Counted from the first letter of the stretch, positions 1 through 40,589 are shown. The stretch is 40,589 nt of DNA from Bacteroidota bacterium (GCA_028873925.1 JAPPNA010000094.1:1-40589); one strand, 5' to 3'. A program made the numbers and translations. The notes: a model not told the origin generated them from the sequence alone.

Positions 1-319
1 GTGGCTGTGCCTCCACGATGGTGAAGTAACCGACTGGAGTGAAGGTGTCAAGCACTTTTTGTTTCTAAAGGGCAGGCCAAGCCGGAACCCAGACCTTAGT
101 GGTCGGGAAGGCCCACATCGCTCGGAAAAAGTGGCCCGCTCCCGGCGGAATGCGCAGAAGCTGCTGGTAGAACAGGCCTAATCCAATCCACATACGCCCC
201 AAATGCATGCCGTGGGTCGCACCGTCTTCAAAGGCGAAACTCGCCGAAAGAAAGTCCTAATGCCACCAATATCCCTGCTCAGACACCCGGATCCGGTCAA
301 GATCACCCTGAAAGCTCAT
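1..319 (-). pseudogene. possible degenerate coding remnant with two in-frame TAG codons
   Basis: Reading leftwards from an ATG at 317-319, one frame stays open to the window edge except for TAG codons at 257-259 and 65-67. A purine-rich GAGGGGG lies about 7 bases before the ATG, and the frame begins about 23 bases after the HAD phosphatase stop, as a third gene of an rfbB-HAD operon would. The middle part reads like protein, with segments such as HGMHLGRMWIGLGLFYQQ and IPPGAGHFFRAMW, and the last part (VLDTFTPVGYFTIVEAQP) continues out of the window. I do not recognise a family. A broken gene is one reading; a chance open frame is the other. Confidence 0.25.
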
Positions 320-342
320 TCTTGTCCCCCTCTGTCCAATCA

Positions 343-1038
343 TCAATGGGTTTTCGGACTAGCACCAAGTACGAGCCGGTAAAACAGGTCGCGGTCGGTG
401 AGATCGTCCAGGAGCACATCCGGTTGATGGGCAGCCAGTTCCACGCGGGACGTAAGACCGGTGGCAACGGCCACCGTGAAGGCTCCGTTGTCCCGACCGC
501 ACTTCACATCCAGGACGGAGTCGCCGATGACCACGACATCTTTGCCGGAAAAAGTATGACCGCTGAAGTGCCGGGCCCGTTCTACGGCAATGGCAGGAAG
601 TTCTGACCGATCCGCGTGGTCGCTGCCGAATGCGCCGAAGGGAAAATACCGGGTCAGATCCACACAGTTGAGTTTTAGATGGGCTGTATGCTGAAGGTTG
701 CCGGTCAACAGGGCAAGTTGAACATCAGCCCGCATGCTCAGTCGGTGCAGCAGTGCCTCAACGCCGGGCAGAATCCGGATGTCACTGGGGGTATAGCAGG
801 CCTGGGCGGCATAATGCTCCAGCGCGATGGGCGTAAGATGGCTGATGGCTTTAGGTCCTAGGCCCGCTTTTTCAAGGGTTTCCTGCACAATCAACGGATC
901 GGTACGGCCCGAGAAACTCACTTCCGCCGTGCTGACGGGCCACCCGCACAACTTTGTGAGCACGGACTCAAAAAGGCGGCGCCCGGCCCCGTGGGAGTGC
1001 AGCAGCGTGCCATCGATGTCAAACAACAGCAGCTTCAC
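343..1038 (-). CDS. HAD-superfamily phosphohydrolase (phosphoglycolate phosphatase-like)
   Basis: A 231-residue haloacid dehalogenase-type phosphatase, probably cytosolic, acting on a small phosphorylated metabolite. Motif I is FDIDGTLL near residues 6-13, with the nucleophile and acid/base Asp of DxDGT. A helical cap domain follows, then motif II (LLTGN) and motif IV (VVIGDSVLDV) with the Mg-binding acidic residues. Length and cap fit the Gph/PGP subfamily, but the substrate cannot be told from sequence. I place the start at GTG 1036-1038, four bases inside the end of the dTDP-glucose dehydratase gene (GTGA overlap), because motif I then sits at the N-terminus as usual. A longer in-frame extension upstream would merely overlap rfbB. 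The overlap indicates translational coupling with rfbB. Confidence 0.85.
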   Translation of the reverse strand: MKLLLFDIDGTLLHSHGAGRRLFESVLTKLCGWPVSTAEVSFSGRTDPLIVQETLEKAGLGPKAISHLTPIALEHYAAQACYTPSDIRILPGVEALLHRLSMRADVQLALLTGNLQHTAHLKLNCVDLTRYFPFGAFGSDHADRSELPAIAVERARHFSGHTFSGKDVVVIGDSVLDVKCGRDNGAFTVAVATGLTSRVELAAHQPDVLLDDLTDRDLFYRLVLGASPKTH

Positions 1039-2120
1039 AGGCTGTACTGCTCGTTCAGGTAATTGCGGTAGGACTGATCGGCCACCGCATCCAGCCAGTC
1101 CCTGTTGGAAAGATACCAGGCAATGGTTGCGCGCAGGCCCCTTTCGATCGAATAGGAAGGGTGCCACGCAAGTTCACGGCGGATCCGCGATGCATCCACG
1201 GCATACCTGAAATCATGCCCCGGCCGGTCTGCCACAAAGGTGATCAGGTCAAGCGAGGTGCCTTCGGGTTGGTCCAGAGCTTCATCCACCAGAGTAAGCA
1301 GCATCCTGACCAGGGCCAGATTGGTGAGCTCGCTGGCACCTCCGATAAGGTAGGTGTCTCCGATCCGGCCTTTGTGCAGTATCAGGTCCAGGGCCGCGCA
1401 ATGATCGTGCACATGCAGCCAGTCTCGAATGTTCGCTCCTGTTCCGTACACAGGCACCTGCTGGCGGTTGAGTGCCCGGAGTATCGTGAGCGGGATAAGC
1501 TTTTCCGGGAATTGAAACGGACCGTAATTGTTTGAACAGTTGGAAATCACAGCGGGCAGCCCGTATGTGTTCGCGTAGGCGCGTACGAAGTGGTCCGCAG
1601 CCGCCTTGGAGGCCGAATAGGGAGACCGTGGCGCATAGGGTGTGTCCGGGCGGAACACGCCCTCATGTCCCAGACTTCCGAAAACCTCATCGGTGGAAAC
1701 ATGCACAAATCGGACCTGATTTGGCGATGACATGGCTGACCGCCAGGCGGCTCGGGCCTCCTCAAGCAGCGCTACCGTGCCGTTGATGTTGGTTTGGACA
1801 AATCCCAGCGGGCTGCGAATGGAGCGGTCCACATGGCTTTCCGCGGCGAAATGGACGACGCTGGTAAAGTGGTATTGCGCAAACAGCGACCGGACCAGGG
1901 CCGGATCCGTAATGCTTCCGTGGACAAAGGTGTAGTTGCCGGAATGCTGCACCTCCCGCAGATTCATCAGGTTGCCTGCATAGGTCAGCGCGTCCAGATT
2001 CACAAAATGCACATTGGGATACAACGGCACCATACGCAGCAGGAAATTGGCACCGATGAATCCGGCCCCGCCGGTAACCAGTACGCCGGCGGGCCGGTGT
2101 TCAGTGGAGAGTTCCGTCAT
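1035..2120 (-). CDS. rfbB: dTDP-glucose 4,6-dehydratase
   Basis: A 361-residue extended short-chain dehydrogenase that converts dTDP-glucose to dTDP-4-keto-6-deoxyglucose, the second step toward dTDP-rhamnose and related deoxysugars. The NAD-binding GGAGFIG motif is at residues 17-23. The RfbB-specific STDEV motif (Asp144, Glu145) and the catalytic YxxxK (Tyr168, Lys172) are present, and the NIRDWLHVHDHC segment is typical of this enzyme rather than of UDP-glucose epimerases. The start is ATG 2118-2120. It is divergent from the M16 peptidase gene and overlaps the downstream HAD gene by four bases. The usual partners rfbA, rfbC and rfbD are not in the window, so the final sugar is unknown. Confidence 0.93.
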   Translation of the reverse strand: MTELSTEHRPAGVLVTGGAGFIGANFLLRMVPLYPNVHFVNLDALTYAGNLMNLREVQHSGNYTFVHGSITDPALVRSLFAQYHFTSVVHFAAESHVDRSIRSPLGFVQTNINGTVALLEEARAAWRSAMSSPNQVRFVHVSTDEVFGSLGHEGVFRPDTPYAPRSPYSASKAAADHFVRAYANTYGLPAVISNCSNNYGPFQFPEKLIPLTILRALNRQQVPVYGTGANIRDWLHVHDHCAALDLILHKGRIGDTYLIGGASELTNLALVRMLLTLVDEALDQPEGTSLDLITFVADRPGHDFRYAVDASRIRRELAWHPSYSIERGLRATIAWYLSNRDWLDAVADQSYRNYLNEQYSL

Positions 2121-2192
2121 GCCTGCGCTAACGCCTGACCCAGATCATTGATGCACTTGGGCCGTATATTGCCGCTCGCTGAGACCGCATTG

Positions 2193-3482
2193 ATGTCATC
2201 ATTCCGCGCGTTTACCTTTGAGGAATCCATAGGGGGTATTGAGGCCTGGCACCTTGATTTCAACGGTCTGCGCGTGCTGATTGCCCCCCAGACCATTGCG
2301 CCGGTGGCAACGGTCAACATTACATACCTGGTTGGCAGCGGCGATGAGCAGAAAGGCCATACGGGGGCTACTCACTATCTGGAGCATCTGCTTTTCAAAG
2401 GGACCCGGCGTTTCAACCGTGCCGCCGGCACGGATCTGACGCGGCTGCTGCAGCGCGTGGGGGCCTCCATTAACGCGACCACTTCCATGGATCGCACTAA
2501 CTATTATGCCACCTTGCCGGTACGCTATCTTGAGCTGGCGTTGGAGATAGAAGCCGATCGCATGCGGAATGCTGTCCTCGCTGAAGAGGACATGGAAGCG
2601 GAGCGCACCGTAATTCTCAATGAGCTGGACGGTCTGCTGAATGATCCGATGTACAAGCTGTTTCGCAGGGTCTGGAGTGCGGTATTCACTACGCACCCCT
2701 ACCACCATCCGGTAATCGGCTGGCGCGAAGATGTGGCGCAGGTGAGCCGCCGCGCGCTGAAGCTGTTTTACGACCGGTACTACTGGCCGGCCAATGCAAC
2801 GCTGACGATGGTCGGGGCGGTCGAATCCGACCGGGTACTGCCGCTGGTTAGGCAGTATTTTGGCTCCATTCCCTCAGGGTTTGACGAGGCGGAACGCCCC
2901 CGGATGTCGGAGCCCCTCCAGGAAAGCGAGCGCCGCGTTTCCATGAAGGCTCCAATGAATCTGTCGGTGCAGATTATGGCCTATCGGGCATGCGAGGCAC
3001 TGCATAAGGACGCGCCGGCTCTCGTGATGTTGGGGCGCATTCTGGCATCCGGCAGGAACAGCCGGCTGTGGGGCAGGCTTACCGACACCGGCCTGGCCGC
3101 CCAGGTCAATGCCGGCTTTATGCCGTTGCGTGACCCTGGCATCTTCTCGGTGATGGCGGTACTGGTGCCTGGTCGCAGTCACGAGGAAATTGAAGCCGCA
3201 ATAGAGGAATCAATCCGTGCCATCCAGATGAGCGGACCGACGGAGGTGGAAATGGCCCGCGCCAAAGCCCAACTCATCGCTCACGAGGCCTTTGCCCGTG
3301 ACGGTTCCTACGGCGTGGCCAGCGGTTTGAATGAGTCCATTGCCATGGGTGCCTGGCAGCTCTTCACCACAGGTCGTCAACGCCTTGAGGAGGTCACCTG
3401 CGAGGATGTGCAGCGCGTGGCCCGTGAATTCCTGCAACCGCAGTACCGCACGGTAGGCTGGCTCAGTCCGGCGGATTCATGA
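2193..3482 (+). CDS. M16 family zinc metallopeptidase, catalytic subunit
   Basis: A 429-residue pitrilysin/mitochondrial-processing-peptidase-like protein. The inverted zinc motif HYLEH lies at residues 61-65, and the likely third zinc ligand is the Glu of VILNEL near residue 144. The following segment FKGT is typical of the M16B subfamily. The C-terminal half is the non-catalytic repeat. There is no convincing signal peptide, so it may be cytoplasmic, although many Bacteroidota homologues work in the envelope. I chose ATG 2193. An in-frame ATG at 2148 would add 15 residues that do not resemble the family. Its stop overlaps the start of a second M16 protein (ATGA), and the two should form a heterodimer. 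Confidence 0.9.
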   Translation: MSSFRAFTFEESIGGIEAWHLDFNGLRVLIAPQTIAPVATVNITYLVGSGDEQKGHTGATHYLEHLLFKGTRRFNRAAGTDLTRLLQRVGASINATTSMDRTNYYATLPVRYLELALEIEADRMRNAVLAEEDMEAERTVILNELDGLLNDPMYKLFRRVWSAVFTTHPYHHPVIGWREDVAQVSRRALKLFYDRYYWPANATLTMVGAVESDRVLPLVRQYFGSIPSGFDEAERPRMSEPLQESERRVSMKAPMNLSVQIMAYRACEALHKDAPALVMLGRILASGRNSRLWGRLTDTGLAAQVNAGFMPLRDPGIFSVMAVLVPGRSHEEIEAAIEESIRAIQMSGPTEVEMARAKAQLIAHEAFARDGSYGVASGLNESIAMGAWQLFTTGRQRLEEVTCEDVQRVAREFLQPQYRTVGWLSPADS

Positions 3483-4756
3483 ATTCTCTTGGCATATCCG
3501 AGCGTGTTCAGCGGCAGCAGGTCGGACCCTGCAGTCTGCTCACCCTGTCGGTCTCGGTTCCTGCGGTGGTACGCTGGTATGGGTCATTTGCCAGTAATCC
3601 CGACCTGGAATGCGGAGACGAACTGACGCAGGTTGTGCTCGCTTCGCTGATGGACAAAGGCACCCGGCACCGGGATCGTTTTGAGCTGTCAGATGAATTG
3701 GAGCGCCGAGGTGCAGGCATCAGCGTGGGATCGGCCGGGACGCGCATTGAATTCCGGGGACGTGCCATGATGCACGATTTTGCAGACGTAATGGCACTTA
3801 CGGCGGAAATTCTCCGTGAACCGTCGCTGGACGAACAGGAATTTGAGAAAGTGATAGGACGGGTGCGGGCATCGGTGGAGCAGGCGCGTGATTCCACGGC
3901 ACTCCAGGCGGACGGGGCACTGTGTCGCCGGCTGTTCAGCCGGAGGCATCCGTCTCACATCCGTTCCGTTGAGGAAGTGCTGGCGGACCTGAACGCCATG
4001 TCCGTAGATACGGTGCGATCCTACTATCAGAAGCATGTGGGCGCGAATGACCTGATTGTGGCCATCACGGGTGATATTGACAATGTGGACACGGAAAAGG
4101 CGGTTGCTGCGGCAGTTGCGGGCTGGGTGCCGCATGAAGCCAAACGCACGCATGAGATGGCATCGCCTCCAGGCGCACCCGGCATGGACCGCATACCGAT
4201 GGACCATAAACCGGCGCTGGATGTCCGCCTGGGACACGCGGTGCCGGTGGCCCGCAGGGATCCGGCATGGCTGCCGCTCCATATGGGGACATTTATCTTG
4301 GGTGGCAATTTTTCGGCCCGTTTGATGCGGCATATTCGTGATGAGTTAGGATTGACTTACGGCATCAGTGCACGTCTGAGGGGCATGCAGGGCAGTATGC
4401 AGGGGTACTTTTCCACGCAGATGTCGCTTAGCAGAGAAAACCTGGAGCGTGGCCTTGCGGCTACGCGACAGTTGATTCAGGCATATGTCAGCGAGGGATG
4501 CTCAGAAGCGGAGCTGAGCGAAACGAAAACCACGGTGGTCGGGGCGTATCAGGTCAGTCTGTCCACGACAGCCGCACTGGCCGCCCGACTGCACAATAAT
4601 CGCGTGCACGGGTTTGCACCGGATGCCATAGATGCCTTTGTTGAAGAGGTTGCAGCATTAACGCGTACCCAGGTCAACGACGCGGTGTCCCGACTGATCA
4701 GGCCTGAAGGGCTGCACACCGTGATTGCCGGCAGTCTGGATGGTCCCGGCAGCTGA
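3479..4756 (+). CDS. M16 family protein, non-catalytic partner subunit
   Basis: A 425-residue M16 homologue that follows the active subunit with an ATGA overlap. The position where HxxEH would sit reads SLMDKGTRHRDRFELSDEL, with no histidine pair, so this subunit cannot bind the catalytic zinc. Family features of the M16 C domain are kept, for example the glycine-rich LGGNFSARLMRHIRDELGLTYGI stretch (about residues 276-298) that shapes the substrate cleft. An active chain next to an inactive chain is the standard arrangement of bacterial M16B heterodimers. The substrate is unknown. Confidence 0.87.
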   Translation: MNSLGISERVQRQQVGPCSLLTLSVSVPAVVRWYGSFASNPDLECGDELTQVVLASLMDKGTRHRDRFELSDELERRGAGISVGSAGTRIEFRGRAMMHDFADVMALTAEILREPSLDEQEFEKVIGRVRASVEQARDSTALQADGALCRRLFSRRHPSHIRSVEEVLADLNAMSVDTVRSYYQKHVGANDLIVAITGDIDNVDTEKAVAAAVAGWVPHEAKRTHEMASPPGAPGMDRIPMDHKPALDVRLGHAVPVARRDPAWLPLHMGTFILGGNFSARLMRHIRDELGLTYGISARLRGMQGSMQGYFSTQMSLSRENLERGLAATRQLIQAYVSEGCSEAELSETKTTVVGAYQVSLSTTAALAARLHNNRVHGFAPDAIDAFVEEVAALTRTQVNDAVSRLIRPEGLHTVIAGSLDGPGS

Positions 4757-4776
4757 AAGCGCGCCATCCCGGGCGG

Positions 4777-4962
4777 TCACTCGGTTGGCAAAATGACGGC
4801 CGCGGCCACATAGATCAGCAGTAGCGGCACAAATAACGTAAACAGCGCCAGCCCGCCGTAGATAAGCCGAAGCAGCTGCGGGTTAATGCCGTAATGTGCG
4901 GCAAATCCACCCAGAACGCCCGCTACCCATTTGTCATCAGTGGATCGGGTATGTGAAGTCAT
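4777..4962 (-). CDS. PspC-domain small membrane protein
   Basis: A 61-residue protein that is almost entirely a PspC domain: a basic start, VAGVLGGFAAHYGINPQLLRLIYGG, then a strongly hydrophobic segment ending in AAVILPTE. PspC proteins are inner-membrane proteins linked to the phage-shock response in enterobacteria, but stand-alone copies in this lineage have no assigned role. ATG 4960-4962 is taken as the start; an upstream TTG at 4981-4983 would add seven residues. It runs convergent to the M16 pair, 20 bases from its end. Confidence 0.75.
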   Translation of the reverse strand: MTSHTRSTDDKWVAGVLGGFAAHYGINPQLLRLIYGGLALFTLFVPLLLIYVAAAVILPTE

Positions 4963-5058
4963 AAGGTCAGCTGTTGATGTCAAAAAAGCATCGGAACGGC
5001 AGCACGATGCGTAGGTTAGTATCGTACGACGCGCAGAGGTGAATCCGACTATCCACGG

Positions 5059-5682
5059 TCACAATTCCTTGTCCGGGTTACGCATGGACAGCGCCAATAT
5101 GATATAGATAACCGGTCCCAGGAACCCACCGCTCAGGATCGTCGTGGCGGCAAAGCCTATCCGGATCAGGGCCACTTCAATATCCATCCGTTCGGCCAAT
5201 CCGCCACAAACCCCAAAAACCCATTTCTCCCTCTTAGATTTGTACAGGCCCGGGCGCCGTAACGTGTACGAGCCGATGGAATCGCGGTCCGGGGTGGCCG
5301 CTACGGGCTTGGCTTGCGCACGCTGACGTGCTTTTTTTCGGGCGCGTGCGATGCGTTTGCCGGACTTCCGCCGCTTAGCTTTCTTTCTTCCCGACATCCC
5401 GGTCAGCAGGGCCAATGCGCCTCCGGTTACAGCCAGGAAGGTTAGCAGGCCCCCGGAAAAGCCGGATCCGAATGCCGTGCCCAATACATGGAGCATGCCC
5501 AGGCACAGCAGAGCCAGCCCTGCGATGGTTGAGAAATTGACCGGGGAGGGTGGCTTGACCACATCTTCCTCGAACAGGACCTCCTCAATTTCGCGATCCG
5601 TCAGCAGGTCCAGTTCGTCCGAGTCGCCGGCATACCAGTCAAGGTCCGCTTCACGGCGGCGCAGTCTAGTGCGTCGGGGCAT
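5059..5682 (-). CDS. PspC-domain membrane protein with acidic N-terminus and basic linker
   Basis: A 207-residue protein in four parts. There is a charged N-terminus rich in Asp and Glu (about 10-45), then two hydrophobic segments (about 50-92, with LALLCLGMLHVLG and LLTFLAVTGGALALL). A highly basic linker of Lys, Arg and Ala follows (about 95-125). The C-terminal PspC domain (about 145-207) contains GVCGGLAERMDIEVALIRIGF and a last transmembrane segment. The start ATG 5680-5682 shares one base with the stop of the cyclo-ligase gene (TGATG), so the two are translationally coupled. The function is not known; the basic linker could contact lipid head groups or nucleic acid. The smaller PspC gene follows 96 bases downstream on the same strand. 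Confidence 0.75.
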   Translation of the reverse strand: MPRRTRLRRREADLDWYAGDSDELDLLTDREIEEVLFEEDVVKPPSPVNFSTIAGLALLCLGMLHVLGTAFGSGFSGGLLTFLAVTGGALALLTGMSGRKKAKRRKSGKRIARARKKARQRAQAKPVAATPDRDSIGSYTLRRPGLYKSKREKWVFGVCGGLAERMDIEVALIRIGFAATTILSGGFLGPVIYIILALSMRNPDKEL

Positions 5683-6254
5683 CAGGCGGCAGGTCGCATT
5701 TCATCGCGCTCGGTGACAATCACATCCATAGATACGTCATGTGGCTCCGTTTTGATACAGGGCACCCTGCATTCGGCAAACATCGGACAGATAAACACGG
5801 CATCAATGCCTGACAGAAACCGGTCATAATAGCCCTTGCCGTATCCGACGCGGTGGCCATGGGCATCCACGCCGAGCGCAGGCACCAGCACGGCATCAAC
5901 CTCGCTCCTGAGCAGTGTCTGACCAGTTACCGGTTCCAGCATCCCCCAGCGGTTTGTCTGCATTTGCGTTTCGGAAGTCCAGACGCGGTGCGCCATTCGC
6001 GGTTCACCGCAGGCGAAGTCCACCACGGGAAGCCCAATGGTACGCCCCAACGCGCGAAGATAGCAAAGGACGGGCCGAATATCCACTTCACGCGCGACCG
6101 AATGGGGCCAGTAGGCATGCACCACATCCGCCGCAGCCAGCTCTGGAAGCTGAGCCAAACGCACGGCAATCCGCCTGCACAACGCCGCGTGCCGGTCGTC
6201 CGACAGGTTTGTCCTGTAGGTTCTGCAGTGTCGGCGCACAGCCGATTTCTCCAT
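5682..6254 (-). CDS. 5-formyltetrahydrofolate cyclo-ligase
   Basis: A 190-residue MTHFS/YgfA-type enzyme that uses ATP to convert 5-formyl-THF to 5,10-methenyl-THF, salvaging a dead-end folate. The diagnostic motif VGYGKGYYDRFL lies near residues 137-148 and gives the phosphate loop and folate contact. The start region (YRTNLSDDRHAAL) matches the substrate-binding helix of the family. Length is normal. It starts divergently from ffh and is followed, with a one-base stop/start overlap, by the larger PspC gene. Confidence 0.88.
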   Translation of the reverse strand: MEKSAVRRHCRTYRTNLSDDRHAALCRRIAVRLAQLPELAAADVVHAYWPHSVAREVDIRPVLCYLRALGRTIGLPVVDFACGEPRMAHRVWTSETQMQTNRWGMLEPVTGQTLLRSEVDAVLVPALGVDAHGHRVGYGKGYYDRFLSGIDAVFICPMFAECRVPCIKTEPHDVSMDVIVTERDEMRPAA

Positions 6255-6358
6255 GGCTTACCTGCGGTTGGATGAAGATTCCGTGCAAAATTCCGGCACA
6301 GGCTGCGGAAATGTGATCATTTGGGCGGGCATGTGCGTTCACTACTGCTGTGAAAACG

Positions 6359-6366
6359 TATATTTG
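6359..6366 (+). promoter_or_regulatory. candidate Bacteroidota-type -7 promoter element upstream of ffh
   Basis: TATATTTG fits the TAnnTTTG -7 consensus used by the primary sigma factor of Bacteroidota and lies about 32 bases before the ffh ATG. I do not see a good TTTG -33 element at the usual spacing; the nearest TTTG, at 6320-6323, is too far away. The call rests on the -7 match and its position in the divergent spacer between the cyclo-ligase gene and ffh. Confidence 0.35.
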
Positions 6367-6398
6367 CCTTTCCGCCTTGAATTTTCGGCAGGACTGAA

Positions 6399-7760
6399 AT
6401 GTTTGAGAACCTTTCCAGCAGGCTTGACCAAGCCATCAAGAGCCTCTCTGGACAGGGCCGTATCACTGAGCTGAATGTGGCCCGGTCGATGGGGGAGATC
6501 CGGCGGGCCTTGCTGGACGCGGATGTTAATTATCAGGTTGCTCGGACGTTTGCGAATCGGATCAGTGAGCAGGCTGTCGGTGAGCGCGTGCTGAAGTCGG
6601 TGAAACCCGGGCAGTTCATTGTAAAGATTGTATACGAAGAGCTCGTCCGACTGTTGGGCGGGCAGGCGGCGGATCTGAAGTTTGCTTCCCGCCCCCCGAC
6701 GGTCATCCTCGTTGCCGGTCTGCAGGGATCAGGAAAGACAACGTTCTGCGCCAAACTGGCGCACCATCTCAAGAAGCAGGGCCGGGTGCCCATGCTGGCT
6801 GCGGCCGATGTGTACCGTCCGGCTGCCGTAGATCAGCTCAAAAAGCTTGCCCACGAAGTGGAGGTACCGGTTTACAGCATCGTTTCTGACGATGGCACTG
6901 TGGTTCAGGACGCGCCGCGGGTGGCTGCGGAGGCAGTGGTCGGGGCCCGCAAGGCGGCACGGGATGTGGTCATTATTGATACGGCGGGCCGACTGCATGT
7001 GGACGAAGCCATGATGTCGGAAGTGGCGCAGATCAAGCGGCAGGTGAAGCCTTCAGAGATCCTGTTTGTAGTTGACAGCATGACCGGTCAGGATGCAGTC
7101 AAGACGGCTAAGGAATTCAACAGGCAACTGAATTTTGACGGGGTGGTCCTGACAAAGTTGGATGGCGACACGCGTGGGGGTGCGGCATTGTCCATTCGCT
7201 CGGTCGTCAATAAGCCGATAAAGTTTGCGTCGACCGGCGAAAAAATCACGCAGTTGACGGCTTTTTATCCGGACCGCATGGCCCGACGCATCCTCGGAAT
7301 GGGGGATGTGCTGACCCTGGTTGAGAAAGCACAGGAGCAGGTTGATGCGACGCAGATGCGGCAGCTGCGCCGCAAAATTCGCCGGGACGAGTTTGATCTG
7401 CAGGACCTGTACGATCAGCTGCAGAAGGTAAGAGCAATGGGGTCGATGAGGGATATGTTGGGCATGGTACCCGGAATGTCCAAACTGTCTGCCGGAATTG
7501 AGGAGTCGGAAGAAGAGGAGGCCACGCGGCACGTTGAAGCGCTGATATTGAGCATGACTCCCCATGAACGCAGGTATCCTCATACGATCAACAGCAGCCG
7601 CCGCCGGCGCATTGCGCGCGGGAGCGGACTTCAGGTGGTCGATGTTAATCAGTTGCTGCGGGATTTCAAAAAGATGCGAAAACTCCTGAAGCGCTTTTCG
7701 CGCGCTTCGGGCAAAGGGCATCGTATGGATTTGGCCTCCATGCGGCAGGCCGCACGCTAA
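6399..7760 (+). CDS. ffh: signal recognition particle protein Ffh
   Basis: A 453-residue SRP GTPase that binds signal sequences of nascent membrane proteins and, with 4.5S RNA and FtsY, targets ribosomes to the translocon. The N-terminal four-helix N domain covers about residues 1-90. The GTPase G domain has P-loop GLQGSGKTT (about 108-116), the DTAGR motif (about 190) and TKLDGD (about 248-253). The C-terminal Met-rich M domain begins around 300, with repeated MGSMRDMLGMVPGM-type methionines and the RNA-binding SRRRRIARGSG segment. The start is ATG 6399 with a weak AGGA upstream. It heads a run with rpsP-rimM-trmD-rplS, a widely conserved gene order. Confidence 0.97.
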   Translation: MFENLSSRLDQAIKSLSGQGRITELNVARSMGEIRRALLDADVNYQVARTFANRISEQAVGERVLKSVKPGQFIVKIVYEELVRLLGGQAADLKFASRPPTVILVAGLQGSGKTTFCAKLAHHLKKQGRVPMLAAADVYRPAAVDQLKKLAHEVEVPVYSIVSDDGTVVQDAPRVAAEAVVGARKAARDVVIIDTAGRLHVDEAMMSEVAQIKRQVKPSEILFVVDSMTGQDAVKTAKEFNRQLNFDGVVLTKLDGDTRGGAALSIRSVVNKPIKFASTGEKITQLTAFYPDRMARRILGMGDVLTLVEKAQEQVDATQMRQLRRKIRRDEFDLQDLYDQLQKVRAMGSMRDMLGMVPGMSKLSAGIEESEEEEATRHVEALILSMTPHERRYPHTINSSRRRRIARGSGLQVVDVNQLLRDFKKMRKLLKRFSRASGKGHRMDLASMRQAAR

Positions 7761-7784
7761 CCCAATAACCAACCGCTTAGACTC

Positions 7785-8249
7785 GTGGTAAAAATCAGAT
7801 TGCGTCGGATGGGCCGAAAAAAGCGGCCCATTTGGGCTGTGGTGGCTGCTGATGCGCGGGCCCCCAGAGATGGCCGCTTCATCGAGGATCTCGGACGCTA
7901 CTATCCGCTGGAAGAGCCCGCCCTCATAGAGCTCAAGGACGACCGCATCATGCACTGGCTGAAGGTCGGTGCCCAGCCCACCGATACGGTCCGCAGTATT
8001 CTCAGTCGGCAGGGACTTATGCTGCAGCTCCATATGCTTCGCAAAGGTCGGAACGCCGAAGAAATTGCGGAGGCCGTGGCCGCCCATCGTCAGCGGCATG
8101 AGGCTAAAGCTCAGGCGGGCATTAAGGTCACCTCCAAGCAGCGCCGGGCCGAAGCCTTGGAGGCGGAGGCCGCCAAAGCGGAAAAAGAACTCAAGGCCCG
8201 ATTGGCTAAGGTTGTAAAGATGGCGGCCGAAAAGGCAGAAGAAGACTAG
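7785..8249 (+). CDS. rpsP: 30S ribosomal protein S16 with C-terminal extension
   Basis: A 154-residue S16. The core (about residues 1-80) begins VKIRLRRMGRKKRP and includes DGRFIEDLGRYYPL, the characteristic S16 body that stabilises the 5' domain of 16S rRNA. The tail of about 70 residues is rich in Ala, Lys and Glu and is likely a single long helix or coiled coil. Such extensions are common in Bacteroidota and absent from E. coli S16. The start is GTG at 7785-7787, giving the canonical VKIRLRR N-terminus. It sits 24 bases after ffh. Confidence 0.95.
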   Translation: MVKIRLRRMGRKKRPIWAVVAADARAPRDGRFIEDLGRYYPLEEPALIELKDDRIMHWLKVGAQPTDTVRSILSRQGLMLQLHMLRKGRNAEEIAEAVAAHRQRHEAKAQAGIKVTSKQRRAEALEAEAAKAEKELKARLAKVVKMAAEKAEED

Positions 8250-8279
8250 GCACTCCCATTACGCACAGGTCAGGAGAAA

Positions 8280-8819
8280 ATGCAGAGGACCGCGGGTACG
8301 GACCTGCTTCTCGTCGGCCGCGTAATCGGGACGCATGGGCTGTGGGGCGAACTAAAGGTTGTATGTGAATCGGACAGTCCGTCCCGGCTTGTGGAATTGG
8401 AGACGGTCTGGTTGGGCAACAGCAGCAGCACCGCGGCTTCGCGTTCCGTGCGCAGTGCCAGATCCCATCGGACCAAGCACGGGATAAGTATTCTGATGCA
8501 GCTGGATGGTGTCCCGGATGTGGACCGGGCCGCTCGGATGCGGGGACTCAAGGTGTATGCCAGGTCGGAGGACCTGCCGCCGCTGGCCTCCGGGGAGTAT
8601 TTTCTGCACGACCTGATAGGAGCGGTGGTTTCCACGGAGGCGGGCACGGTGGTAGGCGAATTGAAGGATATCTGGTCCGCCCCGGCTTCAGACGTGTATG
8701 TGGTGCGGCGCTCGGGGTGCCCGGATGCGCTGATTCCTGCGGTGCCCGCAATTGTCACTTCAGTTGATGCGGCCACCGGGCGCGTGGTAATCCAGGAACT
8801 TGAGGGTCTGCTGGACTGA
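8280..8819 (+). CDS. rimM: ribosome maturation factor RimM
   Basis: A 179-residue assembly factor for the 30S head that binds S19 and assists 16S processing. The N-terminal RimM beta-barrel starts with [18 protein letters not shown]. The C-terminal PRC-barrel begins around residue 100 with [16 protein letters not shown] and ends in the [20 protein letters not shown] segment. An AGGAG sits seven bases before the ATG at 8280, one of the better ribosome binding sites here. The stop shares a base with trmD (TGATG). Confidence 0.94.
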
Positions 8820-9490
8820 TGCGTATTGATCTTGTCACTGCGATTCCAAGTCCGCTCAGGGCCGCCCTGGATGTTACAGTCCTGCGACGGGCATCACATG
8901 TGGTGGATCTGCACTTGCATGATTTGCGGGCCTACGCGGCGCAGCCGCAAGGCCAGATTGATGATTATCCCTACGGGGGTGGGTCCGGCATGGTACTCAA
9001 ACCGGAGCCCATATTCGCTTGTGTGGAGGCGATCGGCGGCAGCCCTGATGAAATCATATTCCTGACACCGGACGGGGAGCCGTTTACGCAGCCGACAGCA
9101 AACTGCCTGTCAATGAAGCGTCACCTGATCCTTTTGGCCGGACACTACAAAGGGGTGGATCAACGTGTGCGTGACACCCTGATTACACGCGAGATTACCA
9201 TAGGAGATTATGTGGTCAGCGGGGGTGAGCTGCCGGCCCTGGTGGTCATTGATGCGGTGTCCCGTCTTATACCCGGTGCCTTGGGCGACACTCAGTCGGC
9301 ATTGTTCGACTCGTTCCAGGACCAATTATTGGGTGCTCCCACCTATACTCGGCCATCGGAATTCAAGGGCCTCCATGTACCGGAGGTATTGCGATCGGGT
9401 GATCACGCACGCATCAGTAAGTGGCGGGCGGATATCAGGCTCCGTCGGACCCGTGAACGCAGGCCTGACCTGCTTGCGACCCCTACTTAG
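8819..9490 (+). CDS. trmD: tRNA (guanine-37-N1)-methyltransferase
   Basis: A 223-residue SPOUT methyltransferase that uses S-adenosylmethionine to make m1G37 in tRNAs reading CNN codons, preventing +1 frameshifting. Conserved parts are [17 protein letters not shown] (about residues 44-60), [14 protein letters not shown] (about 105-118, including the catalytic-site residues) and the trefoil-knot segment [20 protein letters not shown] (about 129-148). It overlaps rimM by one base and precedes rplS by 27 bases. It is slightly shorter than the E. coli enzyme, mainly at the C-terminus. Confidence 0.96.
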
Positions 9491-9517
9491 CTCCCATCAG
9501 GAAAACAGAAGAGAGAT

Positions 9518-9880
9518 ATGTCAACGAATCTGCTCAACATTGTAGAGGCCACGCAGGAGCGTGAGGCCGCGCTGCCGGATTTTGAACCGGGCGACACCAT
9601 TGCCGTCCATGTCAGGGTAATCGAGGGAGAAAAGGAGCGCATCCAGATCTTCCAGGGTGCCGTTATATCCATCCGCGGCGGCGGTGCCCGGAAAACCTTC
9701 ATGGTACGCAAGATCGCCAGTGGTGTGGGCGTGGAGCGGATATTTCCGTTCAACTCGCCCCGGATAGCGAAGGTGGAAATCAAGCGCCGCGGACGCGTCC
9801 GAAGGGCCAAACTCTATTACCTGCGCAAACTGCGCGGCAAAGCCGCTCGGATCAAGGAGCGGCGGCGCGAGTCGACCTAA
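9518..9880 (+). CDS. rplS: 50S ribosomal protein L19
   Basis: A 120-residue L19, located at the 30S-50S interface. Family hallmarks are [20 protein letters not shown] (about residues 22-41), [22 protein letters not shown] (about 43-64) and the basic C-terminus [32 protein letters not shown] purine run precedes the ATG at 9518. It is the last gene of the classic rpsP-rimM-trmD-rplS order; the MqnA-like gene starts two bases after its stop. Confidence 0.97.
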
Positions 9881-9882
9881 CC

Positions 9883-10620
9883 ATGCTTGTGGCCTTGTGG
9901 GATTCTCCGGCTGCAGACTGCCTGGAATCGGCCGCCCGGTCTTTGTCCTGGATGGTTGAACGCCAAGATGGCGTAACCTGTGATGCACTCGTGCGTGCGC
10001 GACAGGTGGACTTGGGACTGGTCCCTGCGTACCATGTATTGGCAGCCGGGCGTGGAATACAGGTTCTTCCCGGCGGGGCTCTGTCGTCCTGGAGCTTTCC
10101 CCATGCCCAATTGCAGCTCAGCCGGCCGCTGCAGCAGGTGCGAACCTTCACCTGTACGCCTCCTCAGGTGCAGGAGGCATTGATGGCCCGGGTCATTCTG
10201 AAAGAGCACTATGGGGTGGATGCCCTGCCTGTTGCCGGTGATTCGGCCGATGCAACGCTCCATTCCGGGTCGGCGTGCGAGACGCTGCAGGCGGGTGATA
10301 ACAGGTTGAATCTGGGGCAGGAATGGTTTGAACTCCTGCAGTACCCCATGGTGTGGGCCCTGTTTGTGTGTGCGTCCGGTACCGCAACTCCGGCAATGAC
10401 GGCCGCGCTGAAGACGCTGACGAGCAGGGCTGAAGAGCAGCTGCGGCAACAGGATCGCAACGCAATCCGGCTAAGACTTGACGACCTGGCGTTGGCAGGC
10501 CTAACAGGGCTGCGGGAATACCTGTACTACTACGGAGCCATTGAGGAAATGGCTGAACTTCCGTACTATCAACCGGATGAGGCGGGCATCAGTGAACCGC
10601 CGCCTCCCTGGGCCACCTGA
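9883..10620 (+). CDS. MqnA/MqnD-like protein (putative chorismate dehydratase, menaquinone futalosine pathway)
   Basis: A 245-residue protein with no signal peptide that resembles the menaquinone-pathway branch of periplasmic-binding-protein folds. Family-like features are an early VDLGLVPAYHVLA (the usual D-x-GLxP segment), PLQQVRTFTCTPP around residues 85-97, a DATLHSGSACETL stretch where the family has D-A-x-L-x-IGD-x-A-L, and LNLGQEWFELLQYPMVWALFV, corresponding to the conserved L-D-L-G-x-E-W segment. MqnA dehydrates chorismate to 3-enolpyruvylbenzoate; MqnD acts later in the same route. The sequence is divergent (the usual IGD has become HSG), so a related but different role is possible. 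It is wedged between rplS and smpB with two- and 14-base gaps, so it is co-transcribed with translation genes. Confidence 0.6.
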   Translation: MLVALWDSPAADCLESAARSLSWMVERQDGVTCDALVRARQVDLGLVPAYHVLAAGRGIQVLPGGALSSWSFPHAQLQLSRPLQQVRTFTCTPPQVQEALMARVILKEHYGVDALPVAGDSADATLHSGSACETLQAGDNRLNLGQEWFELLQYPMVWALFVCASGTATPAMTAALKTLTSRAEEQLRQQDRNAIRLRLDDLALAGLTGLREYLYYYGAIEEMAELPYYQPDEAGISEPPPPWAT

Positions 10621-10634
10621 TCAACGGATGGGTT

Positions 10635-11096
10635 ATGGCCAGGAAGTCATCGGCCCTGGTTACCAATCGGCGTGCCGGACGGGATTATGAAATCGTTGAC
10701 ACGCTGGAAGCCGGCTTGGTGCTGACCGGGACGGAAGTCAAGTCCATTCGGGCAGGTCATGCGAATCTGACGGATTCATACTGCAGAGTCGATGACCATG
10801 AGGTATTCATGATTGATGCGCATATTTCAAAGTACAGCCACGGCAATCTGCACAACCATGAACCGTTGCGGCCCCGCAAGCTGCTGCTTCATGGCAGGGA
10901 AATTGCCAGGCTCAAGAAGGCAACTGAGCAGAAGGGGTTCACCGTTGTACCCCTCAGGCTGTATCTGCGCCGCGGACTGATCAAGGCACAGATCGGCATC
11001 GCACGAGGTAAACGGCAGTATGACAAACGGTCGGATATCGCAGCCCGGGATGCGCAACGTAATCTGGATCGGGTGATGAAGCAATACAGGTCATGA
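10635..11096 (+). CDS. smpB: SsrA-binding protein SmpB
   Basis: A 153-residue tmRNA partner required for trans-translation rescue of stalled ribosomes. The OB-fold core shows TNRRAGRDYEIVDTLEAG, VLTGTEVKSIRAGHANL (about residues 30-46) and YSHGNLHNHEPLRPRKLLLH (about 77-96). The basic C-terminal tail (GKRQYDKRSDIAARDAQR) mimics an mRNA helix in the decoding centre. The start is ATG 10635. The stop overlaps the tyrS ATG (ATGA). No tmRNA gene was recognised in the window. Confidence 0.96.
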   Translation: MARKSSALVTNRRAGRDYEIVDTLEAGLVLTGTEVKSIRAGHANLTDSYCRVDDHEVFMIDAHISKYSHGNLHNHEPLRPRKLLLHGREIARLKKATEQKGFTVVPLRLYLRRGLIKAQIGIARGKRQYDKRSDIAARDAQRNLDRVMKQYRS

Positions 11097-12304
11097 AATT
11101 TGCACCGGTTGAAGAGCAGCTGCTCCACCTGAAACGGGGCACAGCGGAGATTATCCCTGAAGAGCAGCTGCGCATGAAGCTGGAACGGTCCAGGACTACC
11201 GGTACGCCGCTGACCGTGAAGTTGGGATGTGATCCGAGCCGTCCGGATCTGCATCTGGGTCACGCGGTGGTTCTGCGCAAACTGCGGCAGTTTCAGGACT
11301 TGGGTCACAGCGCGGTGCTGATCGTAGGCGACTTTACCGGCATGATCGGAGATGCCAGCGGACGCTCCAAAATGCGCCCGGCCCTCTCGCTTGAGGAAAC
11401 GCGGCGTAATGGTCAGTCCTACTTTGACCAGGCTTCGCGGGTGCTCGATGGTGAACGCGTGCGTATGGTGTACAACTCCACCTGGCTCGGTCAACTGACG
11501 TTTGAAGATGTGGTCCGACTGGCGGGGCGGACCACGGTAGCCCAGCTGCTGGCCCGCGAAGATTTTTCCGCCCGCTACCGCAGGGATGAGCCCATAGGAC
11601 TGCACGAATTTCTCTATCCGCTGGCCCAAGCGCAGGACTCTGTGGAAATCAGGGCGGATGTGGAGCTGGGAGGAACCGATCAGAAGTTCAATCTCCTGAT
11701 GGGACGGACCCAGCAGAAATCCGTCGGTCAGGACCCCCAGGTGTGTATGATGCTGCCGATACTGGAAGGGCTTGACGGGGTGGAGAAAATGTCCAAGTCA
11801 CTGGACAACTATGTCGGCATCACCGAAGGTGCGTCCGAGATGTACGGTAAATTGCTGTCTATTCCCGATGGGCTGATCTACCGATACTTTGAACTGGCAT
11901 CGGATGCGGATACGCACCATCTGCCGGAATTGGCCTTGCAATGTCGGAGTAATCCGCGGGATGCCAAGCATTTGTTGGCGCACACGATTGTCGGTATGTA
12001 CCACGGGCTGGACGCGGCCTCTCAGGCTCGTGCGCATTTTGAACGGACCGTTATCCGCAAGGAAATCCCCGACGCGATCGATGAATTCCGGCCGCAGGCG
12101 GATGGTCCGATCGGACTGCTGAGCCTTTTGACCCAGGCGGGTCTGACGGTGTCCAACGGCGCGGCCCGGCGCCTTGTCACCCAGGGAGCAGTCCGAATTG
12201 ACGGACAGCGGGTCACCGACAGCCGCCTCATGATTGACCTGGATCAGGAGGCCCCGTTTGTGGTCAAGGTGGGCAAGCGGAAGTTTGCGCGAATTATTCA
12301 GTAA
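11093..12304 (+). CDS. tyrS: tyrosyl-tRNA synthetase
   Basis: A 403-residue class I aminoacyl-tRNA synthetase charging tRNA-Tyr. The HIGH-type signature is HLGH at residues 54-57, the KMSKS loop is exact at 232-236, and the tyrosine-binding region includes LGGTDQKFNLLMGR (about 192-205). A C-terminal S4 RNA-binding domain spans roughly 335-403 (SNGAARRLVTQGAVRIDGQRV). HLGH with exact KMSKS and an S4 tail indicates the TyrRS-2 (TyrZ-like) group rather than E. coli-type TyrS. It is translationally coupled to smpB by an ATGA overlap. Confidence 0.95.
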   Translation: MKFAPVEEQLLHLKRGTAEIIPEEQLRMKLERSRTTGTPLTVKLGCDPSRPDLHLGHAVVLRKLRQFQDLGHSAVLIVGDFTGMIGDASGRSKMRPALSLEETRRNGQSYFDQASRVLDGERVRMVYNSTWLGQLTFEDVVRLAGRTTVAQLLAREDFSARYRRDEPIGLHEFLYPLAQAQDSVEIRADVELGGTDQKFNLLMGRTQQKSVGQDPQVCMMLPILEGLDGVEKMSKSLDNYVGITEGASEMYGKLLSIPDGLIYRYFELASDADTHHLPELALQCRSNPRDAKHLLAHTIVGMYHGLDAASQARAHFERTVIRKEIPDAIDEFRPQADGPIGLLSLLTQAGLTVSNGAARRLVTQGAVRIDGQRVTDSRLMIDLDQEAPFVVKVGKRKFARIIQ

Positions 12305-12376
12305 TCCGCTGGCGGTGAATCAGAAGCCGAATATGGACGTATGTCTTAATGTGGTGAAACCTAATCAAAGTGCCTC

Positions 12377-14809
12377 ATGCTGAAGTCTTATCTGGCAGCT
12401 CTCGGCTTAATTGCCATGGCATCGGCTGCAGGTCCGGTCTGGGCGCAGTCTGACCCGTTGGAGCCGGGACGACAGTTTTTTCGGGATGGTCAATACGAGG
12501 AAGCAGTGGAGATCTTTGCGGAGGTCGCTGCGGCTGACCCGGACAATGCGGAAGCACATTTCCTGATTTCGCGTGTCTATTTTGAAACCGATCTCTTCAA
12601 TGAACGTCAGGCCCGCCGGTCTTTGACCCGGGCTCTGGAGCTGGAGCCCGAGAATGTTGAATACCTGGTCGCACGTCTGGAGCAGTATCGGCTGGAATCC
12701 TGGAATTTCCTGGGCGACCGCATTCGGGAAGCGCGACGATTGGAGACGGCCCGTCTGATTCTGAAGCTTGACCCGGACAACGCCTATGCGCATGAGGAGC
12801 TGGGGACTGTTAATATCCGCGACTTCTGGCGCTACCGGAATGCCATCATGCTTCCCGGTTTGTCCTACGGCTATGCGGGCGACGAGCGGATGTCTGATGG
12901 TCCCAATTACGAAACACAGAACTTAGGATTTGATGACATGCTTGAGGGGGTTGCCATAGATGTGGCGGCCAATGTGGCCAACGTCAATCCCGGTCAGGTT
13001 TTTCTCTCGGATCGGTTCGATCTGGATGCCCTGCGTACGCAGGGGGTGAATGTGCTGGATCTGAGCAGTCGGGCGGAGCGGGCATATGAGCGTGCCATCG
13101 GACATTTGAATAAGGCATTGGAGCAGGATCCCAGGCGGCGGAGCGTCTACGACGAAATGATGCAGATTTACGCGCTCAAGGGTGAATACAACGATGCCTT
13201 GGCGACCCTGGATCAGATGTACCGGTTTTTCCCTGAAGATCCGTATTTGTGGCTGTATCTGGGATTGGCCAATTACCAGTTGGGTCATATGGAAGTGGCC
13301 GATCGGGCCTTCACGACGGCTTTTGAATTCATGGATCCTGAGCTGGAGGCGGCCTATCATGATCTGGGGCTGTTTCTGACGTGGGAAGAGAAGCAGATTC
13401 AGGCTGCGGACACGATTGCCTTCCGGTCCAGATACTGGATCAGTCAGGACCCGCGCTATCTGACCCCTTACAACGAGCGGAAGCTGGAGCATTACTTCCG
13501 GCTGACGTATGCGGATCTGCTGTACGGCTCAAAGCGGTTGAACCTGCGCGGCTGGGAAACTGAACGGGGCCAGATCATGATCCGGTATGGACCGCCTCCC
13601 AGTGATGTGGTATTGCACCCGCAGCAGGATGGCATTTTCTCGGCGCGCCAGGCGCTGGTGGGCGCAATGGTAAATTCAGTACGGCAGGGTACCGACGAGG
13701 AGACCGGGGACATGCCGATGGAGCTGGATGGCACCCAGTCATTCGGCAATGTGCTGTCAACGGCCCGGCAGGCCTTTGAGGACATGAACGCCTACAATAT
13801 CTGGGACTACGGAGATTTCAGGTTTGTTTTTGAAGATCCGTTCCGGAACGGAGAGTACCGAATTTTTTCGCCCTCTGCGGAGACGATGGCGCAGGAAGTC
13901 AATTCGTTCCTGAATGATTATGTGATGATTACCAAGGAGGTGATCCGCGAGACACCTCAGACCTACGAATACGAGGCTCCCGGACGGCAGATTGAGCTGC
14001 CTTTCCTGGTTTCCGCTTTCAGGGGAGAAGATGCGCAGACTGTGGTATATGTGAATTACGGCGTTCCGCTGAACGCGTATGATCTTTCCAGTGATATGGT
14101 AGAGATTACCGCCAGTGCGGGGACGTTCCTGGTCGATGAGCGCAAGGATCTACTGGTTGAGCGTCGCCGCACGATTTACGGGCTGCCTACCGATCAGATT
14201 GTGTCGTTTGCTGAGCAGCATCTGTGGGTGGACAGTCAGACCATGCATGCACCGCCCGGTACGCATGAGCTGTCGGTTGAATTCGAAACAGCCAGCGGCC
14301 AGACGGTGGCGGTACAGCGGCGTCCCATCACCGTACCGAATTTTACGTCTGATGCTCTCGCCTTGAGCGACATCATGCTTGCCTATCGGGTAGAAGACAC
14401 GCCGGATGGCCAGCCGCTGGGCGCGAATGAAATTGTCCGCGACAATCTGTCAATTCTGCCGGCCCCCTGGAGCGTGTATTCGACCGAGTGGCCCATATAC
14501 CTGTATTTTGAGATGTACGGACTGGCCACCAACGAGGAGGGTAGTACGGACTACAATGTGGAAATCACCCTCACGCCCAAGGAAACGCGGCGCGGTGTTC
14601 GGCGCGTGATCGGCGGTTTGTTCGGCGGAGGCAAGGAAGGTGTTTCGGTGTCTTATCACGGCAGCGGCACGCAATCGACCGAGAGTGTCTACCAGATTCT
14701 CGATGCTTCCGACCAGCCCATGGGGCTGTATACGATCACGCTCCGGGTAGAGGACAATGTAACCGGGCAGAAGACGGAGCGTGAGCAGGATCTGTTTCTG
14801 GAGGAGTAG
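12377..14809 (+). CDS. exported GWxTD-domain protein with TPR-like repeats
   Basis: An 810-residue secreted or periplasmic protein. Residues 1-23 form a signal peptide ending VWA before Gln24. TPR-like helical repeats cover about 27-140 and 235-330 (for example FRDGQYEEAVEIFAEVAAADPDN and YALKGEYNDALATLDQMYRFFP). The GWxTD domain begins around 370, with the name motif as GWETERG at 392-398 (Glu instead of the usual Asp), followed by IRYGPP. The C-terminal part (about 520-810) is beta-rich, with alternating hydrophobic strands resembling carbohydrate-binding or surface domains. GWxTD proteins are known only as a conserved uncharacterised family in Bacteroidota, Rhodothermota and relatives. It follows tyrS by 72 bases with no clear terminator. 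Confidence 0.85.
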   Translation: MLKSYLAALGLIAMASAAGPVWAQSDPLEPGRQFFRDGQYEEAVEIFAEVAAADPDNAEAHFLISRVYFETDLFNERQARRSLTRALELEPENVEYLVARLEQYRLESWNFLGDRIREARRLETARLILKLDPDNAYAHEELGTVNIRDFWRYRNAIMLPGLSYGYAGDERMSDGPNYETQNLGFDDMLEGVAIDVAANVANVNPGQVFLSDRFDLDALRTQGVNVLDLSSRAERAYERAIGHLNKALEQDPRRRSVYDEMMQIYALKGEYNDALATLDQMYRFFPEDPYLWLYLGLANYQLGHMEVADRAFTTAFEFMDPELEAAYHDLGLFLTWEEKQIQAADTIAFRSRYWISQDPRYLTPYNERKLEHYFRLTYADLLYGSKRLNLRGWETERGQIMIRYGPPPSDVVLHPQQDGIFSARQALVGAMVNSVRQGTDEETGDMPMELDGTQSFGNVLSTARQAFEDMNAYNIWDYGDFRFVFEDPFRNGEYRIFSPSAETMAQEVNSFLNDYVMITKEVIRETPQTYEYEAPGRQIELPFLVSAFRGEDAQTVVYVNYGVPLNAYDLSSDMVEITASAGTFLVDERKDLLVERRRTIYGLPTDQIVSFAEQHLWVDSQTMHAPPGTHELSVEFETASGQTVAVQRRPITVPNFTSDALALSDIMLAYRVEDTPDGQPLGANEIVRDNLSILPAPWSVYSTEWPIYLYFEMYGLATNEEGSTDYNVEITLTPKETRRGVRRVIGGLFGGGKEGVSVSYHGSGTQSTESVYQILDASDQPMGLYTITLRVEDNVTGQKTEREQDLFLEE

Positions 14810-14848
14810 GGCAGTGGCGGCAGCTATTCGGGAGGGCAAAGCTGGCTC

Positions 14849-15577
14849 ATGAGGGTCAGGACGTTATTAAAGCATCAGTTGCGACGACTGGGCCTTGAGG
14901 TCAGCCGTTTCAACCGGCCGGACTCCTTTGCTGCAAGGCGCCAGCGACTGCTTAGCCGTCTGGACATCAACCTGGTACTGGATGCGGGAGCCAATGATGG
15001 AGGTTTTGGTCTGGAGTTGCGCGGTGCCGGGTATGAGGGCAGAATTATTTCGTTTGAACCTTTGCCCGGGCCATTCGCCTCTTTGGAGAATCGACTCAGG
15101 AGAGATGCCCGATGGGACGCGCTGCCCTGGGGTTTGGGGGACGTGCGTACGGAGGCCGTAATGCATGTGACCCGTGATGACAAATGCAGCTCAGTGCTCC
15201 GCCCACTGGACCGGCAAACCCATGCATATGCGGGGTCAATCCCAACCGGCAGCACCCGGGTACGGATTGAGGCATTGGACGGGGTGTATGCGGACCTGGT
15301 CGGCGAGGCAGATCGGCCGTTCCTCAAGATTGACACGCAGGGATACGAGATGCATGTCCTGCGCGGTGCAGACAGATCGCTGGGCACGCTCATGGGACTT
15401 CAGATTGAGCTCTCGCTGGTGCCGCTGTATGAGGGAAGTTCGAGTTACATTGAATTGCTTACCTGTATGCAGGAGCGATGTTTTGTGCCGGTTGCTATTG
15501 AGCCGGTCTTCAGCGACCCCGCCACGGATCAGTTGTTGCAGGTGGATGCGCTGTTTGAGCGGTCGCCGCGTTCATAG
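14849..15577 (+). CDS. FkbM family methyltransferase
   Basis: A 242-residue SAM-dependent methyltransferase of the FkbM type, which O-methylates sugars or polyketides in characterised members. The SAM-binding motif I is LVLDAGANDGGFGLEL (about residues 42-57), followed by ISFEPLPGPF. The family signature LKIDTQGYEMHVLRGA is near 157-172. GGGAGGG lies about 12 bases before the ATG. It ends the plus-strand run and is followed by a structured non-coding stretch. Given the nearby dTDP-sugar and glycosyltransferase genes, a surface-glycan substrate is plausible but not shown. Confidence 0.88.
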   Translation: MRVRTLLKHQLRRLGLEVSRFNRPDSFAARRQRLLSRLDINLVLDAGANDGGFGLELRGAGYEGRIISFEPLPGPFASLENRLRRDARWDALPWGLGDVRTEAVMHVTRDDKCSSVLRPLDRQTHAYAGSIPTGSTRVRIEALDGVYADLVGEADRPFLKIDTQGYEMHVLRGADRSLGTLMGLQIELSLVPLYEGSSSYIELLTCMQERCFVPVAIEPVFSDPATDQLLQVDALFERSPRS

Positions 15578-15587
15578 TGGGTTCACG

Positions 15588-15946
15588 GGCCTGCTACCGG
15601 GTAGGCCGGTCCCGCTCTTACCTGGTTACGGGCGATGAAGTGCCGAAGAGAATCCGGATGAACGCTCATCATGCAACCTGTGCATCCGGCGGATGACCCG
15701 AGCCAGCACCGGTGCGGCTGCCCTTCGCCGGCTATGGCCGGGTGACTGCCTCTCTTCAGTGGGAGGCATCGTCGTGATCAATGGACAGCCCGGGTCATCC
15801 TGAACTCAGCCGGTTGGCAGAACCCTCACAAGTGCTTGGCTCTTCAGTGTGGGCGTGCCGGTGCTCCCGTGCCACGCGGGTAGACTGGCTTACTGCGGCA
15901 ACTGCCAGAAAGCGTCCATTGGGGGTCCACAGCGCGACGCTGTGGA
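15588..15946 (+). ncRNA. candidate structured RNA or decayed structured element
   Basis: No convincing gene lies between 15578 and 16213, but the first two thirds are dense in inverted repeats. From left to right: GGCCT/AGGCC (15588-15607); CCGGATG/CATCCGG (15654-15660 with 15683-15689); an outer stem pairing 15691-15703 with 15788-15800 at 12 of 13 positions; inside it CCGGC-TATG-GCCGG (15728-15741) and TGCCTC/GAGGCA (15747-15768); and finally a nine-pair hairpin (15926-15946). The outer stem enclosing two hairpins gives a branched fold. I could not match it to RNase P RNA, tmRNA, 4.5S RNA, 6S RNA or a group II intron. Strand is assigned only because the last hairpin is followed by a T-rich run on the plus strand. 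It may instead be debris of the adjacent insertion sequences. Confidence 0.3.
15926..15946 (+). terminator. terminator-like hairpin
   Basis: TCCACAGCG and CGCTGTGGA form a perfect nine-pair stem around a CGA loop, followed by TAACTTTT. It resembles an intrinsic terminator with an imperfect T tract and would end transcription from the FkbM gene or from the structured stretch 15588-15946. Confidence 0.45.
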
Positions 15947-16213
15947 TAACTTTTCGATTGAAATCGGCAGTACTCGTTTTTTCGCACTTTGTTTTCAGCT
16001 GACCAAGACAGCGAAGATGCGCCAGATGGTTTACTTGGGATCTACGGGCTGTTACGGGGGCCGCTCGGCTGGAACGAATTCCTTTCCTGCCCTGTGTGCC
16101 CATAAAACGTGAGACACGGTTAGACACTAAGTTGTGTAGCAGGGGTGGGGGAAGGATGGCGGTTTTGGCCATTGGAGAGAATCTGTCAATTTATTCACCA
16201 CACCCTGTGATAC

Positions 16214-16381
16214 ATGGACGACAAGAAATTTTCGCACACTGAAAGTGAGGGCGAGGCCCCGCCGACGGAAGTGATCCCGAGGGCAAAGCGTCGCCGGTTC
16301 AGTGCGAGCTACAAGCTGCGTATTCTGGAGGAGGCGGATGCGGCCACGGCTTCAGGAGAGGTAGGAGCGTTGCTGCGGACC
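16214..16381 (+). pseudogene. 5' fragment of an IS3-family-like transposase orfA
   Basis: From ATG 16214 about 55 codons encode the helix-turn-helix start of an OrfA-type protein: a polar leader, then RAKRRRFSASYKLRILEEAD and GEVGALLR. In intact relatives GALLR continues as an arginine- and glycine-led REGLYSSHL-type segment. Here the match stops at about 16378 and the frame ends in TGA at 16397-16399. The break coincides with the left end of the IS4-like element, so this is an orfA interrupted by a second insertion. Upstream, 16105-16200 probably holds its former 5' end and promoter. No orfB or right part of the IS3-type element is visible on the far side. Confidence 0.6.
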
Positions 16382-16382
16382 G

Positions 16383-16398
16383 GTGCCAATTCACCGTG
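16383..16398 (+). repeat. left terminal inverted repeat of the IS
   Basis: GTGCCAATTCACCGTG; its reverse complement matches 17693-17708 at 14 of 16 bases. It lies just before the transposase remnant and at the point where the orfA match ends. Confidence 0.6.
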
Positions 16399-17653
16399 AA
16401 CAGCGGCCATTATGATACCCGATTCGGCGGTCTGTTTCTGTTTGTGAAGGACCTCTGTGAGCTGCACCTAGCGCAGGCAACCGCCGCCCTGCCAGGCAGC
16501 GCTCAGCTGCCGGCAGATTGTATGATCCGCTCCCTGCTCGCGCTAAAGCTCTGGGGGATCGGGTGCCCCAGCCATGTTATGCCTTACATCCTGGATGAAG
16601 GTCCGCCGTTGTTTGGGACTCAATGTGTTGCCGAAGAAGTCCACACTCACCGAATACAGTGCACGCGTGGCTACCGGACAGTTGGACGATCTGATGGACC
16701 TGTGGGATACGCAGGCCGCAAAAAAGCTGCCGCAAGCAGCGGCTCGCTGGATCTGGATTGTCACGCCATTCCGCATCACGGCACCACCATGGAGAAACAT
16801 TTCGTCTCCAGCCGCCACCAGCGGGGCGAGCTGGCGCTGGTGGCACGGGATGCCAGTCAGCGGGCGTTGATTTATGCCAGTGCAAAGATCACCAATGTCA
16901 TCGCAGAACAATGCGGTGATTACGTTTGTGGACATCTGGAAGGAACGTACCGGAAAGCTGCCTGATGAGCTCGTCTTTGACAGCCGCTTTACGACTTATC
17001 CGTTCATGGAACAGCTCAACGAACGCGGCATTCTGTTTCTAACGCTGCGCAAGCGGTTCCCGCGGCTCCTTGAGGAGATCAGCCAGCAGCCCCCTGAGGC
17101 CTGGAAAAAGGTCTCCCTCTCCAATATCGGACACCAATACCGGACACCCTATGTGCTGGAGGCCAGAGTTAGGATCAAGGCCTATGAAGGGGAGCTGAGT
17201 CAGTTGGCGGTCAGGGGACTGGGTCACATCAAACCGACCATTCTGCTGACCAACTACACTCAGACCGGCAGCGCCGCGCTCATTGACCGCTACGCCCGGC
17301 GCATGCTGGTAGAAAATGCCATTGAGGAGTTCATCAACTTCTTCCACATGGATGCCCTCAGTGCAGCCGTGCCGCTCAACATTGATGTGGATCTGCAGCT
17401 CACGCTGATCGGAAGTGCACTCTACCGCATGCTGGCCAACAGGCTCCCGCCACCGTATGCCAAGAACAAAGCGCGCATGTTGTTTAGAAACTTTGTGGAT
17501 GTGCCGACCCGGATCAAAATCACGCCGGATCAGATCATAGTCCGACGGAAACGCCGCACCCACAACAGCCTGCTCAGAGAGGCCGGATACGTCGGATCAC
17601 AGGGATCGATTCCATGGATGGACAATCGCGAATTCGTGCTGGACTACCTCTGA
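16396..17653 (+). pseudogene. frameshifted DDE transposase (YREK-like, IS4 superfamily)
   Basis: The transposase is spread over alternating frames. The 5' part (16396 to about 16600) is in the frame of 16396. About 16600-16735 continues in the +1 frame, with GLNVLPKKSTLTEYS and GQLDDLMDLW. About 16740-16890 returns to the first frame, with the first catalytic Asp region SLDLDCHAIPHHG. From about 16890 to 17653 the +1 frame carries ELVFDSRFTTYPF (second Asp) and YARRMLVENAIEEFI, close to the Y-(2)-R-(3)-E-(6)-K signature but with Ile at the Lys position. At least three frameshifts are therefore needed. The last 259 codons are uninterrupted and well conserved in character, so decay is recent. 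Confidence 0.7.
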
Positions 17654-17692
17654 ATTCATACTGGTGGAGATGGAGCGTATTGATCAACTGAG

Positions 17693-17708
17693 CTCGGTGC
17701 ATTGGCAC
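17693..17708 (-). repeat. right terminal inverted repeat of the IS
   Basis: CTCGGTGCATTGGCAC, the reverse complement of the left end with two mismatches. It lies 40 bases after the transposase stop. Confidence 0.6.
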
Positions 17709-18281
17709 GGGCAGGATAGTTGCGGACCATCCCAATAACATCTGAAGGTGGTTGTGCGCTCACGCTGGCTGTGGGCTTCGTCATGCAGGTACCGCTATGA
17801 ATCCCGGGTCATAGAACGCATTAAAACTTCCCCAATCCTCCGTCAGAACTGCGACCGGGTGTCCAACGATCACTATAACAGGGGTAAGCGAAAATTGCTC
17901 TACCCGTGGGTTCCGGCAGCCATGGCCGACTCCGCTTGATTGAGGCAGGAGAAAACTCACTGAGATACAAGAGCCTTTTGCAAAACTCTGGAACCGAACA
18001 TTGTCCGACTCATAAGAGAGCGGACATACCCGGCCGAGCAGCGAATACTGCCGGGCAGTCCTACAACGATTCCATAGCCGCTGCTGGACTCAACGCATCT
18101 CAACGATAAGCAGCTTGAATTGGCCACACACATCGGCGTAAGCTACGGCAAACACCGCGAACAGACCAGCGCTCGCCAGATCCAATAAGTCCACCAGGGT
18201 GGCCATTAGCGTACCATTCCGTGAGACGCGTATCCCCTGATACGACCAAACAGCCCCATCGGCTGTACCGGTACTATGTGT
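17709..18281. other. gene-free spacer between the IS and the toxin-antitoxin pair
   Basis: No convincing gene. A weak protein-like stretch on the plus strand around 17990-18050 (EPNIVRLIRERTYPAEQ) soon meets stops and matches nothing I know. The only clear structure is a pair of small hairpins at 18229-18266. Confidence 0.5.
18229..18266. repeat. two adjacent hairpins downstream of mntA
   Basis: CGTATC-CCCT-GATACG (18229-18244) and ACAGCC-CCATC-GGCTGT (18250-18266) are perfect six-pair stems five bases apart, starting 16 bases beyond the mntA stop. They may slow or end transcription of the toxin-antitoxin operon, but no T tract follows on either strand. Confidence 0.3.
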
Positions 18282-18608
18282 TCAGGTCGGAGTTTTCGCC
18301 TGGATGCCGCGCACATACCACTCCACGCCCTGCTGCCTGATGTGCTCTTGCAGGGATCGGTTGCCTATTGAGCTAAACAGAACCAGATCAACCGATTGTG
18401 CCATCGGAATCAATTCCAACTCGGCGGCCAGGAGGGCCTGATCCGAAAGTGTCAGCCTATCGCCGAAAAGGGCAATGTCTACATCTGAAGACACGGAATT
18501 CGTGCCGATTGCTCTGGAACCGAACAACACGGCCCGTTCTACGCGTTCATTGGCGGCGAGCCGGGCAACGATGGCCTTCCGGTGATGATGCTTGAGGACA
18601 TGGTTCAT
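18282..18608 (-). CDS. mntA: MntA-type nucleotidyltransferase antitoxin
   Basis: A 108-residue minimal nucleotidyltransferase. The signature GSx10DxD is exact: Gly30-Ser31, ten residues, Asp42-Val-Asp44, inside VLFGSRAIGTNSVSSDVDIALFG. A third acidic residue is expected from the VDLVLF strand near 93-98. In HepT-MntA (type VII) systems the MNT protein transfers AMP from ATP onto the HEPN toxin's Tyr and silences it. The start ATG 18606-18608 overlaps the hepT stop (ATGA), the usual coupling and order (toxin first) for this pair. It looks intact. Confidence 0.82.
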   Translation of the reverse strand: MNHVLKHHHRKAIVARLAANERVERAVLFGSRAIGTNSVSSDVDIALFGDRLTLSDQALLAAELELIPMAQSVDLVLFSSIGNRSLQEHIRQQGVEWYVRGIQAKTPT

Positions 18609-19018
18609 GGTGTCCTCCTGGCATCCAGATTACGGTAGAGTTGCTGCAGTACGGGGAAGTAGCAGCTCCTTATCAATGTCTCGGCTTCCTCGGCTGCCTC
18701 ACTCCAGTAGGTATGGCTCAGGAGATTACGCTTGCTTAAGGCCTCCAGTAACGTTTCGCAATCACTCTCGCTGACATAATCGGCCTCAAAGCCCTTGCGA
18801 ATCACGGCGCGTGGCACCTTTACATCAAAACCCTCGTGGTAGAGCAAATCCTTAAGGACCTTCCACGACAGCTCAAAGCAGAATTCGAACGTCTTGATCA
18901 GCCCGGCGCGTTCCAAATCATCATACTGCTCGCGTTCGCAGGCTTTCTTCAGCTGCAAAAGTGCCATGCCGAACGAGTCCAGCCGCTGATGCCAACGCTG
19001 TTCGCTCAAAGTGCTCAT
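18605..19018 (-). CDS. hepT: HEPN-domain toxin, HepT / HI0074 family
   Basis: A 137-residue all-helical HEPN protein of the nucleotidyltransferase-substrate-binding (HI0074) group. The RNase and modification motif Rx4HxY is exact as RNLLSHTY: Arg97, His102, Tyr104 counted from the ATG at 19016-19018. FEFCFELSWKVLKDLL (about 45-60) is the typical second helix. As I recall, the residue numbers fit those of studied HepT proteins, which supports this start; an in-frame extension to 19081 would add 21 unrelated residues. The Rx4H pair cuts RNA, probably tRNA, and the Tyr is the site AMPylated by MntA. The pair lies in IS-rich spacer DNA between housekeeping genes. Confidence 0.82.
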   Translation of the reverse strand: MSTLSEQRWHQRLDSFGMALLQLKKACEREQYDDLERAGLIKTFEFCFELSWKVLKDLLYHEGFDVKVPRAVIRKGFEADYVSESDCETLLEALSKRNLLSHTYWSEAAEEAETLIRSCYFPVLQQLYRNLDARRTP

Positions 19019-19081
19019 GAGTCCCGTTCTTCTGTCCCCGAGTGCAGCCCCCACATGGGTGATGTCGGTGGGTAAGGCCAC

Positions 19082-19553
19082 ATAATTTACAAAACTCAGC
19101 CTACTGCTAAGGTGCTAATGCTCCCTGATTGCGCCATTTTGACGCTACGCGAAAACTGCCGGACCCAAAATAGAGGCTGTGCAATCAGTCTGCGCTCCAC
19201 TTGCACCCATAAAGGCATGATACACTATGGTCCGGGCCTGTTGATTACACGGCCGGTATCGTACGTCTGAGACCTTCTCTGATTTTGTGCGCAGTGCTCT
19301 CGGAGGTCTTACGGACCTCCGCGCACATGTGCAACAGCTTGGGATTCCGGTCGATCTGTGCCACAAGCACATCCCCGTGGTCCGCTAATCAGAATCTCTT
19401 ATAGTTGTGCGCACTTCAGCCGAATTCCCGATGAAGGTCATGACGCATATGCTACTTTCGTCTATGCGCAGGAATTCTTTACCATCACTACGGACCGGCA
19501 CTAAGTCCCCAATCTGATCGGACTGCACCCGCGCGCCCCCAAGTACAGGTGGG
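19082..19553. other. gene-free spacer between hepT and purE
   Basis: No supported gene. A short plus-strand open stretch ending in TAA near 19386-19388 (readable as SALGGLTDLRAHVQQLGIP and onwards) could be the tail of a lost gene, but it has no start and I do not recognise it. The notable structure is the hairpin at 19287-19326. Confidence 0.5.
19287..19326. repeat. strong imperfect hairpin
   Basis: CGGAGGTC (19301-19308) and GACCTCCG (19314-19321) pair perfectly around TTACG. The outer GTGCG (19287-19291) and CGCAC (19322-19326) add five pairs with a nine-base bulge on the left side. There is no T tract on either side, so it is not an obvious terminator. It could be a small RNA, a processing site or an end of a lost element. 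Confidence 0.4.
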
Positions 19554-20072
19554 TTAACGGGAACCCGTGGCAAGAGCTTCCTGAACACGCGCATTCTTGT
19601 CCGCGACCTGCCCCACCATGGCCGCTTTGTAATCCAACATGCGCTGCTGCAGCGCAGGATCCGATACGGCCAGGATCTGAACAGCCAACAGAGCAGCATT
19701 CTTGGATCCATCAATGGCCAATGTGCCGACCGGTATGCCACTGGGCATCTGTACGGTGGCAAGCAGCGCGTCCAAGCCCCTCAGGGCACCGGAATTGATC
19801 GGCACCCCCAGTACCGGCAGGGGTGAATTGGCGGCCACGACCCCGCCCAAATGGGCCGCGACACCTGCGCCGGCGATCAATACCTTCAGCCCGCGCTCAT
19901 GGGCGGTTGTGGCATACTCATGAGCCAGACCAGGTGTCCGGTGAGCACTCATTACGCGCATCTCAAACGGTACATCAAAAGAGTTAAGGATGTCAGCCGC
20001 TTTCTTCATGATGGGCAGATCAGAGTCACTGCCCATTACTATACCTACGAGTGGAGTGCGAGAGTCAGACAT
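19554..20072 (-). CDS. purE: N5-carboxyaminoimidazole ribonucleotide mutase
   Basis: A 172-residue class I PurE that isomerises N5-CAIR to CAIR in purine synthesis. The N-terminal [17 protein letters not shown] and the SAHRTP motif (catalytic His near residue 44) are diagnostic. [26 protein letters not shown] forms the phosphate-binding region. PurK, its usual partner, is not in the window. It is the last gene of the seven-gene minus-strand run, 35 bases after ftsK. Confidence 0.95.
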
Positions 20073-20107
20073 GGAACGGTTTGAAAAACTGTTAAGGGAA
20101 AACTGGC

Positions 20108-22594
20108 TCAGGAACTAAGCATCAGATCAAGGGTCACCGCATCGCTGACCAGAACCTCCCGGGCCTTTGCCCCGACATAGGCCCCCACAATGCCAGCCTC
20201 CTCCAACTGGTCAACTATGCGCGCAGCCCGGGTGTAACCGATAGACAACTTGCGCTGGATTAGCGAAACCGATCCCTGCTGGCTAAGCACAACAATCTGG
20301 GCCGCCTGGACGAACAGCTCGTCACGTCCATTACCGCCGGAACCTGTCGGACCATCCGCAATGACCGCGTCCTCCTCAGGTGCAGGCAGACGGTAAGGCT
20401 CAGGACTGGGCTGAGAACCGATGTAGTGCATCAGCCGATCTACCTCCTCAACGGATACGTACGGCCCCTGCAGCCTCAACAACCTGCTGCCGCTCATGTA
20501 CAGCATATCTCCATTTCCGACCAGCTGCTCCGCTCCGTTTTGGTCCAAAATGGTACGGGCATCAATCTTGGATGCCACCTGGAATGCAACACGGGACGGG
20601 AAATTCGCCTTGATCAGACCGGTGATTACATCTACCGAAGGGCGCTGGGTAGCCAACACCAAGTGTATGCCAATGGCACGCGCCATTTGCGCGAGCCGCG
20701 CAATGGGCGCTTCAATTTCCTTGCCCGCGGTCATCATCAGGTCCGCCAGCTCATCAATGATGACGACGATATACGGCAGATGCTTGTGGCCCTTGGACAA
20801 ATCCAGCTCTCCTTTGGCCAGCAGCTGGTTGTACTTCTTCACACCCCGAACACGGGCATCCTGCAGCAGATCGTACCGCTCGGCCATTTCACGCTCGCAG
20901 GCACGCAGCATCGCAAGTGCATCAGCCACTTCCGTAATGATGGCTTCGCCGCCTTCTTCCGGCTGAGCCAGAAAATGATCACCCAGATCCCGATACTGCT
21001 GCAGCTCAATCTTCTTGGGGTCAATCATCACGAACTTCAGGTTCGAAGGATGACAGGCATACAGCAGACCGGCAATCAGCGTGTTGAGGCCTACGGACTT
21101 GCCCGATCCCGTGGCCCCGGCAATCAGCAGATGGGGCATCTTGGTGAGGTCCTGGAGGTAGACCTTGCCCTCAATAGTCTTGCCCAACGCGACCGGCAGT
21201 TCCATATTGGTGTCTCGGAACCGTTTCGTGCCGATGACCGAACGGACACGCACCAGTTCGCGATCCCGGTTGGGGATCTCAACACCGACCGCCGTTTTAC
21301 CCGGAATCGGAGCAATCATGCGGATTCCCCTGGCAGCCATGGCCATGGCCAGATCGTCCTCCAATGACTTGATCCGGCTCACCTTTACACCCGCAGCCGG
21401 GGTTAATTCATACAAGGTCACAGTCGGTCCGACTACCGCAGTGATGTTGGTGATTTCAATATTGTGGATCGCGAGCTTATCAAGCAGGACCTGCTTGTTC
21501 TCTTCGTGCTCCTCGTCATCAATCTGCTGCCCACTTGCAGGGGCCTTATCCAATAGATCGATGGACGGGTACTTGTAGCCATCTGATTTACGAGGCTTCA
21601 GGCTGTGGGCCTTAGCCTCGGTCACCTGTCCGACAACACTCAGCTGAACGTCGGCCCCGGGGTCAGATGGCACCGATGGAGCTGCGGTATCGTTCGCAGA
21701 TTTCGAAACGGGCTGCGGCGCAGTTGGCACCGGTTCCACTTTGGGGGCATTTGACCCATCGCCGGATTCATCCAGATCGTCCCAGGAAAGCTGCTCGTTG
21801 GTCTGATCCTTGACCACCGCTGTTTCCAGCGTCCTAACAGCAGCCTCACGGCCCTGATTGGCGATCGATCGGAGGTGCACAAACAGGCGTTCCACGCGAT
21901 CCAGCGAGCGCTGCAGGTCGCCATCGCTAATCAGTAGCATGCCGACCAAGAGCACGACCGCCAATATGAAGTACGACCCCAGCCAGCCCGTCATGCCTGC
22001 CAGCCCGCCCGCCCCCACCGCACCCCAGTTGCCGGAAAACAATGCTAGGGATACGTCCAGGGACTGATCCAGGCGGCCGATCAGCACGGAGGTATAGGCG
22101 GTGGAAGCCAATAGGACCAGCGCAGGTTTCACCAGCGAAGCGAGTGACCGCTTGCGCAATATGCGATAGCCGAAGGCAATCAGCAGCAGCACCAGCAGCA
22201 GCGTGGTATAGCCGAAACTATTGCGCACAATACCATCAGCAATCCAAGCCCCTAAAGGGCCCCCGGCGTTCTGCACATTAACAATGCAGTAGGGAGAAGG
22301 CATGATAAGCGCACGGAAGCCCGAACATGCCCCATCGCGGGCAATATGCTGGGAATCTTCAGGTATATAGGTTACGCAGGCAATCCCGATCAGTACCGAC
22401 AACGCAATCAGCAGCACACCCAGAACCTCCTGGGTCCGCCCCCTGCGGCGCGGCCCGTCGGAGTCAGCTTTGGGCGCACGGGATCGGGCGGTTTGGGTTC
22501 TGCTGCCTCCCCTCCTGCTCTGCCGTTTCTTTGCCGTTCGGGCAGGTTTTTTTGCGTCCGAATTGCGTTTGTAATTACCGCGCGGCGCGGGCAT
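20108..22594 (-). CDS. ftsK: DNA translocase FtsK/SpoIIIE
   Basis: An 828-residue septal DNA pump that clears and aligns chromosome ends during division. A basic N-terminus ([14 protein letters not shown]) is followed by about four transmembrane segments (roughly residues 55-225), a Pro- and acid-rich linker, and the FtsK alpha/beta motor. Walker A is [11 protein letters not shown] (about 492-502), Walker B is [13 protein letters not shown], and [15 protein letters not shown] is present. The C-terminal gamma winged helix ([26 protein letters not shown]) recognises KOPS-like sites. I chose ATG 22592-22594. An upstream in-frame start at 22672 would overlap gcvT and add an atypical leader, but it cannot be excluded. 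Confidence 0.94.
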
Positions 22595-22653
22595 ACCGGA
22601 TTTATCGCTGATCAAATACAGACATCTTGGAGAAAATACGAAAAACCGCCAAG

Positions 22654-23754
22654 TTACCTGTGGAACGGGCATCGCACGACCGTGGCCGGTAAAAGCCGCG
22701 TACGCACGCGCACCTGCAGCTGAGTGCCCAACGCCTTGAACGCCTGCTGCGCGGGTACAAACGCCAGCGCAATCCCCTTCTTGAGCACCGGTGATTGACT
22801 CCCGCTCGTAACCTGACCGATTACAGTGCCCTCGGCATCCAGCACATCGTATCCGGCCCGCGGGATTCCGCGCGTGTCCATGCGAAGGCCCACCAGAACA
22901 CGTGAGGGTCCGCGTGCCTTCAAGGCGGCCAAAGCTGCTTTGCCGACAAAGTTGTCCTTGGTCAGTTTGGTTACCCAGCTAAGTCGGGCTTCAAACGGAT
23001 TGACCGTTTCGGACAGCTCATTGCCGTACAGGCAGTATCCGGCTTCCAATCGCAAGGTGTCCCGTGCGCCCAGTCCGGCAGGTTTGAGTCCCGCAGATAC
23101 GCCCGCCTCCATCAGTACATCCCACAGGGTGCCGGCGTTTTCTGACTCAACATAGATCTCCAGGCCCGGTTCGCCGGTGTACCCGGTACGCGAGACTATA
23201 ACCTTGTCGAATCCCATAAACGAGCCCGGTTCCGGGCGCAGGAACCGATAGTAGGGCAGATCCTGTATCGGCAGCGGAAGCGCACACGACGCAATTTCAA
23301 GCGCCTGCGGGCCCTGCAGGGCCAGAAGTGCGATCAGGTCCGATACATCGTACAGGTCGGCTCCCATGGGGTTGTTGGCGGACATCCACGCAAAATCAAG
23401 CGCGGTATTGGCGGCATTCACCACCAGCATATAGGCCTGCCCGTTCAGCCGGTAAACCAGCAGATCGTCCAGAATGCCCCCTTTATGGTTGCACATGACC
23501 GTGTACATGGCCTGACCATCGGAGAGTTTTTCCGCATCATTGGTGACCAGATGCTGGACGAACGCGGTGGCATGGGGGCCGCGCACAAATATCTCCCCCA
23601 TATGGCTTACATCAAACAGGCCTGCCTGCCGGCGCACCGCCATGTGCTCATCGACAATACCCGAATAATGAAGTGGCATGGAGTAGCCGGCAAACGGTAC
23701 CATCCGCGCGCCCAGGGCCTGATGATAACGGTGCAGGGGAGTGGTTTTCAGCAT
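22654..23754 (-). CDS. gcvT: aminomethyltransferase (glycine cleavage T protein)
   Basis: A 366-residue T protein that moves the aminomethyl carbon from H-protein lipoamide to tetrahydrofolate, releasing ammonia. The N-terminus MLKTTPLHRYHQALGARMVPFAGYSMPLHY, GLFDVSHMGEI, the folate-contact region SRTGYTGEPGLEIYV (about residues 180-195) and GLGARDTLRLEAGYCLYGNEL are canonical. gcvH and gcvP are not nearby. It begins nine bases after the prephenate dehydrogenase gene. Confidence 0.95.
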   Translation of the reverse strand: MLKTTPLHRYHQALGARMVPFAGYSMPLHYSGIVDEHMAVRRQAGLFDVSHMGEIFVRGPHATAFVQHLVTNDAEKLSDGQAMYTVMCNHKGGILDDLLVYRLNGQAYMLVVNAANTALDFAWMSANNPMGADLYDVSDLIALLALQGPQALEIASCALPLPIQDLPYYRFLRPEPGSFMGFDKVIVSRTGYTGEPGLEIYVESENAGTLWDVLMEAGVSAGLKPAGLGARDTLRLEAGYCLYGNELSETVNPFEARLSWVTKLTKDNFVGKAALAALKARGPSRVLVGLRMDTRGIPRAGYDVLDAEGTVIGQVTSGSQSPVLKKGIALAFVPAQQAFKALGTQLQVRVRTRLLPATVVRCPFHR

Positions 23755-23763
23755 GGCAACAAT

Positions 23764-24861
23764 TCAGTTAAGACGGTAGGCCCGGCAGCCGACAGCTTCA
23801 AGTACGGCCACAGCCGCATTCGCGGTTCGGTCGTCAATAAAGCTGAGCCTGAATGCGCCGCCGGTTCCTTCACGTACCTTCAGCAGCTCAACATCCTTAA
23901 TCGAAATATTGTCCCTATGCAGCGTAACGGCAATATGGGCCAGCACGCCTGCCCGGTCCTCCGCATAGACATATATATCAGCAAGCGGATCCACAAACCC
24001 CTTGGAATCCCTTGGGATCGTCTCCCGCACAATCCGGGCCCGCTCAAACAGAGGTGCCAGTGATTCTGTGGTTTCGTGCTCAAGCATGTGCCTCATGGCG
24101 GCCAGATTCGTGATCAGCTCTGACAGGATCGCTGTAACATCACGCTTGTTGGCGCGCAGCACAGGCTCCCACAGCGCGTACGGCGACGAGGCAATCCGTG
24201 TCATGTCCCGGAATCCGCCGGCAGCCAATTGCAGCACGGCGGGATCGGTCTGACTTCTCTTTGCGGCCAAGCCCATCAGTGCAACCGACAACAGCTGGGG
24301 CACATGACTGATGCACGCGGCCACATGGTCATGGTGTGCGGCATCCATGGGTAGCACACGCGCGCCCGTGGCCTCCACCAGATCTGCCAGTGCTCGGAAG
24401 GATGGAGTGGATTCGTGTCGGCCCGGGCACAGAACATAGGTCGCATTCTCAAACAGGAAGGCATCCGCATTGGCCAGCCCCCCCTGTTCGGCTCCGGCCA
24501 TCGGGTGGCCGCCAATGAATACCTGATCCGGCCTCAGATGGGCACAGGCCGCATGCGTTATCGGAACCTTGACAGATCCGACATCGGTAACGATGGTATT
24601 GGAGGCCAGCGATGCAGCCACTTCGGCCATCAGGGCGGTATTGGTGCCTATGGGTGCCGCGAGAATGAGTACATCCGCACCCGCAACAGTCTGCTTCAGG
24701 TCCGTAGCGGTTTCATCGATGATGCCCCGCTCACGGGCGGCGGCAAGCACATCCGGCCGATCCCAGCCGATAAGTGTGAGGTCGGGTCTGCGCTCCTTCC
24801 AAGCCAAGGCCAGCGACCCCCCGATCAGGCCCACACCCACAATCGCGACGCGCTCAATCAT
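23764..24861 (-). CDS. tyrA: prephenate dehydrogenase with ACT domain
   Basis: A 365-residue NAD(P)-dependent enzyme that oxidatively decarboxylates prephenate to 4-hydroxyphenylpyruvate for tyrosine synthesis. The dinucleotide-binding VAIVGVGLIGGSLAL is at the N-terminus, VTDVGSVK and FIGGHPMAGAEQGG give the catalytic-domain signatures, and a C-terminal ACT domain (VYAEDRAGVLAHIAVTLHRDNISI, about residues 285-350) suggests feedback by an aromatic amino acid. There is no chorismate mutase domain. ATG 24859-24861 is preferred because it places the Rossmann strand first; a GTG at 24877-24879 would add six residues. Confidence 0.92.
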   Translation of the reverse strand: MIERVAIVGVGLIGGSLALAWKERRPDLTLIGWDRPDVLAAARERGIIDETATDLKQTVAGADVLILAAPIGTNTALMAEVAASLASNTIVTDVGSVKVPITHAACAHLRPDQVFIGGHPMAGAEQGGLANADAFLFENATYVLCPGRHESTPSFRALADLVEATGARVLPMDAAHHDHVAACISHVPQLLSVALMGLAAKRSQTDPAVLQLAAGGFRDMTRIASSPYALWEPVLRANKRDVTAILSELITNLAAMRHMLEHETTESLAPLFERARIVRETIPRDSKGFVDPLADIYVYAEDRAGVLAHIAVTLHRDNISIKDVELLKVREGTGGAFRLSFIDDRTANAAVAVLEAVGCRAYRLN

Positions 24862-24890
24862 GGAGCAGGGCTGCACCACACCGCCACAGT

Positions 24891-27428
24891 CTATTCGGCA
24901 GTGTTTTCTTCGGATGCCGGACTCTTGATGGGGGTCCGGGTGATTTCAAAGGTGAGCTCGGCAGCGGGCGGGATGTGGCGTACGGCCACATGGGTGCCCT
25001 CGGTCAGATTCTGCTTCAGGATCGCTTCCGCCAGCGGATCTTCCATGTACTGTTGGATGGCACGCTTCAGCGGACGGGCACCGTATTTAACATCAAAGCC
25101 CTGTTCCAGCAGGAATTCCTTGGCGGAATCACTCAATTCTATGGTTAGGCCCTTGGCCCGGGTGCGCGTCAGCAGATCAGCTACCAGCAGATCGATAATC
25201 TTGAGAATCTCCGCTCTGCCCAAGGAGTGGAAGACAATCACATCGTCAATGCGGTTGAGAAATTCCGGATTGAAGGTCTTCTTCAGAGCCTCCTGGATCA
25301 TAGACTTCATGGCCTGATAGTCAAAGACCTCTTTACTCTGATTGAATCCCAGCCCCGCGCCGGCACGCCGAATATCGCGAGCTCCGATATTGCTGGTCAT
25401 GATCACAATCGTATTCCGGAAATCCACCCGCCGGCCGCTTCCATCGGTCAGAATGCCATCATCCAGCACCTGCAGCAGGATGTTGAATACGTCCGGATGC
25501 GCTTTCTCTATCTCATCCAGCAGCACGACCGAGTAGGGCTTGCGTCGGATTTTTTCCGTCAGCAGTCCACCTTCATCATAGCCGACATATCCTGGAGGCG
25601 CACCGAGCAGGCGACTGACCGAGAATTTCTCCATGTATTCGCTCATGTCGATGCGAACCAGCGCTTCTGGAGATCCGAACAGGTAGTGGGTCAGTTCCTT
25701 GGCGAGTTCAGTCTTGCCGACACCGGTGGGACCCAGGAAAATGAAGGACCCGATTGGGCGCTGGGGATCCTTGAGACCGGCCCGCGTCCGTCGGATCGCT
25801 TTGGCAAGCTTCGCGATCGGCTCATCCTGTCCTATGATCCGCTTTTGAAGCGCCTGCTCCATTTCAAGCAGCCTGCGCTGTTCAGGCTCACTGATCCGTT
25901 CCAGCGGAATGCCGGTGACAACCGAAACAGTCTCTGTGATGTCCTCTACGGTGACCGTGTGAACCTGGCGTTCGGATTGCTGCTGCCAGGCCAGTTTGGC
26001 CTCGGAGAGTTTTTCCTGAAGTTTCTTTTCGTTATCCCGCAACCGGGCCGCTTCCTCGAATTTCTGCTGCTTTACGACATAGTTCTTCATGTCGCGCACC
26101 TGCTCAATGTTCGACTCCAGCTCAAGGATTTCTTCGGGGACCTGAATATTGTTCAGATGTACGCGGGCACCCGCCTCATCGATAATGTCAATCGCTTTGT
26201 CCGGGAACTGCCGGTCGGTGATATACCGCTCCGCCAGCGAGACCGCCAGACGCAGGGAGGCCTCCGGGTACTTGACGCTGTGGTGTTCCTCGTAGCGGTC
26301 GCGGATATTGACGAGTATTTCCACCGTCTCTTCCGGTGTTGAAGGCTCAACCATGATCTTCTGGAAGCGCCGGTCAAGGGCACCATCCCTCTCCACATAC
26401 TGCCGATACTCATCCAGCGTGGTCGCACCGATGCACTGAATCTCACCTCGCGCCAGGGCGGGCTTGAACATGTTGGAGGCATCCAGTGAGCCCGACGCTC
26501 CACCGGCACCTACAATGGTGTGAATCTCGTCTATGAACAGTATGACATCGGCACACTTTTCCAGCTCATTCATGACGGCCTTCATGCGCTCCTCAAACTG
26601 CCCCCGGTACTTGGTGCCAGCCACGAGAGCCGCCAGGTCCAAAGAAACAATCCGTTTGCCAAACAGCACCCGGGATGCTTTGCGCTGCACAATCCGCATC
26701 GCCAGGCCTTCGGCGATGGCGGTCTTGCCCACCCCCGGCTCTCCGATCAGCACCGGGTTGTTTTTCTTGCGCCGGCTCAGGATCTGGGCCACCCGCTGAA
26801 TTTCGCGGTTGCGTCCGATGACCGGGTCCAGTTTGCCTTCGTCGGCCAACTGGGTCAGATCACGCCCGAAATTATCCAGCACCGGAGTCTTGGACTTACC
26901 CGGCGCTCTTCCGCCCGAACGCTCTTTGGTTCGGCCGCCGCCGGTCGGGTAGACTTCCTCGCCGCTCGTGCCGGCTTCCATGGTCGGACGCCCGCTAAGG
27001 TGCGCCTCCAGTTCCCGCCGCGTGTTTTCGTAGGTGATCTGGTACTTTTTCTGCAGGATCTGAGCGGCAATGTTCTCATCATCGCGAAGGACCCCCAGCA
27101 GCAAATGCTCGGTGCCGATGATGGAGCTTTTGTACATCCTGGCTTCCAGGTGTGTGGTCTTGAGGACTTTTTCAGCCTGCTTGGTGAGCGGAATGTTGCC
27201 CAGCGTGATCGATCCGCTCGGTGGGCGCACGGTAGCCTCAATGTCCTGTTTCAGCTTCTTGAGGTCGCAGTTGAGCCGCGACAGCAGCCGCACGGCAATC
27301 CCTTCGCCCTCGCGGATTATCCCCAACAGAAAGTGCTCCGTACCGATGTAATTGTGCCCCATTCGGATCGCTTCATCCCGGCTGGCGGCAATCACCTCAC
27401 GAACACGATTTGAAAAGTTGGCATCCAT
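24891..27428 (-). CDS. clpC: ATP-dependent Clp protease ATP-binding subunit ClpC
   Basis: An 845-residue Hsp100 unfoldase. Two Clp N repeats cover about residues 1-145. The first AAA module has Walker A GEPGVGKT at 229-236. A UVR-type middle helix pair ([21 protein letters not shown], about 456-476) distinguishes ClpC from ClpA and ClpB. The second AAA module has [14 protein letters not shown] near 575-590, and the C-terminal D2-small domain follows. A conserved hydrophobic-Gly-Phe-type loop for ClpP docking is expected near VLDDGILTD to GLGFNQSK, around 660-700. Length is typical. It starts three bases after the Fe-S carrier gene. clpP and the mcsA/mcsB adaptors are not in the window. Confidence 0.96.
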
Positions 27429-27431
27429 GAC

Positions 27432-27773
27432 TCAGGCTGCAAAGCTGGACCCACATCCACACGTCTGCGTGGCATTCGGGTTGGTGAAGACGAACCCGCG
27501 GGCATCAAGCCCTTCGTGGTAATCAATGGTGGTGCCCATCAGATAAAGCCCCTGACGCTTATCTATATACAATAGAATACCTTCGGCATCAAATGTCAAA
27601 TCGTGCTCCCGGAGTTTGTCAAAGCCCAGGATATAGCTCATGCCGCTGCACCCTCCGCCGCGCACGCCCACGCGCAGTCCGTAGCCATCGGGGATCGGCT
27701 GCGTGGACAGGATTTTGCGGACTTCGGTTGAGGCGCGCTGACTGAGCTGCACGGGAGCGACTGCGGTTTCCAT
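27432..27773 (-). CDS. A-type iron-sulfur cluster carrier (ErpA/IscA/SufA-like)
   Basis: A 113-residue A-type carrier passing Fe-S clusters to apo-enzymes. The three ligand cysteines are in the family motifs GGGCSGMSY (about residues 41-49) and TCGCGSSF near the C-terminus (Cys-Gly-Cys). ATG 27771-27773 is taken as the start because the only earlier start is a TTG giving 18 unrelated residues. It lies between the M20 hydrolase and clpC with a three-base gap to clpC. IscA, SufA and ErpA cannot be told apart from this sequence alone. Confidence 0.9.
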   Translation of the reverse strand: METAVAPVQLSQRASTEVRKILSTQPIPDGYGLRVGVRGGGCSGMSYILGFDKLREHDLTFDAEGILLYIDKRQGLYLMGTTIDYHEGLDARGFVFTNPNATQTCGCGSSFAA

Positions 27774-27832
27774 TGGCACGCTGCGGTGAATACCTGATGC
27801 TACACAAGCCGTGTGTACCTGTTCCAAATGCC

Positions 27833-29071
27833 TTAATCGATGATTTGTTTTCGGCAGTGTCGCAACAGCACCTGCGTCATCAGCGAGACGGCGGGTCCCA
27901 GCGCACGCTCATCCAGATCAAAATGGGCATCATGAAGCGGATACGCGGTGGACGCTCCAGACCGTGTGCCGACACGGACCAGCATGCCGGGGATCAGCTG
28001 CACATAGTGGGCAAAGTCCTCAGAGCCCATGCTGGGCACGCTTATCCGGATGGCTGCTTCTTCGCCATGCAGGCTGCGCACACACCGGTGAACATTCTCA
28101 CAGAGCAGCGGATGATTGACCAGTGATGGCAGCCACCCGACCCTGACGAGTCGGATGGAGACATCGTGCAACTGGGCCATCCGGCGGGCGGTCTCTTCCA
28201 TATAGTCCAGCAGCCGGGCCCGACTCTTTGTATGCAGAGTGCGCAGGGTACCTTCAAAACTGACCTCCGAGGGGATCACATTGTGCGCGTTTCCACCCTG
28301 GAATCGGCACGCTGTGTAGACCGCCGGCAGCCGCGCATCCGTAACCCGGCCCACCAGTTGATAGAACTGGTTGAGCAGTTGCGTCGCAATCCAGATCGTG
28401 TCGCGCACCTCGTGGGGACGCGCGGAATGACCGGTCGTTTGCGCCCGCACATTCACGCGTAGCCGGTCGGACGCGGCGGTGACCTGTCCCGCCTGGATCC
28501 CGAACTGTCCCAGATCAAGCGTCGGGTCCACATGGATGCAGTAAACCGCGCTCAAAGGATCACACAGGCCGGATTCGATCATGGGTAGCGAGCCGCTCGG
28601 ATCGCCTTCCTCATTCGGCTGGAAGAATACCCGGACCGAGCCCTCCAGTGATTCGCGCAGCCTGTTCAGGGTCAGGGCAACCCCCAGTCCAATGGTGATG
28701 TGAGCGTCATGCCCGCAAGCATGCGTGACCCCGTTGTTCTTTGACGAATAAGAGACCTTTTTGGCATCAGCCAGCGGAAGCGCGTCCATATCGCACCGAT
28801 AGCCGACATGCGGCCCCGGCCTGTGGCCGTGAATGTCCACAAACATCCCGGTCTGCGCGACGGGGCCTTGGACCTCTAGCCCCTGGCTCTCCAGATGCGT
28901 ACGAATCGTACGACTGGTGGCGTGTTCGTCGTAGCCTACCTCAGGGTACCGGTGAAAATGCCTCCTGAGCTGTAGCAGATACGTCAGAAATTCATCCGGG
29001 AGGTCCAGACCGTTAAGGCTGCCGGACTGCGTATCCGTGTATACTGCGGGTTCAACGACGCTGCTGGACAT
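27833..29071 (-). CDS. M20 family amidohydrolase/peptidase (M20D-like)
   Basis: A 412-residue zinc amidohydrolase. Metal-site motifs are present: RRHFHRYPEVGYDE (about residues 35-48), RCDMDALPL (about 92-100), HACGHDAHITIGLG (about 116-129), FFQPNEEGDPSG with the catalytic Glu pair, and a late MGSEDFAHY. Order and spacing fit the M20D group (N-acyl amino acid and hippurate hydrolases, IAA-amino acid hydrolases). There is no signal peptide, so the site of action is probably the cytoplasm. ATG 29069-29071 is the start; the codon before it is TTG. The substrate is unknown. It is first in the run leading to purE. Confidence 0.9.
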   Translation of the reverse strand: MSSSVVEPAVYTDTQSGSLNGLDLPDEFLTYLLQLRRHFHRYPEVGYDEHATSRTIRTHLESQGLEVQGPVAQTGMFVDIHGHRPGPHVGYRCDMDALPLADAKKVSYSSKNNGVTHACGHDAHITIGLGVALTLNRLRESLEGSVRVFFQPNEEGDPSGSLPMIESGLCDPLSAVYCIHVDPTLDLGQFGIQAGQVTAASDRLRVNVRAQTTGHSARPHEVRDTIWIATQLLNQFYQLVGRVTDARLPAVYTACRFQGGNAHNVIPSEVSFEGTLRTLHTKSRARLLDYMEETARRMAQLHDVSIRLVRVGWLPSLVNHPLLCENVHRCVRSLHGEEAAIRISVPSMGSEDFAHYVQLIPGMLVRVGTRSGASTAYPLHDAHFDLDERALGPAVSLMTQVLLRHCRKQIID

Positions 29072-29141
29072 CAATAATGCTAACGGGCAGAGCTGCGAAA
29101 ACCAACAGGTATTTGAACAATCAATCCCTTGAAAGGATCAA

Positions 29142-29930
29142 TCACCTGCGCTGATAAACGCGCACATAGTCAACAGCCATGGACTGAGGGAAGGCGGTCG
29201 TATCTACGGTGCCGCCCCACGCCCCGCCTACCGCCACATTGAGAATCAGTGAGAAGGGCTTGTCAAACGGCCAGCTTTCCGGCGAACGGTCTGCGGCGAC
29301 GTAGGTCAGCACGGGCCGGTCATCGACAAACGTGCGGATCGTATCCGCACTCCACTCCAGCACATAGGCATGCAACTGCGTCGTAGCGGTCGGGACTTCA
29401 ATGACACCGGTCTTTTGGGTACCGGCCTGCCAATTATATTTCCTTGTGTGGACAGAGGAATGGATCACGCCCGGGTCATGTCCGACATGCTCCATGATAT
29501 CAATCTCGCCCACATCCGGCCATCCTCCCATAGGGAAAGTCCAGTCCGAAGGCATCAGCCATATTGCCGGCCATGTCCCGCGCGCAACCGGTACGCGGGC
29601 GGCAATCTCAAATCGCCCGTACCTCCAATCGCCCAGCCCCCTTGAGGTCAGCCGGGTGGAGGTGAAAGCGCGGTGCTGATACGGTTCGTGGTGCGCGGTA
29701 ATGCGCAGGATACCATCGGATACGTACGCGTTTTGGGCACGCCGGTCAGTGTAGAACTGGAGTTCGTTGTTGCCCCAGCCGTGCCCACCAACCGCATAGG
29801 TCCAGCGTGTGGAATCCGGCAGTCCCGTATAGTCAAATTCATCGGACCAGACCAGCGTCCAGTCCGACTCCGCTATCGGCCGCGGGGCCGCCAGCAGACA
29901 CATCATGATCCACCAGACGGAAGTGACCAT
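29142..29930 (-). CDS. secreted GH16 endo-beta-1,3-glucanase (laminarinase-like)
   Basis: A 262-residue glycoside hydrolase family 16 protein. A short signal peptide (about residues 1-20, ending PIA) precedes a single catalytic jelly-roll. The retaining-enzyme signature is GEIDIMEHVG, with nucleophile Glu142, Asp144 and acid/base Glu147. The extra Met in EIDIMEH gives the beta-bulge form typical of laminarinases and lichenases. WDEF-type WSDEFDY, GGHGWGNNELQFYT and GGAWGG are further GH16_3 features. No lipobox or carbohydrate-binding module is seen, so it is likely periplasmic or released. Its ATG shares a base with the phosphorylase stop (TAATG), so it is coupled to the glucan locus. Confidence 0.92.
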   Translation of the reverse strand: MVTSVWWIMMCLLAAPRPIAESDWTLVWSDEFDYTGLPDSTRWTYAVGGHGWGNNELQFYTDRRAQNAYVSDGILRITAHHEPYQHRAFTSTRLTSRGLGDWRYGRFEIAARVPVARGTWPAIWLMPSDWTFPMGGWPDVGEIDIMEHVGHDPGVIHSSVHTRKYNWQAGTQKTGVIEVPTATTQLHAYVLEWSADTIRTFVDDRPVLTYVAADRSPESWPFDKPFSLILNVAVGGAWGGTVDTTAFPQSMAVDYVRVYQRR

Positions 29931-32900
29931 TACGAGGGAAGACCGGGTTGAATGCCTACCTCAATGCGCCGAATGCTTCCGGTACGTCCAAAGATGGCCT
30001 TACTTTCCGGGCGCGTGAGCGTCAGAGCACCGCGCGTAAGGGTGCCTTCGCCAGCACGTAAAAGGGTCAGCCGTGGCGCATCGGTCAGTGTGTAGATGAT
30101 GGGTACCTGACACAGGGTAAAGCCCAGCGAGCCCGGCTTCAGTTCAATGATCGCCTCTTCTTGGGCCCAGTCAAAAGTGCGCAGCAGGCCGAGCCGCGCC
30201 AGGAATTCCGACTTGCGCAGCAGGGCCGGATCGAAGGTAATCCGGCCTTCGGCCACACGAACGCCCAGTTCCCCCCACCGGGCCAGCAGATCTTCCTTGA
30301 CGCGTCCGGTAAGTCCCGGCTGCCGGGCCCTTGTGTCTGAGGAAGAATGAGAATGGGGATCCACCGGGAAAGCACCAAACTGTCCGGGGTCCCAGTCATA
30401 TCCGAGGCCCTTGCGGATGAAGTAGTAATGGCGGGCAAGCGCAGCCAGTACCGCCGCCGACTCGTCAGCCTCTTTCGCTTTCCAGAAGACCCGCTGAACC
30501 GCCAGCATGAGCTTGGAAACCATATGCCAGTACACGCAGCCCAAACCCTCATACTTGAAAAAGCGTGTGGCCCGTCCGTTGAATTTGTCCTGGCCGAACA
30601 GTTCCCGATAAAGGGTTAGGATCCGAATTCGGTCACGGTTTACCGCCTTGGCGTAGCCATCGAGCTTCAATTCGTCCAACAGCTGCTCCAGCCGTTTCTC
30701 ATTGATGAGCGCGTGATGAAAATAATAGTCACCGGTCGGATTGCGGCCGATAAGCCGCCCGTCACCGGCTGCAATCATTTTTCGTACCAGCGAGCAGCGC
30801 ACGAGATGATTGGCTCCGATACTGTTGAGACTCATGAAACGCTTCGGCGGCTGGTCTGGATAAAGCAGAAAACTCTGCTGAGCTTTGGACCATAAGGCAC
30901 TCTTTCTGAGCGTATCCAGCAGTTCAGCGGCCTCAGTGCCGGTAAGCAGACCGGATTCGAGCGCGGCCACCTGCCCTTCCAGCATCAGCAGATTCGGGCT
31001 GATTGCGAGGGTCGAATCAGCCATCGGGGTCATCCAGAAATACGCGTGGTGCAGCCCGCTGTCGGTGCGCGCGCCGCGCAGGGTTGGGGTGATGGCCCGG
31101 CGGGCTGCTTCTGCAAAACGGGTCAGCTCGTCAAATCCCACCTGGGTCGGCGGTCCGCTGAGTCCCTCCTGGTAGAGTGTCCTGCGATACTCCGTCCCCG
31201 CCCGGCCCAGCTCTTCGAGGGCTGATTTGCGCGCCGCAGGGTCAATGGCGGCCTGCGTCGGATTCAGGGCGGACAATGCATCACCGGTGCGGGTAATCAG
31301 TTTGGCCACCGCCCCGCTGATGGCTATAGATTGCGTATCACGCGATTTGAATAGTCGGCCCAGCAGCTGCAAATGCGCATGCAGGTGCTGCAGGGTGATC
31401 ATAGAGCATCCCCGTCCGGGCATTCCGTTAAGCGCATCATTCCACTCCGGGCGGTCGGTATTCATCCAGATGCCTGCCCCCGGCACGAAGTTGGACAGCT
31501 TCGCCAGCACGGGTACCAGAAGTTTTTCCGCAAGCGTAACAAGAACGGGCTGGCCCTCCGCATCCGGCAGCAGGCACCCATCCGATCCGATGTCCTGAAC
31601 ATGCTTACGGATTTGGTCATTCAGGGCTGTATCAAACCTGATGCCGCAATGGGAATCCGCGAGGGTCTCATCAAGGGATCCGAGACGGTAGGGCACATTT
31701 GCGTACGCATAGGCCCGCTCCGAGAGGATAGTGGCCAACATTCCGGGATAGTACGCTTCGGCCTGTTCCAGCAGCCTGAGGAGGTAAACGATCTGGTGAT
31801 CGCCCCAGTATCCGATATGGGACCAGGGGTCATTCGGATCCGGGACTTCCCAGTCTATGCCGCTGCGTGAGATGCGGTAGGGATTGTAGCCATCTGCGGT
31901 GGACGCGTTCACAAATACCGCAATCATGCGCGGTAGCAGCAGCGGGTATGAGCATGCCAGGGCCTCCCAGTTCTGAAAAACGTCGCGCCAGTTCCCTTCA
32001 TAATGGAGGCGGAGGTGCCCGTTTTCATCGTGCAGTTCAATATTGAACCTGTTCCACGGCCGGCTGGGGTCGCCGTGGCGTCGGCCGTACCCCAACGGCA
32101 TGTACTCGGCCAGCAGCCGATTGAGCTGCGGATCATCACAGGATGGGAGCTTATCCAGATCACACTGCGCAGGCATTTGGTCCCAGAACGGCTTGTCCGT
32201 CAGGGTGCGATTACGCGTGCGTACAAACGCCAGCAGGTCCGACTTCCGTACATGGATTCGGTCTACGGGAATCCCGCCGCGCTGGATGTTGTAGAGTGTA
32301 TTGAGTCCGTGACGCTGGTCATGTGTTCGGTCGCTCGTATACTGGTGGCCATCTGCGGCGGCCACGATGGCCCTGAGCTCCCGGTCGCCTTTCCTGAGAT
32401 CCAGCAGGAGGTCGGTTCGCAGGGCCGCGCGATCTTTGATCTGCTCCAGCAGGCGGGCCACATCGCCGACTCCCTGTTCCACATTAGCAATGAGGCTCCA
32501 GTCAACACTCTTTTCCGGATTGATCCGCCAGGTGTATTCAGTGAAGAAGGCTCCGCGAACGGCCCTTTGGATATGCTCACTCTGTATCACCTGTCCCTGT
32601 CTGAACAGGGACAGCTGACGGGAAGAAAGCAGAATGTTTTTGGGGGTAACCTGCGGTCTGGCGGAGGGCCCGATACTCCAGACCGTGTTGGCCAAGAGCG
32701 CCTCAGCCGGTTCCGGGCGATCCACAATGAGCGAACTGAGCCGAAACAGTCCGATGCCCTGCTCAATCTCACTGATCTTGTAGCCATCCACCAGGGTGCT
32801 TCGGGTGTCCTGCAGTGCGGTGGGCACCCCGGGAGGCAGCACATTCTGCAGCCCATCCAGCACACGGACGCGGATTGGGAATTTCCAAAGGCTTTCCAGC

Positions 32901-33442
32901 CGGGCCTGCCGGACAAACCCAAACGAGGGCGCGATCTGCCAGGAATATTCAAATCGCAGGCTCAAGTCGTGATTGATTTCCTCAAAGGTGATCCGGTTGC
33001 CCATGCTGCCTTTGCGCAGAATGCGGGTGATCCGGTACAGCCCCTCGTATCGGTCAGTGAACGGCTCCCACAGCAGCGTCTGATGCTGGCGTTCCACCAG
33101 GATGAGGGTTTTGGGCCCGGTGTGGCTGGCGGCATCATGCAGCTTATCGTCGGTGACATAGGGAAACAGTGCACCCTCACTGGATCTGCGGCCGGCCGTT
33201 AGTGCGCCCGTACTGGAGAGAAACATCCAGTGATCGCTCGGGCTGGCCAAGGCAACCAGGAACGGCTGCATCCTGTCCACATGGGTGATGCAGTAAACCT
33301 GGTCTCCTGCGATCTCCAGCAGCCTGCCTCGCAAGCGGCCCTCTCCAGACTTTAGGGCCGACTTAGCTACATGCACACCCTCTGCGTCACCCGTCCTCAA
33401 CGAGGAATGGGATATTCGCGTGCGCCGCGTTGCCTTGTCCAT
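29930..33442 (-). CDS. large GH94-clan phosphorylase, GH149-like (putative beta-1,3-oligoglucan phosphorylase)
   Basis: A 1170-residue cytoplasmic enzyme without signal peptide. An N-terminal beta-sandwich-rich region (about residues 40-350) is followed by an (alpha/alpha)6-barrel. Features shared with inverting phosphorylases of the GH94 type are YWGDHQIVYLLRLLEQ (about 545-560) and TDRPEWNDALNG (662-673), whose Asp669 occupies the place of the general acid in DWND of cellobiose phosphorylase. The size of about 1100-1200 residues and the pairing with a GH16 laminarinase favour GH149; GH161 is the alternative. Such enzymes release glucose-1-phosphate from beta-1,3-oligoglucosides. ATG 33440-33442 overlaps the fusion gene by 56 bases. 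A GTG at 33374-33376 would start 11 bases after its stop and is a reasonable alternative. Confidence 0.75.
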   Translation of the reverse strand: MDKATRRTRISHSSLRTGDAEGVHVAKSALKSGEGRLRGRLLEIAGDQVYCITHVDRMQPFLVALASPSDHWMFLSSTGALTAGRRSSEGALFPYVTDDKLHDAASHTGPKTLILVERQHQTLLWEPFTDRYEGLYRITRILRKGSMGNRITFEEINHDLSLRFEYSWQIAPSFGFVRQARLESLWKFPIRVRVLDGLQNVLPPGVPTALQDTRSTLVDGYKISEIEQGIGLFRLSSLIVDRPEPAEALLANTVWSIGPSARPQVTPKNILLSSRQLSLFRQGQVIQSEHIQRAVRGAFFTEYTWRINPEKSVDWSLIANVEQGVGDVARLLEQIKDRAALRTDLLLDLRKGDRELRAIVAAADGHQYTSDRTHDQRHGLNTLYNIQRGGIPVDRIHVRKSDLLAFVRTRNRTLTDKPFWDQMPAQCDLDKLPSCDDPQLNRLLAEYMPLGYGRRHGDPSRPWNRFNIELHDENGHLRLHYEGNWRDVFQNWEALACSYPLLLPRMIAVFVNASTADGYNPYRISRSGIDWEVPDPNDPWSHIGYWGDHQIVYLLRLLEQAEAYYPGMLATILSERAYAYANVPYRLGSLDETLADSHCGIRFDTALNDQIRKHVQDIGSDGCLLPDAEGQPVLVTLAEKLLVPVLAKLSNFVPGAGIWMNTDRPEWNDALNGMPGRGCSMITLQHLHAHLQLLGRLFKSRDTQSIAISGAVAKLITRTGDALSALNPTQAAIDPAARKSALEELGRAGTEYRRTLYQEGLSGPPTQVGFDELTRFAEAARRAITPTLRGARTDSGLHHAYFWMTPMADSTLAISPNLLMLEGQVAALESGLLTGTEAAELLDTLRKSALWSKAQQSFLLYPDQPPKRFMSLNSIGANHLVRCSLVRKMIAAGDGRLIGRNPTGDYYFHHALINEKRLEQLLDELKLDGYAKAVNRDRIRILTLYRELFGQDKFNGRATRFFKYEGLGCVYWHMVSKLMLAVQRVFWKAKEADESAAVLAALARHYYFIRKGLGYDWDPGQFGAFPVDPHSHSSSDTRARQPGLTGRVKEDLLARWGELGVRVAEGRITFDPALLRKSEFLARLGLLRTFDWAQEEAIIELKPGSLGFTLCQVPIIYTLTDAPRLTLLRAGEGTLTRGALTLTRPESKAIFGRTGSIRRIEVGIQPGLPS

Positions 33443-36305
33443 CGCTCACGTAAATAAACAGTCGGTAAGGACCCGGATCAGCGGGCGCCAATACCGAAGG
33501 CGCATCGATCGGATCAATAGGAACAGAAACAGCCTCGGGAACGGCCTCATCATCACCGCCATGTCCCAGATCAGTGCTTTCCGGGAGGATTTCCCAGCGG
33601 TAGGTCAGCGGGTCGCCATCCGGGTCTGAAGCCTGTACCTGCGCGATATATTCGTCACCTGCCCTAACCGTTACGAAATCCATGGCCGTAAGGCCATTGA
33701 AGGTGAAGTCGTTAAGTGCAGGTGCCCGATTGTCTGGCCAGGTTCCGTTCCAGATTCGATGCATCACATCCACGGCGGATGTTTTTGAGCCATCCGCGGT
33801 GAAGAGTCCGTACCAGGTGGGGGTACGTTCCTGCTTTTGACCCCACAGGAAAACGTACGATCCGAGGCACAGTACCGTGTCGGAGGCAATGGCGGTCTGA
33901 TATCGGGCATCATAGAACTCAGCCTTGATGGTGCTGTTGTTTTCCACGGGTGCCCCCCAGGGGGTGCTCGGCACTTCCCAGTGCCCGGTGGCACCCCATT
34001 CAGTGACCATATACGGGCCATCCCAGCCGGAGTCCACCAGATAGCCGGGCAGATTAACAATATCCGCGTACATCTGAACGCTCAGCAGATCCAGATTCGG
34101 CGCGCGGGTCTTGATGTCTTGAGCCAGCTTCGGGTGGATTCCGGCCAGCATGGTGGTGGTAGGATGGTGGCCATCCACCTCGTGAATCATTTTGGAAATA
34201 TCGTTCACCGCATCCCACACGCGTGGATTCGTGGCCCCCAGGTTGAGTTCATTACCGATCCCCCACATCAGGAGCGCAGGATGATCCTTATACATCAGTA
34301 CCTCCTCGCGCACAGCGGCCAACTGGGCTGCTACGGCGGCGGAATCATTGTAGTTAAAGCCGAATACGCCCCGTCCGCTACCGGGCCGCTCGCGAGCGAT
34401 ATCCAGACCCATGGTGACCATCAGTCCGTTGGCGTGCGCCCGATCCAGCACTTCCATGCCCGTATCACGGCCGTTGTCGGTACGCCAGGTTCGGAATGAA
34501 TTGGCACCATGCCGGGCCAGCCGGTCGATGTCACCGAATTCAAGGCCCGCGCCGTTTATGTAGAAGGGCTCATCGTTGACATGCAGCAGATACCGGCCAT
34601 CCACCTGGCGCACCTCCACATGAGCGGGTCCCCCATCGGTTTGGGCGTTGGCCGCCGGGGCTCCGATGAGGAGGAGCAATCCAATAAGCGCAATTTTCGC
34701 TGCGGGACTTTTGCCAACGCGTGCAAGTGCGGATTCCAGTTCTTCCAAGGATTTGCCTTTGGTTTCGGGAAGGACCAAAATAATGAAAACCAGCCCTATT
34801 GCCGCGAATACCCCGTAGAGCAGGAATGTGAGCGAGCTGCCCAGATTGGCGAGTTCCCAAGGAAACACCAGCTGCACCAGAAAGCTGACTCCAGAGTTGA
34901 TCAGACCGACAAAGGAAATCGCCAGTGCGCGCACGCGATTAGGAAACAGTTCAGAAAACAGCACCCACATGACCGGTCCGACGGACACCGCAAAGGCGGC
35001 CACAAACCCCAGAATCCCCGTTAGGATGAGGGTTGGGTTCATACGGATGGCAGCCTCAATGAGGGCGGACTGATGCAGCGTCGCCAACTCCGCTCCCAGG
35101 GCCTGCTCAAGGGCCCCTTTGAAGGCAATGTCGGATTCAAACGTTACGTTGACCAGTCCGGCAAGCTGCTCGGCGGAAAGGCCTGCGGGCAGGATGGCAT
35201 CCGCCGCCAATGTGTAGGTGGCGGCCGAAAAGCCGTATGCGAGCATGGCCATGGCCACGGTGATGCCGGTCAGGCCGATAATCAGCAGCGGCTTGCGCCC
35301 CAGACGGTCAATCAGGGCGATAGCCACCAAGGTAAACACCAGATTGGTCAGCCCCACAAAGATAGCCTGCATGAAGGAGGCGTTGGTGCCGATACCAGAC
35401 TGCTCAAATATCATTGGCGCATAGAAGAACACTGCGTTTATGCCCACGATCTGCTGCAGAATGGCAATCACCACACCGATCAGGAGCACCAGGCGCAGAC
35501 TCGGGGCGAAAAGGGCCAGAAAACGTGTTCTCTCTCTCGTTTTTCCCGTCTCCAGGCTGGCCTGCACACTGGTCAGTTCCTGTTGGGCCGCTGTCTCGCC
35601 GCTGGCACGGACCATGACCCTGAGCCCCTCTTTTGCCCTTCCCTGCATCACCAGCCAGCGCGGGCTTTCCGGTACCATAAACAGCGCAAAGAAGTAAAGG
35701 ACAGCGGGCAGGGTTTCCAGTCCCAGCATCCAGCGCCAGTTATAGGGGCCGAACATTAAGGACTGCGCCCATGCGGCCTGACTGTCGCCCAAATGGAGAA
35801 TCAGGAAGTTGGTGAAAAAGGCGACGGAAATTCCGATTACGATGTTGAGCTGATTGAACGACACCATGCGTCCTCTAAGGGCTGGCGGTGACAGCTCTGC
35901 GATGTACATCGGAGCGATAATCAGTGACGCTCCGACACCTAATCCGCCCACCATCCGCGCGACTACCAGCAGCTGAAAAGATGGTGCCAGGGCTGATCCG
36001 ATGGCGGAAACGGCATATAGGATAGCAGCTCCGTAAAGCACCGCACGGCGCCCGATCCGGTCACTCAGCGGGCCAGCGACGAGCATGGCCAGGGTGGCGG
36101 TCAGCGTCAGTGAGGCCACGGCCCATCCCAGCTCAAGGCTGCTGAGGCTGAATTCCGTCTCAATAAACGGGACTACTCCCGAAATCACCGACGCATCAAA
36201 CCCCATCAGAAAGCCGCCCAAGGCGACAATCAGGGCGGTGCGGGCTACAAAGAATTTGTCGGACATATTGCGGAGGTCAAGACTGGGGTCATCATGAGCG
36301 CACAT
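33387..36305 (-). CDS. sugar porter (MFS) fused to a clan GH-A glycoside hydrolase
   Basis: A single 972-residue frame. Residues 1-520 are a complete sugar porter with SDRIGRR (81-87), VPESPRW (211-217), QQIVGINAVFFY (284-295), DRLGRK (333-338) and the terminal PETKGKSLEELE (513-524). Residues 535-554 are a further hydrophobic stretch ending PAANA before Gln555, just like a signal peptide with an AxA cleavage site. Residues about 560-858 form a TIM-barrel hydrolase with WGIGNEL (acid/base Glu686) and VTEWG (nucleophile Glu769), resembling the GH2 barrel or GH5/GH158-like enzymes. Residues 859-972 are an Ig/cadherin-like module (QASDPDGDPLTYRWEI). No ATG or GTG lies at the joint, so separate translation is not evident. 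An in-frame ATG at 36264-36266 is an alternative start. Confidence 0.85.
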   Translation of the reverse strand: MCAHDDPSLDLRNMSDKFFVARTALIVALGGFLMGFDASVISGVVPFIETEFSLSSLELGWAVASLTLTATLAMLVAGPLSDRIGRRAVLYGAAILYAVSAIGSALAPSFQLLVVARMVGGLGVGASLIIAPMYIAELSPPALRGRMVSFNQLNIVIGISVAFFTNFLILHLGDSQAAWAQSLMFGPYNWRWMLGLETLPAVLYFFALFMVPESPRWLVMQGRAKEGLRVMVRASGETAAQQELTSVQASLETGKTRERTRFLALFAPSLRLVLLIGVVIAILQQIVGINAVFFYAPMIFEQSGIGTNASFMQAIFVGLTNLVFTLVAIALIDRLGRKPLLIIGLTGITVAMAMLAYGFSAATYTLAADAILPAGLSAEQLAGLVNVTFESDIAFKGALEQALGAELATLHQSALIEAAIRMNPTLILTGILGFVAAFAVSVGPVMWVLFSELFPNRVRALAISFVGLINSGVSFLVQLVFPWELANLGSSLTFLLYGVFAAIGLVFIILVLPETKGKSLEELESALARVGKSPAAKIALIGLLLLIGAPAANAQTDGGPAHVEVRQVDGRYLLHVNDEPFYINGAGLEFGDIDRLARHGANSFRTWRTDNGRDTGMEVLDRAHANGLMVTMGLDIARERPGSGRGVFGFNYNDSAAVAAQLAAVREEVLMYKDHPALLMWGIGNELNLGATNPRVWDAVNDISKMIHEVDGHHPTTTMLAGIHPKLAQDIKTRAPNLDLLSVQMYADIVNLPGYLVDSGWDGPYMVTEWGATGHWEVPSTPWGAPVENNSTIKAEFYDARYQTAIASDTVLCLGSYVFLWGQKQERTPTWYGLFTADGSKTSAVDVMHRIWNGTWPDNRAPALNDFTFNGLTAMDFVTVRAGDEYIAQVQASDPDGDPLTYRWEILPESTDLGHGGDDEAVPEAVSVPIDPIDAPSVLAPADPGPYRLFIYVSDGQGNAAHANIPFLVEDG

Positions 36306-36352
36306 ATTAGGGAATCAGGTGCACTGAGAAGAGATAAATTGCGCTGCTTCGG

Positions 36353-37465
36353 TCACAGCTCTGCAATTAGGTCCGTCCATTTCTTGCGCACAATGGATTC
36401 TCCGAAGTGGTTTTCGTAGCGTTGGCGGGCCTGCCCGGAAAAGGCCCGCCAGGTATTGCGCTGGATGAGAGTCCTAAGCGCCTGAACGATTTCTTCCGGG
36501 CATTTTGGGGCCACAAACAGTGCTTCCCGGCCTTCCCGGACCATTTCTTCAATGGAGGCGTGCCGGGTAACGATCACCGGCGTGCCCGCGCTGAGGGCCT
36601 CAATAATGGTCATCGGCTGTGCTTCAACCGGGTAGTAGGTGGGCAGCACAAAGACATCGGCGGCCAGAAACAGGGCCTGTACGCGCTGACGGTCGGCAAT
36701 GGGTCCGTGCGCGCGCACCAAGCCGCCCAGTCCCAAGGCTTTAATCCGCCCTGCAAACGCGTCGGCATCGGTTTGTGAATTCCATCGACCGGCAAAGTCC
36801 GCTTCTACGACCAGCCCCTGCTGTCGGGCCAGAGCCACGGCTTCAAGCACATCCAGGTAGCCTTTTTCGGCAATCATGTTGCTCAGATAGAGCACACGCA
36901 GACTGCGGCCTGCGGCATCGGATTGCACTTTGGCTGACAGGTCTTTTTTCGTGGCGCAGGGCGGCACATAGTTGGGAATGACCCGCAGTTTGTCTGCCGG
37001 AATCCAGTCGGTCAACGTTTCGGCCAGGCTCGCACTTTGAATAACATACCGGTCGATGCGACGCATCAGCCGGCGGGCGGTGGGACCGGTGAGGTGCCGC
37101 GCGAACACGTTGCTGAAGTTTCCCCAGTGAATCGACGCGACGATTTTCTGTCCCGGGTTGAAACAGGGCACCACAGTCATCAGGTCGCGCCAGTGCCCCA
37201 GCATCTGGCTGGAGATGGAGCACCAGATTACCGGGGCAAGATCCGCCAGGGCCTGGCGCAGTCTGGGTTGGAGTCTCAGGTAGTGGAGCGCAGTTCCGCC
37301 GATACGGGCCGCTCCCTTGGGCTGCAGGTCGGTGCCGAGATGGGAGGTGGAGAAATTCCGCACATCAAACTCATCTCTGAGCAGGTCAGACAGGCATTGG
37401 GTAAAGATGGTCTGCCCGTCCCTTGGGGGAGGGAACCGTCCCACGATATGTAGCCGCTGTGCCAT
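36353..37465 (-). CDS. glycosyltransferase, GT4-like
   Basis: A 370-residue GT-B fold glycosyltransferase, probably cytoplasmic and peripheral to the membrane. The N-terminal domain opens with LHIVGRFPPPRDGQTIFTQ. The C-terminal donor-binding domain has LRVLYLSNMIAEKGYLDVLEA (about residues 189-209), VFVLPTYYPVEAQPMTIIEALSAGTPVI (about 274-301) containing the family's E-x7-E motif (Glu283 and Glu290, approximate), and IEEMVREGREALFV. Donor and acceptor are unknown. It lies 47 bases upstream of the transporter-hydrolase gene on the same strand and may share its transcript, although synthesis of surface glycan would be a different task from glucan use. Confidence 0.87.
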   Translation of the reverse strand: MAQRLHIVGRFPPPRDGQTIFTQCLSDLLRDEFDVRNFSTSHLGTDLQPKGAARIGGTALHYLRLQPRLRQALADLAPVIWCSISSQMLGHWRDLMTVVPCFNPGQKIVASIHWGNFSNVFARHLTGPTARRLMRRIDRYVIQSASLAETLTDWIPADKLRVIPNYVPPCATKKDLSAKVQSDAAGRSLRVLYLSNMIAEKGYLDVLEAVALARQQGLVVEADFAGRWNSQTDADAFAGRIKALGLGGLVRAHGPIADRQRVQALFLAADVFVLPTYYPVEAQPMTIIEALSAGTPVIVTRHASIEEMVREGREALFVAPKCPEEIVQALRTLIQRNTWRAFSGQARQRYENHFGESIVRKKWTDLIAEL

Positions 37466-37926
37466 TTGTCGCGCTGTTCAGCCCGGAATTTAGGCATTCT
37501 GCGGGGCAATCCGCGTTCCGGTGGGATGCTGGCTCAACGGAGATTAGCTGGCGCTCCGTAATCGACCATCAGTGGAAGCATCAGGCTACTTCCGGCCCAA
37601 AACGGATTCCGCAGAGTGCCTCGTCCGGCGGACGCTCACACAATCCGACTGTGGTCCAGGTCTGCGGCTGACACTGTTCTCCGTCTGAAACTATCCGGCC
37701 ACCCTATCCTGGCCAGCCTGCATGAATGCTGGCCGAACATTGTCTCCTGCGAAGAGCCTCCTTATCTGTTGGCAATCGTTGAGAAATTTCTCGCGAGATA
37801 CACGAAGGTATGACCGGATTCTGGGGTCATTTGAACCTTATCCATGAACGCTTCACTCTGCCATGATGCGCCAGCCTCAGCCGATTGTGGCCGGCCGCTG
37901 CGTGCGGGAATAATAGCGGCTTCGTT
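37466..37926. other. gene-free spacer with inverted repeats
   Basis: No supported gene. Structures seen are GGCCAGC/GCTGGCC (37711-37717 with 37728-37734, ten-base loop) and two overlapping perfect palindromes, GAGAAATTTCTC (37781-37792) and TCTCGCGAGA (37789-37798). A plus-strand open stretch ending near 37813 (ILASLHECWPNIVS to FLARYTKV) is unrecognised and probably not a gene. The promoter for the minus-strand glycosyltransferase must lie within or beyond this stretch. Confidence 0.5.
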
Positions 37927-38343
37927 TCACAGGTCCTGCAACTGTCTGAGGGTGCGATCAATTGAGGCGTTCTGAATCAGCTCACGGCGTTCCCATTGGG
38001 CCAGCGCCGTTTCGCCAAATCCCGCGAGGCGGGCAAAGGCGGCACGCGACAGACCGCGGCTGTGGCGGATTGCACGGATTGCCCGTGGAGTTAGAACTCC
38101 AAGATGCTGGCAGATGGCATCATGCCGCGCTATCTCGGCTTGTTCCCCGGTGTAGGAATTCAGGCAATGGGGGCATGTATGCACAGGCACATCAGCACTG
38201 AGTTCCACCGTATCGGCTCCGGTACCATATATGAAGGGGTCGCGAATCAGCTCAGTAATGAGCCCCGATTTTCCGCACAGCTCGCAGGAATGTGGACCGG
38301 GAATGGACCGCAGCATAGTCGGTCGGCCGGCAATCATGTTCAT
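37927..38343 (-). CDS. MqsA/YgiT-like zinc-finger HTH antitoxin (orphan)
   Basis: A 138-residue protein with the MqsA architecture. An N-terminal zinc knuckle has CxxC at 20-23 (CELC) and 57-60 (CPHC). A C-terminal helix-turn-helix of the Xre/MqsA type follows, VLTPRAIRAIRHSRGLSRAAFARLAGFGETALAQWERRE (about residues 83-121). In MqsRA-type systems such a protein neutralises a small RNase and represses the operon. No MqsR-like or other toxin frame is visible immediately on either side, so this is an orphan antitoxin or a stand-alone regulator. Start choice between ATG 38341-38343 and 38335-38337 is open. It is preceded by a 10-base palindrome. Confidence 0.72.
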   Translation of the reverse strand: MNMIAGRPTMLRSIPGPHSCELCGKSGLITELIRDPFIYGTGADTVELSADVPVHTCPHCLNSYTGEQAEIARHDAICQHLGVLTPRAIRAIRHSRGLSRAAFARLAGFGETALAQWERRELIQNASIDRTLRQLQDL

Positions 38344-38362
38344 CGAAATCAATTTGGTGAAC

Positions 38363-38372
38363 TCTGCGCAGA
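38363..38372. promoter_or_regulatory. candidate operator palindrome upstream of the MqsA-like gene
   Basis: TCTGCGCAGA is a perfect 10-base palindrome about 20 bases before the start codon, where an autoregulating HTH antitoxin would bind. The evidence is position and symmetry only. Confidence 0.25.
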
Positions 38373-38546
38373 AGCACCGAAGCCCGTCAGTCTGGACGCG
38401 ATGTTATGAGCCTGCGATTGCGGGCCGATCTGGCGCAGGATTCTATGGCAAACTCGTTAGGCGGTTGACGGATTGCAACCTTCTTGAATCCGATACCCGA
38501 CGGGAGAATCGGATGATTAACGACCACGGTATGTGGCAAGCCGATT

Positions 38547-38828
38547 TCAGGATTTCCCGGGGCATGCATCTGAAGAACGCTTTACGTAACCGAGTTCCGG
38601 TGTCTGCCGTTTTGGATCAGCCCCATGAGCTACCAAAACGCCGTGGATGTCCAGATCTCGGTCCAAGGTGTTCGCGGTGGCACCGATCAACTCAAAGGGG
38701 ATAGAATTCACCGCAACTTGAGGCAGCGGCAGGTCCATCCCACTCGCCAGAACTGACGTAGAGTTCCGCCAAATGAACTCGGCTCCCGCCTGGCGGGCTG
38801 AGGCGACTGCCCACCTGCCAAACCGCAA
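38547..38828 (-). CDS. small unrecognised open frame
   Basis: A 93-codon frame opening with TTG, 11 bases beyond the GHKL gene's stop on the same strand. Its middle is protein-like (VNSIPFELIGATANTLDRDL, then DIHGVLVAHGAD), but I do not recognise a family and there is no clear ribosome binding site. Another frame over the same DNA has an ATG at 38833-38835, only four bases after the GHKL stop, giving 47 residues (MLIAVWQVGSRLSPPGG). At most one can be real, and both may be remnants. The remaining part of the 38353-38839 spacer shows no gene. Confidence 0.25.
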   Translation of the reverse strand: MRFGRWAVASARQAGAEFIWRNSTSVLASGMDLPLPQVAVNSIPFELIGATANTLDRDLDIHGVLVAHGADPKRQTPELGYVKRSSDACPGKS

Positions 38829-38839
38829 TCAGCATGCAG

Positions 38840-40589
38840 TCACGCAAAATCACTTTCTACCCCTTTCAGAATTGTAGCCAAATCCGAGACCCGCTGTTCC
38901 CGTTCCAAGTATTCACGGTAGCTCCGCTCTGCTTCAAGCACAAGTTGATCGTAGGTGATGTATCGGGCATCAATGGACCTCAGCATATTCGCGTTCTCCG
39001 TTGGTTCATCGTCCGGTTTAGGCGGGCGGCCCAAGATCGCGATTACTTCAATTTGGCGTGGCTCGTCGGGGAATTTCGCCTCCAGGCACTTGCGTAGGGC
39101 GGACCTGTATTTCTGGAGCTGTCCAACCAATGCTGTGGCTGTGATGGTCGTTTTGTACCTCTTGAGTTCAATAATGACATGTTTCCCTGCCGCTGTCTGA
39201 TAGCGAATATCAATTCGGCCCCTCTTCTCCTCGTCGGATAGCCCTGCCTCAACACCTTCAAATTCCTTCCGGACGACTTCCTCAATTCGGCCGTTTCGGG
39301 CGGCTCGCTCCCAAGTTGGATGCAGCAGCCAGAGGTGATCAAAAATGATCTTCTGGAGTACCCTTTCCAATGCCTCAGGCAGGCTGTTGATGAGTTTTCG
39401 GATCACCGCTAAGCGCCCCTTGGTAACCTCGTAGAAGTGAACAGCCTCAATTTCGTCAATTCTGGATATCAGCCGGCTCAGGGTATCAAAATCCTCGGGC
39501 GTTTCAAGAGCGTCCAACTCGCTTAGGGTGTCTGTTAAGGCCAATTTCTCAAATGCCAGCATGCTGGCCATGTAGATCTCCATTCGGGCCCTCTTATCTT
39601 TGAGACGGAGGGACTCAATCTTGCCAAACAACCGGATCGCAATTTTCTGTTGGTCCGGGCCTAACCGACTGTACCAGCGCTGCACATGTTCATGTTTCAT
39701 CGCCCGAACGGTGCCGCGCTCACGGCGCAGAGCTGTCCAGTCCGTCCGGACCGTATCCAGGGCCTTTCGAACAAATTCAACGATTGCCCTAAACCTTGGC
39801 GCATCCTCCTGAACGCTTTGGCGGCCACTGGTGATGATGTCATCTTCGTCCGTATCAAGAAAGTCCGCATTGATCTCGCCCAAAACGTAATCTGCGTAGA
39901 CCCCCGCCTCCTTGAATTCAGGTAAGAGGTCCTCATGAATCAACTTACCCCGCGCCATTACAACCATGGCACTGTTAACCGTGTCTATGTCGTCAGGCTT
40001 GTTGACCGTGCCAATCCAGCCGCTTATCTCATGTTGGCTGGTTGATCCATCCTCCAGTTTTACCTCTACAACGGAGCCGATTTCCTTCTGCGCCATAAGG
40101 GGTCCGACAGCCTCCGCCATGGCTTTACCACGATCCCCGAAGTGCCACACAAACTCAAGCTTCTTGTGGAAGTCTCTGTGTACGGGGGAAATCTGCTCAC
40201 CATTGACAGTTACCTCAAAGTTGTGCTCGGCTCCTATAATGCTGAATCTCCTCGCTAACCGTCGCCGCAGATGGGGCACCGCGCGGTTCAAGCTCTGGTT
40301 TAGTTCCCGTAGTACGAGGCGGGTGCCGCTCTGCTGACCATCGATAACCGGCTTTATCGGGTCGGGATGATACTCATCGGTTCTATTGCCTCTCACGCTC
40401 GCCTCAATATTCTGCCGGTCCATTCGGAACGCATTCCTTTGTCCATCCTCGACCGTGTGTACCTCCACGATCCGGGCAATGGAAAAGGCTGAGAGTTTTC
40501 CAATGCCCTTACGGCCCATAACAGGACGACCGCCAGACGGACCGCATAGCTGGGCGACGTGGGGCAGGTGCCGCAACCGGCTTCAATCT
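38840..40589 (-). CDS. GHKL (Hsp90-like) ATPase fused to a PD-(D/E)xK nuclease domain, 5' part missing
   Basis: About 578 codons are readable from a TTG at 40574-40576. GRPVMGRKGIGKLSAFSIA (about residues 16-34) carries the G-x-x-G-x-GK-S/A ATP-lid motif of GHKL ATPases, followed by a transducer-like domain with GTRLVLRELN. A helical middle section comes next, and the C-terminal nuclease-like motif is RIDIRYQ and IIELKRYK, with Asp456, Glu470 and Lys472 in PD-(D/E)xK order. The upstream N-box helix with its Mg-binding Asn and the DxGxG loop should precede this, but an in-frame TGA at 40583-40585 cuts the frame just before the window edge. The gene is therefore truncated, frameshifted or a pseudogene. 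Related ATPase-nuclease fusions occur in restriction and defence settings. Confidence 0.7.

Follow-up and report, generated by a model that had tools for sequence, protein, structure and literature searches.

The window analyzed here is a stretch of 40,589 nucleotides from a Bacteroidota bacterium (GCA_028873925.1, JAPPNA010000094.1). The open reading frame under study lies on its minus strand at 33387-36305, which corrects the strand of the initial annotation. It was read as 972 codons (972 aa) with zero internal stops, so that the single uninterrupted frame across two parts, as first described, was confirmed. The frame encodes first a sugar-porter MFS domain, then 17 hydrophobic residues that end in AANA|Q, and lastly a GH158 β-1,3-glucanase, itself complete. 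Translation probably starts at M14 (36266), since the homology with relatives begins there, near residue 12-16 of the frame. A chance reading frame is not in question because two domains of 400-500 residues are assigned to known families with matches of 1e-70 or better.

The sugar-porter MFS domain covers residues 14-528 (34722-36266, minus strand) and was delimited by PF00083, TIGR00879, homology of the relatives and an AlphaFold model. The Sugar_tr profile PF00083 matches residues 24-358 (2.2e-101, 340.4 bits against a cut-off of 22.3 bits), and the NCBIfam sugar porter model TIGR00879 gives 340.7 bits against a cut-off of 237.8; with both curated cut-offs passed, the domain belongs to the sugar porter (SP) family. 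The score of the protein to PF13347 is 20.1 bits, which is below the cut-off of 27. Twelve helices are predicted for this part, the helices of the model reach residue 511, and the PETKG motif occupies residues 513-517. The C-terminus of MFS sugar porters lies in the cytoplasm.

The porter is followed by the former intergenic joint RVGKSPAAK (residues 529-537, 34695-34721, minus strand); it is net positive and predicted to be cytoplasmic. The codon of K537, AAA at 34695-34697, stands at the position of the MFS stop codon in four relatives, and no ATG or GTG start was found in the joint in any frame. The next 17 residues, IALIGLLLLIGAPAANA (residues 538-554, 34644-34694, minus strand), are a putative retained h- and c-region of a signal peptide, as judged from hydropathy (peak 1.86), from the sequence and from the signals of the relatives, which carry a lipobox or SPase I-type signals at this position. 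At its end, with the putative cut between residues 554 and 555, stands AANA|Q, a site of the signal peptidase I type, and the sequence goes on as QTDGG. In two relatives SPase I-like signals occur at the same place, LLQA|QE and ALRA|QD.

The hydrolase part consists of a GH158 TIM-barrel catalytic domain (residues about 560-860, 33726-34628, minus strand), placed by matches to PDB 9oro and 6pal and by the model, and of a C-terminal Ig-like domain (residues about 863-970, 33396-33719, minus strand), placed by the 6pal alignment, the strands of the model and the published fold (PMC7157763). A phmmer search of residues 560-970 against solved structures gave 2.7e-85 for 9oro and 2.2e-72 for 6pal. 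In the alignment to 6pal, N685-E686 (34248-34253, minus strand) correspond to the catalytic acid/base pair N136-E137 of BuGH158, and E769 (33999-34001, minus strand) corresponds to its nucleophile E220; mutation of N136, E137 or E220 abolishes the activity of BuGH158, whose fold is likewise a TIM barrel with a C-terminal Ig-like domain (PMC7157763). N685, E686 and E769 are invariant in the aligned relatives. The full-length likeness to solved GH158 proteins, along with the Asn-Glu acid/base and the Glu nucleophile, identifies the hydrolase as GH158, a clan GH-A endo-β-1,3-glucanase. The anatomy given in the initial annotation (a porter up to PETKG, a hydrophobic AANA|Q stretch and a GH-A hydrolase with both Glu residues) was thus right, and its enzyme family can now be named. 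Hydrolysis of β-1,3-glucan by this part is suggested by the homology and by the neighbourhood of GH149 and GH16 genes. No other GH158 was found in the genome of the window, the fused copy being the sole one.

In an AlphaFold model of the full-length chain (mean pLDDT 82, pTM 0.53) the transporter helices are present, the helix at 534-547 is short and of low confidence, and the barrel with its Ig-like domain is confident. The hydrophobic stretch is modeled only as this 14-residue helix, and residues 543-558 are of low confidence. Among otherwise invariant columns, 5 of 232 are changed in the MFS part and 2 of 139 in the GH part, which is within the range of intact relatives; by this comparison both domains are under normal constraint, with no decay.

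The next gene downstream encodes a GH149 β-1,3-glucan phosphorylase (29930-33442, minus strand; NF058639, 1305 bits, cut-off 1150). Its true start is probably near 33331 because the family match begins at residue 38 of the ORF. It is followed by a GH16 endo-glucanase (29142-29930, minus strand; PF00722, 5.2e-20), and with these two genes downstream the locus is a β-1,3-glucan (laminarin-type) locus. In G001, the closest of the relatives that were examined, MFS, GH158, GH149, GH16, an M20 peptidase, an Fe-S protein and a Clp ATPase follow one another in the same order as in the window. The MFS-GH158-GH149 trio recurs in Rhodothermia, Cyclobacteriaceae, Maribacter, Lutibacter, Eudoraea and one Verrucomicrobiota genome, and is a widely conserved cassette of Rhodothermia, other Bacteroidota and Verrucomicrobiota. 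Upstream, the fusion ORF is preceded at a distance of 47 bases by a GT4-type glycosyltransferase gene (36353-37465, minus strand); in one other genome (G007) such a gene also adjoins the MFS gene.

The DNA of the relatives was then read for adjacent MFS and GH158 genes. In all 38 adjacent pairs a stop lies between the two, which are separate genes, and GH158 mostly has its own start with a lipobox or signal peptide. At the level of the order a strong match was obtained in 46 of 114 genomes; at the level of the class 63 of 245 genomes match at a stricter threshold, and only the genome of the window spans both domains free of stops. No further MFS-GH158 fusion was found among the sampled 394 genomes of the phylum, nor in 289 genomes of the phylum of a Verrucomicrobiota MAG (L051). 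A second candidate, a 997-aa open frame reported over both parts in G112, was rejected, as a TGA in the DNA separates the two; in G003, G023, G380 and the genome of L046 both domains aligned, but in-frame stops were present and these are not fusions. The initial annotation had named two consistently separate genes in relatives as a ground against its own reading. Such genes are what we find, and the fusion is therefore not a family trait; that the copy in the window is an artefact is not thereby shown.

Measured between porter residue 527 and the core of GH158, the spacer has 96 bases in the window (0 mod 3), against 100-118 bases, all 1 mod 3, in six near relatives (L011, L013, L016, L019, L020, L022). 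One base change would fuse the genes in 28 of the 38 pairs, and for the six near relatives this change is a one-base deletion. Single-base edits of the window were enumerated: most indels leave the MFS frame running 65-70 codons past PETKG, but a few insertions restore two plausible genes. One T inserted before the K537 codon brings the MFS stop to the offset used by L013, L016, L019 and L020, and also gives GH158 a TTG-started signal peptide, MAKVPQRKIALIGLLLLIGAPAANA. Since the spacer differs in this way, and one added base recreates both a stop and a signal peptide, the loss of one base is the simplest account of the fusion. The proposal that a transporter gene ran into a secreted-hydrolase gene and kept its signal peptide is supported by this frame arithmetic and by the separate genes, mostly with their own signals, of the 38 pairs.

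As a few insertions restore two plausible genes, the base may also have been lost in sequencing or assembly, and this explanation has to be weighed. It would place a missing base near 34690-34740 and would turn the frame into two ordinary, slightly overlapping genes, with GH158 starting from TTG and the signal peptide recreated above. The recovery of the stop offset of four relatives together with a good signal peptide by one T speaks for it, as do the two genes in every other genome that has the pair, and an assembly mistake would be expected to leave the identical one-base difference. The genome is moreover fragmented in 185 contigs and is the single one of its genus in the comparison set. 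On the other hand, the restored GH158 would need a TTG start because the joint offers neither ATG nor GTG; the missing base would fall outside any long homopolymer; and the contig's remaining long conserved genes are unbroken (ClpB/C-type ATPase, FtsK, GcvT, SRP54, GH149 and others). In a comparison of assembly quality with part of a complete relative, frame-split genes were limited to a pair of transposase-like copies and a single short, weak match, although the 43 kb that could be aligned are too little for a firm error rate. On this balance we consider an error unlikely, if still a serious competitor. The fusion might also be real but non-functional as such, a recent and perhaps mildly deleterious loss of the stop that precedes loss or repair of the gene. 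This would fit its presence in one species only, but the normal constraint in both domains and the retention of all catalytic residues make this very improbable.

The best explanation of the whole, which we hold to be probable by a small measure, is a lineage-specific fusion of the neighbouring MFS importer and GH158 genes of a β-1,3-glucan cassette, with export of the enzyme and its likely release by SPase I. In the ancestor the two genes would have been out of frame with each other across a short spacer; when one base was lost, the MFS stop would have disappeared and a common frame resulted, so that the product is translated as a single chain. The porter would insert with its C-terminus in the cytoplasm, and the old signal peptide, with K/R before it, would act as a start-transfer segment and bring GH158 to the periplasm. 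A cut by signal peptidase I behind the 12-helix protein would then yield about equal amounts of the porter with a 26-residue tail and of soluble periplasmic GH158. In the predicted sugar route GH158 shortens fragments of β-1,3-glucan (a substrate assigned by homology), the porter imports the products and cytoplasmic GH149 phosphorolyses them. Alternatively, the stretch may stay in the membrane as a thirteenth helix that fixes GH158 on the periplasmic face of the importer and couples hydrolysis directly to uptake. A hydrophobic segment is present with positive residues on its cytoplasmic side, and coupling was suggested for fused enzymes by the authors who described the MFS-GH17 proteins (PMC6246565). 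If the tether were true, the enzyme would stand on the membrane side opposite to that predicted for MFS-GH17 and its products would be freed at the mouth of the importer. Against a stable anchor stand the SPase I-like signals of two relatives at the same place and the low confidence of residues 543-558 in the model, which does not by itself discriminate between tether and release. Cleavage is also likelier because the hydrophobic part is short, with 17 residues, and ends in AANA|Q, an AxA site of the SPase I type, so that it resembles a signal peptide more than an anchor. The stable tether is accordingly judged improbable, and release by SPase I remains part of the favored explanation.

If the fusion is true, unrelated MFS importers and unrelated β-1,3-glucan cutters (MFS_2 with GH17, sugar porter with GH158) have been fused independently, which would point to a benefit of linking hydrolysis with uptake in the use of laminarin, a large marine carbon flow. 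Apart from the classical GH17 loci, the conserved MFS-GH158-GH149 cassette further provides a testable route of β-1,3-glucan import. The fusion itself, being one unverified case, carries limited weight, and both the MFS-GH17 precedent and its source in a single, fragmented genome lower its novelty.

Among the known systems close to the fused gene are the unfused MFS-GH158-GH149 cassettes, which have orthologous genes in the same order as the window; there, however, a stop separates MFS from GH158, and GH158 carries a lipobox or signal peptide of its own. BuGH158 of Bacteroides uniformis (6PAL) and GH158(Pro) (9ORO) match the full GH158 part, including both catalytic Glu residues, the TIM barrel and the Ig-like domain; unlike the window protein they are stand-alone enzymes, and BuGH158 has a type II (lipoprotein) signal peptide (PMC7157763). 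With regard to processing, the window protein has an internal signal sequence with an AxA site behind a 12-helix polytopic domain, the feature of an FbcH-like polyprotein. FbcH, the cytochrome b/c1 precursor of Bradyrhizobium japonicum, joins a polytopic membrane protein in frame to an exported one, whose internal signal is cut by signal peptidase. It belongs to a respiratory complex, and its processing was established by experiment, whereas that of the window protein is predicted.

The initial annotation was mistaken in stating that no system of this kind had been described, as MFS-GH17 fusions of laminarin loci are published (PMC6246565, PMC10108472) and were also recovered here. Unfried and colleagues reported in 2018 that FORMB_24740 (FbGH17B), encoded in a laminarin locus of Formosa, joins an MFS transporter to a C-terminal GH17 domain; they proposed a possible coupling of hydrolysis with uptake and described such fusions as common in marine Flavobacteriia (PMC6246565). 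During a bloom, most of the variant 1 laminarin loci that were expressed, from Bacteroidetes as well as gammaproteobacteria, also contained them (PMC10108472). Our search with PF00332 in one family of the phylum recovered MFS-GH17 fusions in several genomes; eight partial loci are stop-free as read, and two others (L183, L190) have adjacent unfused genes. The seven full proteins that were read have 781-855 aa, and the known MFS-GH17 proteins score 180-203 bits to PF13347. In the seven, no hydrophobic segment follows the last transporter helix, and GH17 is for this reason predicted to be cytoplasmic.

Both kinds of fusion have an N-terminal MFS domain and a C-terminal clan GH-A β-1,3-glucan enzyme in one frame, both lie in laminarin loci with GH149, and for both adjacent unfused versions exist. 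The MFS-GH17 transporter is however of the PF13347 (MFS_2) type and its enzyme is GH17, while the window protein has GH158 and gave no match to PF00332 (GH17). BLASTP of the window sugar porter against the MFS-GH17 transporters returned no significant match. The MFS-GH17 linker is without a hydrophobic stretch or signal peptide, whereas the window protein has residues 538-554, and the MFS-GH17 fusion is common, whereas MFS-GH158 was found once. The window protein hence shares the one-chain principle yet is no member of the MFS-GH17 group, for the transporter family, the enzyme family and the predicted membrane side all differ. The fusion of a transporter with a CAZyme for laminarin is already known; the combination of a sugar porter and GH158 with a retained signal peptide appears to be new.

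In the C-terminal half of the porter part of the fusion (minus strand, 33387-36305; 972 aa), two helices are separated by an insert some 60 residues long, at residues 363-426 (window about 35028-35219). This insert was unmatched by the sugar porter models, yet it was found in the relatives of the MFS-GH158-GH149 cassette; it is predicted to be periplasmic, and short helices are suggested for it by the structure model of the fusion.

The cassette genes were also seen in other arrangements. The gene order is GH158-MFS-GH149 in a Cyclobacteriaceae genome (locus L054, 5001-7876), and GH158 and MFS are separated by an insertion of about 2.3 kb in genome G007 (locus L086, 8345-10614).

Elsewhere in the window, two overlapping ORFs in different frames (16396-17653, plus strand) both match a single transposase-like ORF of 580 aa in genome G002, for which the family matches to IS1380/IS481 are weak. 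A second copy lies at the end of another contig of the window genome (C32) and is likewise split, but at a different position. On the minus strand, a restriction enzyme of the BbrUII/HgiDII family (38840-40576) scored barely above the NCBIfam cut-off, and an ORF similar to MqsA-type antitoxin proteins (37927-38352) scored below the cut-off.

In the known MFS-GH17 type, the MFS_2 transporter (PF13347) and GH17 are found within one bacterial family both fused (loci L181, L186 and L192) and as separate neighbours (L183 and L190), which indicates that fusion or fission occurred there too.
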